From: an uncultured Chthonomonas sp.
GTDB taxonomy: Bacteria; Armatimonadota; Chthonomonadetes; Chthonomonadales; CAJBBX01
Length of the DNA stretch: 43,660 nt
Direction of reading: 5' to 3'
Assembly (NCBI GenBank): GCA_903885605.1
Contig: CAISJD010000012.1
Coordinates: forward strand, 1-43,660
In this document: one piece after another, positions 1 to 43,660 of the stretch
How the letters are laid out: every line of letters begins with the position of its first letter
Numbering within the stretch: the stretch's first letter is position 1
Made by a program: the position numbers and the translations under genes
The notes under the pieces: model-generated
Told to the model about the DNA's origin: nothing
The model's input: the letters and a program-made list of their open reading frames with translations, nothing else
The model's database searches: none

Positions 1-1381
1 CCCGCTGCTCGCCGGTGGGTCGCTTCCATGCCACCATCAGGTCCGTACGCATGCGGCCGAGGCCGTACTCGCGATCAACACGCCCGCCGCCGTTGACGAT
101 CCGCTGCAGGAAGGCCTGAAGCAGCAGGTGCGGCCCGGCCTCTTTGTACTCGAAGCGCTGCACCCAGCTCTCGGAGTTCTCGCGGAAGAACTGCTGGAAC
201 TGCTCCAGCACGACCACCAGCATCAGGCTGCCGTCCGGAGAGACAAAGGGCAGCGTGGGAACGAGCGCAGAGAGTTCCACCTGGGCGCCGTAGGTCAGTT
301 GCCGGGGGATCACCTCACGGTAGATGGGGTTGGCGATCACGGGGCCGCCGCGCGTCAGCCGGATGAGGCCGAGGTCCACGACGTACTGGATGTCGTCCTC
401 AGCCAGGCCGGCCCCGGTCACCTCGCCCTGTATGATCGGCTCCACCACTCGCCTGACGCGGGGCTCTTTGAGCTTGTCGGCCAGCTGGTCGATGTGGACG
501 TCGCGGCGCAGGATGAGCTGCTCTCGGGCGGCCATGACCATGGCAAGGTCGAGGCGGTGCGAACGGTCGCGACCCTCGGGCCTGCGGCTCGTGAGTTCGT
601 AGGCGATGGCATTGACCAGCCACGGCTGGCCCTGCGTCAAGCGCCAGATCTCGTCGACGGCCTCGGAGGTCCAGACCTGCCCGGTCTCGTCGGTGTGCTG
701 CTGGAGCAGCTCCCGGACCTCGGGTTCCGTCAGGTCGCCCAGAACCAGGGACTCGGCCTTGATGTTGAAGGCGCTCCCGCCGGTGATGATCTCGCCGTCG
801 GAGGAGTGGATCCGGTAGTCGCGCACATCGCGGACACCGCAGAGGATGACGCTCTGCGGGAAGGCCGCCGGGCGCTGCGTGTAGCCGCCACGCAGCTGGC
901 GCAGTACCGAGATGAGCGTATCTCCCACCAGCGAGTCGATCTCGTCGATCAGGAGCACCAGCGGGCGCGGATCGGCCTGCGACCACTGGGCGAGAAGCGC
1001 GCTGAGCGCGGAGCCCGGCGAGGTCTCGTCCAGCACCGACTTGAGGATTTGCTGGGGGTACAAGTCGCCGGACATCCACTGGGCGCCCGCGGCGATCCGT
1101 TCGGCGACGATGGGAATGCCCTTCGTGTAGTCGCCGCGCGCCGCCTGGGCATCCTCGACGTTGGCGTAGGCGCAACGCACCTTGCCGGCGGCGTTGAGGT
1201 GGCGCATCAGCGTGATCAGGCAGGTGGTTTTGCCCGTCTGCCGAGGTGCGTGGAGGACGAAGTAGCGGTGCGCGTCGATCAGGCGCTCGATTTCGTCCAC
1301 GCGAATCCGCCTGAGCGGGTCGATGCAGTAGTGCTGCGCCGGCTCGCTGGGTCCCGCGTTGTTAAAGAATCGTGCTGCCAT
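1..1381 (-). CDS. AAA ATPase with C-terminal nuclease-like domain (3' end outside window)
   Basis: The reading frame starts at the ATG at 1381 and runs open for 460 codons off the left edge, so the C-terminus is missing. A Walker A loop, APRQTGKTT, lies at residues 45-53 and a Walker B strand, LVLLIDEID, near residue 144. The following helices fit a STAND/ORC-like AAA fold of the type seen in AAA-ATPase-like (AAA_35-type) proteins. Close to the edge, about residues 425-450, comes a stretch with NGGGRVDREYGLGRMRTDL and then VAWK, which resembles the start of a PD-(D/E)XK nuclease-type domain that often ends these proteins. No signal peptide is seen, so it is probably cytoplasmic. The role is unknown; relatives are common accessory genes of suspected defence or mobile origin. 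The ATPase call is firm, the nuclease call is inference. Confidence 0.85.
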   Translation of the reverse strand, partial: MAARFFNNAGPSEPAQHYCIDPLRRIRVDEIERLIDAHRYFVLHAPRQTGKTTCLITLMRHLNAAGKVRCAYANVEDAQAARGDYTKGIPIVAERIAAGAQWMSGDLYPQQILKSVLDETSPGSALSALLAQWSQADPRPLVLLIDEIDSLVGDTLISVLRQLRGGYTQRPAAFPQSVILCGVRDVRDYRIHSSDGEIITGGSAFNIKAESLVLGDLTEPEVRELLQQHTDETGQVWTSEAVDEIWRLTQGQPWLVNAIAYELTSRRPEGRDRSHRLDLAMVMAAREQLILRRDVHIDQLADKLKEPRVRRVVEPIIQGEVTGAGLAEDDIQYVVDLGLIRLTRGGPVIANPIYREVIPRQLTYGAQVELSALVPTLPFVSPDGSLMLVVVLEQFQQFFRENSESWVQRFEYKEAGPHLLLQAFLQRIVNGGGRVDREYGLGRMRTDLMVAWKRPTGEQR

Positions 1382-1439
1382 CCCGTTCCTCCGATGCCAC
1401 TCGCAGTGTACCTGCGGCAGACGGGCGCGACCTGACGCG

Positions 1440-2582
1440 CTACGCCGGCGTGGCCGCCCGAGCGCGGAAGGCGCAGAGGGGCATGTCGCCGCGATCGACG
1501 ACCGTCGCCACGGGCATGGTCCCCAGGGCGTAGGCCACGGTGACCGGCCCGCTGATGGCCGCCTCCAGCGTCAGGCGGATGTCCGACCCGCCGTCGCCGC
1601 GCACCTCCGCGCCGACAATGCCCATGGGCGCGCCGTTCACGCGGACCTCGAAGCCGTAGAGCGGCTGCTCATCGCGCCAGCCTCCCTGCACGTCGGCGCA
1701 TCGGAGCGTGACGGTGCCGAGGCCGTTGGTGGCCGTACCCGTCTCGATGGCCGTGACCGAGGGCGTCCTTCGTCCGCCGGGGACGCCCGCCATCGGTGCG
1801 ATAGCCTGCGCCAGGCGGCGGCCCAGGCGCACGAGGCCCGTGGCGCTGATGTGGATGCCGTCGGCCAGGGGCAGGTCGATGGCACTGACCACGACGGCGT
1901 TCGGCACACGGTTGGGCAGGTCGGCCAGGGCCTCGCGGACGATGTCCCAGGCCTCGTCGGTGGGCTCGTCGCCGGGCCAGATCCAGCGGCCCAGTTGCAC
2001 CACAGCCACGGGGAGGTCGGGTTCGCCCAGGTCGCGGCGGGCGGCGGCGATCCAGGCGTCGAAGCGGGCCGCGTAGGTGCGGGCGTCGGCGGGGCTGCAG
2101 TCGGACTCGCCCTGGTACCAGAGCAGACCGCGCACCTTGCCTCCGGCCCGGCGCACACGCTCAAGCATGCCGCCGTAGAGGCTGCCGCCGCCCATGGGCG
2201 CGAGCTCCTGGCTCCACTGGCCCAGCGACGTCCCGCCGTGCGCCGCCGGGATGAGGCCTACGGGCTTGCCGGTGGCATCGGCGACGGCCATGCCGAAGGA
2301 CAGGCCCAGCCCGGCGCCGTGCGGCCGGACGGCGATCTCGGCCAGCGCCATCTCCTCGTTGGTCTTGTCGGCGACCTCAGGCAGGGCCGCCCGAAGCAGG
2401 TCGACATGCACCGAGGTGAAGCTCTCCCAGAAGCGGTGGAGCGGCTCCCGGGCCACCTCCCAATGGCCCGCTGTGGTGAAGCTCCAGACGCGCTCGTCGG
2501 GAGGCAGCGCCTCGCAAAGAAGCCCGCAACCCTCCATGTTTGACTGGCCGGCAAGGACCCAGACGTCGTGTGGTGTTTCCAT
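1440..2582 (-). CDS. Sialate O-acetylesterase-type SGNH hydrolase
   Basis: A 380-residue protein of the SASA/SGNH esterase family, which removes acetyl groups from sugars. The block I nucleophile motif is LAGQSNMEG with Ser14. A conserved GAGLGLSFG lies near residue 90, WYQGESDC near 155-162, and DGIHISATG near 242, which supplies the catalytic Asp/His. A beta-sandwich-like tail of about 100 residues follows. No signal peptide is visible, although many relatives are exported; the start at 2582 lies only 5 residues before the first core strand, so a leader is unlikely to be missing. It is divergent from the beta-mannosidase at 2664, so the pair may deacetylate and then cleave mannan-type chains, which is inference from context. 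The substrate cannot be read from sequence. Confidence 0.88.
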   Translation of the reverse strand: METPHDVWVLAGQSNMEGCGLLCEALPPDERVWSFTTAGHWEVAREPLHRFWESFTSVHVDLLRAALPEVADKTNEEMALAEIAVRPHGAGLGLSFGMAVADATGKPVGLIPAAHGGTSLGQWSQELAPMGGGSLYGGMLERVRRAGGKVRGLLWYQGESDCSPADARTYAARFDAWIAAARRDLGEPDLPVAVVQLGRWIWPGDEPTDEAWDIVREALADLPNRVPNAVVVSAIDLPLADGIHISATGLVRLGRRLAQAIAPMAGVPGGRRTPSVTAIETGTATNGLGTVTLRCADVQGGWRDEQPLYGFEVRVNGAPMGIVGAEVRGDGGSDIRLTLEAAISGPVTVAYALGTMPVATVVDRGDMPLCAFRARAATPA

Positions 2583-2663
2583 GTCTGTACCTTACCCCGA
2601 GCGGCGCGCCGGCCGGTCGGCCATAATGGTCGCGTAGACTACAGGCACGGGGGAAACGCGGCC

Positions 2664-5177
2664 ATGGGCATGCGAGGGATCACGCTGGACGGCGAGTGGC
2701 GGCTGCGGGGCTGGAGCCCCGACGGCGGCGAGACGATGGAGCTGGCGGCATCGACGCCGGGGCATGTCCATCTGGACCTGCTGCGGGCGGGCAAGATCGC
2801 CGACCCCTTCTGGCGCGACAACGCCGACGCCTGCCAGTGGGTGGAGAAGTGGGACTGGGAGTACGAACGGACCTTCGACGCCGGGCCGGAACCCGACGCC
2901 TCTTGGGCGCTGCTCCAGTTCGACGGGCTGGACACGCAGGCCGAGGTCACACTCAACGGCACGCCCGCGGGCTCCGCGGCGAACATGCACATCCCGCACG
3001 AGTTCGAGGTGGGCGCACTGCTGCGGCCCGGCGCCAACACGCTGCGGGTCCGCTTCCCCTCCATCTGGCGCGCGCTCGAAGGCAAGCCGATGGACCTCCC
3101 CGCCGCCTTCACCTGCGAGCGCGTCCACATCCGACGGATGCAGTGCACCTTCCACTGGGACTGGGTCAACCGGTTCGTGAGCTACGGCATCTGGCGCCCG
3201 GCGCGGCTGGCGATGCCCGATGCCGCACGGCTGACCGACCTCTCCGCCGTCACCGTGGCCCTTGGCGACGCCTCGGCGTCGGTGCGCATCGAGGCCGCCG
3301 TCGAGCGCCGGACCGGGGAGCCGCTGAACCTGCGCGTGCGGCTGGCAGACCCCGACGGCGCCGCCCTGGCCGAGTGGAACGCGCCGGGAGTGGGCGACCG
3401 GCTGGAGCTGGACGCCACCGTGGCCGATCCCCGGCTCTGGTGGCCCAACGGCCACGGCGAGCAGCCCCTCTACGCCGTGTCGGCCTCGCTGACTGCTGCC
3501 GACGGGCGCGAACTGGACACCCGGCGGGTGCGGCTGGGCCTACGCACCGTGGCCGTCGAAGAGGTCGATGACACGCCCGGCAGCCCCGAGGAGGCCCGGA
3601 CCCGGGCGCTCCGGGAGCGGGTACCCGAAGAACAGAGCAACGGCGATGCGCCGGGCCGGAGCTTCATCGTCACCGTCAACGGGCGGCGCATCTTCTGCCA
3701 GGGAGGCAACTGGGTGCCCGCCGACCCGTGGCCCTCCCGCGTGACGGCTGACCAGTACGACCACCTGCTGGGCCTCGTTCGGGAGGCGGGCATGAACTGC
3801 CTGCGCGTCTGGGGCGGCGGCATCTACGAGCCCGAACCCTTCTGGGAGGCCTGCGACCGGCTGGGCATCCTCATCTGCCAGGACTTCATGATGGCCTGCG
3901 GCAAGTACCCCGAGGACGACCCCGCCTTCATGGAGGCTCTGCGCGCCGAAGCCCCCGTGGTGGTGCGGCGCCTGCGCAACCACGCCTCGCTGGCCTGGTG
4001 GAGCGGCGACAACGAGAACGGCATGCACTTCGACGCCGACGATCCCGAGACCTGGGGCAAGCGGATCGCCGACGAGATCACCGGCCCGGCCTGCGCCGAG
4101 CTGGATCCCACGCGCCCCTTCTACCCCACCAGCCCCTACGGCGGCAAGAAGAACACCAGCGTCACCATCGGCGACTGCCACTGGACAGCGCTGGTCATGG
4201 GCCGGTCCGACCTGGAGACGCTGCCCACGTACCGGGCGCATATCGCCCGGACTGTGGGGCGGTTCCACTCCGAGTGCACCAGCTCAGGCGTACCCGCCCT
4301 CAGCACCCTGCGGCGCTTCATGACCGACGACGAGCTGGCCGACCCCACACATCCGCTCTGGTACTTCCATACCAAAGACAACCCGTACCTCGACATCCGC
4401 CTCTACGATCTGCAGCGGCAGGTGGCCGAGACCCTCTACGGACCCTCCGATACCATGGAGGGCCGCATCGCCCGCATGCAGACGCTCCAGCGCGAGTGGG
4501 TACGCCTGGTCGTGGAGGCCCTGCGCCGGTCCAAGTGGTACTGCGCGGGCATCCTCTTCTGGATGTACAACGACTGCTGGCCTGCCACGGGCTGGAGCAT
4601 GGTGGACTACTACGGCGTGCCCAAGGCGGGCTGGTACGGCATGAAGAGCGCCTGCAAGCCGGTCATCGCCTCCATCGAGGAGACGGAGGGCCGCTTCCGG
4701 TTCTGGGTGGTGAATGCCACGCAGGAGGCCGTCAGCGGCACGCTCCGGCTGGCCGTGCAGCCCTGGACCGGCGCGCCGACGTGGCGGATGGAGGCTCCTT
4801 TCACGGCCCCGGCCGGCGCCTCGGTGGTGGCGCTGGAACACCCCGCAGGTTCCGACCTGGCGCAGGCGCTGGACAGGGGTTCGGTGCTGACCTGCGACCT
4901 CGCGGCCGCCGGCCACTCTGACCACTCTTGGTACTACCTCGGCATGCCGCATGAGATGGCCCCGCCGCCCACCACGCTCACGGTGGAGCAGGGCGAGGGC
5001 TTCATCACCCTCGCAGCCGAGGGCTACGCCCGCTCCGTGACGCTGGAGGGCGACGCCGTCTACTCCGACAACTACTTCGACATGCTCCCCGGCGAGACCC
5101 GCACCATCGCGTGGCGACCCGTGCCGGGCCTCGAGCCGCCGAGCGAGGTGCAGGTCACCTGGTGGAACAGGGGGTAG
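2664..5177 (+). CDS. Beta-mannosidase, glycoside hydrolase family 2
   Basis: An 837-residue GH2 enzyme expected to release mannose from the non-reducing end of beta-mannosides. The N-terminal jelly-roll contains LDGEWRL, DPFWRDN and WVEKWDWEYERTF, followed by an Ig-like domain and the TIM barrel. The acid/base is Glu451 in WSGDNENG and the nucleophile is Glu537 in FHSECTSSG. The NEN triad and FWRDN block separate beta-mannosidases from beta-galactosidases in this family. The frame is open upstream to 2568, but the ATG at 2664 has GGGGGA about 10 bases before it and gives the normal length; a second ATG at 2670 is possible. There is no signal peptide, so it probably acts in the cytoplasm on imported oligosaccharides. 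Confidence 0.93.
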   Translation: MGMRGITLDGEWRLRGWSPDGGETMELAASTPGHVHLDLLRAGKIADPFWRDNADACQWVEKWDWEYERTFDAGPEPDASWALLQFDGLDTQAEVTLNGTPAGSAANMHIPHEFEVGALLRPGANTLRVRFPSIWRALEGKPMDLPAAFTCERVHIRRMQCTFHWDWVNRFVSYGIWRPARLAMPDAARLTDLSAVTVALGDASASVRIEAAVERRTGEPLNLRVRLADPDGAALAEWNAPGVGDRLELDATVADPRLWWPNGHGEQPLYAVSASLTAADGRELDTRRVRLGLRTVAVEEVDDTPGSPEEARTRALRERVPEEQSNGDAPGRSFIVTVNGRRIFCQGGNWVPADPWPSRVTADQYDHLLGLVREAGMNCLRVWGGGIYEPEPFWEACDRLGILICQDFMMACGKYPEDDPAFMEALRAEAPVVVRRLRNHASLAWWSGDNENGMHFDADDPETWGKRIADEITGPACAELDPTRPFYPTSPYGGKKNTSVTIGDCHWTALVMGRSDLETLPTYRAHIARTVGRFHSECTSSGVPALSTLRRFMTDDELADPTHPLWYFHTKDNPYLDIRLYDLQRQVAETLYGPSDTMEGRIARMQTLQREWVRLVVEALRRSKWYCAGILFWMYNDCWPATGWSMVDYYGVPKAGWYGMKSACKPVIASIEETEGRFRFWVVNATQEAVSGTLRLAVQPWTGAPTWRMEAPFTAPAGASVVALEHPAGSDLAQALDRGSVLTCDLAAAGHSDHSWYYLGMPHEMAPPPTTLTVEQGEGFITLAAEGYARSVTLEGDAVYSDNYFDMLPGETRTIAWRPVPGLEPPSEVQVTWWNRG

Positions 5178-5230
5178 GGCCGACGGCTGCTCTGGTGTAC
5201 TGCGTCGGAGGGGGCAACTGAAGACGAAGC

Positions 5231-5430
5231 ATAGCACTGGGTGTGGTACTATTGCTTGGAGGCAACGTTCGAGGAGCATTCCGTCCGCGTGTTCAAGACC
5301 CGTTGGTTCGCTCGCTATTCCCGCCGACACGGGATCGGGGACGCCGCCCTGTGCGAGGCAGTGGCCCGCGCGTCGGGCAGCATCATTGACGCACAACTGG
5401 CCGGGTGCGTGATCAAGCAGAGGATAGCGA
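5231..5430 (+). repeat. Upstream copy of a 200-bp diverged direct repeat
   Basis: This stretch aligns without gaps to 6939-7138 at a constant offset of 1708 bases. It covers the toxin's leader, its GAGGAG ribosome-binding site and roughly the first half of the toxin gene. Similarity begins before the toxin start, so the leader was duplicated with the gene. The two copies flank the antitoxin and the HEAT-like membrane gene. Identity was judged by eye: 36 of 56 residues match over the shared coding part. Confidence 0.8.
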
Positions 5431-5657
5431 GGGCGGGTGACGGGCGCTCCGGCGGGTTTCGGGCGATCGTAGCGTTCGCGCCGGAGGTGCGGTCGGCCTT
5501 CATGTTCTGCTTTGCCAAGAGTGACCGCGCCAACCTGACGGCAGCAGAGGAGAGAGCCTTCCGCGAACTTGCCGCGCTGCTTCTCAGCTACACCGATGCG
5601 GAGCTTGCGGCTGCCTTGAGTACGGGGGCGCTGGTGGAGGTGATCTGCAATGGCTAA
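5289..5657 (+). CDS. RelE-like (PF06296-type) toxin of a type II toxin-antitoxin pair
   Basis: A 122-residue basic protein with the features of the RelE/HigB-like family once called DUF1044: VFKTRWFARY at the N-terminus, GIGDAALCEAV, IIDAQL, VIKQRIAR, then GRSGGFRAIVAF and a late FCFAKS. Family members cleave mRNA, often in the ribosome, and are neutralised by an XRE-type antitoxin encoded just downstream. The frame is open to a GTG at 5241, but GTG 5289 is preferred: it gives the usual family length and follows GAGGAG at 5271-5276. The stop overlaps the antitoxin start by 8 bases, so the two are translationally coupled, toxin first as in higBA. Intact catalytic half, unlike the remnant at 6939. 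Confidence 0.88.
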   Translation: MFKTRWFARYSRRHGIGDAALCEAVARASGSIIDAQLAGCVIKQRIARAGDGRSGGFRAIVAFAPEVRSAFMFCFAKSDRANLTAAEERAFRELAALLLSYTDAELAAALSTGALVEVICNG

Positions 5658-5967
5658 GGCATACGGTAGTGATGCGCTGGCCGCAGTGCATGAGACGGTC
5701 TCCGACCTGGCCGACGCCGGACTGGTTGACAAGAAGACCATGCGGCGGTTCGACGATATGTGCCTGACGTCCGTGGAGCCGCTGGCCGCGTCGGAGATCC
5801 GCGCCATTCGCGAAGGGGTCCGCGTCAGTCAGGCCGTATTCGCGCGGTATCTCAACGTGACGGTCAGCCTGGTGAGCCAGTGGGAGCGCGGCGAGAAGCG
5901 CCCCACCGGCGCGTCGCTGAAGTTGCTGTCACTGGTCAAGGCAAAGGGGCTGGATGCAGTAGCGTAG
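5650..5967 (+). CDS. XRE-family (HigA-like) antitoxin
   Basis: A 105-residue partner of the preceding toxin. The C-terminal half holds a Cro/C1 helix-turn-helix: IRAIREGVRVSQAVFARYL, then VTVSLVSQWERGEKRPTG, with the recognition helix around residues 72-82. Family antitoxins bind the toxin and repress their own operon. The N-terminal 50 residues (ALAAVHETVSDLADAG, then KKTMRRFDDMC) are typical for antitoxins paired with PF06296 toxins. Its ATG lies inside the last codons of the toxin gene. Only 12 bases separate its stop from the next gene, so a three-gene operon is likely. Confidence 0.9.
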   Translation: MAKAYGSDALAAVHETVSDLADAGLVDKKTMRRFDDMCLTSVEPLAASEIRAIREGVRVSQAVFARYLNVTVSLVSQWERGEKRPTGASLKLLSLVKAKGLDAVA

Positions 5968-5979
5968 GCGCAGTTGCCC

Positions 5980-6906
5980 ATGCAGAAGCCAAGCGGCACC
6001 GACGTACCGGCGCCCAAGCCCAAGCCTCCCGCCGACCGGGACATTCGCCGCCTGGTTGGCCGGTTGTGGAGCCTGCGTAAGGCGGTGCGCGAGACTGCGG
6101 CAGCGGAACTGGCGGAGCTTGGCGCAGATGCCATCAACGCGGTGTACCGGCGGTTCCAGCAAGACCGGGTCCGCCTGGCGTGGTCACTCCTGGCTGTGTA
6201 CCTCATCGCCGGGACCGGGTATGTGCTAACTCGCGTCGCCGGCTTTGCACACGCATCGCCTGCCGGATGGCTACTTGTCTGCAACGCCATGGGTCTAGTG
6301 GCACATGTACGCCTATATGCCGCCATGAACGGCCTTGGATGCGCCGCCGCCACGGTGCCCAGTCCGGACCTGATCGAGTTGCTCACGCAGGTGTCGGCCG
6401 ATCCGTGGCGCCCGGGCGCCTGGGGCGATGCGCTCGCGGAGGCCCTTGCCCTGGCAGACACCGAGCGCCTCGGTCATCTCGACAACCGATGCATGGCTCG
6501 CGTGCGAGCCCTGATGGCGAACTCCCGGGACCGGCGCCTGGTCCTGGCGCTGCTGGACCTGTGCGCCAGGGTCGGCGATTCGCGGGAACTGGGCGCCGTG
6601 CGGGGGCTGTGCCGCAAGGGCCCGGTGGTCTACGCCCCGTGCAGCGTCGACGCCGAAGTCAACCAGGCCGCCGAGCGCGCCCGCGCCGCCATCGAGGTCC
6701 GCCTTGCGGCAACGCCGCAGGCGCGGAGACTGGTGCGCCCCGCATCGGCTCCGGCGGACGGTTCGGCCGTCCTGGTTCGCCCGGCGCATGGCGTGCCCAC
6801 CGGCGACGAGGACCGGCTCCTGCGGCCGGTCGGGGCAGAGTCTGCGGAGGTCGCCGCGGCTACCGATGCCGCCGAGGCAGAGCAGGGGCAACGCGGGGGC
6901 GCGTAG
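5980..6906 (+). CDS. Predicted membrane protein with HEAT-like helices, third gene of the toxin-antitoxin operon
   Basis: A 308-residue protein I do not recognise as a named family. After a Pro/Lys-rich tail, residues 25-62 (LRKAVRETAAAELAELGADA) look like a HEAT-type helical pair. Two hydrophobic segments follow near residues 67-90 and 103-120, probably membrane spans, then about 80 residues of helical repeats (GDALAEALALADTERLG, RRLVLALLDLCARVG) that again resemble HEAT repeats, and a disordered Ala/Gly-rich tail. The frame also allows TTG at 5974, but ATG 5980 is preferred. It sits 12 bases after the antitoxin and is framed by the two copies of the toxin repeat, so it may have moved with the module. 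A link to toxin control or to a membrane target is speculation. Confidence 0.75.
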   Translation: MQKPSGTDVPAPKPKPPADRDIRRLVGRLWSLRKAVRETAAAELAELGADAINAVYRRFQQDRVRLAWSLLAVYLIAGTGYVLTRVAGFAHASPAGWLLVCNAMGLVAHVRLYAAMNGLGCAAATVPSPDLIELLTQVSADPWRPGAWGDALAEALALADTERLGHLDNRCMARVRALMANSRDRRLVLALLDLCARVGDSRELGAVRGLCRKGPVVYAPCSVDAEVNQAAERARAAIEVRLAATPQARRLVRPASAPADGSAVLVRPAHGVPTGDEDRLLRPVGAESAEVAAATDAAEAEQGQRGGA

Positions 6907-6938
6907 GCGGCATGGGGACGCGTGGACCGAAACCCGCT

Positions 6939-7140
6939 ATGGCACAGGGCGCGGTGCTGCCGCTTGGGTCCATCGTTTGAGGAGCATCCCATCCACGTCG
7001 CGAAGATCCGCTGGTTCGCTCGCCGTGCTTGCCGAGGCGGGATAGCAGACGCCGCCCTGTGCGGGGTAACGGCGCGTGCATCGCGAGGGATCATCGATGC
7101 GCAGTTGGGTCAGTTCGTGATTAAGCAGAGGATGGCGCGA
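6939..7140 (+). pseudogene. Truncated second copy of the RelE-like toxin gene
   Basis: The plus-strand frame reads FEEHPIHVAKIRWFARR, then GGIADAALCG, ARASRGIIDAQL and VIKQRMAR, matching the toxin at 5289 at 36 of 56 positions with no gaps. After about 7140 the match stops abruptly, so the second half with GRSGGFRAIVAF and the FAKS motif is missing. The codon equivalent to the toxin's GTG start is GTC at 6997. No antitoxin follows. It is a decayed duplicate and should encode no active toxin. It fills most of the 361-base gap between 6906 and 7268; I see no gene in the rest of the gap. Confidence 0.82.
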
Positions 7141-7267
7141 CCGTGGGTCGGAGCCACGCCGGCCACTCACCCCTCGGCGCTCAAGGTCCGTTGCGAAGTA
7201 CACTCAACGTCGGTCCGGACGCCGCCGCCACAGGGGCGCGATGGTCGGGCCGCAGGAGGTCCGGGCC

Positions 7268-10228
7268 ATGGGTGCATGGGTCTGCACACTGTTGCTGCTG
7301 TCTGCCGTAGCCGGGGTGGCCGCGGCGGCCGGGACGCCGCTTCGGGATGCCTCCGCGGTATGGCGGTTCGGTGAGGCCGACGCAGGCCCCAGGGCACGCT
7401 ATCCGCTGACCGCCCACGGCGCCGTGACGCTTGGCGTGCCGCTGGCAGGAGATGAGCGGAGCGCTTCGCTGGCGCGGGGCGGCGACGGCACGGCGGCACG
7501 GTTCGATGGCGGCTACCTGGAGATCGGCGGACCCGCCTGCGACCCGGCCGGCGCCACCTTCACACTGCTGCTGCGCGTCCGTGACACGGCCGGCGCCTGG
7601 GACGCCCCGCTCTTCGGCAGCTACGGCGGCGACGCGGCGGTCAGCCTCTACCTGCACGGCGTTGACGGCGCCACGTTGCCCCAGCGCGACATGAACTACG
7701 CCGGCGGCCTGCTCTCCACTCCGGCTGCCTGGATGTTCGGACGGCCCGACGGCCCGCGCGCCATCGCCGGTCCGCGCGGCGTGGTCGAGTGCCTCTGGGG
7801 CTCCTCGGGCGTGCCGCCGACACCGGGCCGCATGGCCATGCAGCCCAAGGGCTTTCCCGTAGCCGACCCGCCCCCGCTGCCACGCGACACCCGCAACGGC
7901 GTCCTGCGTCTCATGTTTCCCATGGCGCCCTTCGGGGCAGACGCCTGGCACGACATCATCGTGCGCGGCACGGAGGCCAAGATCGAGCTCTGGATCGACG
8001 GCGTCCTGGTCGATGAGGAGTTCCCCGTCGGCGCCACGCGGCCCGCAACGGCGCCGCGGCTCTTCGGTGCGGCGCGGGCGGCGGACGGGAGCCTGATCTC
8101 GGGCTTCCATGGCCTCATGGATCACGCCGCGATGTGGCGCCGGGCCCTCACCGTGCCGGAGATCGTGGCCCTGAGCGGCGGCCCCCGGGCGGCCAGGCAG
8201 CGGGAGCGGGCTGTCCTTGGCGCGCCGCCGGAGCGGATGCAGTACTTCCGGGCTCGGGGCCATAACTCCAAGGCCGGCGACTGCATCCCCTTCTACCACG
8301 ACGGAACCTTCCACCTCTTCTATCTCATCCTGCGGCGCAACATGCACAGCAAGTTCGACGGCGGCCACGGCGGGCTCGAGATCCACCATGCCTCCACGCG
8401 CGACCTCGTCCACTGGCGGCACCACCCGGTCGTGGCGCCCATCACGGAGCAGTGGGAGGCGTGGAACGGTACCGGCGGCGTGGTGCATCACGACGGCAAG
8501 TTCTGGTGGTTCTATCCCACACCCGACTACGACGGCTCGCGCGGGGGCATCCAGCTCGCGGTCAGCGAGGACGGCGATAACTACGTCAAGCGGACCCCGC
8601 ATCCCTATATCGAGGGCGGCGACTGCGAGGTGTTCGCCGACCCCGACCCGGCAAGCAAGCTCTTCCACCTCGTGAAGCTGGGCAAGTCGGTGGGCGCCGG
8701 ACTGCCCGCACTGACGGACAAGACGCTGGTCTGCTGGGCCTCGCCCGCCGACCTGGACCAGCATGGCGCGGGGCTCCTCACAGTGGAGGGGCCGGGCGGC
8801 AGGTTCGACTCCATCGTGCTGGGCGAGGCCGCCCACCGCCGCTGGATGGCCGGGAGCGACAGCTTCCAGCGGACCCAGCGGGACCAGACCGCCAACGCGC
8901 AGGAGACCGCCGCACCCGGCGAGCAGGTGCAGATCGCGGTGGTCTACTCGGGCGCCGACGTGACGATCTACCGCAACGGCGCCCGCTACGCCTCGTACTC
9001 CGTGGCGAGTCCGCTGGACCTGGGGCCCGGCGCCCGGGTGCTGGTGGGCCTGCGCCACGTGGATCGGCGCGGCGACCCCAGGGCCCACTTCCGAGGCTCC
9101 ATCGCCGACGCCAGGGTCTATGCCGAGGCGCTTACCGCCGAGCAGGTGGCCGCGCTGAAGCCCCACGACCCGGCGGGTCCCAGGCCGCTGGTTTGGTTCG
9201 ACTTCGGCGCCGGCGCCACGGTGGATCGCGCGGGTTGCCTGGCCACGGCCTCGCTGGAGGGCGCCGCCCAGGTGCGCGACGGCCGCCTGATCCTGGACGG
9301 CAAGGGGAGCCGCCTCACGGCGGGCGCGCGGATGACCGAGATGGCCCACTGGGTCTCCGAGGACCTACGCAACTGGCGCGAGTTGCCCGAGCCCCTGATC
9401 ACCACCGACGAGTCGTTTATCCCCAATATGTGCCCGCACTGGTTCCAGTGGAACGGCTGGAGCTACTACATCGGCGGCGTCAACGGCATCTGGCGTTCAC
9501 GCGGACCCTACGGCCCATGGACGCTGCAGTCGCCCGGCCGCCTTGACGCCCTCGCCGTGCCCAAGACCGGGGCGTTCACCGGCAACCGTCGCCTCCTCGC
9601 CGGGTTCGTCACTGACGATGGCTGGGGCGGCGACCTGGTGCTGCGCGAGTTGGTGCAACACTCCGACGGCGTCCTCGGCACTCGCTTCGTGCCGGAGATG
9701 ATTCCCACATCGGGCAAGCCCCTTCCGCCCGCGGGCTGGGACAAGCCCATCAGGATCGATGCCGGGCAGGGCAGGCGCCAGGTCCTCCTCGGCGGCCTAC
9801 CCAATCACGTGCGGATCACACTCACCCTGGAGCCGCAGGGGGCCGTCGCCGCCTACGGTGTGCGGCTCCGCACCACCGACGGCGAGCATGATGGCGCCGA
9901 GTTTCGCCTGACGCCCGGCACAGCCACCGCAAGCTTCTCGGCCTCCACCCACAGCGGCAGCGGAGTGGAGAGGACCGGCGGCCCTGCCATTGACGGCCTG
10001 CGGGGCCTCGATCGTCCCGTGCGGCTGGACATCATCTGCCGCCACGACATCGTCGACGTGGAGATCGACGGTCGGCACACGCTGGTCAACCGCTTCTGGA
10101 ACCCCAAGGGCGATCGCCTCGGCCTCTGGGTGGAGGGCGGCTCCATGATCGCCCGGGAGATCGTCATCCTCCCGCTGCTCGACCACGTGCCGCCAGGTGC
10201 GCTGAGGCCGGCGGAGAGGGGGACGTAG
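7268..10228 (+). CDS. Secreted GH32-like beta-propeller protein with two LamG domains
   Basis: A 986-residue exported protein. The signal peptide is residues 1-21 (MGAWVCTLLLLSAVAGVAAAA). The ATG at 7268 is chosen because AGGAGG at 7253 sits 9 bases upstream; the frame itself opens at 7241. Residues about 30-305 form a LamG/concanavalin-A-like domain. A five-bladed propeller of the GH32/GH43 type follows: Asp338 in GDCIPFYHDG stands where the nucleophile lies, and Asp458 in FADPD matches the stabilising FRDP motif. A second LamG domain (about 495-700) interrupts the propeller. The ECP acid motif of GH32 reads NMCP here, with Met721 instead of Glu. A C-terminal beta-sandwich like GH32C ends the protein. 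Fructan hydrolysis is the family role, but the missing Glu makes activity uncertain. Confidence 0.8.
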   Translation: MGAWVCTLLLLSAVAGVAAAAGTPLRDASAVWRFGEADAGPRARYPLTAHGAVTLGVPLAGDERSASLARGGDGTAARFDGGYLEIGGPACDPAGATFTLLLRVRDTAGAWDAPLFGSYGGDAAVSLYLHGVDGATLPQRDMNYAGGLLSTPAAWMFGRPDGPRAIAGPRGVVECLWGSSGVPPTPGRMAMQPKGFPVADPPPLPRDTRNGVLRLMFPMAPFGADAWHDIIVRGTEAKIELWIDGVLVDEEFPVGATRPATAPRLFGAARAADGSLISGFHGLMDHAAMWRRALTVPEIVALSGGPRAARQRERAVLGAPPERMQYFRARGHNSKAGDCIPFYHDGTFHLFYLILRRNMHSKFDGGHGGLEIHHASTRDLVHWRHHPVVAPITEQWEAWNGTGGVVHHDGKFWWFYPTPDYDGSRGGIQLAVSEDGDNYVKRTPHPYIEGGDCEVFADPDPASKLFHLVKLGKSVGAGLPALTDKTLVCWASPADLDQHGAGLLTVEGPGGRFDSIVLGEAAHRRWMAGSDSFQRTQRDQTANAQETAAPGEQVQIAVVYSGADVTIYRNGARYASYSVASPLDLGPGARVLVGLRHVDRRGDPRAHFRGSIADARVYAEALTAEQVAALKPHDPAGPRPLVWFDFGAGATVDRAGCLATASLEGAAQVRDGRLILDGKGSRLTAGARMTEMAHWVSEDLRNWRELPEPLITTDESFIPNMCPHWFQWNGWSYYIGGVNGIWRSRGPYGPWTLQSPGRLDALAVPKTGAFTGNRRLLAGFVTDDGWGGDLVLRELVQHSDGVLGTRFVPEMIPTSGKPLPPAGWDKPIRIDAGQGRRQVLLGGLPNHVRITLTLEPQGAVAAYGVRLRTTDGEHDGAEFRLTPGTATASFSASTHSGSGVERTGGPAIDGLRGLDRPVRLDIICRHDIVDVEIDGRHTLVNRFWNPKGDRLGLWVEGGSMIAREIVILPLLDHVPPGALRPAERGT

Positions 10229-10296
10229 GCCCTGCACAGCATCAAGACGGCGATGGACCCAAGCTACCGTTGGCGTTGGCCCCCGACCATCGGTGA

Positions 10297-10316
10297 TACA
10301 ATGCAGTATGTGCAGT
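10297..10316 (+). promoter_or_regulatory. Possible promoter/operator of the RHH-PIN pair
   Basis: A TACAAT at 10297-10302 resembles a -10 box, with TTGGCC at 10276-10281 as a poor -35 at a short 15-base spacing. Directly after it, TGCAGT occurs twice at 10302 and 10311, a 9-base period. Ribbon-helix-helix antitoxins usually bind short tandem or inverted repeats over their own promoter, so this may be the autoregulatory site. Weak evidence. Confidence 0.3.
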
Positions 10317-10330
10317 GGGAGGTCACAGGC

Positions 10331-10618
10331 ATGCACCGAACGACTGAAGTGCGCCTGCCGGAGGAGCTGGTCCGGCGCATCGACCAACGCGTGGGCAGGC
10401 GGGGAAGCGACCGTAGCCGTGCCATCGAAGAGCTCATCGAAACTGGACTCGCGACCGAGTGGGCGCGACCGGCGGGCCCGAAGCTGGCCGACCTACTGGC
10501 GATGGCCACCGGACCGTGCCCGGCGGACACGATGACCGACGCTGAGTTGGCCGCGTTCGCTGAGGACGAGGTGAGGGCTCAGCGGGCCGAGCCTGGATTC
10601 GTCAGCGCACATGCCTGA
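10331..10618 (+). CDS. Ribbon-helix-helix (CopG-like) antitoxin
   Basis: A 95-residue protein whose first 45 residues form a ribbon-helix-helix DNA-binding fold: the strand TTEVRLPEELV, the helix RRIDQRVGRR, then SDRSRAIEELIETGL. The acidic C-terminal tail (DTMTDAELAAFAEDEVRA) is typical of the toxin-binding part. GGGAGG at 10317-10322 lies 8 bases before the ATG at 10331, which decides the start although the frame opens at 10253. It overlaps the downstream PIN gene by 8 bases, the usual antitoxin-first VapBC arrangement. Expected to neutralise the PIN protein and repress the operon. Confidence 0.87.
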   Translation: MHRTTEVRLPEELVRRIDQRVGRRGSDRSRAIEELIETGLATEWARPAGPKLADLLAMATGPCPADTMTDAELAAFAEDEVRAQRAEPGFVSAHA

Positions 10619-11096
10619 GAGGCCGGGTATCGTCCTCGATACCGGCATCGTACTTCAGGCTGTCCTTCGGCCGGCGGGACCGGCGGGTCGCTTGGTCTCG
10701 CTCGTGGATCGCGGTCTCTTCTGCGTGTACCTGTCCGATGCATGTGTCTCCGAGTACCGTGACGTGCTTCGACGCCCGGCAGTGCGAGCGAAGAACCCAT
10801 ACCTGACCGACGAGCTGGCCGAGGCCGTCGTGACGGCGATATGTGGCAGCGCCGTTCTCGTGCCAGACCCCCTCGACCACTCATTCCGCCTTCGAGACCC
10901 CAATAATGAGCACATCGTGAACTTGGCCGTCACGGCAAACGCGGACTATATCGTGAGCCGAGATAACGATCTCCTTGACCTGGTGCACGATGGGGCGTTC
11001 ATCGGCCGGTTCCCTCGCCTCAGGGTAGTCGATCCTGTAGCTTTCCTCCATGAAATGAACGCACAGAATCCGCGCGATTCCGAGCCGCCCACGTGA
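10611..11096 (+). CDS. PIN-domain toxin (putative ribonuclease)
   Basis: A 161-residue PIN protein of the kind annotated as a putative toxin-antitoxin component. Visible acidic metal-site residues are Asp10 in IVLDTGI, Glu48 in SEYRDVL, Asp96 in RDPNNEHIV, and Asp118/Asp120 in IVSRDNDLLDL. PIN toxins bind Mg2+ or Mn2+ and cut tRNA, rRNA or mRNA. The length and DPNNEHIVNLAV block fit the TIGR00305-like group rather than classic short VapC. It overlaps the antitoxin by 8 bases, and its TGA stop shares a base with the ATG of the GH51 gene, so read-through transcription into that gene is likely. Confidence 0.88.
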   Translation: MPERPGIVLDTGIVLQAVLRPAGPAGRLVSLVDRGLFCVYLSDACVSEYRDVLRRPAVRAKNPYLTDELAEAVVTAICGSAVLVPDPLDHSFRLRDPNNEHIVNLAVTANADYIVSRDNDLLDLVHDGAFIGRFPRLRVVDPVAFLHEMNAQNPRDSEPPT

Positions 11097-13141
11097 TGCG
11101 TATGGTCGCGCCATTGGCTGCCTGCGAGGTCCATCGAGTTGGCCCGACGAAGCCCGGCATCGGTTGCCATGTCCTTGCCCTGCTCGTCTTCGCGACGCCC
11201 GGCCTCGCCGCCTCCCCGTCTCCCAACCTCCTACCCAGCCCCTCCTTCGAGGCGGGCCGCCGGGTGGGCGCGCCGGGGTGGGTCACCCGCGCCTGGGCCG
11301 GAGGCGAGCGGTGCGCGTGGACGGTGGTGTCGCCGGGGCGGACGGGGAGGCGGTGCGTCTCCATCCGATCCGATGCGGGCTCCGATGCGGCCTGGACCGC
11401 CACTGTCCCCGTGGAACCGGGCGCCCACTACCGGCTCTCTGGTTGGATCCGCACTCGCCGCGTTCGGGGCGCTGTGGGCGCCCTGCTCAACATCCAGAAC
11501 CTGCAGCACGTGCGAACGCCCAGGGTGCGCGGCGACTCGGGGTGGACGCGGGTCGAGGTGCGCTTCGCCAGCGGCGCCGAGACCCTTGTGGAGGTCAACT
11601 GCCTCTTCGGCGGCTGGGGCCGGTCCACCGGCCAGGCCTGGTTCGACGACATCGCGCTGGAGCGCATAGATCCCATGAGTGAGCCCACCTGCGCCACTGT
11701 GCGCGTCGATGCCGGAGCGCGCCTGACGCCCTACAGCCGCCGGCTCTTCGGCGGCTTCATCGAGCACTTCGATCGGCAGATCTACGGCGGCATCTTCGAG
11801 CCGGGCTCGCCGCTGGCCGACGAGAGGGGCTTCCGAACCGATGTCATTGCGGCGTTGAGGGAGTTGAAGCTCTCCATCGTCCGCTGGCCCGGCGGCTGTT
11901 TCGCCAGCGGCTATCACTGGCGTGACGGCGTGGGACCGGTTCGGAAGCCCACGCCGGACCCGGTCTGGGGCGTGACCGATCCCAACACCTTCGGAACCGA
12001 CGAGTTCGTCGAGTGGTGCCGCCGCGTGGGTTGCGAGCCCTACATCTGCACCAACATGGGCAACGGGACGCCCGAGGAGATGCGCGACTGGGTGGCCTAC
12101 TGCAGCCGGCCCGGCGGCCCCGCGGTGCGGACCTGGAGCATCGGCAACGAGAACTGGGGCGGCCACGAGATCGGCGCGCGCACCGCCGAGGAGTGGGGTC
12201 CGCTGGTGCGCCGCTCCGCCGAGCTGATGCTGCGGGCCAACCCGCGCCTGGAGCTCCTCGCCGCTGCCACGCCCGATGCGGGATGGACGATGCCGCTCCT
12301 CGCCGCCGCCGGGAGCAAGCTGCGCAGCGTGGCGATCCACGAGTACTGGCTTCCCTGCTGGGGCGAGAACCTGATGCCCGACTACCTCACCTGCATTATG
12401 AACTCGGATGGCCCCGAGGCGACCATCTCTCGCGTGGTCGATCTGCTGGACGACGCGGGTGTGCGGGGACGCGTCGGGATCGCGTTCGACGAGTGGAACC
12501 TGCGCGGATGGCACCACCCCGGCTTCCCGCGAAAGGAGCCCACCGATCCGGCCGACGCCGCCTCGGCCGCGTTGGTCCGTGCCCGGGAGAAGAGCGACAT
12601 CCCTTCGCAGTACACCATGGCCGACGCGCTCTTCTCGGCCTCGTTCCTCAACGCCTGCCTGCGTCACGCGCCGGATGTGGCCATGTCCAACATCGCGCCC
12701 ATCGTCAACACGCGTGGACCGCTCTACGTGCATCCGGGTGGCCTCGTGAAGCGGACCACTTACCACGTGCTGTATATGTATGCCCGACTACTGGGTGAGC
12801 GCGTGGCAGCCGCCCACGTCGAGGCTCCCGTCCTGGCGCACGCGGGCCGGAGCGTCGCCGCCCTGGACGCCGTGGCAACCTGCGACCTGGCCCGCAAGCG
12901 GTGGCGCGTGGCGCTGCTGAACCGCCGGCCCGACCAGCCGCTGGAGTGCCGGGTGACGCTGGCCGGCAAGCCGTTGGAGGGCCGCCACGCCGCCTGGGCC
13001 CTCTCCGGCGATTCGCCCGAGGCCTACAACAGCGTAGAGCGGCCCGACCGCGTCACGCCGCAGCGGGTGGAACTGGAGTTCCGCGCGGGCAAGGTAACGC
13101 TGCCCCCGCACTCGCTGACGGTGGTGGAGGTGGCGCGGTAG
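11096..13141 (+). CDS. Alpha-L-arabinofuranosidase, glycoside hydrolase family 51, with N-terminal CBM-like domain
   Basis: A 681-residue enzyme expected to cut terminal arabinofuranose from arabinan or arabinoxylan. Residues about 45-195 form a carbohydrate-binding-module-like jelly-roll (NLLPSPSFEAG through GQAWFDDIALERI). The GH51 barrel starts at LTPYSRRLFGGFIEHF; Glu352 in WSIGNENWG is the acid/base and Glu466 in IAFDEWNL the nucleophile. A C-terminal beta-sandwich follows. The start is unclear: GTG 11093, ATG 11096 and ATG 11102 all overlap or abut the PIN gene's stop. A hydrophobic stretch, CHVLALLVFATPGLAA, looks like a signal-peptide core but begins 23 residues in, giving an unusually long n-region. 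The original 5' end may have been altered when the toxin-antitoxin pair arrived (inference). Confidence 0.92.
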   Translation: MRMVAPLAACEVHRVGPTKPGIGCHVLALLVFATPGLAASPSPNLLPSPSFEAGRRVGAPGWVTRAWAGGERCAWTVVSPGRTGRRCVSIRSDAGSDAAWTATVPVEPGAHYRLSGWIRTRRVRGAVGALLNIQNLQHVRTPRVRGDSGWTRVEVRFASGAETLVEVNCLFGGWGRSTGQAWFDDIALERIDPMSEPTCATVRVDAGARLTPYSRRLFGGFIEHFDRQIYGGIFEPGSPLADERGFRTDVIAALRELKLSIVRWPGGCFASGYHWRDGVGPVRKPTPDPVWGVTDPNTFGTDEFVEWCRRVGCEPYICTNMGNGTPEEMRDWVAYCSRPGGPAVRTWSIGNENWGGHEIGARTAEEWGPLVRRSAELMLRANPRLELLAAATPDAGWTMPLLAAAGSKLRSVAIHEYWLPCWGENLMPDYLTCIMNSDGPEATISRVVDLLDDAGVRGRVGIAFDEWNLRGWHHPGFPRKEPTDPADAASAALVRAREKSDIPSQYTMADALFSASFLNACLRHAPDVAMSNIAPIVNTRGPLYVHPGGLVKRTTYHVLYMYARLLGERVAAAHVEAPVLAHAGRSVAALDAVATCDLARKRWRVALLNRRPDQPLECRVTLAGKPLEGRHAAWALSGDSPEAYNSVERPDRVTPQRVELEFRAGKVTLPPHSLTVVEVAR

Positions 13142-13182
13142 GTCTCCGCCCCGGCCATTGCGGCTGCTGCGTCGACGAGGGC

Positions 13183-14571
13183 CTACCTCACCCGCTCGGG
13201 CCGGGAGGCATCCCCTTCAATCGTCTCCGGCAGGCGCCAGACGCGGTCGCCGGCCCGGTTCGTGAAGTAGAGGCTCGAGGGCGAGGGCTGGAACGCGTGG
13301 CCGTCGGCCCAGAAGGCGTAGAAGTCCGGGTGCGCGTCCAGCGGGCGGCGGACGTAGCTCTGGTTCCGGTCGCTACCGGACGTGACCTCCGCGGTCTTGC
13401 GCCATGTCTTGCCCTGGTCGCGGCTGGTCCAGATCGCCACCTCGCCGCCCGTTCCGTAGGCCTGCGGGCCTGGCTCCGTGGGCCCGATGACCCGCCAGAC
13501 GCCGCCCGGCTCCACATAGAGCGAGCCCATGTCGTAGTTGTGGTCGCAGGGCGCCACGTCGTGGATTCGCCACTCACGTCCTGTCCAGTGGGCGAGGGTC
13601 CACATGCGGGGCCCATGCTCCGGCCCCGGCTCAGGGCCGCCGCTCGTCACATAGAGGACGATGGGGTTGCCGCGAGCGTCAAAGCCCACGTCATTGATGT
13701 AAACGAGCTTGCCCTCGGCCGAGTAGGCGCGCACCAGGGCGGGGCACGCAGGGTCCGTCAGAGGGATGGGCAGTGTCTCGCCCGCCATGGTCTGCCAGGT
13801 GGCGCCGACATCGCGGGTCTGCACGACGTAGAGGTCGGTGCGCTTGTCCACATCGCCGCCGGGATGCCGCATGAAGGCGCTGACCAGCGTGCCGCCGCGC
13901 CGGGCCGAGACCTGGTAGTGGCCCTCCATGCCCGCCAGCTTCCTGTCCTCGGACCACGCGACGCCGTCGCGGCTGGTCTCGAAGTAGAGCTCGCGGCCCC
14001 GGGTGTACTTGGTGAAGAGGTGCAGGAAGCCCTTGCCGGGGATGACCCACGGCTGCGGGTAGGTCATCTCCTCCGTGGAGATTAGCTCGAACGCATCGAC
14101 GCTGTAGGGTCGGACGCTGCGGTACTTGAAGCCCATGCGCGCGCGGCCGCGGCCGCTGACGAAGACCCAGACGTGGCCCCGCGTATCGAGGCAGAGGCTG
14201 CCGTTGTCGTGCGGGTCCGTGACGCCCGGCTTGTCGCAGACGATGGTCGGCCGCGTCACCGTTCCGCTCCGGTGGTCGAAGGCGGCGGCCATGATCTGCA
14301 GCCTCCGCGGCGACTGCCCCTCGCCGCCGTAGGTAAAGAACGTCTTCCGCGCCACCGCCGAGTAGGCCGCCACGGGTACATGGTTGGCCGTGTAGGTGCC
14401 GAGGCCGCCGGAGTACTTGTCTCCGTAGGCGCTCTTGTACTGCCCCAGTGCGAACCAGATGCCCCGGAAGCCGGGCGCCTTGCCGCTCATCACCCGCCCC
14501 GTCTGGGCTGCCGTCCCCGCCGCCAGCGCGGCCGTCATGACCACCCAGGCCACCCGCGTGCCCATCCGCAT
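13183..14571 (-). CDS. Secreted BNR-repeat protein (BNR_4-like), possible polysaccharide-active propeller
   Basis: A 462-residue exported protein with a signal peptide at residues 1-23 (TRVAWVVMTAALAAGTAAQ). The core has the marks of the BNR_4 propeller group: GIWFALGQ, KYSGGLGTYTANH, KTFFTYGG, DPHDNGSLCLDTRGHVWVF, several S-x-D-x-G-x-x-W Asp boxes (SRDGVAWSED, TRDVGATWQ, SRDQGKTWRK). Members are found beside glycoside hydrolases and some act on uronate-rich polymers, but no reaction can be assigned here. The frame opens at 14595; ATG 14571 is chosen because a GGGAGGTGGAG run precedes it at normal distance. It is divergent from the tetR gene, so its promoter region overlaps that regulator's operator. 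Confidence 0.85.
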   Translation of the reverse strand: MRMGTRVAWVVMTAALAAGTAAQTGRVMSGKAPGFRGIWFALGQYKSAYGDKYSGGLGTYTANHVPVAAYSAVARKTFFTYGGEGQSPRRLQIMAAAFDHRSGTVTRPTIVCDKPGVTDPHDNGSLCLDTRGHVWVFVSGRGRARMGFKYRSVRPYSVDAFELISTEEMTYPQPWVIPGKGFLHLFTKYTRGRELYFETSRDGVAWSEDRKLAGMEGHYQVSARRGGTLVSAFMRHPGGDVDKRTDLYVVQTRDVGATWQTMAGETLPIPLTDPACPALVRAYSAEGKLVYINDVGFDARGNPIVLYVTSGGPEPGPEHGPRMWTLAHWTGREWRIHDVAPCDHNYDMGSLYVEPGGVWRVIGPTEPGPQAYGTGGEVAIWTSRDQGKTWRKTAEVTSGSDRNQSYVRRPLDAHPDFYAFWADGHAFQPSPSSLYFTNRAGDRVWRLPETIEGDASRPERVR

Positions 14572-14638
14572 CGCCGCTCCACCTCCCTGAAACATGCCGT
14601 CAGATTCCGCGGCGACAGCTCCTGATCCTGCAAGGACC

Positions 14639-14668
14639 TTGACAAGCCGGTCCGCTCCGCGTCATAGT
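14639..14668 (+). promoter_or_regulatory. Sigma-70-type promoter of the tetR-RND operon
   Basis: TTGACA at 14639-14644 is a perfect -35 box. CATAGT at 14663-14668 serves as the -10 box after an 18-base spacer (TCATAG at 17 is an alternative). It drives the tetR gene, whose ATG is at 14714. Confidence 0.7.
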
Positions 14669-14671
14669 GTA

Positions 14672-14687
14672 CTTACCGGTCGGTAAG
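14672..14687 (+). promoter_or_regulatory. Palindromic TetR-type operator
   Basis: CTTACCGGTCGGTAAG is an inverted repeat with two perfect 7-base arms around a 2-base centre. It lies 3 bases after the -10 box, over the expected transcription start, and matches the TTACCG/CGGTAA style of many TetR/AcrR operators. Autorepression of the downstream TetR gene and control of the efflux genes are inferred; the divergent BNR gene could also be affected. Confidence 0.8.
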
Positions 14688-14713
14688 CACCACAGCGCCG
14701 CCGCTGGAGCGCA

Positions 14714-15343
14714 ATGCCTGAAGCAGCCAACACAACCTGCGCGCCGCACGACAACACGATCGCGCAGCGCATCCTGGAGGCCGGCGTGCAGCTCTTCGCG
14801 CGCAAGGGATATGCCGCCACCTCGACCCGCGAGATCGTCGAGCGGGCGCAGATCACCAAGCCCATGCTCTACTACTACTATAAGAGCAAGGAGGGCCTCT
14901 GCCGCGTCGCGCTGGAGAGCTTCCTCGACGAGGTGGAGCGGCGGCAGCGCGAAGCGACGGCCCGGTTCAACGACCCGGTGGAGCTTCTCGTGGAGCATGT
15001 CTGGTGCCTCTTCGAGATCTTCCTGGACCGGCCCGATTTCTCGCGGCTCCTCATCACCTTTACCTTCGGGCCTGACGAACAGGTGCCCGGCATCAGCATG
15101 ATCGCCATGGCGCAACGGGCCGTGGCATCGCTGGAGCGCGCAGCCGACGCGGCGTGCCTCGCCGGGATCATCCGCAAGGGTGCGACGGGCGACCTCACCA
15201 TGGCGCTTCGCGGCGCCGTGCTGGGCTGGTCGGCCGCGGCGCTGCACCGTCCCGAAGTCGTACTAAGCCGCGAATTGGCATCCAATATCGTCCGGGACCT
15301 GCTGTGCGGGTTCGGGGCGCCCGTCCCCGCCAGGACGGCATGA
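14714..15343 (+). CDS. TetR/AcrR-family transcriptional repressor of the RND efflux genes
   Basis: A 209-residue regulator. The N-terminal helix-turn-helix spans about residues 18-65: QRILEAGVQLFARKGYAATSTREIVERA, then ITKPMLYYYYKSKEGL, with the YYYYKSKE signature in the recognition helix. The C-terminal 130 residues are helical and form the ligand pocket and dimer surface; they are diverged, so the inducer cannot be guessed. It stands first in a co-directional run of tetR, adaptor and pump, with a palindromic operator right upstream, so it probably represses itself and the pump until a toxic compound binds. Confidence 0.93.
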   Translation: MPEAANTTCAPHDNTIAQRILEAGVQLFARKGYAATSTREIVERAQITKPMLYYYYKSKEGLCRVALESFLDEVERRQREATARFNDPVELLVEHVWCLFEIFLDRPDFSRLLITFTFGPDEQVPGISMIAMAQRAVASLERAADAACLAGIIRKGATGDLTMALRGAVLGWSAAALHRPEVVLSRELASNIVRDLLCGFGAPVPARTA

Positions 15344-15400
15344 CAGAGCAACTGCGCCGGGAGCGCCCGGCGTGATGGATGGACTGATGGGAGAACTCGC

Positions 15401-16996
15401 ATGATGACGCACTTCGATGGGCGGACCTCGGCGAACCGGGTCGCGACGGCCGCGGCGTTGGCGCTGGCATGCTGCGCACTGGGCTTCGGACTGGCAGGCT
15501 GCAAGCAGGGCGCTCCAGAGGCCAAGGCCCAGCGGCCCGTAACTGCGGCGCCCGTGGAGATGGAGCCCTCCACGACAGGAACCGTGGTGAAGTGGACCCA
15601 GGTGACCGGCTCGCTGGTCTCGCAGGTGGATGTCCCGCTCTCCGCCCGGACAGCCGGCCGGCTGGCGGCGGTCTTGGTCCGCGAAGGCGACATCGTCGCG
15701 CCCGGCCAGGTGGTGGCCCAGCTCGACGTGAGCGACCAGGAGTCGCAGGTGCGCTCCGCCGAGGCGGCTGTGGCGGCGGCCACCGCCCGCGTGAGCCAGG
15801 CCGAGGCCGCGCATCGGCAGACGGTCTCCAGCACGGGCAGCGCCGTCAAGGCCGCCGAGGCCGCCTACGGGCAGCAGACCACAAACACCAAGGTCGGCGT
15901 GGAGTCGGCGCAGTCGGCGCTGGAGTCTTCCCGGGCCATCCTGTCGCAGGTCCGCGAGGGCGCCCGCAAGCAGGACATCCGCCGCACCGAGACCCAGGTC
16001 AGCATTGCCCGGGCCAACCTGAAGAAGGCCCAGGCCGACCTGCGCCGCTTCCGGACGCTGGCCGACGACGGCGCCCTCTCCGAGGCGGCGCTGGAGCAGT
16101 ACCAGACCGCCGAGCAGGTGGCGCGCGAGCAACTGGCCGGCGCCGAGGAGGCCCTCTCGCTGGTGAAGGAGGGCGCCCGCTCGCAGGAGCTGGTTCAGGC
16201 TGAGCAGGCCGTGCGGCAGGCCGAGGAGAGGCTGCGGCAGGCCCGCGCCGGATCGGCCATGGACGAGGTCCGAAAGGCCGACGTCGAGACCGCCCGCGCC
16301 GCGCTGGCGCAGTGCGATGTGCGCCGCGCCGATGTGCTGGCCGCCCGCGCAGCCCTGCAGCAGGCCATGAGCGGACTGCAGATCGCCCGCAAAGCCGCCG
16401 CCGACGCCGATATCCGATGCCCCATCGCCGGGCAGGTTTCGTCGCGCACGGCCAACACGGGCCAGGTGATGGCGGTCGGCGCAGCCATCGTCCGAGTGGT
16501 GTCGCTCAGCACGGTCTTCTTCGAGCCCACCGTCACGGAGCGCGAACTGCGCCGCGTCCGCGTGGGGCAGCCGGTTCAGGTGAGCGTCAACGCCTTCCCC
16601 GGCCGCACCTTCACGGGAACGGTGACGAAGATTTACCCGTCGGCGTCCGAGGGTAGCCGGGCCTTCTCGATCCGTGTCTCGATCGCCAACCCGCAGGGCC
16701 TGCTCCGGCCCCGGATGTTCGCCCAGGGGCGCATCGAGTCTGAGCGCCACGACGCCGTCGTGCTGGCGCCCGATGCGGGGATCGTCCGGAGCGCGCAGTC
16801 CGAGGGCCGCGGGCACCTGTTCGTCGTCAAGAACGGCGTGGCCGAGAGGAAGGATGTCCAGATCGGCCTTCGGGCCGACGACGGGCGGCGTGTGCAGGTT
16901 ACCGGCGTCGAGGCCGGGGCGCAGGTCGTGGTCTCCGGGATGCTCGGGCTGACGGACGGCGCCAGGGTCACGGCGGCGGAGAGCGTGTCCAACTGA
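15401..16996 (+). CDS. RND efflux periplasmic adaptor lipoprotein (HlyD/AcrA family)
   Basis: A 531-residue membrane-fusion protein linking the inner-membrane pump to an outer-membrane channel. The lipobox LAGC places the lipidated cysteine at residue 34. The biotinyl-lipoyl-like halves are seen at RTAGRLAAVLVREGDIVAPG and at DIRCPIAGQVSSRTANTGQ. Between them lies a very long alpha-helical hairpin, about residues 105-330, with repeated AEQAxRxAEE/ARAAL-type heptads, longer than the usual AcrA hairpin. A beta-barrel (FFEPTVTERELRRVRVGQ) and membrane-proximal domain follow. GGGAGA before the paired ATGs at 15401/15404 sets the start. The gene is 58 bases after tetR and 68 bases before the pump. 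No outer-membrane factor gene is nearby. Confidence 0.92.
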   Translation: MMTHFDGRTSANRVATAAALALACCALGFGLAGCKQGAPEAKAQRPVTAAPVEMEPSTTGTVVKWTQVTGSLVSQVDVPLSARTAGRLAAVLVREGDIVAPGQVVAQLDVSDQESQVRSAEAAVAAATARVSQAEAAHRQTVSSTGSAVKAAEAAYGQQTTNTKVGVESAQSALESSRAILSQVREGARKQDIRRTETQVSIARANLKKAQADLRRFRTLADDGALSEAALEQYQTAEQVAREQLAGAEEALSLVKEGARSQELVQAEQAVRQAEERLRQARAGSAMDEVRKADVETARAALAQCDVRRADVLAARAALQQAMSGLQIARKAAADADIRCPIAGQVSSRTANTGQVMAVGAAIVRVVSLSTVFFEPTVTERELRRVRVGQPVQVSVNAFPGRTFTGTVTKIYPSASEGSRAFSIRVSIANPQGLLRPRMFAQGRIESERHDAVVLAPDAGIVRSAQSEGRGHLFVVKNGVAERKDVQIGLRADDGRRVQVTGVEAGAQVVVSGMLGLTDGARVTAAESVSN

Positions 16997-17064
16997 CGGG
17001 CTCAGGAGCCTCGGGTTCCGGCCAGGGCGCGGGCGGCTCGTTCGCGTAGTGTGGGGGCAATCGC

Positions 17065-20000
17065 ATGCAGGCGTTAGCAAAGCTATCGGTTAACAGGCCC
17101 GTCGTGGCGACGGTACTGGTGCTGGTCTTCGCGGTGGTGGGGCTCTACTCGTTGGGCCGGCTGGGCGTGGACCGCTTCCCGGCTGTCGACTTCCCGATGG
17201 TGACGGTTGTGACTACCCTTCGCGGCGCCACGCCGGAGGAGATGGAGACCCAGGTCACAGAGCAGATCGAGAAGCAGGTCAACACGATCTCGGGGATCGA
17301 CACGCTCTCGTCGACCTCGTCCGAGGGCGTCTCCACGGTCCTGATCTCCTTCGTGCTGGAGAAGAACGGCGACGTGGCGGCTCAGGAGGTGCGCGCCAAG
17401 GTCGATCTTGCGGTGGCATTCCTGCCGAAGGACGCGGACAAGCCGATCGTACAGAAGTTCGACGCCTCGTCTTCTGCCGTCATCCAGCTGGCCGTCTCCT
17501 CCTCTGACCGTTCGATCCGGGACCTGACGGAGTATGTCGACAAGACGATGCGCCCGCAGATCGAGAACGTGCCGGGCGTGGGCGAGGCTGAGATCATTGG
17601 CGGACAGGCCCGCCAGATCAACATTGAGCTGGACCCCATGGCCCTGCGCGCCTACAAGCTCACGGCGCTGGAGGTGGGCGCGGCCCTGGGTTCGGGCAAC
17701 ATCCAGGTGCCCGGCGGCTCGCTGGACCAGGGCGACAAGCGGATCTCGGTGCGGACCAAGGGGCGGGTCGCCTCGGTCGAGGAGTTGCGCGACCTGGTGA
17801 TCCGCGTTCGTGACGGCCACGCCATCCGGGTGGGTGATGTGGCCGCCGTGACCGACGCCGAGGAGGAGGCCGAAAGCGTGGCCAAGGTGGACGGCAAGCC
17901 GGCCATCCTTGTCTCGATCCGCAAGCAGAGCGGCGCGAACGCCGTGGCCACGGTGGCCGGCGTCAAAGAGCGGCTGGCCAACCTGGAGAAGAGCCTGCCC
18001 GCCGGCCTGAACCTGCGAATTGTATCGGACCAGTCCGACTACATCCTTGCGGCCCTGCACGCCGTGCAAGAGCACCTGGTCCTGGGCGCCATCCTGGCCT
18101 CCATCATCGTACTCGTCTTCCTCTGGAACTGGCGGTCGGCCGTCATCGCAGCCATCTCCATCCCCACCTCGCTCGTCTCCACGTTCGCCCTCATGTCGGT
18201 GATGGGCTTCACGCTCAACGTGGTGACGCTGCTGGCGTTGACACTGGCGGTGGGCATCGTGATCGACGACGCGGTCATCGTCATCGAGAACATCTACCGC
18301 TACCTCGAAGAGGGCACGATGTCGCCCCGGGAGGCGGCCATCAAGGCCACCGAGGAGATCGGCCTGGCGGTGTTGGCCACCACCTTCTCGCTCATCGCAG
18401 TGTTCGTCCCAATCTCCTTCATGACGGGCATCGTGGGCCGCTTCCTCAACTCGTTCGGTCTGACGATGGCCTTCGCCATCCTGGTCTCGCTGCTCGTGGC
18501 CTTCACGCTGGCGCCCATGCTCTCGGCGCGCTGGCTCCGGCGGCCCAAGGAGACCCTCAACGCCGTGCTGCACGGCGAGGGCTTTCGCGGTGGCGCCCAG
18601 GCCGACGATGCGCCGGTGCGCCCCGCCAAGCTGGGCGGGTACGGCCGGTTCGAAGCCTGGTACCAGCGCGTGGTCGGCTGGTCGCTGCACCACCGCTGGG
18701 TGGTGGCGCTGGCCTGCGCCGGAACCTTCTTCATGATCGGTCCCCTGGGCAAGGCGAGCCGGGTCAACTTCCTGCCGGATGACGACGAGGGCAAGTTCGC
18801 CGTCTCGGTCCGCGCTCCCGAAGGGACCTCCATGGCCAAGACGACGGCCATCCTGGACCGCATCGCCGACCAGGTGAAGGCTCTGCCCGAGGTGGACTAC
18901 ACCGTGGTCACCGTGGGCTCCGACCGCCAGCGGTCGCAGAACTTCGGCGCCGTGACAGTCCAGATGCACCCCGTCGAGAAACGCAAGTCGTCGGTAACGC
19001 AGCAGCAACTCATCGACCGGACCCGGAGCGAGATCGTCAGCAAGTACCCCCGCGACTTGCGCATCGTGGTGGCCGCCCCCGACGCCATGGGTGGAGGCAC
19101 TGCCACCGCGGTGCAGTACGTGCTGACCGGACCGGACCTGGATGTGCTCACCGATATCGGCTCCAGGATGGTGAAGGAGCTGAACGAGAGCGGCCTTGCC
19201 CTGGACGCCGATACCAGTTCCATCACGGGCAAGCCCGAGATCGGCGTCGCCGTGGACCGCGACGCGGCGGCCGACGTGGGCGTGGCGGTCTCCGATGTGG
19301 CCACCACCCTGCGGACCCTGGTGGCCGGCGCCAAGGTGTCAGACTTCGCCGAGGGCGGCTACCAGTACGACATCAACTTGCGCGCCATGCCCCAGTACCG
19401 CGACCGCGAGGAGAACCTGGCGCTCTTCCTGGTGCCCAGTTCAGCCGCGGGCGTGGGAGCCATCCCGCTCAGCCAGGTGGTCACGGGGCGTGCGGCCAGC
19501 GGCCCGGCATCCATCAACCGGTACGCCCGCAACCGCCAGGTCACGGTCTCCTGCAACGTTCCGCCGGGCGGCTCCGAGCAGGCTACACAGGCCAAGATAA
19601 ACGAGATCTTCAGTCGCCTCAAGCCGAGCGCGCTCTACCAGGGGCAGGCCGCGGGCCGCTCCCGCGAGCTCGGACGCACCATGGGCGCCTTCGGCACGGC
19701 CCTGCTGCTGGCCATCGTCTTCATGTACCTCATCCTGGCGGCGCAGTTCGAGTCGTGGGTGACGCCGGTGGTCATCCTTACCGTCCTGCCGTTGACCATG
19801 CCCTTCGCTCTGCTCTCGGTGCTGCTGCTGCGAGGATCGATGAACATCTTCTCCATGCTGGGCATGCTCGTGCTATTCGGCGTGGTGAAGAAGAACGCCA
19901 TCCTGCAGGTGGACCGCGCCAACGGCCTGCGCAGCGAGGGAATGGAGCGCGACGAGGCGGTGGTGGAGGCCTGCCGCAACCGGTTGCGGCCCATCCTGAT

Positions 20001-20232
20001 GACGAGCATCGCCTTCGTGGCCGGCATGATCCCTCTGGCCTTCTCCAGCGGCACCGGCGCCGGCACCAACCGCGCCATGAGCACCGTCATCATCGGTGGG
20101 CAGATCCTCTCGCTGGCGCTGACGCTGATTGCGGTGCCGGTCTTCTATACGCTGGCCGACGACCTGACGGAGGCCGCCCGACGCCTGAAGTCACGCATCC
20201 TCGGCCGGACCGGAGTGGCCGCCGCCGACTAG
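17065..20232 (+). CDS. RND-family multidrug efflux permease (AcrB/MdtB-like)
   Basis: A 1055-residue inner-membrane proton/drug antiporter of normal RND length. The first span begins at RPVVATVLVLVFAVVGLYSLG, the porter domain contains GVGEAEIIGGQARQINIEL, and the transmembrane proton relay shows the double aspartate Asp401-Asp402 in VIDDAVIVIENIYR, with Lys942/Lys943 in VVKKNAIL as the partner in TM10. Two large periplasmic loops separate TM1-2 and TM7-8 as expected. It follows the adaptor gene and ends at a hairpin, completing a tetR-adaptor-pump operon. The family exports hydrophobic drugs or metals; lack of the heavy-metal motif set favours organic substrates. The partner TolC-like protein must be encoded elsewhere. 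Confidence 0.95.
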   Translation: MQALAKLSVNRPVVATVLVLVFAVVGLYSLGRLGVDRFPAVDFPMVTVVTTLRGATPEEMETQVTEQIEKQVNTISGIDTLSSTSSEGVSTVLISFVLEKNGDVAAQEVRAKVDLAVAFLPKDADKPIVQKFDASSSAVIQLAVSSSDRSIRDLTEYVDKTMRPQIENVPGVGEAEIIGGQARQINIELDPMALRAYKLTALEVGAALGSGNIQVPGGSLDQGDKRISVRTKGRVASVEELRDLVIRVRDGHAIRVGDVAAVTDAEEEAESVAKVDGKPAILVSIRKQSGANAVATVAGVKERLANLEKSLPAGLNLRIVSDQSDYILAALHAVQEHLVLGAILASIIVLVFLWNWRSAVIAAISIPTSLVSTFALMSVMGFTLNVVTLLALTLAVGIVIDDAVIVIENIYRYLEEGTMSPREAAIKATEEIGLAVLATTFSLIAVFVPISFMTGIVGRFLNSFGLTMAFAILVSLLVAFTLAPMLSARWLRRPKETLNAVLHGEGFRGGAQADDAPVRPAKLGGYGRFEAWYQRVVGWSLHHRWVVALACAGTFFMIGPLGKASRVNFLPDDDEGKFAVSVRAPEGTSMAKTTAILDRIADQVKALPEVDYTVVTVGSDRQRSQNFGAVTVQMHPVEKRKSSVTQQQLIDRTRSEIVSKYPRDLRIVVAAPDAMGGGTATAVQYVLTGPDLDVLTDIGSRMVKELNESGLALDADTSSITGKPEIGVAVDRDAAADVGVAVSDVATTLRTLVAGAKVSDFAEGGYQYDINLRAMPQYRDREENLALFLVPSSAAGVGAIPLSQVVTGRAASGPASINRYARNRQVTVSCNVPPGGSEQATQAKINEIFSRLKPSALYQGQAAGRSRELGRTMGAFGTALLLAIVFMYLILAAQFESWVTPVVILTVLPLTMPFALLSVLLLRGSMNIFSMLGMLVLFGVVKKNAILQVDRANGLRSEGMERDEAVVEACRNRLRPILMTSIAFVAGMIPLAFSSGTGAGTNRAMSTVIIGGQILSLALTLIAVPVFYTLADDLTEAARRLKSRILGRTGVAAAD

Positions 20233-20237
20233 CCGAC

Positions 20238-20261
20238 GCCCGGCGTGCCCAAACGCCGGGC
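20238..20261 (+). terminator. Hairpin terminator after the RND operon
   Basis: A perfect 9-bp stem (GCCCGGCGT and ACGCCGGGC) closes a 6-base loop 6 bases after the pump's stop codon. A pyrimidine-rich CTCTCTT follows 5 bases later rather than a clean T-run, so termination may be partial or the hairpin may protect the mRNA end. Confidence 0.6.
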
Positions 20262-20294
20262 GCGGCCCTCTCTTAACGACGCACGGAGGCACTG

Positions 20295-21326
20295 ATGCTT
20301 CGTCTGGCGCTGATCGGGTGCGGGGGTATCTCGCACATGCACCGCGAGCGCTTCTCGGCGCTGGCCGACCGGATGCGCGTCACCGTGACCGCCGACATCG
20401 ATGCCGACCGGGCGCGCCGGGCCGCCGAGGAGGTGGGCGCCGACCTCTGGGTCACCGACTATGAGGAGGCGATCCCGCACTGCGACGCCGCCCTCATCGC
20501 CCTGCCGCACCACCTGCACCACCCCGCGGGCATGGCCTATCTGGAGGGCGGCAAGCACGTCCTGATGGAGAAGCCGTTGGCCAACAGCGACGTGCAGTGC
20601 CTGGAGCTGATCGGCGCCTCGCGGCGGGCCCGGCGCACGCTCATGGTGGCCTACTGCATGCGCTACCACCCGCTGGTGCCGGCGCTGAAGGAGGCCATGG
20701 AGGGAGGGAGGTACGGCGAGACCTTCCGCGTCTCCATCTGGACCGAGCAGCTCACCGAGGTCGCGCCGGACCACTGGGCTGCCGACCCGGAGAAGCTGGG
20801 AGGCGGGCAGCTCTTCAGCCACGGCTGCCACTACGTCGACCTGCTGCTCTACTACCTTGGGCGGCCGGTGATCGGCTCCCACCTGGGCACCAACCTCGGC
20901 ACGCCCTGGATGGCCCGCGAGGGGACCAGCGACCTGATCCTCAAGTTCGAGAGCGGCGCTGTCGGCTACCACGGGGCCACCTGGGGCGCTCGTGGGTCGC
21001 GACTGGGATACTCCATTCACGTCCATACCGACCAGGGAATGCTCGAAGCCGACATCTCCCATGGGCGGCTCTCGTTCCTCCGGGCCGGCGAGGAGACGGT
21101 GCTGCTCGACTGCGGCCCGCTGAGCAAGTATGGTGACCGCGAGATGGCGCACTTCATGGACTGCATCGAGACCGGTGTGACGCCCATCACCGACGGCCCG
21201 GACAGCGTGCAAGGGCTACGGGTGATCTGGCGCGTCTACGAGGCCGAACGGCAGGGCAAAGTGGCCGACCTGCACGGGCTGGGCCTCAATCAAGCCGGGC
21301 GACGGCCCGCCGTCCGCGAACCGTGA
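20295..21326 (+). CDS. Gfo/Idh/MocA-family oxidoreductase
   Basis: A 343-residue NAD(P)-dependent dehydrogenase-type protein. The Rossmann fold opens at residue 2 with LALIGCGGIS (glycine motif 8-11) and TADIDADRARRAA, and the family's EKPLA motif is at 92-96. The C-terminal substrate half has GGQLFSHGCHYVDLLLYY, with His176/His179 near the expected catalytic site. Members oxidise or epimerise sugars, inositols or related compounds in the cytoplasm. An AGG-containing leader (cacggaggcactg) precedes the ATG. It stands alone between the RND terminator and a convergent Ig-like gene. The specific substrate is unknown; processing of a released monosaccharide fits the context. Confidence 0.92.
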   Translation: MLRLALIGCGGISHMHRERFSALADRMRVTVTADIDADRARRAAEEVGADLWVTDYEEAIPHCDAALIALPHHLHHPAGMAYLEGGKHVLMEKPLANSDVQCLELIGASRRARRTLMVAYCMRYHPLVPALKEAMEGGRYGETFRVSIWTEQLTEVAPDHWAADPEKLGGGQLFSHGCHYVDLLLYYLGRPVIGSHLGTNLGTPWMAREGTSDLILKFESGAVGYHGATWGARGSRLGYSIHVHTDQGMLEADISHGRLSFLRAGEETVLLDCGPLSKYGDREMAHFMDCIETGVTPITDGPDSVQGLRVIWRVYEAERQGKVADLHGLGLNQAGRRPAVREP

Positions 21327-21368
21327 GGCGTCCGCCCGGCCCGCGCCGCACTGCCATTGCAGCCCTCC

Positions 21369-23600
21369 TCAGGGCACGATGCCCACGGTCGTCTGGCCTG
21401 AGCCGGCCGCCAGCGACGCTCCGCCGGCGTAGGATGCCCGAGCGGTGTGCGAGCCCACAGTGAGGCCGCCGGTGGCCGCATAGGTCAACGTCGCGACGCC
21501 CGATGCATCGGTGACGGCGCTGCCCAGGCCGGAGCCGTCCAGGCTGAAGGTGATATTGAGGCCCGGCTGCCACGCGTAGTCAGGCAGGCTCCGGACGAAG
21601 GCCTTCAGCGCCATGGGCTGGCCCCTCTTCGTGGTCCGTCCGTAGAGCCAGACGTAGGTCGGCGCGACGGAGAGGGCGGCGGTCGCGCTGCCTGCGGAAG
21701 CCCGGAACCCCGCGTCGCCCGGCCACTCCACGCGGATCGGGTAGCTGCCCGCTGCCCAGCCGCCCGGCGCGGTCCAGACCACCTGGGCGCGCGGCGCGCC
21801 GAGGCTCGGGTCCAGCGTGGCCCCGGTCCCCACGATGGTGCCGTTCACCTTGAACGTGAGGGTCTTGCCGCCGATGCCGGTGCTGTCCATCTTGTAGAGG
21901 TAGCCCTTCAGGTAGATCGCCGTGCGGAGGGCGCCGCTCCGGTCGGGCACGTAGAGCTTCGTGTCCACGGTCTGTGCGGTCAGCACGGCCGAGCCGGAGG
22001 CCGCGTCGTACCACTCGTCCCCGGCGAACGCGGCGCCGATCGTCCGCGAGGCCGCGCCGGCCGGGATGGTGTAGTTCCACACTGCCGCGCCTGACGCATC
22101 CGTAGCGGACGAGCCGACCGCCGAGCCGTCGATGCGGAACGCGACGCCCTTTCCCGGCAGGTACGCCCGGTCGGACAGCCGCCAGAGGAACGCCTTCAGC
22201 GCCACGGAGGTGGTGATGATGCCGGTCCGCGCCGGTACGCCGATGCCCACGCCGGCCTTTGCGAGCGGCTCGTGGGAGATCCAGGCCACCCGGACGCGGT
22301 CGCCGGAAGCGCCCTCAACCACCGGGTCGAACCGCAGGCAGCTCACGAAGCCCGTGTAGGCGGCGCAAGCGGCCATGTCCAGCTCATACGTGTGGTACTG
22401 GCCGTCATTGGTGACACTGAACCGCACGCTCTGCGCCTCGCTGAAGGGCTTCGAGCCGTTCTCCAGTTCGAAGAAGAGCTGCCCGGTCAGCCTGCCCGGA
22501 GGCGGGTTGCTCAGGTTGGCCGCCATGCGGATGTAGAGCTTCGGCACGTCGGCGGCCCTGAACCCGCAGAAAGGCCCGATCAGCATGGGGTCCAGCCGGC
22601 CCACGTCGAGGTCCAGGCAGCCGTCGATGGGCCAGCCCGTGTCCGTCGCGTTGTTGTAGGTCCAGTGTGCGCGGTCGCTGCGGAAGGCGTAGCTGGGGCG
22701 CGGGTCGAACCGGTTGGCGTAGACGTAGGACCGGATGTTCGGCAGCGTATCCAGGATCAGGTCGTAGCTGAACTCGTAGGCGATGTTCCAGTCCAGTATC
22801 TCGGCGTGGTTCGGCGCCATGTAGCTCGTGGGGCCGTCCTTGGGGCCCGCCAGGACCGTGCTCGCGTCGACCTGTGGGAAGAAGCCGCCGCTGGTCTGGC
22901 CGCATCCCGGCGCGTAGACGCCCAGCCCCCAGCCGGCGTCATTCACCTGGGCGGCCCAGCCCTCGGTGCTGCGCCATGAGGACCACATGAAGACGTTGGC
23001 CATCTCGGTTGCAGCCTCCCCGCCGAAGGGGTTCGTGCCCTTGTAGGTCCAGAGGTGGTGCAGCGGGCCGTTCGTGTAGACGGCGGGCAGCTCCTGGAAG
23101 TAGGCGCCGTAGGACGTGTGGTCGGTGCGGGCATTGTTCAGGCGGTTGCGGACATGCACCACCTTGCCCTCCAGCGTGACCCAGTTCTCAAACGTGCAGT
23201 CGCCGGGCGTGCCCGCCGGGTTGCTTCCTCCCCACTGCATGGGAACGATCTTGCTGTACATCGTGGTCCCGTCGGACGTGAAGGCGAGCACCTGCGAGTG
23301 GTTGCCCCACTGGTCGCCCACGGAGATCGGGTTCCAGGGCCACGCCTGGCCTGCCCAGTTCCCGAAGTCGTTGGGACCCGAGTAGTAGGACTGCTGGATT
23401 TCGCGCCCGGCGTCGGCGCTGTTGACGACGTTGTCCGTCGTGCCGGAGCGCGAGAGGTAGGTGATAGCCGCTCCCAGCGCCAGGTCGATGCCGACCCGCA
23501 CCTGCCCGTTGTCCAGGTAGCGCATCGTGCCCTGCGCCGTCGCGGGGCGGGCAAGCGCCACCGCCAGAACCGCCAGAACCACGCCCACAACCCGCAGCAT
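21369..23600 (-). CDS. Secreted protein with a large N-terminal beta domain and three Ig-like repeats
   Basis: A 743-residue exported protein. The start is ATG 23600, with GGGAGGGG just upstream, followed by a signal peptide LRVVGVVLAVLAVALARPATAQ; the frame opens earlier at 23657. Residues about 25-440 form a domain I cannot name: it begins MRYLDNGQVRVGIDLALG, is rich in Trp and Gly, and ends in a beta-sandwich-like stretch that could bind sugar. Three Ig-like units follow, each with the pattern ALKxFLxxL, GKxLTFxxDGxxxGS, TDASGxA and AxFAGDxxY. The same unit recurs in the next gene. Probably a surface-attached or matrix protein; no catalytic motif is evident. Confidence 0.8.
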   Translation of the reverse strand: MLRVVGVVLAVLAVALARPATAQGTMRYLDNGQVRVGIDLALGAAITYLSRSGTTDNVVNSADAGREIQQSYYSGPNDFGNWAGQAWPWNPISVGDQWGNHSQVLAFTSDGTTMYSKIVPMQWGGSNPAGTPGDCTFENWVTLEGKVVHVRNRLNNARTDHTSYGAYFQELPAVYTNGPLHHLWTYKGTNPFGGEAATEMANVFMWSSWRSTEGWAAQVNDAGWGLGVYAPGCGQTSGGFFPQVDASTVLAGPKDGPTSYMAPNHAEILDWNIAYEFSYDLILDTLPNIRSYVYANRFDPRPSYAFRSDRAHWTYNNATDTGWPIDGCLDLDVGRLDPMLIGPFCGFRAADVPKLYIRMAANLSNPPPGRLTGQLFFELENGSKPFSEAQSVRFSVTNDGQYHTYELDMAACAAYTGFVSCLRFDPVVEGASGDRVRVAWISHEPLAKAGVGIGVPARTGIITTSVALKAFLWRLSDRAYLPGKGVAFRIDGSAVGSSATDASGAAVWNYTIPAGAASRTIGAAFAGDEWYDAASGSAVLTAQTVDTKLYVPDRSGALRTAIYLKGYLYKMDSTGIGGKTLTFKVNGTIVGTGATLDPSLGAPRAQVVWTAPGGWAAGSYPIRVEWPGDAGFRASAGSATAALSVAPTYVWLYGRTTKRGQPMALKAFVRSLPDYAWQPGLNITFSLDGSGLGSAVTDASGVATLTYAATGGLTVGSHTARASYAGGASLAAGSGQTTVGIVP

Positions 23601-23691
23601 AGCACCCCTCCCGGCCACCGCCAGTAACGTTCCAGCCACACAGTGACGGTACCACACATGCGGGGCGGGAAGGAGCGGGGTCGGTGACGCC

Positions 23692-25551
23692 CTACGGCAC
23701 CACGTTGAAGGTCGTGTTCACCGATACCGCCTGGTACCACGCATCCCCGGCGAACGCGGCAGTGGCCGTGTGTGCGCCGGACGGCTCGTCGGCTGGGATG
23801 CTCCACACGGCCGCCGCCCAGCCGTCGGCGCCCACGGTGGCCGTTCCGATCTCCGTTCCTCCGACGCTGAACACGATGCCCTTGCCGGGTTGGATCACGT
23901 AGTCCGGCAGGCTCCGCACGTAGGCCTTGAGTGCGTGGCTGGTACCCGCCTTGCCTGTGCGGACGTAGGGCCAGAGGTAGAGATCGCCGTGGGTGACCGT
24001 CAGCTTGCCGGTGTTCGCCGACGCCAGGTAGCCCGCATCGCCGGCGAACTCGCCCCGAATGACGCGCGCGCCGGCTCCGGCGCCTTCCGGGACCGTGTAG
24101 CCGACCTGCACGCAGCCGGATGTGTTGGTGTTTCCTGAGACGAGGACGGCGCCGTCCAGCTTCAGCGTCATCGGCTTGCCGGTCAGGACTGAGTTGCCGG
24201 CGGTGAACAGATAGGCCTTCAACACGGTGTAGGCCTTGACCTTTGCAGAGCGGTCGACCACGTAGACCTTGGTCGCCACGGTCTCTGCCGTGAGGGTGGA
24301 GGTGACAGGCTGCGCGGCCGCGTAGCCGGAGTCGCCCTCGAACTCCACCTTGATGGTCCGGGTGCTCGGGCCGGGATCGATGACCCAGTTCAGCGCCGCC
24401 ATGCCGCCGCCATCCGTGAGGGCGTCACCCAGCCAGACGCCATTGACTGAGAACCTCAGCGCTCGTCCCCCAAGCCATGCGAGGTCCGGTAGGCGCCGCA
24501 GGTAACCCTTCAGCGCCACGCCGGTGCCGATGACGCCGGCGCGGTTCGGCGCGTAGAGCGAGGTGCCGGGCCGGGTGTAGGTGATGCCGAAAGCGCAGGA
24601 GTAACCCTTGCCCAGCCGGGTCAGGCCGTCCAAGCCGGGAGTTCTACCTGGTGTCAGGCGCCCTATGTTCGTGCCGTCGCCGAGCTGCCCATACGTGCTG
24701 TCGCCCCAACCCCAAGCTGTACCGTCCGATTGTATGGCCAGGCATGACACCCAAGGCATGGTGAACTGGCCAAGACCCGCCACACCCGACACCAGAACCG
24801 GCGAGTTGCGCTGCACTTGCGTGCCGTCACCAAGCTCGCCGAATCCGTTGTCGCCCCAGGTCCAGAGCGACCCATCGGCACGGATGGCTCCGCTGTAGTA
24901 GCAGCCGGCAGCGATGCTCCTCACGTCCGAGATGCCCAGTACCTGCACGGGGGCGAGGCGCGTCGTGGTGGTCCCGTCGCCGAGTGTGCCATAGGTGTTG
25001 TATCCCCACGACCAGACTGTGCCGTCCAGCTTCAGCGCCATGCTGCTCAGCTCGTGACATGCGACGGCAACCACGCCTCGCAGGCCGGGAACCTCCTGCG
25101 GGCGTCGGAGATCGCCATACTCCGTTCCGAGGCCCAACTGGCCGTAGTAGTTCCAGCCCCACACCCAGACGGATCCGTCGGCCCGCCGGGCCATGGTGTG
25201 CCACATGCCTGCGGAAATGGCTGTCACCCCGCCGTCAAGGAGCGCTCGGACCGGCACGGCGCTGGTGTCTGTGGTGCCATCTCCGATCTCACCATAGATG
25301 TTGGCGCCCCAGCCCCAGACCGTGCCGTCCGCCCTCAGCGCCATCGTATGGAAGCCGTAGCAGGCAACTGCAACTACATTCGACAGCCCGACAACCTGGA
25401 CGGGGGTAAGGCGGTTAGTCCGCGTTCCATCGCCAAGCTGACCGTACCGATTCTCACCCCAAGCCCAGACCGTCCCATCGGACCGCAGCGCCACGCTGTG
25501 ATAGTAGCCTCCAGCGGCCTCGATGACGTCCGTGAGTCCGGCGACCTGCAC
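23692..25551 (-). CDS. RCC1-repeat plus Ig-like protein, main part after an in-frame amber codon
   Basis: This frame runs 619 residues from a GTG at 25551, but that GTG lies in the middle of an RCC1 repeat and has no ribosome-binding site. The true start is almost surely ATG 25707, with TAG at 25558-25560 (codon 50) in between. Residues 1-335 are about six RCC1 propeller repeats (HSVALRSDGTVWAWGENRYG, then QLGDGT and RLTPVQV, recurring every ~53 residues). Three Ig-like units follow, homologous to those of the neighbouring gene, ending VNTTFNVVP. RCC1 propellers in bacteria are secreted interaction or surface domains. As it stands the main part lacks a signal peptide and would not be exported. 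Either pseudogene, suppressed stop or sequencing error. Confidence 0.78.
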   Translation of the reverse strand: MQVAGLTDVIEAAGGYYHSVALRSDGTVWAWGENRYGQLGDGTRTNRLTPVQVVGLSNVVAVACYGFHTMALRADGTVWGWGANIYGEIGDGTTDTSAVPVRALLDGGVTAISAGMWHTMARRADGSVWVWGWNYYGQLGLGTEYGDLRRPQEVPGLRGVVAVACHELSSMALKLDGTVWSWGYNTYGTLGDGTTTTRLAPVQVLGISDVRSIAAGCYYSGAIRADGSLWTWGDNGFGELGDGTQVQRNSPVLVSGVAGLGQFTMPWVSCLAIQSDGTAWGWGDSTYGQLGDGTNIGRLTPGRTPGLDGLTRLGKGYSCAFGITYTRPGTSLYAPNRAGVIGTGVALKGYLRRLPDLAWLGGRALRFSVNGVWLGDALTDGGGMAALNWVIDPGPSTRTIKVEFEGDSGYAAAQPVTSTLTAETVATKVYVVDRSAKVKAYTVLKAYLFTAGNSVLTGKPMTLKLDGAVLVSGNTNTSGCVQVGYTVPEGAGAGARVIRGEFAGDAGYLASANTGKLTVTHGDLYLWPYVRTGKAGTSHALKAYVRSLPDYVIQPGKGIVFSVGGTEIGTATVGADGWAAAVWSIPADEPSGAHTATAAFAGDAWYQAVSVNTTFNVVP

Positions 25552-25557
25552 CGGCGA

Positions 25558-25707
25558 CTACCGATCGGTCATCGTTCCGTCGCCGAGCTGCCCCTGCGTG
25601 TTGCGGCCCCACGCCAGAAGTGGGCTGTCTGCCCGGGCACCCGTCGCACCGGTCGCCAGAGCAAGTGCCGCGACCACAAGGACGTGCGCCACCCAGCCTC
25701 TGTTCAT
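25558..25707 (-). pseudogene. Signal peptide and first half-repeat of the RCC1-Ig gene, ended by TAG
   Basis: The ATG at 25707 has GGAGG upstream and opens a 49-residue stretch: signal peptide MNRGWVAHVLVVAALALATG and an AxA cleavage site, then SPLLAWGRNTQGQLGDGTMTDR, the first half of an RCC1 repeat. The next codon is TAG (25558-25560). The frame then continues without a shift as SPVQVAGLTDVI, exactly completing the repeat, and runs 619 more residues from 25551. In sister repeats the stop position holds Leu, Ala, Arg or Asn. It is the 5' part of one gene spanning 23692-25707. Confidence 0.82.
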
Positions 25708-25723
25708 CACGGCTGCCTCCTTC

Positions 25724-25745
25724 GGCACACGCCCTGGCGCGTGCC
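25724..25745 (-). other. Hairpin in the leader of the RCC1-Ig gene
   Basis: GGCACACGC and GCGCGTGCC form a 9-bp stem with one G-T pair and a 4-base loop. On the minus strand it lies between the orphan Ig stop and the RCC1 gene's ribosome-binding site. It may terminate transcription from the upstream minus-strand gene, though no T-run follows, so it could equally be an mRNA leader structure. Confidence 0.4.
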
Positions 25746-25757
25746 GCGCAAGCAGTG

Positions 25758-25907
25758 CTACGGAACCACGTTGAACGCCGCATTGACCGATGCGGGATCG
25801 TACCAGACATCGCCCGCGAACGCTACGGTGGCCGTGTGTGCGCCGGACGGCTCGTCGGTCGGGACCTCCCACGTTAGCCCGGCCCAGCCGTCCGCGCCCG
25901 GCGCCTC
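25758..25907 (-). pseudogene. Orphan C-terminal fragment of an Ig-like repeat
   Basis: Fifty minus-strand codons, including the stop, with no start of their own, read GADGWAGLTWEVPTDEPSG, then AHTATVAFAGDVWYD and VNAAFNVVP followed by TAG. This matches the end of the RCC1-Ig protein (GADGWAAAVWSIPADEPSG, AHTATAAFAGDAWYQ, VNTTFNVVP) closely. It begins one base after the stop codon of the gene at 25909-27087, in a different frame, and has no ribosome-binding site. It is the tail of a lost paralogue, or a duplicated 3' end of the RCC1-Ig gene. Confidence 0.85.
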
Positions 25908-25908
25908 G

Positions 25909-27087
25909 CTACTTCGGCGGCTTTGGGCGGGATGTGGCCTCCTTCAGGAGCGGCTCTATGTCGAAACCCAGCGGCGCGCCGTTGCTGATCTTGGCCCGGG
26001 CCGAGACGATGGCCTCCTCCAGCCCCGGCGGCGTCTCGTTCTTCCACCAGTTCATCCGCTCGCTGTAGCACCAGACGTACTTGTCCGTGGTGTAGAGCGC
26101 CCAGTAGGTGTTGTGCTCGAACCAGCGGGCACGCTCGTCCGGGGTCATGCGGTAGCTCGTGTAGCTCTCGGGGTCGGGCTGCCGCAGCGCGAAGTTCTGG
26201 TCGACGTAGAGGGCCATGCCCACCTGCACCTGCCGGTCGTACCTGGTCCGCAGCTCCGGCGGGATGAGCAGGCGCGCGCGGCTCCGGATGGCGTGGTAGG
26301 CCCGGAAGTACTGCTCCCGCGTGGTGGTGTAGTAGGCCATCTCGTTGCCGTCGACGAACCGCGCGCCGGGGCTCGCGCCCTCCAGCATTCCCACGAAGAA
26401 GTCGGGCATGAGGCCCCAGGAGCGCTCCTGCAGCCGCTTGCCGCGCTCGGGCTCGGGCACGTCGGCCAGGTCGCCCATGAGGCTGACGTGGAAGAAGGTG
26501 AGGATCACCGCCGCGGGGAGCGACTTCTCGAAGGCCCGCATCAGCTGCGCGCCGCGCTTGCGGACCTGGGCGCGGTACTCCGCGAAGCTCCGCGACGAGG
26601 CCCGGGGCTGCTTAGCGTAGTTCCAGAGGTCGAAGTCGTAGGGCTCGGGGTCGAAGCAGATGCCGGCGAGCGGGCCCGACCGAGCCGCCCGCACCAGGAG
26701 CCGCGCGTTGCCCTCGACGGCCTTCCACTGGGCGTCGTCGAACCAGTCCCACCCGGCCGGAGGCGAGCCCCAGATCAGCACGAAGTTCTCGTTGAAGCGC
26801 TCGAAGCGGAGCGACTTCAGGATGCGCTGATCCTCCGCGAAGGCGGCCGGGGCCAGCGGCTTGGTCACGAAGGCGTTGTAGCCGCCGTTCAGCCGGTAGA
26901 TGACGCCCTCGAACGGGCGCTGCTCCATGGCCTCTTGGCCGGCCTGCAGCTGGGCGGGGTTCGGCACGTCCCAGCCGTACTCGATGAGCTTCTTGCCCCG
27001 CAGGTCCGCCAGGTCGGCGGCGCCGGCTCCGGCGGCGGCCAGGAGGGCCACCAGGACGGGCAGGGCGCCATTCACGAACGATCTCAT
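25909..27087 (-). CDS. Secreted protein of unknown function, TIM-barrel-like
   Basis: A 392-residue protein with a signal peptide (RSFVNGALPVLVALLAAAGAGA, cleavage near residue 24). The mature chain starts DLADLRGKKLIEYGWDVPNPAQL. Alternating strands and helices, with acidic residues at strand ends (GICFDPEPYDFDLW, FVDGNEMAYY), suggest a TIM-barrel of the glycoside-hydrolase type, but I cannot assign a family. Aromatic-rich segments (WALYTTDKYVWCYSERMNWW) near the C-terminus could line a sugar site. Its 3' end abuts the orphan Ig fragment, so its own downstream sequence was probably replaced. Proteins of this style occur beside sulfatases and glycoside hydrolases in planctomycetes and Armatimonadota (recollection, not checked). 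Confidence 0.78.
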   Translation of the reverse strand: MRSFVNGALPVLVALLAAAGAGAADLADLRGKKLIEYGWDVPNPAQLQAGQEAMEQRPFEGVIYRLNGGYNAFVTKPLAPAAFAEDQRILKSLRFERFNENFVLIWGSPPAGWDWFDDAQWKAVEGNARLLVRAARSGPLAGICFDPEPYDFDLWNYAKQPRASSRSFAEYRAQVRKRGAQLMRAFEKSLPAAVILTFFHVSLMGDLADVPEPERGKRLQERSWGLMPDFFVGMLEGASPGARFVDGNEMAYYTTTREQYFRAYHAIRSRARLLIPPELRTRYDRQVQVGMALYVDQNFALRQPDPESYTSYRMTPDERARWFEHNTYWALYTTDKYVWCYSERMNWWKNETPPGLEEAIVSARAKISNGAPLGFDIEPLLKEATSRPKPPK

Positions 27088-27266
27088 GCTGAACCTCCGC
27101 TCCGGCGTGTCATTCCGGGCTGAGGATACCTTGCTCCGGGCGCGCTCGCGGCCCGTGCCGGCCGGCGGGCGGCAGGCTACGCATCTAACCCAGGCGGGAC
27201 GGGGACAGGCTCAAGAGCTAGGGTCGGCTGGAGCCGCTGATCGTCGCGCCGTCGTCGTCGCTTTCC

Positions 27267-28670
27267 CTACTCGCGGGCCAACTCAGGGTACCGGTGAATG
27301 ACGGCCTCGCGGTCGCGGGGCGGAAGCTCGGATAGCCGTACCGGCCTGTCCTGCGGGCGGGTCTGCTTCTGGTTGATCGCGCCCATGAGGCTCCAGCGGC
27401 GCGTGGCGTCCTGTGGCTCACGGGCCTGCAGGTCGTAGCGCGTGTAGTCGATGACGTGGGCCGGGCCACCGGCCTGCCAGTCGCGGAGCAGGGCCAGCCG
27501 GAACGCTTTGTTCATGAACCAGCGAATCTCCATGTTCGCGTCCGATCCGCCGATCCCGCTGCCGCGCTGCCGGAACCGGTAGTCGATGCCGTCGTTGTTC
27601 CTGAACTGGCCGCGCCATGCCAGCCCGAACTCGCCCTGCGTGACGCATCGCGCTCCGGACCACCGGCGGCGGATCTCCGACAGCCAGTGGGTCAGCGCGT
27701 CGAGGCGGCCGAAGAGCGGGACGAGCGACGCCTCCCAGCAGTTCGTAACCCACCCGAAGCGGTTCAGGTCGAAGCCGTCGTCGAAGTGCGCGGCCGTGGT
27801 CGCCAGCATCTGCCTGACCCCGACCTCCGGGCCGTAGGCGCCCACCGTCTCGATGGGGCCGACGCCCATGCGGCTGTTGAAGCCGTCGCGGAACCCCTCC
27901 CGCCGGGCCGCCAGGAAGTCGCACGTCCAGCCGTCCAGGTTCACGCAGTCGATAAAGTCGCCCCTGCCCTGGGCCGGTTTGCAGAAGTGCTCTGTCGAGG
28001 GGTAGTAGGGGTAGCAGATCGAGCCGTCGCCGTCCTGGTTGTCGATGGCGTACTGGCTCCAGATGTTGCCCTGGCAGACATGGACGCGCTCCTCGACGGC
28101 CAGGTGGCGCTGGTTGGCCGCGGCCAGGAAGCCTGCCACCACGCTGGACGGGCGGAACCCGCCGCCCACGATCTCCGACACCCTCTCCAGCGCCTCGTGC
28201 AGGTCGCGGTTCACCCGCTCGCGGGGGCCGTAGGCGTTGGCGAAGAAGCCGCCGGGAATGAAGGTGACGTCGTCGCCGTGGAGCGCGTGGAAGCCCGCCA
28301 CCATGTCGCGGATGGCCACGTAGTCGGGCCTCGGGTCGCTCAGGGCGCGCCAGCTGAAGGCCCAGGTCATTCGGCCGCCGGGCCAGCCCCGCTCGAAAGC
28401 GTCGCGCAGGGCCCGGACGTTCCTGGGTGTGTGTGCCGAGGCCTCGTCCACGCCTTCAGTCCGGTCGCGGGTAACCTCGATTTGGTTCACGCGGATCACC
28501 GAGTTGAAGGTCAGGTAGCGGTGGCCCAGGAAGCCGGCGGCAGTGTCTCCCATGGCGGTCCTTTCGCATGCGAGCGGCCCGGCTCCCGATGCCGCCGCGG
28601 CGGCCCCAAGCAGCAGGGCGCGGCGGGTAAGGGGAGGCAGGGGTCGTGAAGAGGCTGCGTTCATAGCCAT
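27267..28670 (-). CDS. Exported protein, DUF3863/DUF3864-like
   Basis: A 467-residue protein starting at ATG 28670 (ATG 28664 also possible; the frame opens at 28724). The leader has an RR pair before a hydrophobic stretch (LTRRALLLGAAAAASG) and a Cys in PLACERT, so it may be Tat-exported, perhaps a lipoprotein. The mature part begins GHRYLTFNSVIRVNQIEVTR, which I associate with DUF3863-type proteins from glycan loci. Later blocks include TFIPGGFFANAYGPRE, NQDGDGSICYPYYPSTEHF, and GFDLNRFGWVTNCWEA. It looks enzymatic with several conserved Trp, Asp and Glu, but no reaction is known to me. Confidence 0.75.
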   Translation of the reverse strand: MAMNAASSRPLPPLTRRALLLGAAAAASGAGPLACERTAMGDTAAGFLGHRYLTFNSVIRVNQIEVTRDRTEGVDEASAHTPRNVRALRDAFERGWPGGRMTWAFSWRALSDPRPDYVAIRDMVAGFHALHGDDVTFIPGGFFANAYGPRERVNRDLHEALERVSEIVGGGFRPSSVVAGFLAAANQRHLAVEERVHVCQGNIWSQYAIDNQDGDGSICYPYYPSTEHFCKPAQGRGDFIDCVNLDGWTCDFLAARREGFRDGFNSRMGVGPIETVGAYGPEVGVRQMLATTAAHFDDGFDLNRFGWVTNCWEASLVPLFGRLDALTHWLSEIRRRWSGARCVTQGEFGLAWRGQFRNNDGIDYRFRQRGSGIGGSDANMEIRWFMNKAFRLALLRDWQAGGPAHVIDYTRYDLQAREPQDATRRWSLMGAINQKQTRPQDRPVRLSELPPRDREAVIHRYPELARE

Positions 28671-28768
28671 ACCATGGTACCGGATCGGGTCGACGTCGAC
28701 CGACCGACCGCGTACCCAGCGCACAGCGAGGCCGAGGCGGTCGGCAACTCAATAGGTGTGGCGGCGCC

Positions 28769-28844
28769 TTGTACGTCGTCGAGACGCCCACGGAGACGGC
28801 CCCCGAGCTGCGATCGCTACGCGGCAAGCCGGTCTCTCTGATCT
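28769..28844 (+). other. Coding-like remnant of 24 codons with no clear start
   Basis: The plus-strand frame from 28769 reads LYVVETPTETAPELRSLRG, then KPVSLI and a TGA, with G or C in nearly every third position, as in real genes here. Upstream the frame soon loses this bias and has no ATG or ribosome-binding site. It may be the tail of a lost gene near the HEPN/MNT repeat, or chance. Confidence 0.3.
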
Positions 28845-28861
28845 GAGTCGCCGGATCGGCG

Positions 28862-28902
28862 CCATCCATTGACCGCCCGCCGCCGCATAACCTACACTGT
28901 TG
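28862..28902 (+). promoter_or_regulatory. Promoter-bearing 41-bp direct repeat, copy 1 (mntA-hepT promoter)
   Basis: This 41-bp block recurs at 29619-29659 with a single mismatch (40 of 41). It contains a -35 box TTGACC at 28869-28874, an 18-base spacer and a -10 box TACACT at 28893-28898. Transcription would start near 28905, about 54 bases before the mntA start. Confidence 0.8.
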
Positions 28903-28907
28903 GTGTA
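28893..28907 (+). promoter_or_regulatory. Inverted repeat over the mntA -10 box
   Basis: TACAC and GTGTA flank a 5-base centre, so the arm overlaps the -10 box. The right arm is absent from the second promoter copy at 29650, so the site is specific to the toxin-antitoxin promoter. It could be an autoregulatory operator; the arms are short. Confidence 0.35.
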
Positions 28908-28958
28908 TCGGAGGGGGGCCAAGACGGAGGCGGCGAACCCATCGCCGGAGGATGCCTG

Positions 28959-29255
28959 ATGGACATGGACCGTGATGCAGTCATCGCTACGCTTGCGGCG
29001 CGCTTACCGTACCTGTCCGCGGCCTATGGTGTGCGCGACCTCGCGCTGTTCGGCTCGGTTGCGCGGGGCGCCGCCCGGCCCGAGAGCGACGTAGACATCC
29101 TGGTCGGCTTCGACGGACCTGCCACGTCGCGACGCTACTTCGGCGTCCAGTTTGACCTCGAAGACCACCTGGGCCGTCCCGTCGACCTGGTCACGAGCAA
29201 GGCGCTTCGGCCCGAGTTCAGGCACGGCGTCGAACGAGAGATGATCCGTGTCTGA
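28959..29255 (+). CDS. mntA: MNT-domain nucleotidyltransferase antitoxin (MntA-type)
   Basis: A 98-residue minimal nucleotidyltransferase. The polymerase-beta signature GSX10DXD is complete: Gly32-Ser33 in LALFGSVARG and Asp44/Asp46 in ESDVDILVG. A third acidic position comes later in GRPVDLVTSKAL. MntA proteins adenylylate a tyrosine in the RX4HXY site of HepT and so block it. GGAGGA at 28947-28952 lies 6 bases before ATG 28959, which fixes the start although the frame opens at 28869. It overlaps hepT by 8 bases. Antitoxin-first order is standard for HEPN/MNT pairs. Confidence 0.9.
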   Translation: MDMDRDAVIATLAARLPYLSAAYGVRDLALFGSVARGAARPESDVDILVGFDGPATSRRYFGVQFDLEDHLGRPVDLVTSKALRPEFRHGVEREMIRV

Positions 29256-29610
29256 CCAGTCTGAGCGGGATTGGCGCCTCTACCTGAAGGACATGGTCCG
29301 GTTTGGCGACAAGGTCATGCAATACGCGCAGGGAATTGATCAGCGTTCCTTTGCCGTGAATGATATCGTGTATGATGCCATCCTGCGGAACCTTGAGCTG
29401 ATCGGTGAGGCCGCATCGCACGTGCCTCCGGCGGCCCGCGAACTACATCCAGCGGTTGCCTGGCGTCAGATCGTCGCCACGCGCAACAGGCTGATACATG
29501 GCTACCTCGGCCTGGACGATGAGTTGCTGTGGAGCATCGTGCAGGATGACATCCCGCCCATGCTCACGCAGTTGCGGGCCGCACTCGAAGAGACCGATCC
29601 GATCTCGTAG
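29248..29610 (+). CDS. hepT: HEPN-domain RNase toxin (HepT, DUF86)
   Basis: A 120-residue all-helical HEPN protein. The ribonuclease motif RX4HXY is intact: Arg79, His84, Tyr86 in TRNRLIHGY; Tyr86 is the residue AMPylated by MntA in studied pairs. Other family marks are NDIVYDAILRNLELIGEAASHV and LLWSIVQDDIPPML. HepT cleaves RNA, reported for tRNA and mRNA, when unmodified. It starts with GTG at 29248 inside the last codons of mntA, so the two are translationally coupled. The second 41-bp repeat begins 9 bases after its stop. Confidence 0.92.
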   Translation: MSDQSERDWRLYLKDMVRFGDKVMQYAQGIDQRSFAVNDIVYDAILRNLELIGEAASHVPPAARELHPAVAWRQIVATRNRLIHGYLGLDDELLWSIVQDDIPPMLTQLRAALEETDPIS

Positions 29611-29618
29611 ACCGCACC

Positions 29619-29659
29619 CCATCCATTGACCGCCCGCCGCCGCATCACCTACACTGTTG
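29619..29659 (+). promoter_or_regulatory. Promoter-bearing 41-bp direct repeat, copy 2 (promoter of the exported redox pair)
   Basis: Same block as 28862-28902 with one base changed. TTGACC at 29626-29631 and TACACT at 29650-29655 keep the 18-base spacing. Transcription would start near 29662, about 30 bases before the ATG at 29691. It separates hepT from the Tat-exported gene, so the toxin-antitoxin unit and its neighbour have near-identical core promoters. Confidence 0.8.
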
Positions 29660-29690
29660 CCGGGCCGCGATGGCCGCAAGGGGGATACCT

Positions 29691-30647
29691 ATGGGTTCCG
29701 AGACGATGCACGGTGGCGATGGGCGCATGGGCGAGGCCAGCCGCCGCGAGTTCCTGGCCGGGGCCGTGGCCGCGGGCGTGACGCTGGCTTGCGGCGAGGC
29801 AGCCGTCGGGCAGGCCGCCCAGGTTGCGCCGCTGCCCCACGTGACCATCGCCGGGGTGACCATCCCGCGCATGATCGTCGGATGCAACCCCATCGGCGGC
29901 TGGTCGCACATGTCCCGCAACATGACGCTGGCCATGACCGACTACTTCACGCAGGAGCGCACCGTCAGCTTCCTCTCCGGCTGCGAGAAGCAGGGGCTCG
30001 ACGTCTGGATCGGCTACTGGGACGACAAGCCGCGCAAGGCCCTCAAGCAGCTCTGGGCGCAGGGCTCGAAGATACGCCCCTACTTCCTCGGCCAGCTCGA
30101 GGAGGGCGGGAAGATCTCCAAGGACCTCCTGGAGTACAAGCCCATCTGGTACGTCCACCACGGCAACGTCACGGACACGCTCTTCCGCGCGGGCAAGCAG
30201 GAGCAGGTGCACGACTTTGTGAAGCGCGTCCATGACACGCTGGGCATCCCCGCGGGCATCTCGGCGCACAACCCCGACTGCATCAAGTACGCCGAGGACC
30301 ATGGCTGGGAGGCCGACCTCTACCAGTGCTGCCTCTACTACGTCACCCGCCCGGCCGAGGAGATACGCGCCAAGCTCGGCTCCGCGCCGCTGGGCGAGCC
30401 TTTCCTGGACGGCGACCGCGACCGGATGCTCGACGTGATCCGCCAGGTGAAGAAGCCCTGCCTCGCCTTCAAGATTCTCGGCGCCGGGCGGCTCTGCGAC
30501 TCGGATTACTCGGTGGAGGAGGCGTTCCAGTACGCCCTCTCGCGCATCAAGAAGAGCGACGCCATCATCGTCGGCATGTGGCCGAAGTACAAGGACGAGG
30601 TGGGTCAGAACATCGCCCTGCTCCGCAAGTACGGGCGCACGGCGTGA
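29691..30647 (+). CDS. Tat-exported aldo/keto-reductase-like protein
   Basis: A 318-residue protein. The N-terminus carries a twin-arginine signal, ASRREFLAGAVAAGVTLACG, near residues 16-35. The mature chain has VTIAGVTIPRMIVGCNPIGGW, like the opening strand of aldo/keto-reductase-fold proteins, GIPAGISAHNPDCIKYAEDHGW, and a late FKILGAGRLCDSD, which again fits that barrel. The classical catalytic tetrad is not obvious, so the reaction is open. ATG 29691 is chosen over 29670 because AGGGGG lies 6 bases upstream. Its TGA stop overlaps the GTG start of the next cytochrome gene by 4 bases, so the two products are made together and may exchange electrons outside the cytoplasm (inference). Confidence 0.85.
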   Translation: MGSETMHGGDGRMGEASRREFLAGAVAAGVTLACGEAAVGQAAQVAPLPHVTIAGVTIPRMIVGCNPIGGWSHMSRNMTLAMTDYFTQERTVSFLSGCEKQGLDVWIGYWDDKPRKALKQLWAQGSKIRPYFLGQLEEGGKISKDLLEYKPIWYVHHGNVTDTLFRAGKQEQVHDFVKRVHDTLGIPAGISAHNPDCIKYAEDHGWEADLYQCCLYYVTRPAEEIRAKLGSAPLGEPFLDGDRDRMLDVIRQVKKPCLAFKILGAGRLCDSDYSVEEAFQYALSRIKKSDAIIVGMWPKYKDEVGQNIALLRKYGRTA

Positions 30648-31321
30648 GGCGCGGGACGCTCCCGGCCCTGGGCTTCGGCTTGTCGGCGCTGCTGGTGGCG
30701 GCGACCCTCGCCGCCCCGCCCGCCCCGCCCGCGCAGCTGCTCTACCCGCTGGCCGGGACCGTGCGCAAGCCCGGGGCCGTCCGCGTGATGCTGGCCACTC
30801 CCAGGGGCGCGCCCATGCCCGCTGCCGTCTGGGACGGCAAGCCGCTGCGCCTGAGCCGCATGGCCTTCGATCCCGGGTGGACCGCGCCCGCGCCGCTCCA
30901 GCGGACCTCCGACCTGCTGGGCGACCGGACCACAATGGAGCGTTGGCTGTCCGCACCCGCCGCGACGGTGGGCAAGCATACGCTGAAGGCCGGCGGCAGG
31001 AGCGTCGTGCTGACCGTGAACGCCGCCGGCGCCGCACGGGGCCTCGCCCAGGCCGCGGCGCATGGGAAGCCCGCCTCGGCCGCCTGCTCCGGGTGCCATG
31101 CCGTCGCGAACGGTAGCCTGGGCGACGCCGCCACGCCCGGCGCCTGTGCCGCCTGCCACAATGACGCGGCGGTGCAGACCATCCACAAGCACGTCACCGA
31201 GCCGCTTCGTCGTTGCGCCATGTGCCATGACCCACACGAGGCCGTCCGGCCCAAGCTGCTCTGCGCCCCGAAGGAGAAGCTCTGCAGCCGTTGTCACGCC
31301 CTGGGTCACTCCAAGGGCTGA
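30644..31321 (+). CDS. Secreted tetrahaem cytochrome c (doubled CXXCH type)
   Basis: A 225-residue exported protein starting at a GTG that overlaps the previous stop (GTGA). A signal peptide (LPALGFGLSALLVAATLAAP) covers about residues 1-25. An N-terminal domain of about 110 residues, rich in beta and without haem sites, precedes four CXXCH motifs: CSGCH 148-152, CAACH 168-172, CAMCH 191-195 and CSRCH 214-218. The last two form a doubled-CXXCH pair with HDPHEA between. The haem cofactors would pass electrons in the periplasm or at the surface. Upstream in the same frame the sequence is a shadow of the previous gene. Coupling with the Tat protein suggests a redox pair. Confidence 0.88.
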   Translation: MRRGTLPALGFGLSALLVAATLAAPPAPPAQLLYPLAGTVRKPGAVRVMLATPRGAPMPAAVWDGKPLRLSRMAFDPGWTAPAPLQRTSDLLGDRTTMERWLSAPAATVGKHTLKAGGRSVVLTVNAAGAARGLAQAAAHGKPASAACSGCHAVANGSLGDAATPGACAACHNDAAVQTIHKHVTEPLRRCAMCHDPHEAVRPKLLCAPKEKLCSRCHALGHSKG

Positions 31322-31434
31322 ACGCCGGCATTCGTCCCATCGGTCACAAGCCGCGGCCCAACACTGCGCTGCCCGTCGCGGCGTATACTGAACTCACCGC
31401 CGCCTGCCGACACGGGCGGCCAATGGAGCCTCCC

Positions 31435-33627
31435 ATGTGCATGAGTACCCGCCGGCAGAGGCCGCGCCTGACCGGCCGCATCCTTGGAGCGTTTGCCATG
31501 ACCCTCGCCACGACCCTCGCCGTCTCGCCGGCTTCGGCCGGTCCGCCCGCTGACTGGCTCGTCCGCCCGCCTGCCGAGGTCACCCGCGCCGACCGCTCGG
31601 CCGACGGCAAGGAGATCGTCCTCCAGAACGGCCTCATCCGCCGCGTCTGGCGCCTGGCCCCCAACGCCGCCACCGTCGCGCTGGACAGCCTGATGACCGG
31701 CGCCTCGCTGCTCCGTACCGCCTCGCCCGAGGGCTGGGTGGTGATCAACGGGGTCAGGGTGGCCGTCGGCGGCCTGGTGGGACAGCCGGAGCGGGGCTAC
31801 ATGCTGCCCGAGTGGATCGCCGACATGAAGGCCGACCCGGAGGCGTTCCGGTTCGTCGATGCCACCAACCGGCCCACGGCCGAGCGCTTCGGCTGGAAGC
31901 GCACCGGCGCCCTCCCCGACGTGCCCTGGCCCCCGCCGGGCGTGGCGGTCCACCTGCGCTTCGCGGCGCCGGCGAGCCTGCCGCAGGGCGTCGAGGTCGT
32001 CTCGCACACCGAGATGTACGACGGGATGCCCGTCACCGCCCGCTGGTTCACGGTGCATAACGGCTCCGGCGCGTCCATCACGCTCAACGCCTATTCGGTG
32101 GAGCAGCTGGCGGCGGTCGAGGGCGAGTCCGCCGTGGGCGACCAGGGGCGCTGGACCTACCCGCCCATCTACGTCGCCGGCGACTTCATGTGCGGCGGCG
32201 ACACCGCCATGAACGCCAATAAGATGGCGCGCTGGGTCCTCGACCCGGCCTACACCTCGCAGGTCAACTACACCCTCACCACGCCCTGCGTGCTGGAGTG
32301 CGGGCCTGCGCTGGGTCCCGACGTCACCATCCCGCCCGGCGGCTCCTACGACACGCACCGCGCCTACGAGCTGGCGCTGGACAGCGACGAGCGCGAGCGC
32401 AAGGGCCTCGCCGTCCGACGCATGTACCGCGCGCTGGCGCCCTGGACCGCCGACAGCCCGCTCATGCTCCACCTCACCTCGGTGGACCCCAACGTGGTGC
32501 GGACGGCCATCGACCAGGCCGCCGAAGTGGGCTTCGAGATGGTCATCTTCAGCTTCGGCAGCGGCCTGAACATGGAGGACGCCTCCGAGGCCAACATCAA
32601 GCGCTTCAAGGAGTATGCCGACTACGCACACTCCAAGGGCCTCCGCATCGGCGGCTACTCGCTGCTTGCGAGCCGAAGCATCGGCCCCGACGTGGACGTC
32701 GTGAACCCGAAGACCGGCAAGACCGACGGCGCCGTCTTCGGCTACTCGCCCTGCCTTCAGAGCTCCTGGGGCCGCCAGTACTTCGAGCACGTCAGGGCCT
32801 TCCTGGCCGGCACGGGCTTCGACCTGCTGGAGCATGACGGCAGCTACCCCGGCGACGTCTGCGCCTCCACCAAGCACATCGGGCATAAGGGGCTGGACGA
32901 CTCGGTGCAGTCGCAGTACGCCCTCATCCAGGAGTTCTACCACTGGTGCCGGAGCCGCGGCATCTACCTGAACGTGCCGGACTGGTACCTGCTGCAGGGA
33001 TCTAACAAGACGGGCATGGGCTACCGCGAGGTCAACTGGTCTCTTCCCCGCGCACGCCAGATCGTGCTGGGACGCCACAACCTCTACGACGGCACCTGGG
33101 AGAAGACCCCCACCATGGGCTGGATGTTCGTGCCGCTGGTGCAGTACCAGGGCGGCGGCGACGCGGCGACCATCGAGCCGCTGAAGGAGCATCTGGACCA
33201 CTACGAGGCGCACCTGGCCAATAACCTCGGCTTCGGCGCCCAGGCCTGCTACCGCGGCCCGCGGCTCTTCGACGCGCCGCAGACCAAGGCCCTGGTGCGC
33301 AAGTGGGTCGCCTGGTTCAAGGAGCATCGCGCCATCCTGGAGTCGGATGTCATCCATCTGCGCCGAGCCGACGGCCGCGACTGGGACGGCATCCTCCACG
33401 TGAACCCGGCTCTCCCCACCAAGGGGCTGGCGATGCTCTACAACCCCATGACGCAGGCCATCACCCGCGAGGTCGCCCTGCCGCTCCGCTACACGGGGCT
33501 GGCCGGCAAGGCGCGGGTGCGGGTCGGCACGGGGCGGGCCGCCACGGTGAAGGCCGATGCGGCCGGCGCCGTCCGAGTGAAGGTGACGATCCCGGCGCAG
33601 AAGGCCGTCTGGGTGACGCTGGAGTAG
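31435..33627 (+). CDS. Secreted GH36-like (alpha-galactosidase-type) protein
   Basis: A 730-residue exported protein with a signal peptide (GRILGAFAMTLATTLAVSPASA). GGAG at 31425 lies before ATG 31435 and ATG 31441; the frame opens at 31291. An N-terminal beta-supersandwich (EIVLQNGLIRRVWRL, MPVTARWFTVHNGSG) is followed by a TIM barrel: MVIFSFGSGLNMED, LRIGGYSLLASRSIG, then GFDLLEHDGSYPGD where Asp468 is the best nucleophile candidate, and IYLNVPDWYLLQGSN. A C-terminal beta-sandwich ends at AVWVTLE. The layout fits clan GH-D, but the motifs are diverged from true alpha-galactosidases, so the substrate is unsure. A co-directional ABC-2 permease pair starts 30 bases later. Confidence 0.8.
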   Translation: MCMSTRRQRPRLTGRILGAFAMTLATTLAVSPASAGPPADWLVRPPAEVTRADRSADGKEIVLQNGLIRRVWRLAPNAATVALDSLMTGASLLRTASPEGWVVINGVRVAVGGLVGQPERGYMLPEWIADMKADPEAFRFVDATNRPTAERFGWKRTGALPDVPWPPPGVAVHLRFAAPASLPQGVEVVSHTEMYDGMPVTARWFTVHNGSGASITLNAYSVEQLAAVEGESAVGDQGRWTYPPIYVAGDFMCGGDTAMNANKMARWVLDPAYTSQVNYTLTTPCVLECGPALGPDVTIPPGGSYDTHRAYELALDSDERERKGLAVRRMYRALAPWTADSPLMLHLTSVDPNVVRTAIDQAAEVGFEMVIFSFGSGLNMEDASEANIKRFKEYADYAHSKGLRIGGYSLLASRSIGPDVDVVNPKTGKTDGAVFGYSPCLQSSWGRQYFEHVRAFLAGTGFDLLEHDGSYPGDVCASTKHIGHKGLDDSVQSQYALIQEFYHWCRSRGIYLNVPDWYLLQGSNKTGMGYREVNWSLPRARQIVLGRHNLYDGTWEKTPTMGWMFVPLVQYQGGGDAATIEPLKEHLDHYEAHLANNLGFGAQACYRGPRLFDAPQTKALVRKWVAWFKEHRAILESDVIHLRRADGRDWDGILHVNPALPTKGLAMLYNPMTQAITREVALPLRYTGLAGKARVRVGTGRAATVKADAAGAVRVKVTIPAQKAVWVTLE

Positions 33628-33657
33628 CCGCGCGCCGCACAGGATAGGAGGCAGCCC

Positions 33658-34818
33658 TTGGGCCGCCAGGGACCGGCCCGCATCCGATCGCGGGCCGAGG
33701 CCATCATGCACAAGGAGCTGATCCAGATCGCCCGCGACCCCCGGTCGCTGGGCGTGGCCCTGCTGCTCCCGGTTGTGATGCTGATCCTCTATGGCTACGG
33801 CGTCTCCGGCGACGTGCGGGACATCCGCATGGCGGTGGTCGACTGGTCGCGCACCGCCTCCTCGCGTGACCTGGTGGGCGCCTTCACGCGGTCGGGCTAC
33901 TTCACTGCCGGGTACCGCACCGACAGCTACGCCGACGCTTGCGCCGCGCTGGACGGCCGCCGCGTGAAGATGGTCCTCGTGATCCCCGCCGACTTCGCGC
34001 GGCGCATGGCAGGCGGCCGCGCCGTCGCCGTGCAGTGCCTGCTGGACGGTAGCGACCCCACCACGGCGGGTGTGGCGGGCGGCTACGTGGAGTCGGTGGC
34101 ACGGACATGGTCGACGGCTCGCATCATCACCCGTCTCCGCAAGGCCGGCATGGGCTCCGGTTCGCAGGGCATGCCGCCCGTGGACGCCCGTGTTCGCGTC
34201 TGGTACAACGAGGAACTCCGGAACATGAACTACATTGTTCCGGGCCTCATCGCCGTGATCATGATGATGACCTCCGCGCTCCTCACGTCCGGCACCATCT
34301 CGCGGGAGCGGGAGCGGGGGACCATCGAGCAGCTCATCGCCTCGCCGCTGCGCTCCTGGGAGCTGATGCTCGGGAAGATTGCCGCCTACGCGTTGGTGGC
34401 CTGCATCGATGTGGTCATCGTGGTTGCGCTGGGGCGCGCCTGGTTCGGCGTCCCGTTGCGTGGGAGCCTCTGGCTACTGGCGGGCGGGTCGGCGCTGTTC
34501 CTTATGTCGTCGCTGGGCCTCGGCCTGCTCATCTCCTCGGCGATCCCCTCGCAGCAGGCGGCCATGGTCGCGGCCATCATGGTCACCATGGTTCCGAGCA
34601 TCCTCCTCTCCGGCTTCTACTTTCCCATCAGCAGCATGCCGCCCGTGGTGCAAGGGTTTACCTACATCGTGCCCGCGCGCTACTTCCTCGCGCTCGTCCG
34701 CGGCGTCTTCCTCAAGGGCACCGGCCTGCCCGAGCTCTGGCCCAACCTCGTGGCGCTGGGATGCATGGGCCTGCTGCTGATGACGGCCAGCGTCCGGGCC
34801 TTCAAGAAGAGGCTGTGA
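33658..34818 (+). CDS. ABC-2 type transporter permease
   Basis: A 386-residue inner-membrane permease. An N-terminal span (LGVALLLPVVMLILYGYGVSG) is followed by a large extracytoplasmic domain with MVLVIPADFARRMAGG and LLDGSDPTTA, then five spans starting at YIVPGLIAVIMMMTSALL. The cytoplasmic coupling motif is SREREERGT-like: TISRERERGTIEQLIASPL. ABC-2 permeases of this type export drugs, lipids or polysaccharide. The start is TTG 33658, supported by AGGAGG at 33646-33651, 6 bases upstream; no ATG nearby has such a site. It is paired with the next gene as a heterodimer. No ATP-binding subunit is present in the window. Confidence 0.9.
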   Translation: MGRQGPARIRSRAEAIMHKELIQIARDPRSLGVALLLPVVMLILYGYGVSGDVRDIRMAVVDWSRTASSRDLVGAFTRSGYFTAGYRTDSYADACAALDGRRVKMVLVIPADFARRMAGGRAVAVQCLLDGSDPTTAGVAGGYVESVARTWSTARIITRLRKAGMGSGSQGMPPVDARVRVWYNEELRNMNYIVPGLIAVIMMMTSALLTSGTISRERERGTIEQLIASPLRSWELMLGKIAAYALVACIDVVIVVALGRAWFGVPLRGSLWLLAGGSALFLMSSLGLGLLISSAIPSQQAAMVAAIMVTMVPSILLSGFYFPISSMPPVVQGFTYIVPARYFLALVRGVFLKGTGLPELWPNLVALGCMGLLLMTASVRAFKKRL

Positions 34819-34819
34819 G

Positions 34820-35944
34820 ATGAGCGTCCGCGATGTCGCCCTCAAGGAGTTTCGCCAGGTCCGCCGCGACAGGCGCATCCTGCCGTTCATGTTCGCCGTA
34901 CCGGTGATCCAGCTGCTGCTCTTCGGCTTCGCGGTGTCCACCGACATCAAGCGGCTTGAGTTGGTGGTATGCGATATGGACCGCTCAAGCGAGAGCCGCC
35001 GGCTCATCCGCATGGTGCACGGCTCGGAGTACTTCCGGTACCGTGGCGACGTGCCGGACCTGCGCGGCGCCGGCCGTGCGCTCGACACCGGCGCGGCGAA
35101 GATCGCCCTGGTCATCCCGCCGGGCTACCAGCGCGACATCGTCCGCGGCCGCACCGCCGTGGTGCAGGCGCTGCTCGACGGATCGGACGCCAACGCCGGC
35201 TCGGTCGCGTCGAGTTACCTCAGCAGGCTCGTGCAGACGCGTTCGGCCGCGCTTCTCGAGGATCGCCTCGCGCGGCTCGGCGCCTTCCGACCCACTGCCG
35301 GCGGCCTGGAGCCGCGCCTCCGGCTCTGGTACAACCCCGGCCTGGAGAGCGCGCTCTTCATGATCCCCGGCGTCATGGCCATCGTCATGGGACTGGTCGC
35401 CACCTCGCTCTCTTCCATGTGCATCGTGCGGGAGCGCGAGATCGGCACCATGGAACAGCTCATCGTCACGCCGCTCAAGGCGTGGGAGCTCATGCTGGGC
35501 AAGATGCTTCCGTACCTGGCGGTGGGCTACGTGAACCTGACGGCCATCCTGGTGGTCAACGCACTGGTCTTCCACGTGCCGCTCCGGGGAAGCCTCGGGC
35601 TACTGGCGCTACTCACTGGCGTCTTCCTTGTGGCGCAGGTCGGTCTGGGGCTCCTCATCAGCGTCACCAGCCGCACACAGCAGCAGGCTCAGTACCTGAC
35701 GGCCTTCTTCTTCATGCCCAACATGCTCCTCTCGGGCTTCATGTTTCCCATCGAGAACATGCCCGAGGCCCTCCAGGTGGTCACCTACGCCCTGCCGGCG
35801 CGCTACTTCATCGTCATCGCCCGCGCGGTCTTCCTGCGAGGCAGCGACGCCTGGACCCTCCTCGACCAGATCGTGCCGCTCTGCGCCCTGTCGCTACTGC
35901 TCCTCGTGGTCGCCGCGCTGCAATTCCACAAGCGCTCCGACTGA
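34820..35944 (+). CDS. ABC-2 type transporter permease, partner subunit
   Basis: A 374-residue paralogue of the preceding permease, starting 1 base after its stop. It has the same plan: first span FMFAVPVIQLLLFGFAVSTDI, an extracytoplasmic loop with IALVIPPGYQRDIVRG and LLDGSDANAGS, the coupling motif REREIGTMEQLIVTPLKAWELMLGK, and a C-terminal set ending ARYFIVIARAVFLRGSD. Closest in style to YhhJ/YbhR-type half-transporters. Both subunits need an ATPase, normally encoded just upstream with an HlyD protein, but the upstream gene here is a glycoside hydrolase-like protein. Confidence 0.92.
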   Translation: MSVRDVALKEFRQVRRDRRILPFMFAVPVIQLLLFGFAVSTDIKRLELVVCDMDRSSESRRLIRMVHGSEYFRYRGDVPDLRGAGRALDTGAAKIALVIPPGYQRDIVRGRTAVVQALLDGSDANAGSVASSYLSRLVQTRSAALLEDRLARLGAFRPTAGGLEPRLRLWYNPGLESALFMIPGVMAIVMGLVATSLSSMCIVREREIGTMEQLIVTPLKAWELMLGKMLPYLAVGYVNLTAILVVNALVFHVPLRGSLGLLALLTGVFLVAQVGLGLLISVTSRTQQQAQYLTAFFFMPNMLLSGFMFPIENMPEALQVVTYALPARYFIVIARAVFLRGSDAWTLLDQIVPLCALSLLLLVVAALQFHKRSD

Positions 35945-36027
35945 GGACGCCACCGACCGGCCTCGCCATCCCACAACAAAGGACACTCCGCCGCTGCCGC
36001 CTAACTTACGGCCCAGGAGAACCGCCC

Positions 36028-38850
36028 ATGCCTGCATTCAGCCTAGCCGCCGCCCTCATGCTCGCCGCCGCGCCTCCCGCACTGCCCGCCGGCGCCGTTC
36101 GCATCGAGAATGCCCATATGCGCTGGACCATCGGGCGCGACGGCCGTAACCTGGGCATCTGGGCCAAGCGCCCGGGCAAGGAGATCCTGCGGCGCGAGCC
36201 GGCCTCCTGGTTCGCCGTGGCCCGCAAGGGCGACCGGGCCGTCACGCCGGAACGGGTGGCGATGGAGAACGGCCGCCTGACGCTGGACTTCCCCGGCGGC
36301 GCGCAGGCCGTCCTCGCCGTCGTCGCGCGGCCCGACGCCGTCGTCTTCAGCGTGGAGCGCTGGCGGGGCGAGGCCGACGAGTTCACCTTCGCCGGCGCCC
36401 CGCTGACGCTGGACCCGGAGAAAGATGAGCCCTTCGCCGCCTGCACGCTGGCGCTGAACGTGCGTACCAACGTGCTGCCGCTGCCCGGCCCGGCCAACGA
36501 GCTCGGCGCGCACGCCTACTCCCGGTTCGGCATCCAGGGCGCCTCGGCCGCTCTGGTGGCGGGTCCCACGAACGGCCTGCGGGCCCAGTTCAAGCGCACG
36601 GTCACCGCCGCGCCGGAGCTGCCGCACTCGTCGGTCGGCGGTCCCTGGGCCATGGACGTCCGCGCCACGCGGGCCTCCTACCTCTTCAACCACAACGGGC
36701 TGGGAGTGGCGGATGTGCCGAAGTGGGTAGCGACCGCCCGGGCCGTGGGCGCCACGCAGATCGACTTCCACGGCGGTGAGTCGTTCCGGTTTGGTGACTT
36801 CGCACCCAGCCCGAAGCTCTACCCGAACGGCCGAGCCGACTTGAAGAAGGTGATCGACGGCCTCCACGCCCAGGGCCTCCAGGCAGGGCTGCACACCTAC
36901 GCCTTCTTCATCGACAAGAAGTCGCCCTACGTCACGCCTCTGCCCGACAAGCGGCTGGCTTCCGCGCGAAGCCTGACGCTGGCCGAGCCGCTTACGGCCG
37001 ATGCCGACACGGTGACCGTCGCCGAGAGCACGCAGGGGCTGAATGCCACCACGGGCTTCTTCGTGCCCAACAGCGCCACGCTGCGCATCGGGGATGAGCT
37101 GATCACCTTCACCGCCGCCGGCCAGTCGCCGCCCTGGCGCTTCACCGGCTGCACCCGCGGCGCACTGGGGACGAAGGCCGCTGCCCACGCCGCCGGCGAC
37201 AAGGCCGACCACCTGAAGGAGCTGTTCGGCCTCTTCCTGCCCGATCCCGACAGCACCCTCTTCACCGAGGTCGCCGACAACACCGCGCGCATGTACAACG
37301 AGTGCGGCTTCGACATGATCTACCTGGACGCGCTGGACGGCTCCTTCATCCTGGCCGGCGGCGAGTGGGCGTGGCACTACGGCTCCAAGTTCGTCTTCGA
37401 GCTGTGCCGGCGGCTCCAGCGGCCGGCCATCATGGAGATGAGCACCTTCCACCACCACCTCTGGTGCGTCCGATCGCGCATGGGGGCGTGGGACTGCCCC
37501 CGCACCGGCGTCAAGGAGTTTGTGGACATGCACCGCGTGGTGAACCGCGCCAACACCCGCATGTTCCTGCCCTCGCAGCTGGGCTGGTGGTCCATCTTCG
37601 GCTGGGACGGCGTGCAGCCCGACCGCACCATGCCGGACGACCTGGAGTACCTGCTCTGCAAGGCCGTGGCCGACGACGCCGGAGTGGCCATGATGGGCTT
37701 CAGCCCCGAAGTGCTGGCCGAGGCCGAGGGGCTCCAGCGCCACGCCGAGCTGATCCGGCGCTACGAGGAGTTGCGGCGGACAGGAGCCGCGCCGCCCGCC
37801 CTGCGCCGCAGGCTGGGCGAGCCCCGCGCCGAGTTCACGCTGATCGACGGCAAGCCCGGCAAGCGCGCCTTCGCGCCGGTCTCCTACGCCAAGCGCACGG
37901 TGGACGGACCCAGGGGCGCGTGGCAGGCGGCCAACCCCTTCGCCGCGCAACCGGCGCGCATCCGCATTGAGGCGTTGCTGCAGGTTGCTCGGAACCGTGA
38001 CCCGAACCGCCTGTTCTCGGCCGCCACACTGGGCAGCCTCACCACGCCGAAGTGCGCCCCCGGCGTGACGCTCACGGTCGGCGTCGGTCCCGGACCCGCC
38101 GCCGAGGGTTCGGTGCGGCTGACGGCGAAGAACACAACGGCCAAGAGCTCCGGCGCCTGGTGCATGGTGGAGCGCCTCTTCGACCCGGCCATCGACCTCA
38201 CGCACCGTGCCCTGGGCGTCTGGGTCTGCGGCGACGGGAAGGGCGCCGTGCTCAACCTGCAGCTGCGTAGCCCGGAGAACGTCACTCCCGGCGCGGCCGA
38301 GCGCTACGTGAAGCTCGACTTCGCCGGCTGGCGATGGGTGGAGCTCGTCGAGCCCGAGAGCGAGCGCCTCAGCACCCTTACCTGGCCCTACGCCGCCGAC
38401 CGCGCTACGTGGGAGACGAACCGCACCGCAGCCTTCGGAGCCGCATATAAGCTCTACCACCCGTGGGTGGTCTACAGCAGCATCGGCGCGCTGGGTGTCT
38501 GGCTGAACAACCTGCCCGCCAACGGCGAGACTGAGGCGATCATCGGCGCCGTGGAGGCGCTGCCGCTGGTGGATGGAGTGGTGGCCAACCCCTCGGTCAC
38601 GGTGGCCGGGCGCACGCTCACCTTCCCGGTGGAGCTTCGCAGCGGGCAGTGGCTCGAGTACGCTCCCGGCGCCCCGGCGGTCGTCTACAGCCCGTCCGGC
38701 AAGCGGATCGCGGAGTGCAGCCCCACCGGCGAGCCGCCGACGCTGCAGACCGGCGCCAACGAGGTCTCTTTCAGCTGCCGCGAGAACCCCTCCACCCCGC
38801 CGCGCTGCCGGGTGACGCTCCAGACGCGTGGCAAGGAGCTCAAGTTCTGA
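36028..38850 (+). CDS. Large secreted TIM-barrel-like hydrolase with an inserted domain
   Basis: A 940-residue exported protein. AGGAGA at 36015 precedes ATG 36028; the signal peptide is MPAFSLAAALMLAAAPPALPAG. An N-terminal beta-sandwich (about 22-200) leads into a barrel: GATQIDFHGGESF, GLQAGLHTYAFFIDK, then CGFDMIYLDALDGS with Asp434 and PAIMEMSTFHHH with Glu470, which are the likely active-site acids. Between the second and third of these elements, about residues 315-395, sits an insert with VTVAES, IGDELITFTAAG, TGCTRGALGTKAAAHAAGD, a motif I know from phage-tail and surface proteins. The C-terminal 300 residues look like carbohydrate-binding sandwiches. The family is not recognised; glycosidase activity is inferred. 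It ends 6 bases before the convergent sulfatase. Confidence 0.8.
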   Translation: MPAFSLAAALMLAAAPPALPAGAVRIENAHMRWTIGRDGRNLGIWAKRPGKEILRREPASWFAVARKGDRAVTPERVAMENGRLTLDFPGGAQAVLAVVARPDAVVFSVERWRGEADEFTFAGAPLTLDPEKDEPFAACTLALNVRTNVLPLPGPANELGAHAYSRFGIQGASAALVAGPTNGLRAQFKRTVTAAPELPHSSVGGPWAMDVRATRASYLFNHNGLGVADVPKWVATARAVGATQIDFHGGESFRFGDFAPSPKLYPNGRADLKKVIDGLHAQGLQAGLHTYAFFIDKKSPYVTPLPDKRLASARSLTLAEPLTADADTVTVAESTQGLNATTGFFVPNSATLRIGDELITFTAAGQSPPWRFTGCTRGALGTKAAAHAAGDKADHLKELFGLFLPDPDSTLFTEVADNTARMYNECGFDMIYLDALDGSFILAGGEWAWHYGSKFVFELCRRLQRPAIMEMSTFHHHLWCVRSRMGAWDCPRTGVKEFVDMHRVVNRANTRMFLPSQLGWWSIFGWDGVQPDRTMPDDLEYLLCKAVADDAGVAMMGFSPEVLAEAEGLQRHAELIRRYEELRRTGAAPPALRRRLGEPRAEFTLIDGKPGKRAFAPVSYAKRTVDGPRGAWQAANPFAAQPARIRIEALLQVARNRDPNRLFSAATLGSLTTPKCAPGVTLTVGVGPGPAAEGSVRLTAKNTTAKSSGAWCMVERLFDPAIDLTHRALGVWVCGDGKGAVLNLQLRSPENVTPGAAERYVKLDFAGWRWVELVEPESERLSTLTWPYAADRATWETNRTAAFGAAYKLYHPWVVYSSIGALGVWLNNLPANGETEAIIGAVEALPLVDGVVANPSVTVAGRTLTFPVELRSGQWLEYAPGAPAVVYSPSGKRIAECSPTGEPPTLQTGANEVSFSCRENPSTPPRCRVTLQTRGKELKF

Positions 38851-38856
38851 CGGAGG

Positions 38857-40722
38857 CTACCATCTCCACTCGTGCGCCACGGCCCCCGTGCGGGTCAGGA
38901 GCCGGATGTGGGCTACCTCCACGCGGCCGGGCGCCATGCATGGGTCCAGCCGCAGGCTCGTGATGGCCGTGGCTACCGGCAGCGCCACCTGGTAGTCGTG
39001 CCACTCGCCGTCGTGCGTCACCGTGAAGAAGACCGACCGGGGGCGGGCGAAGCCGGGTTGGGCCTCGGTGGCCCAGAGCGCCTGTCCCTGCCCGGTCGAC
39101 CGCGAGCGCATGCGTAGCTCCAGCACGAAGGGGCCGGGCTGGTCGGGAACTTCGCGGGTGGTCATCGACGGGTCGCCGCCGCTGCACTCCATCACCAGCG
39201 CGCCGCCCTGCAGTGCGAGCTGCGCCTGCGGGTTGCCGTACCAGCCCGCCACCGGGGGCGCATAGGCCGGGTTCGGCTTCGGCACGAGGGCGTCGGTGTC
39301 GCGCAGGTGGCGGTCGATCAGCGCGTTCATCTTCCGAACGCGGTCGGGCTGCTGGGTTGCGAGGTCGCGCGTCTCGCCCAGGTCCTCGCGGAGGTTGTAG
39401 AGCTCAAACCGGTCCTCCTGCTTGGGGCCGTCGGCATAGAAGCGGATCAGCTTCCAGTCGCCCTGCCGCACCCACGTCGAGGGCAGGTTGCCGGTGGCGG
39501 GGACATAGTGCGGGAAGTGGCAGAAGATCGCCTCGCGCCGGAGCGTGCGCCCTGCCAGCGCGGGGAGCAGGCTGATGCCGTCGATGGTCTGGCCGCGCTT
39601 GCCGCGCGCGCCGCAGGCCGCGAGCAGCGTGGGGTACCAGTCGATGCTGGAGACGATCTCCTCGGATCGGCTCCCCGGCTTCGCCTTGCCGGGCCACGCC
39701 ACGAGCAGGGGCACGCGGGTTCCGCCTTCGTAGATGGTCGCCTTGCCGCCTCGGAGCGGGGCGTTGCTGGTGGGCGTCACGCCTTCGGGACGGTCGTACA
39801 TGTTGCCGCCGTTGTCCGACATGAAGACGACCAGCGTGTTCGCGGCCTTGCCGGTCCGGTCCAGCGCGTCCAGCAGCCTCCCGAGGCAGGCGTCCATGGT
39901 CTCAATCATGGCTCCCATGATGGGGCTCTTCTGCGGGTTGGCCGGGTCGACGCGGGACCGGTACTGCTCCATCAGGTCCGGTTTGCCCTGGAACGGCGCG
40001 TGGACCGAGAAGAGCCAGTAGTTGAGGAAGAAGGGCGCCTCGCCGGGCTCCTCGATGAAGCGCACGGCCTCTGCGGTGAGGCGGTCATCGATCTGCTCGC
40101 CCACCGGGCCGTCTGCGAAGCCGGGGATGCGGTAGGGCGCGAAGTAGCTGGGCGGGCCGGGATAGCTGCCGCCGGGCTGGTTGCGGTCGAAGCCCTGGCT
40201 GGTGGGCAGGTAGGGGTCCCATCCCAGATGCCACTTGCCGAAGTGGGCCGTGCGGTATCCTGCGTCGCGCAGCGCCTCGGCCACGGTGTGGTACTCCAGC
40301 GGCAGGCGGGTGCGCGTCTCCGGGCAGACGGCCTTCTGCTCCTGCGCTGCCCGCTGGGGCAGCTTGGGGTCCAGCACCACCTGCTGCAGGTGCCCCGCCG
40401 GCGTGGTGAAGCGGAGGCGGCCGGGGTACTGGCCCGTCATCAGGCTGGCCCGCGTGGGTGAGCAGAGCGGGTTGGCGGAGTAGGCCTGCGTGAACATCAT
40501 GCCCCGCGCCGCCAGCCGCGCCAGGTTGGGCGTGCGGTAGAAGCGGCTGCCGTAGAGCGCGCTGTCCATCCATCCCAGGTCGTCGGCCAGGATGAAGAGG
40601 ACGTTGGGCCGCGCCTGCCCCGCGCCCGCCCGCTCGCCGGCGCCCAGGCCGGCCGCCGCCGCCGAGGCCACGAACTGCCTGCGCGTCATGGCGCGCCCGC
40701 CAAGCCCGTGCCGCACTCCCAT
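38857..40722 (-). CDS. Exported formylglycine-dependent sulfatase
   Basis: A 621-residue arylsulfatase-family enzyme that removes sulfate from glycans. The formylglycine site is Cys87 in LCSPTRASLMTG, the metal aspartates are Asp47-Asp48 in FILADDLGW, and FGKWHLG, VFMSDNGG and IYEGGTRVPLLVAWPG are the expected later blocks. The N-terminus has a Tat-type leader (MTRRQFVASAAAAGLG). GGAGGAGGG just before ATG 40722 favours that start; ATG 40689 is also possible. About 110 residues follow the catalytic domain, forming a probable carbohydrate-binding sandwich (PFVLELRMRSRS, HDGEWHDYQVAL). Activity needs a formylglycine-generating enzyme encoded elsewhere. Implies sulfated, probably algal or animal, polysaccharide as a food source. 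Confidence 0.94.
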   Translation of the reverse strand: MGVRHGLGGRAMTRRQFVASAAAAGLGAGERAGAGQARPNVLFILADDLGWMDSALYGSRFYRTPNLARLAARGMMFTQAYSANPLCSPTRASLMTGQYPGRLRFTTPAGHLQQVVLDPKLPQRAAQEQKAVCPETRTRLPLEYHTVAEALRDAGYRTAHFGKWHLGWDPYLPTSQGFDRNQPGGSYPGPPSYFAPYRIPGFADGPVGEQIDDRLTAEAVRFIEEPGEAPFFLNYWLFSVHAPFQGKPDLMEQYRSRVDPANPQKSPIMGAMIETMDACLGRLLDALDRTGKAANTLVVFMSDNGGNMYDRPEGVTPTSNAPLRGGKATIYEGGTRVPLLVAWPGKAKPGSRSEEIVSSIDWYPTLLAACGARGKRGQTIDGISLLPALAGRTLRREAIFCHFPHYVPATGNLPSTWVRQGDWKLIRFYADGPKQEDRFELYNLREDLGETRDLATQQPDRVRKMNALIDRHLRDTDALVPKPNPAYAPPVAGWYGNPQAQLALQGGALVMECSGGDPSMTTREVPDQPGPFVLELRMRSRSTGQGQALWATEAQPGFARPRSVFFTVTHDGEWHDYQVALPVATAITSLRLDPCMAPGRVEVAHIRLLTRTGAVAHEWRW

Positions 40723-40803
40723 AGCAACCCTCCTCCACTGCGCTTCGCGCCCTTTCGCCGTCCTACCGGCGTGCCGCGCCGGCGGTCCTGTGACCCCTGC
40801 CCC

Positions 40804-41850
40804 CTACCCGTAGGCCAGCCCCGTGTCGCGCAGGGCCAGGATGTTCTCCGGCGGGATGCCGTCGTGCAGGGAGTGGTCCGAGGCGAGCACGTAGCCGCCG
40901 CCGGGGGCCGCCACGCGCAGGGCCTCGCGCACCTCGGCCTCCACCTCGGCCGGCGTGCCGTAGGGGAGCGTCCGCGAGGAGTCGATATTGCCGATGAGGC
41001 AGAAGCGGCTGCCGTAGTTCGCCTTCATCCATGCCAGGTCCATGCCCGCCGTGCGCTGCATGGGGTGGACGGCCGCGATGCGCGTTTGGGCCAGGTCGGG
41101 CAGGTAGTCGGTGATGCGCCCGCAGCTGTGCAGGAGCATGGGCAGGCCCAGCGCGTCGACGGCGTCGGTCAGCTCCACCAGGTGGGGCAGGTAGAGGCTG
41201 CGGAACGTGTCGAGCCGCAGGAAGCCGTGCGTGCTGTCGCCCAGGTCTTCGGAGACCCAGATCGCGTCGCAGCCTGCGGCGGCGCACTGGCGGGCGGCCT
41301 CGATGTTGTACTCGTTGCAGAGGCGGAAGACGTCGGTGAGCAGGTCGGGCTCGTCGTAGATGGAGTAACACATGCGCTCGTAGCCCATCAGCATCCAGCA
41401 GGCGGTGAAGGGCCCTGCCACGCCTCCGGTGATGGCCAGTCCGTCGGCCTCCAGCCCGGCGGCGGCTTCGATCTCGGCGGCGCGGCCCGGTAGCGTGGGA
41501 TCGGGCGCACGGTAGGCGTCCAGGTCCGATCGTGAGGCGATGGGATAGGCCACCGGTGCGTCGATGGGCCACGAGCTGGCGTTGGTGCGGAAGGTGGTGC
41601 CCCACTCATCGATGTAGGTGTCCGCGTCGAGGTACTCGGGCTGGAAGCCGCTGAAGCCGCCGTAGGGGAGCCAGACCGCGTCATTCTCCAGCGCGAGGGC
41701 GAGCGCCACGGCGTCGCGGGCGTTGTACGCCGCCGGCGTGCGGCCGATCAGCGCTTCGTACATGGGCCGCTGGAACAGGAAGTCGAAGAGCGGCACGCGG
41801 TCCGGGACGCCGCCGCGCACGGCGGTCAGGAAACGCTCTCTTCGCGTCAT
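40804..41850 (-). CDS. Uroporphyrinogen decarboxylase-family (URO-D/MtaA-like) protein
   Basis: A 348-residue cytoplasmic TIM-barrel protein. It opens MTRRERFLTAVRGGVPDRVP, the usual URO-D superfamily start, and shows AGPFTACWMLMGYE, GCDAIWVSEDLGDS, and LLHSCGRITDYLPDL, where His241 and Cys243 resemble the zinc site of corrinoid methyltransferases (MtaA/CmuA type) rather than haem enzymes. It ends with GGGYVLASDHSLHDGIP. Family members in glycan loci are common and their job there is unknown. The start at ATG 41850 has AGGAG upstream; the frame opens at 41985. It is divergent from the nuclease gene at 42000 and 81 bases after the sulfatase's start. Confidence 0.88.
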   Translation of the reverse strand: MTRRERFLTAVRGGVPDRVPLFDFLFQRPMYEALIGRTPAAYNARDAVALALALENDAVWLPYGGFSGFQPEYLDADTYIDEWGTTFRTNASSWPIDAPVAYPIASRSDLDAYRAPDPTLPGRAAEIEAAAGLEADGLAITGGVAGPFTACWMLMGYERMCYSIYDEPDLLTDVFRLCNEYNIEAARQCAAAGCDAIWVSEDLGDSTHGFLRLDTFRSLYLPHLVELTDAVDALGLPMLLHSCGRITDYLPDLAQTRIAAVHPMQRTAGMDLAWMKANYGSRFCLIGNIDSSRTLPYGTPAEVEAEVREALRVAAPGGGYVLASDHSLHDGIPPENILALRDTGLAYG

Positions 41851-41999
41851 GGCTGCTCCTTGCCCGCGGATGCGGGTCTGCCGCCGGAGCGCGTTCTGCA
41901 CAAATTGCAGGGGGCGCTTTCCGGTTGCGGCACGGTAGAGAGAGTACCCTTGTGGCAGCTTCACCGCGTTGCCATCAGCCGCCAAGGAGGACGCATCCC

Positions 42000-43286
42000 T
42001 TGTTCCGCTTCCTACACGCTTCAGACCTGCACCTGGGCGCCGCGTTCCAGGGCATCCGAGCCGACTCGCCGGCCATGGCCGGGCGGCTCACGGAGGCCAC
42101 GTACCGTGCGTTGGAGAGGATCGTCGATCTTGCGGTCGCCGAGAGGGTGGCCTTCGTGGTCCTCGCGGGCGATCTCTTCAACAAGGCGGACGGCAACCTT
42201 CGCGCATGGATGAAACTCCGCGATGCCGCCGCGCGCCTGGACGCCGAGGGCATCGCCACCTTCACCATCCGCGGCAATCACGACTACCTGGGAGGCGGCG
42301 ACCCACCGCTCCAGTGGCCGGCCCTCTGCCGCCACTTCGGAAGTCGCGAGAAGGAGCTTCACCGGCTCGAGGCCGCCGGAGGCGCGGTCCAGCTCTTCGG
42401 TCGAAGCCACGATCAGCGGGCGGTGACGGCGAACCTCGCCCTCAGCTACCCGACGCCCGATCCGGGCCTCTTCGCCGTGGCCCTGCTCCATACGAACTGC
42501 GGATCCAACCCGGACCACGCCTCGTACGCTCCCTGTTGCGTTGCGGACCTCCAGGACAAGGGGTACGGCTACTGGGCGCTGGGGCACATCCATAAGCAGG
42601 GAACCCTGCAGGCCGGCAAGCCGCTCATCGCCTACGCCGGGTGCCCGCAGGGCCTGAACCCCAAGGAGACCGGGCCGCGCGGCTGCCTGCTGGTCACAGT
42701 CGATGATGACCAGGTCGCGACCGCTGAGTTCCGCGAGACCGACGACGTGCGGTGGCACATGGAGAGCGTGGACATCGGCGGCATGTCCGACATCGACGAC
42801 GCGCTGGCGGCGCTCGACGACATCATGCTGCAGCTCCGCCCCGATGATCCACACCGGGCCGCGGCGGTGCGCCTACGGCTTCAGGGGCGGGGACCGCTGC
42901 ACGCGCAGCTTCGCAAGCCGGGCGCCGCCCGGGACCTGCTCACCCGGGCCCGCGACAGCGCCGAACGGGCAGGAGGCCAGGTCTGGCCCGAGTCGCTGAC
43001 GTCGGCCACGCAGCCCGAGGTCGACGCCGAACGCATGGCCGGATCGGATAGCTTCGTCGGCGACTTCCTGCGCCACGCGGCGCAACTCCGCCAGGACCCC
43101 TCGGCCCTTGCCGATCTACGCCAGGACCTGGGCCAGCTCCTCGGCCACAGGGGCGTTGGTGACGCGCTGCGGGACGGCGGATCAGCCGCGGACGAGATAT
43201 GGAACGATGGGCGCCTCCTGGAGCTTCTTCAGGAAGCCACCGCCATGGGCCTGGACCAGTTGGCCCCGAAGGAAGGTGCGGCATGA
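42000..43286 (+). CDS. SbcD/YhaO-like DNA repair exonuclease
   Basis: A 428-residue metallophosphoesterase of the Mre11/SbcD family. All metal motifs are present: Asp9/His11 in SDLHLG, Asp58 in AGDLFN, Asn93-His94 in GNHDY, His164 in LLHTN, and His196/His198 in GHIHKQG. It should trim DNA ends with its ATPase partner, whose gene overlaps its stop by 4 bases. The start is TTG 42000: AAGGAGG at 41984-41990 lies 9 bases upstream and the product then begins FRFLHASDLHLG, as usual for the family, while the frame is open to 41925. The C-terminal 170 residues are long helices that form the capping and ATPase-binding region. The YhaO form is suggested by the YhaN-like neighbour. Confidence 0.92.
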   Translation: MFRFLHASDLHLGAAFQGIRADSPAMAGRLTEATYRALERIVDLAVAERVAFVVLAGDLFNKADGNLRAWMKLRDAAARLDAEGIATFTIRGNHDYLGGGDPPLQWPALCRHFGSREKELHRLEAAGGAVQLFGRSHDQRAVTANLALSYPTPDPGLFAVALLHTNCGSNPDHASYAPCCVADLQDKGYGYWALGHIHKQGTLQAGKPLIAYAGCPQGLNPKETGPRGCLLVTVDDDQVATAEFRETDDVRWHMESVDIGGMSDIDDALAALDDIMLQLRPDDPHRAAAVRLRLQGRGPLHAQLRKPGAARDLLTRARDSAERAGGQVWPESLTSATQPEVDAERMAGSDSFVGDFLRHAAQLRQDPSALADLRQDLGQLLGHRGVGDALRDGGSAADEIWNDGRLLELLQEATAMGLDQLAPKEGAA

Positions 43287-43660
43287 GGATTGAGCGGCTT
43301 GCCGTCAGTAGTTTCGGCATCTTCAACGACATGCGGTCGCCGGATTTCGGCCCCGGCCTGAACGTCCTCTACGGAGAAAACGGCGCCGGTAAGAGCACCC
43401 TCCTTGAGTTCGTGCGCGCCGTCCTGTTCGGCTTCCGCACGGGCAAAGGGGCCATCTCCTATGGGCTGGCGGCCGGGGCCCTCCAAGGCGGCTCGATTGA
43501 GGTAGCCCTCGCCGACGGTCGTCTGGTGTCCCTTACCCGCTCGCCCAGGGGCGGCGCGGCGGGATCGCTCACCGCGACCGCCTCCGACGGCTCGACCGTT
43601 CCGCTGGACGACCTGCTTCACGGCGCCGGCCGCGACCTGTTCGAGAGCGTCTTCGCCTTC
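43283..43660 (+). CDS. SbcC/YhaN-like SMC-type ATPase (5' part, runs off the window)
   Basis: The first 126 residues of an SMC/Rad50-like ATPase, open to the right edge. It starts MRIERLAVSSFGIFND, then GLNVLYGENGAGKST with the Walker A lysine near residue 40, LLEFVRAVLFGF, and a beta-hairpin with VALADGRLVSLTRSPRG typical of YhaN/AAA_27 proteins. The ATG overlaps the nuclease stop (ATGA), so the two are translated together and should form an Mre11-Rad50-type complex for double-strand-break or hairpin processing. The coiled coil and Walker B parts lie outside the window. Confidence 0.92.
   Translation, partial: MRIERLAVSSFGIFNDMRSPDFGPGLNVLYGENGAGKSTLLEFVRAVLFGFRTGKGAISYGLAAGALQGGSIEVALADGRLVSLTRSPRGGAAGSLTATASDGSTVPLDDLLHGAGRDLFESVFAF

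Follow-up and report, generated by a model that had tools for sequence, protein, structure and literature searches.

Insertion with long target duplication, in which a gene unit comes to lie between two direct copies of the DNA that it entered, is known for restriction-modification genes (PMC3031569, PMC3874152, PMC1643837; Nobusato et al. 2000, Gene 259:99, as cited in PMC3031569), with duplications described as being 'in the order of 100 bp' (PMC3874152). For toxin-antitoxin pairs, repeated acquisition has been described within Tn3-family transposons, where one of the acquired pairs is of the HEPN/MNT kind and the molecular route was called unclear by the authors (PMC7157771). Pairs of HEPN/MNT class I are recognized by two signatures, GSx10DxD in the MNT antitoxin and Rx4HxY in the HEPN toxin (PMC7641770). 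In the portions of the literature available to us, no direct precedent that combines target duplication with a toxin-antitoxin module was found beyond the restriction-modification work, and the accessible text on HEPN, MNT, direct repeats, and toxin-antitoxin systems yielded no report of such insertions.

Here, we describe an mntA-hepT module within a 43,660-nt stretch of chromosomal DNA from an uncultured Chthonomonas sp. (the window, meaning the whole stretch that was analyzed). The locus resembles the restriction-modification cases in that a small selfish unit lies between long, variable, target-derived direct repeats that occur as a single copy at the empty site. In contrast, the unit that lies between the repeats is a type VII toxin-antitoxin pair and the duplicated sequence a candidate core promoter, and the repeat lengths of 28–55 bp are below the quoted order of 100 bp. 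With HepT/MntA of Shewanella oneidensis (SO_3166/SO_3165, PMC7641770), the window pair shares the families PF01909 and PF01934 and both intact motifs, but both of its proteins score below the NCBIfam equivalog cut-offs and its MntA is minimal. Like the Tn3-family pairs, modules of the type described here were acquired repeatedly and independently. However, those pairs reside inside the transposon near the resolution site, while the window pair stands alone in the chromosome with a target duplication, and, compared to TnSod9 (PMC7157771), it has no transposon context.

Results and Discussion

Two Blocks With Candidate Promoters Enclose an mntA-hepT Module

A previous sequence-only reading of this DNA had described a HEPN/MNT unit between two 41-bp blocks that differ at one base and begin 757 bp apart, each with a TTGACC/TACACT promoter. 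The follow-up analysis reproduced this architecture (Table 1). The blocks are identical at 40/41 positions with a start-to-start distance of 757 bp, and the sole mismatch (A in copy 1, C in copy 2) is found at block position 28. As a direct repeat, the pair scored 38, compared to a maximum of 18–21 in five shuffles of the 43.6-kb window. The motif TTGACC-N18-TACACT, present once per block, accounts for the only sigma-70-like sites on both strands of the region 28600–29800 (2 found vs. 0.2 expected). Copy 1 ends 56 bp before mntA, and the downstream gene likely starts 31 bp after copy 2.

Table 1. Features of the mntA-hepT locus in window coordinates.
Feature	Position	Strand	Description
Left flanking gene DUF3863/DUF3864	27267–28691	−	Syntenic in relatives
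MazE/AbrB-Fic/Doc module scars	28738–28847	+	Colinear fragments from the antitoxin gene and from both ends of doc (5′ region and 3′ end); remainder deleted
41-bp block, copy 1 (proposed duplicated target)	28862–28902	+	TTGACC 28869–28874, TACACT 28893–28898; block position 28 is A
Unique segment (proposed insert)	28903–29618	+	716 bp; missing at the orthologous site in both same-genus relatives
mntA	28959–29255	+	98-aa minimal nucleotidyltransferase antitoxin; GSx10DxD intact (GSVARGAARPESDVD)
hepT	29248–29610	+	120-aa HEPN RNase toxin; GTG start overlaps the mntA stop; Rx4HxY intact (RNRLIHGY)
41-bp block, copy 2	29619–29659	+	TTGACC 29626–29631, TACACT 29650–29655; 41/41 identical to the relatives' single copy
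Downstream gene	29691–30647	+	Twin-arginine-like leader; no family match; block copy 2 as candidate promoter
Second downstream gene	30644–31321	+	Paired CXXCH haem-type protein

The two genes between the blocks overlap by 8 nt, and their products match Pfam NTP_transf_2 (MntA, E 4e-15) and the HepT-like family PF01934 (HepT, E 2e-24). Judged by the families PF01909 and PF01934 and by the two intact catalytic motifs, MntA-HepT is a predicted class I type VII HEPN/MNT pair, in agreement with the first assignment of the unit. In a pair of this class, MntA would neutralize the toxicity of HepT by adenylylation. The search against solved structures returned 1wot for MntA, and phmmer gave no match to any PDB chain for HepT. 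The GC content of hepT is about 60–63%, compared to about 68–70% around it. According to the open reading frame list, the 716-bp insert contains no recombinase gene. A transposon with terminal inverted repeats was considered and rejected, as none were found in the four inserts examined here and in other genomes (longest exact match 5–8 bp).

Downstream, the gene most likely starts at 29691 and not at 29670, since a 1-nt indel in relatives breaks the frame after the ATG at 29670. Its product has no match in Pfam, NCBIfam, or PDB. Therefore, the initial description of the downstream genes as redox genes can be maintained for the second of them, with its CXXCH haem-type motifs, but not for the first. 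The accompanying suggestion that the downstream gene retains an intact promoter is consistent with the promoter-like copy 2 directly before it.

Relatives Carry a Single Block at the Orthologous Site

The genome of the window (G000) comprises 211 contigs, and two further species of the same genus (G001 and G002) were available within a phylum set of 291 genomes. In both relatives (contigs C39 and C97, respectively), mntA-hepT is absent and one block, identical to copy 2 at 41/41 positions, lies directly before the orthologous downstream gene. The left flank at 28818–28861 (relatives' L034:3442–3485) and the segment 29619–40735 are contiguous across this block. Since the flanks join across a single block, the difference between G000 and its relatives is a clean 757-bp step, made up of 716 bp of unique sequence and one extra block. 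This outcome was predicted by the sequence-only reading, which had proposed that loci without mntA-hepT should carry exactly one block before the downstream gene, and it fits the accompanying suggestion that the repeat may mark an insertion, with target duplication as one of two routes named there beside recombination at a promoter.

The same reading had named many unrelated copies of the block as an opposing outcome; none were encountered in the own genome or in the 291 genomes of the phylum set. With up to 3 mismatches allowed, the 5.6-Mb genome of the window contains only the two copies, and elsewhere in the phylum set the block occurs once each in G001 and G002, at the orthologous site. 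With no copy in the 288 phylum genomes outside the genus, a dispersed or generic promoter repeat was rejected. Beyond the genus, no orthologue of the downstream gene was found with a block. Plasmids were considered as a source of empty sites and dismissed, as only 11 distant plasmid matches with less than 60% identity were obtained. Unusual conservation of the block between the species was also discarded as an interpretation: the adjoining 11 kb contain 20 identical runs of at least 51 bases, which makes the conservation of the block by itself unremarkable.

Further left, an RCC1-repeat-like segment (21352–25898) precedes the locus in the window and is found in G001/G002 after the equivalent of position 40735 (L034:14636 onward). 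The sequence suggests that this shift arose beside duplicated RCC1-like genes by translocation or rearrangement.

A second toxin-antitoxin module was present at the same intergenic site. In G001/G002, the 0.7 kb that separate the DUF3863 gene from the block encode a MazE/AbrB-type antitoxin (PF04014) together with a Fic/Doc-type toxin (PF02661, E 7e−19). This module (L034:2791–3470) lies directly upstream of the block, with the toxin stop codon 15 bp before it. Since the window keeps only scars of this module while it is intact in the relatives, the MazE/AbrB-Fic/Doc unit was lost where mntA-hepT probably arrived. The possibility that this module is itself an insertion with its own repeats was rejected, because no long repeat surrounds it in the relatives. 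The site thus appears to illustrate toxin-antitoxin turnover, with one unit decayed and another settled. The sequence-only reading had noted neither this decayed module nor similar duplications in other genomes.

Similar Duplications Surround Other Modules

The nearest module within the phylum (G009; 57% amino acid identity for HepT and 66% for MntA) is found in an unrelated neighborhood, with a glycosidase-type gene on one side and an ABC permease-type gene on the other, as judged from the open reading frames. The 80 nearest module records in the genome contig database are mostly proteobacterial, with HepT identities of 51–63%. The unrelated neighborhood of the G009 module, the mostly proteobacterial close relatives, and the low GC content of hepT fit a horizontal transfer of the module.

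To quantify bracketing, a direct repeat scoring at least 18 within 600 bp of the module was required, and offset windows in the same loci served as controls. By this measure, 10 of the 80 nearest HEPN/MNT modules were bracketed vs. 11/613 offset windows (Fisher p 3e−5, which is approximate since the offset windows overlap). The repeats were 28–106 bp or more in length, and the target sequences were unrelated host promoters or gene ends.

Three of the bracketed modules were compared with their relatives. In Accumulibacter (L172), the final 106 bp of a CcmH/CycH-type gene, up to its stop codon, are repeated beyond hepT, while in relatives without the module a single 106-bp copy connects the end of this gene with the downstream DNA. 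Two other genomes have this insertion in common. Additional decayed pieces beyond hepT come from 1.4 kb of the CcmH/CycH-type gene region, which makes an original duplication of about 1.4 kb with later decay probable. In a Thiohalomonas MAG (L131), a 49/49 repeat surrounds the HEPN/MNT module, and in its relative G373 a single diverged copy precedes the downstream gene and 35 bp separate the flanks. For Quisquiliibacterium (L113), the terminal 32 bp of an RNase E/G gene are found again beyond hepT and occur once in relatives; this is the least complete of the empty sites, since the relatives do not keep the downstream synteny. The insertion after the RNase E/G gene is shared by a Quisquiliibacterium relative (G333), and in the G333 locus L266 hepT appears truncated, as in a decaying copy of the L113-type module. 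Additionally, a 54/55 repeat overlaps the end of a Mg-chelatase-type gene in L136. The repeat copies of L172 and L102 have diverged to 85–86% identity. That the targets, promoters and gene ends, are left whole by the duplication can be explained by survivorship.

Taken with the 41 bp of the window, the repeats of 32, 49, and 106 bp elsewhere show the size of tens to hundreds of bp and the variable length and sequence that characterize long target duplication. The single copy at the insert-free site, a further mark of this mode, was found in G001 and G002, in the relatives of L172, and, in diverged form, in G373.

However, direct repeats are not a hallmark of HEPN/MNT modules, and this idea was rejected: in 36 genomes from the HEPN/MNT set, 12/63 ParE modules were bracketed compared to 10/80 HEPN/MNT modules (p 0.35), and the repeats were absent from the other scored modules of the window's phylum. 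There, no scored HEPN/MNT locus other than the one in the window had a long repeat except the tandem module L041 (G185:C44), which comprises two HEPN genes and in which the second module begins with a near copy of the start of the first. By appearance, several of the ParE repeats resemble integron or tRNA attachment repeats. Since ParE modules are bracketed as often and in part by such attachment-like repeats, bracketing alone is not diagnostic of a mechanism. The sequence comparisons suggest that entry with long target duplication is possible for HEPN/MNT modules and has occurred repeatedly, but not that it is their invariable or exclusive route.

Among the ParE modules, those at L240, L247, L248, L257, and L205 of Marinomonas (G319) are bracketed by repeats of integron attC-like appearance, some of them interrelated, and possibly form a large integron array. 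Separately, a dispersed element of approximately 50–67 bp, GC-rich and REP-like in look, was observed beside three other HEPN genes of the genus (L183:1825–2234, L188:1145–1359, L191:1993–2059), with nearby copies in L183 and L188.

Proposed Route of Entry and Competing Explanations

We consider it likely that a 716-bp mntA-hepT fragment was inserted at the promoter of the downstream gene, with duplication of a 41-bp target, by insertion with long target duplication. A fragment with a weak promoter or none would have entered at this promoter, and the 41-bp target holding it would have become duplicated, with one copy on each side of the insert. With both promoters presumably working, mntA-hepT would be driven by copy 1 and the host gene would keep copy 2, so that the insertion would cost the host gene nothing. 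Since the repeat length is variable and no fixed site is apparent, the fragment may have been captured by host break repair or by template switching between offset breaks on sister strands. Capture at a broken or switching replication fork would set the duplication length as the offset of the two joined ends. Thereafter, the module may protect the unstable repeat arrangement, as cells with a deletion would be poisoned by left-over HepT.

The same structure could have been reached in the opposite direction, if the ancestor of the genus already had the module and recombination between the 41-bp repeats removed it from G001/G002 or from an ancestor of these two. The site in the relatives is the exact product of such a deletion, and as a clean loss through the repeats leaves the same picture, the empty sites do not fix the direction with three genomes and no outgroup that has the block. 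Under an ancestral module, however, the two copies would predate the split of the species, which differ by approximately 10% in the adjoining 11 kb, yet they are only 1/41 apart and copy 2 equals the block of the relatives at 41/41 positions. Promoter constraint could contribute to this and may slow the divergence of the block, which weakens the argument, but the lower GC content of the insert also points to a recent arrival. From the low copy divergence relative to that between the species and from the lower GC content, a gain in the G000 lineage is favored over a loss in the relatives, the insert would be recent foreign DNA, and the ancestral module appears unlikely to us. To homologous integration, in which a circular or linear donor with the 41-bp block beside mntA-hepT recombined with the resident block, we assign the same low probability. 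It would result in the same structure, the single A/C difference could come from the donor, and the diverged copies of L172 and L102 could have been imported rather than aged. However, a search that allowed up to 3 mismatches detected no further block locus in the own genome, nor any outside the orthologous sites in the 291 phylum genomes, and the nearest mntA-hepT relative lies in its unrelated neighborhood in G009.

Even less probable is a passive element that relied on a transposase or site-specific recombinase acting in trans, with the block as a fixed-length duplication or att core. Although integrative elements are also flanked by direct repeats of tens of bp, and some ParE modules adjoin a tRNA end or integron-like repeats by appearance, the repeats around the HEPN/MNT modules vary in length and derive from unrelated host sequences. 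Neither terminal inverted repeats in the four inserts nor a recombinase gene within the insert was found, and the block has no dispersed copies in the genome. As short-read assemblies tend to misjoin at short repeats, a collapsed or misjoined 41-bp repeat in the 211-contig genome was considered as well. A false join would hardly leave foreign DNA with a block at either end and with outer flanks that are each colinear with two relatives, and the same architecture is seen in independent genomes (L172, L131), so that we regard an artefact as highly improbable, the least of these explanations.

Conclusion

This locus holds a whole record of the proposed insertion with long target duplication, namely module-free sites, the duplicated target, a candidate promoter for the newcomer, and an intact one for the host gene. 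Considering also the three similar cases from unrelated bacteria, a recombinase-free route of entry, so far known for restriction-modification genes, becomes testable for toxin-antitoxin genes. Whether small toxin-antitoxin modules generally enter chromosomes in this element-free way and are then kept because excision through the repeats is lethal is a tentative idea, which we hold to be possible but rather doubtful. If true, the duplication would hand such modules a ready-made host promoter or restore the end of a host gene, and it would explain the isolated chromosomal toxin-antitoxin modules that have no transposon or integrase nearby.

Follow-up and report, generated by a model that had tools for sequence, protein, structure and literature searches.

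A Tat-exported protein of aldo/keto-reductase fold recurrently paired with a tetrahaem cytochrome c: a possible exported redox module of Armatimonadota and other phyla

The window analyzed here is a 43,660-nucleotide stretch of DNA from an uncultured Chthonomonas sp. (contig C12 of genome G000, Armatimonadota). In it two genes on the forward strand overlap by four bases (Table 1): the first encodes a barrel protein, the second a c-type cytochrome. A sequence-only reading of this DNA had reported the two genes, their overlap and a cytochrome with four haems. Both frames are confirmed, and the cytochrome gene holds four CxxCH motifs, the predicted haem sites. Alternative in-frame starts for the barrel exist upstream (ATG at 29670) and later in the frame (ATG at 29727). 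The gene overlap suggests that the two proteins are made in step, as had been proposed.

Table 1. Features of the barrel–cytochrome gene pair (positions in the window; row counts refer to the alignment of 48 barrels).
Feature	Position	Strand	Details
Tat-exported AKR-fold barrel protein (predicted)	29691..30647	+	318 aa; ATG 29691, stop TGA 30645-30647
Barrel Tat signal region and linker	29691..29822	+	SRREFLAG, twin Arg at 29742-29747
Asn66, candidate pocket residue	29886..29888	+	47/48 rows
His157, aligns with AKR catalytic His	30159..30161	+	46/48 rows
Asp162	30174..30176	+	invariant, 48/48 rows
His193, strand-5 GxSxH motif	30267..30269	+	invariant, 48/48 rows
Lys261, end of strand 7	30471..30473	+	invariant, 48/48 rows
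Overlap of barrel and cytochrome genes	30644..30647	+	4 bases, GTGA
Tetrahaem c-type cytochrome (predicted)	30644..31321	+	225 aa; GTG start, stop TGA 31319-31321; C-terminal Paired_CXXCH region
His140, proposed distal haem ligand	31061..31063	+	invariant extra His
Haem motif 1, CSGCH	31085..31099	+	residue 148
Haem motif 2, CAACH	31145..31159	+	residue 168
His181, His183, His198, other proposed distal ligands	31184, 31190, 31235	+	
Haem motif 3, CAMCH	31214..31228	+	residue 191
Haem motif 4, CSRCH	31283..31297	+	residue 214

Signals on both proteins bear out the earlier prediction that both are exported. In the barrel, SRREFLAG spans residues 17–24 (Arg18-Arg19) and a hydrophobic stretch comes next: with a twin-arginine signal and a hydrophobic h-region the protein is, by its predicted features, a Tat substrate. 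The Pfam TAT model scores it below cut-off (E 0.083); the twin Arg is kept in all nine rows of an alignment of the family. TatC is encoded in the window genome and in 11 of 12 genomes tested, the single genome without a match being 72% complete. The cytochrome begins with a hydrophobic stretch and has no Cys ahead of its first haem motif, and is therefore a cytochrome without a lipobox. A cytochrome c assembly protein is present in 12/12 genomes tested.

Comparison of 19 cytochromes, from the window and from the loci described below (L092 left out), found eight haem Cys, four haem His and four extra His (140, 181, 183 and 198) invariant in every sequence. Because four CxxCH motifs are matched by four extra invariant His, the partner cytochromes probably carry four bis-His haems. 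The N-terminal ∼110 residues are much less conserved than the haem region. The window protein matches PF09699 above cut-off and is weakly similar to DmsE-type decahaem proteins. Cytochromes of the c7/c3 and Paired_CXXCH families (PF14522, PF14537, PF09699) likewise have four CxxCH motifs and four conserved His within about 80 residues; to these the window cytochrome adds the N-terminal domain of about 110 residues and a dedicated barrel partner. Elsewhere in the genome (L204, G000:C201:35182-39461) a nine-CxxCH protein just below the cut-off of the DmsE decahaem model lies near an eight-CxxCH protein.

The barrel itself escapes family models. Apart from the weak Tat match, Pfam and NCBIfam return no family for the window protein; PF00248, the aldo/keto reductase (AKR) model, fails to match it and matches, weakly, one of 48 members of its family (E 0.051). 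A sequence search of the PDB gave no convincing match among solved structures, and a search of a plasmid collection gave none. A structural model of the mature protein built from an alignment of 48 sequences is nonetheless confident (pLDDT 96.5, pTM 0.93), and replaces a poor earlier model from nine sequences (pLDDT 73.7). In a DALI-like structural comparison all 50 matches listed were AKRs (Z 15.9–19.7, 213–229 residues aligned, rmsd 2.9–3.7), the best match listed being plant L-galactose dehydrogenase (7svq, 7smi; Z 19.7, rmsd 3.0 over 226 residues). Foldseek returned TIM barrels of several kinds – AKRs at TM about 0.5–0.58, DAHP/KDO8P synthases, GcpE and IMPDH – and by itself failed to single out AKRs. 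Alignment by hhalign against eight AKRs of the same genome gave E 5.4e-4 at a probability of 30%, in register from strand 4 onward; a profile comparison with the nine-row barrel alignment produced one 21-residue match, out of register. The model thus supports an AKR-type (beta/alpha)8 fold, the AKR-like barrel that the sequence-only reading had predicted.

Aldo/keto reductases are soluble nicotinamide enzymes with a catalytic Asp-Tyr-Lys-His tetrad. With L-galactose dehydrogenase and other AKRs (PF00248) the window barrel has in common the (beta/alpha)8 barrel with its N-terminal beta-hairpin, the position of the catalytic His, and the strand-5 GxS and strand-8 VG motifs. It differs from them in being exported by Tat (as predicted), in its tetrahaem neighbor, in being missed by the family models and, above all, in its active site: the tetrad Asp, Tyr and Lys are gone, whereas a strand-7 Lys and a strand-5 SxH are invariant or nearly so in its family. 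In an alignment that leaves out AKR rows L214 and L243, Asp, Tyr, Lys and His are all present in six canonical AKRs from this genome, and nine barrel-family members keep His only; the alignment is weak in its N-terminal part, and the three losses were read strand by strand. Across 48 barrels G158, D162, G189, H193, K261, D290 and G295 are invariant, and N66 (47 rows), H157 (46), D209 (46) and S72 (45) nearly so. These 48 rows comprise L081–L115 (35 of 39 loci), the window and 12 other relatives labeled cytoplasmic, one of which (L003) has a Tat motif; the near-copies L079 and L080 and the partial L116 and L117 are omitted. Secondary structure would place the conserved residues at the mouth of the barrel, in a candidate pocket. 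Since the model ranks with AKRs while the family keeps the tetrad His alone and has other residues invariant instead, we consider the barrel an AKR by fold but not a classical AKR by mechanism; with one of four tetrad residues kept, the view of it as an ordinary aldo/keto reductase has to be given up.

The same candidate pocket residues are found in non-exported relatives, so the cytochrome cannot be required for the basic chemistry. Residues separating paired from unpaired barrels amount to weak, clade-bound differences in the 48 rows. The relative L003 (G000:C2:28843-29718) is a distant barrel paralogue that carries a Tat motif of its own; the 17 kb examined there contain no multihaem gene.

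The barrel alignment, used as query against public genomes, found 39 loci. A tetrahaem gene lies downstream on the same strand in 19 and is absent from 18; two (L116, L117) could not be judged, so that 19 of 37 judgeable loci are paired (L092 is cut by a contig end, with two haem motifs visible). Paired loci come from Armatimonadota (11), Planctomycetota (4), Verrucomicrobia (2), Omnitrophota (1) and a genome labeled Nealsonbacteria (1, label doubtful). Those without the cytochrome come from Acidobacteriota (all seven judgeable loci of that phylum), Planctomycetota (6), the Armatimonadota group (4, counting L090, which is G010 and has no phylum name) and Sumerlaeota (1). Groups follow record titles, some of which differ from GTDB (e.g., Fimbriimonadaceae for L084). 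The two genes are spaced by −28 to +27 bases in 16 of the 19 loci and by 289–616 in three. Pairing can be explained by 6 changes on a tree of 48 barrels, against an average of 14.9 for shuffled labels: the partner has therefore been gained or lost several times within a barrel family that can also function without the cytochrome. The sequence-only reading had coupled the barrel to the cytochrome. As a recurrent pair this stands, although pairing is frequent rather than obligatory. One outcome named beforehand as refuting it, a barrel lacking a cofactor pocket in a family that occurs without cytochromes, is observed in its second half (18 of 37 judgeable loci); for the first half, the conserved residues form a candidate pocket that might hold a cofactor.

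Among 291 Armatimonadota genomes the barrel profile finds 16 places (E ≤ 1e-120), 12 of them with the cytochrome adjoining, and the cytochrome profile finds 12 places (E ≤ 1.1e-21), every one beside one of the 16 barrels. These 12 best cytochrome matches are the 12 paired places; the next match falls to 7e-14. Both cut-offs (1e-120 and about 1e-21) were chosen after gaps in the match lists were seen, and nine of the barrel places and seven of the cytochrome places are rows of the models themselves; when genomes whose rows built the models are excluded, 5/7 barrels are paired and 5/5 cytochromes lie beside a barrel. The four unpaired barrels (G008, G010, G219, G065) have no cytochrome copy elsewhere in their genomes at E ≤ 1e-10. 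A search of 61 genomes matched the barrel in 28 and the cytochrome in 19, with strong matches adjoining in G000, G001, G002, G009, G044, G057, G025 and G039. The pair, which also occurs outside the phylum, is clearly not peculiar to the window genome. We did not find it in print in the literature searched, which is no proof of absence.

Relative to a congener (L079) the barrel is 98% identical with a dN/dS of 0.05 and the cytochrome about 80% identical with a dN/dS of 0.28, values that place both genes under purifying selection. This selection, together with the recurrence of the arrangement, marks the pair as more than chance. By way of background, among 192 genes of the compared loci at a distance of at least three positions, one has four or more CxxCH motifs.

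The region around the pair encodes an acetylesterase, GH2, GH32/43-like and arabinofuranosidase-like proteins and a sulfatase, and by these predicted products is a glycan-utilization region. No PF06439 gene was seen beside the pair, nor is PF06439 among the 25 families listed for 77 neighbors of window-type barrels (73 scanned, of 90 called, plus four from the window; gene calling missed the barrel itself in the window, L084, L088 and L100). These neighbors are mixed, Gfo/Idh proteins being the most frequent (5/77) and xylose-isomerase-like proteins occurring twice, so context alone gives no substrate for the barrel. Several further features of the window were noted. Just upstream of the pair (28869-29610) are nucleotidyltransferase and HepT-like genes resembling an MNT/HepT toxin–antitoxin pair; on the minus strand lie a DUF3863/DUF3864 protein with a Tat-like start (27267-28724) and a neighboring gene without a Pfam match (25909-27087). 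Large open frames without a Pfam match follow downstream (31291-33627 and 34969-38850), the first of which has a counterpart at the same place in both congeners.

A second pair of similar design is encoded in the same genome, where searches for doubled CxxCH motifs and for PF00248 met at one spot on contig C37 (G000:C37:20267-21896; L198:1180-2812). Like the window pair it consists of a Tat-exported AKR-type protein whose gene overlaps that of a four-CxxCH cytochrome (181 aa, 8-base overlap). Its AKR, which carries a Tat signal, differs in belonging to PF00248 proper (E 6.6e-11) and in having the tetrad Asp, though not Tyr, Lys or His, and its cytochrome also belongs to another subfamily. AKRs of the same genome without a tetrahaem neighbor (L193–L196) keep all four tetrad residues. 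The second-type AKR occurs at 14 places in 11 of the 291 genomes. By manual reading of the neighborhoods, 10 of these places have a tetrahaem gene immediately next to the AKR gene and one has it one gene away; at one a contig edge leaves it unseen, and two lack it. Further Tat-AKRs with an adjoining tetrahaem gene are present in L235, L237 and L243. In two records the second-type tetrahaem protein is fused to PF06439, the 3-keto-disaccharide hydrolase domain (L216, 2309-3253, E 2e-31; L241, 445-1413, E 3e-37); both fusions sit downstream of the AKR gene, which in L241 is truncated by the start of the contig and was recognized by eye. A PF06439 gene also adjoins the second-type pair in L214, and the window genome has 17 PF06439 matches. 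Two related arrangements deserve mention: one 12-kb stretch (G039:C81:9572-21289) holds both AKR-fold kinds and both tetrahaem genes on a single contig, with a symporter-like gene (named by eye) between the second AKR and its cytochrome, and in G000:C87:33941-35853 an AKR gene (L196) has a PF06439 match on its own strand some hundreds of bases downstream.

We propose, at a probability of about 0.5, that the window pair is a redox module of exported proteins: an enzyme of AKR fold would pass electrons to or from the tetrahaem protein dedicated to it, probably as part of sugar (3-keto-glycoside-like) metabolism. The barrel would fold in the cytoplasm, perhaps around a cofactor, and leave through Tat; the cytochrome would leave unfolded and have its four c-type haems attached outside. 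The pocket at the mouth of the barrel would bind a substrate bearing hydroxyl groups, most probably a sugar or glycoside from glycans that the organism degrades, and the tetrahaem protein would take electrons from the barrel. A cofactor would have to bridge the two-electron oxidation of the substrate and the one-electron haems. We infer that the barrel is an oxidoreductase; the electron exchange, its direction and the sugar chemistry are likewise proposals. In favor of the module are the recurrent pairing, the invariant haem residues, the presence of TatC and cytochrome c assembly, the second pair and the carbohydrate genes. Against it are the largely absent NAD(P)-type tetrad, the relatives without a cytochrome, the non-exported relatives that share the pocket residues, and the lack of a PF06439 gene beside the window pair and among the families listed for neighbors of such barrels. 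Sugar oxidation finds indirect support, by analogy, in the glycan-utilization setting of the window and in the two fusions of an analogous Tat-AKR/tetrahaem family to a 3-keto-disaccharide hydrolase. It is on its own conserved pairing and on the PF06439 fusion of the second AKR pair that the proposal of a sugar oxidoreductase is founded.

The lactose 3-dehydrogenase LacABC includes a cytochrome subunit, and its LacA is a flavoprotein with a fold other than that of AKRs; the window pair, by comparison, combines an AKR fold with a c7/c3-like tetrahaem carrier. The Caulobacter LacABC study proposes sugar oxidation outside the cytoplasm and subsequent 3-keto-glycoside hydrolysis, with a DUF1080 protein (PMC9007349), an association of exported oxidation with PF06439 proteins to which we liken the present pair. 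The known kind is then the cytochrome-linked exported oxidoreductase, of which the window pair would be a variant if its function is as proposed.

Other explanations need to be set against this module. The barrel could be a non-redox isomerase, epimerase, aldolase or lyase working through its invariant His, Asp and Lys, while the cytochrome serves a different exported dehydrogenase, one active in the step just before or after. Loss of the tetrad Asp, Tyr and Lys fits such an enzyme, as do the invariant H193, K261, D162 and G158 and near-invariant N66, H157 and D209 of exported and non-exported relatives alike, and the Gfo/Idh (5/77) and xylose-isomerase-like (2/77) neighbors. We nevertheless regard it as rather unlikely, given that the cytochrome lies directly downstream of the barrel and beside no single other enzyme family, and that in 291 genomes its subfamily occurs only beside barrels. 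Electrons might also flow the other way, from a low-potential tetrahaem protein into a barrel that reduces an external carbonyl or other compound. Bis-His haems are usual in low-potential carriers, and four are likely here; the cytochrome's weak resemblance to DmsE-type decahaem proteins and the nine-CxxCH DmsE-like protein in the genome point in the same direction. The fusion of the parallel AKR-type pair to a 3-keto-disaccharide hydrolase fits oxidation better, and reverse flow appears improbable.

A third alternative makes the barrel an NAD(P)-dependent aldo/keto reductase holding its nucleotide tightly through Tat, with an incidental cytochrome. It has a precedent in glucose-fructose oxidoreductase, which carries a tightly held nucleotide through Tat; the AKR fold, with L-galactose dehydrogenase as best structural match listed (Z 19.7), and the retained catalytic His agree with it. 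We think it very improbable, for the family rows compared lack Asp, Tyr and Lys of the tetrad and PF00248 matches 1/48 members, weakly (E 0.051). Least credible is an accidental neighborhood of two exported proteins co-transcribed by chance: 18 of 37 judgeable relatives lack a cytochrome neighbor and the tree shows 6 changes between paired and unpaired, but the same order and strand recur in several phyla, no member of the cytochrome subfamily turned up away from a barrel in 291 genomes and 1/192 more distant genes is multihaem.

Returning to the exported redox module, the two pairs considered together permit a broader and decidedly tentative suggestion, which we hold to be possible rather than probable: that AKR-fold proteins without the nicotinamide tetrad became cytochrome-linked exported sugar dehydrogenases at least twice, each with a dedicated tetrahaem acceptor, forming a new class of periplasmic oxidoreductase that starts 3-keto-glycoside-type glycan breakdown in Armatimonadota, Planctomycetota and Verrucomicrobiota. 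A tetrad-poor AKR-fold barrel, exported folded and equipped with its own tetrahaem carrier, would depart from the soluble nicotinamide AKRs. If the proposal is true, extracytoplasmic sugar chemistry would be tied to electron transfer in a new way, a barrel family without a Pfam entry would gain a function, and the little-known 3-keto-glycoside route by which glycans are degraded in uncultured phyla would acquire a testable entry point.
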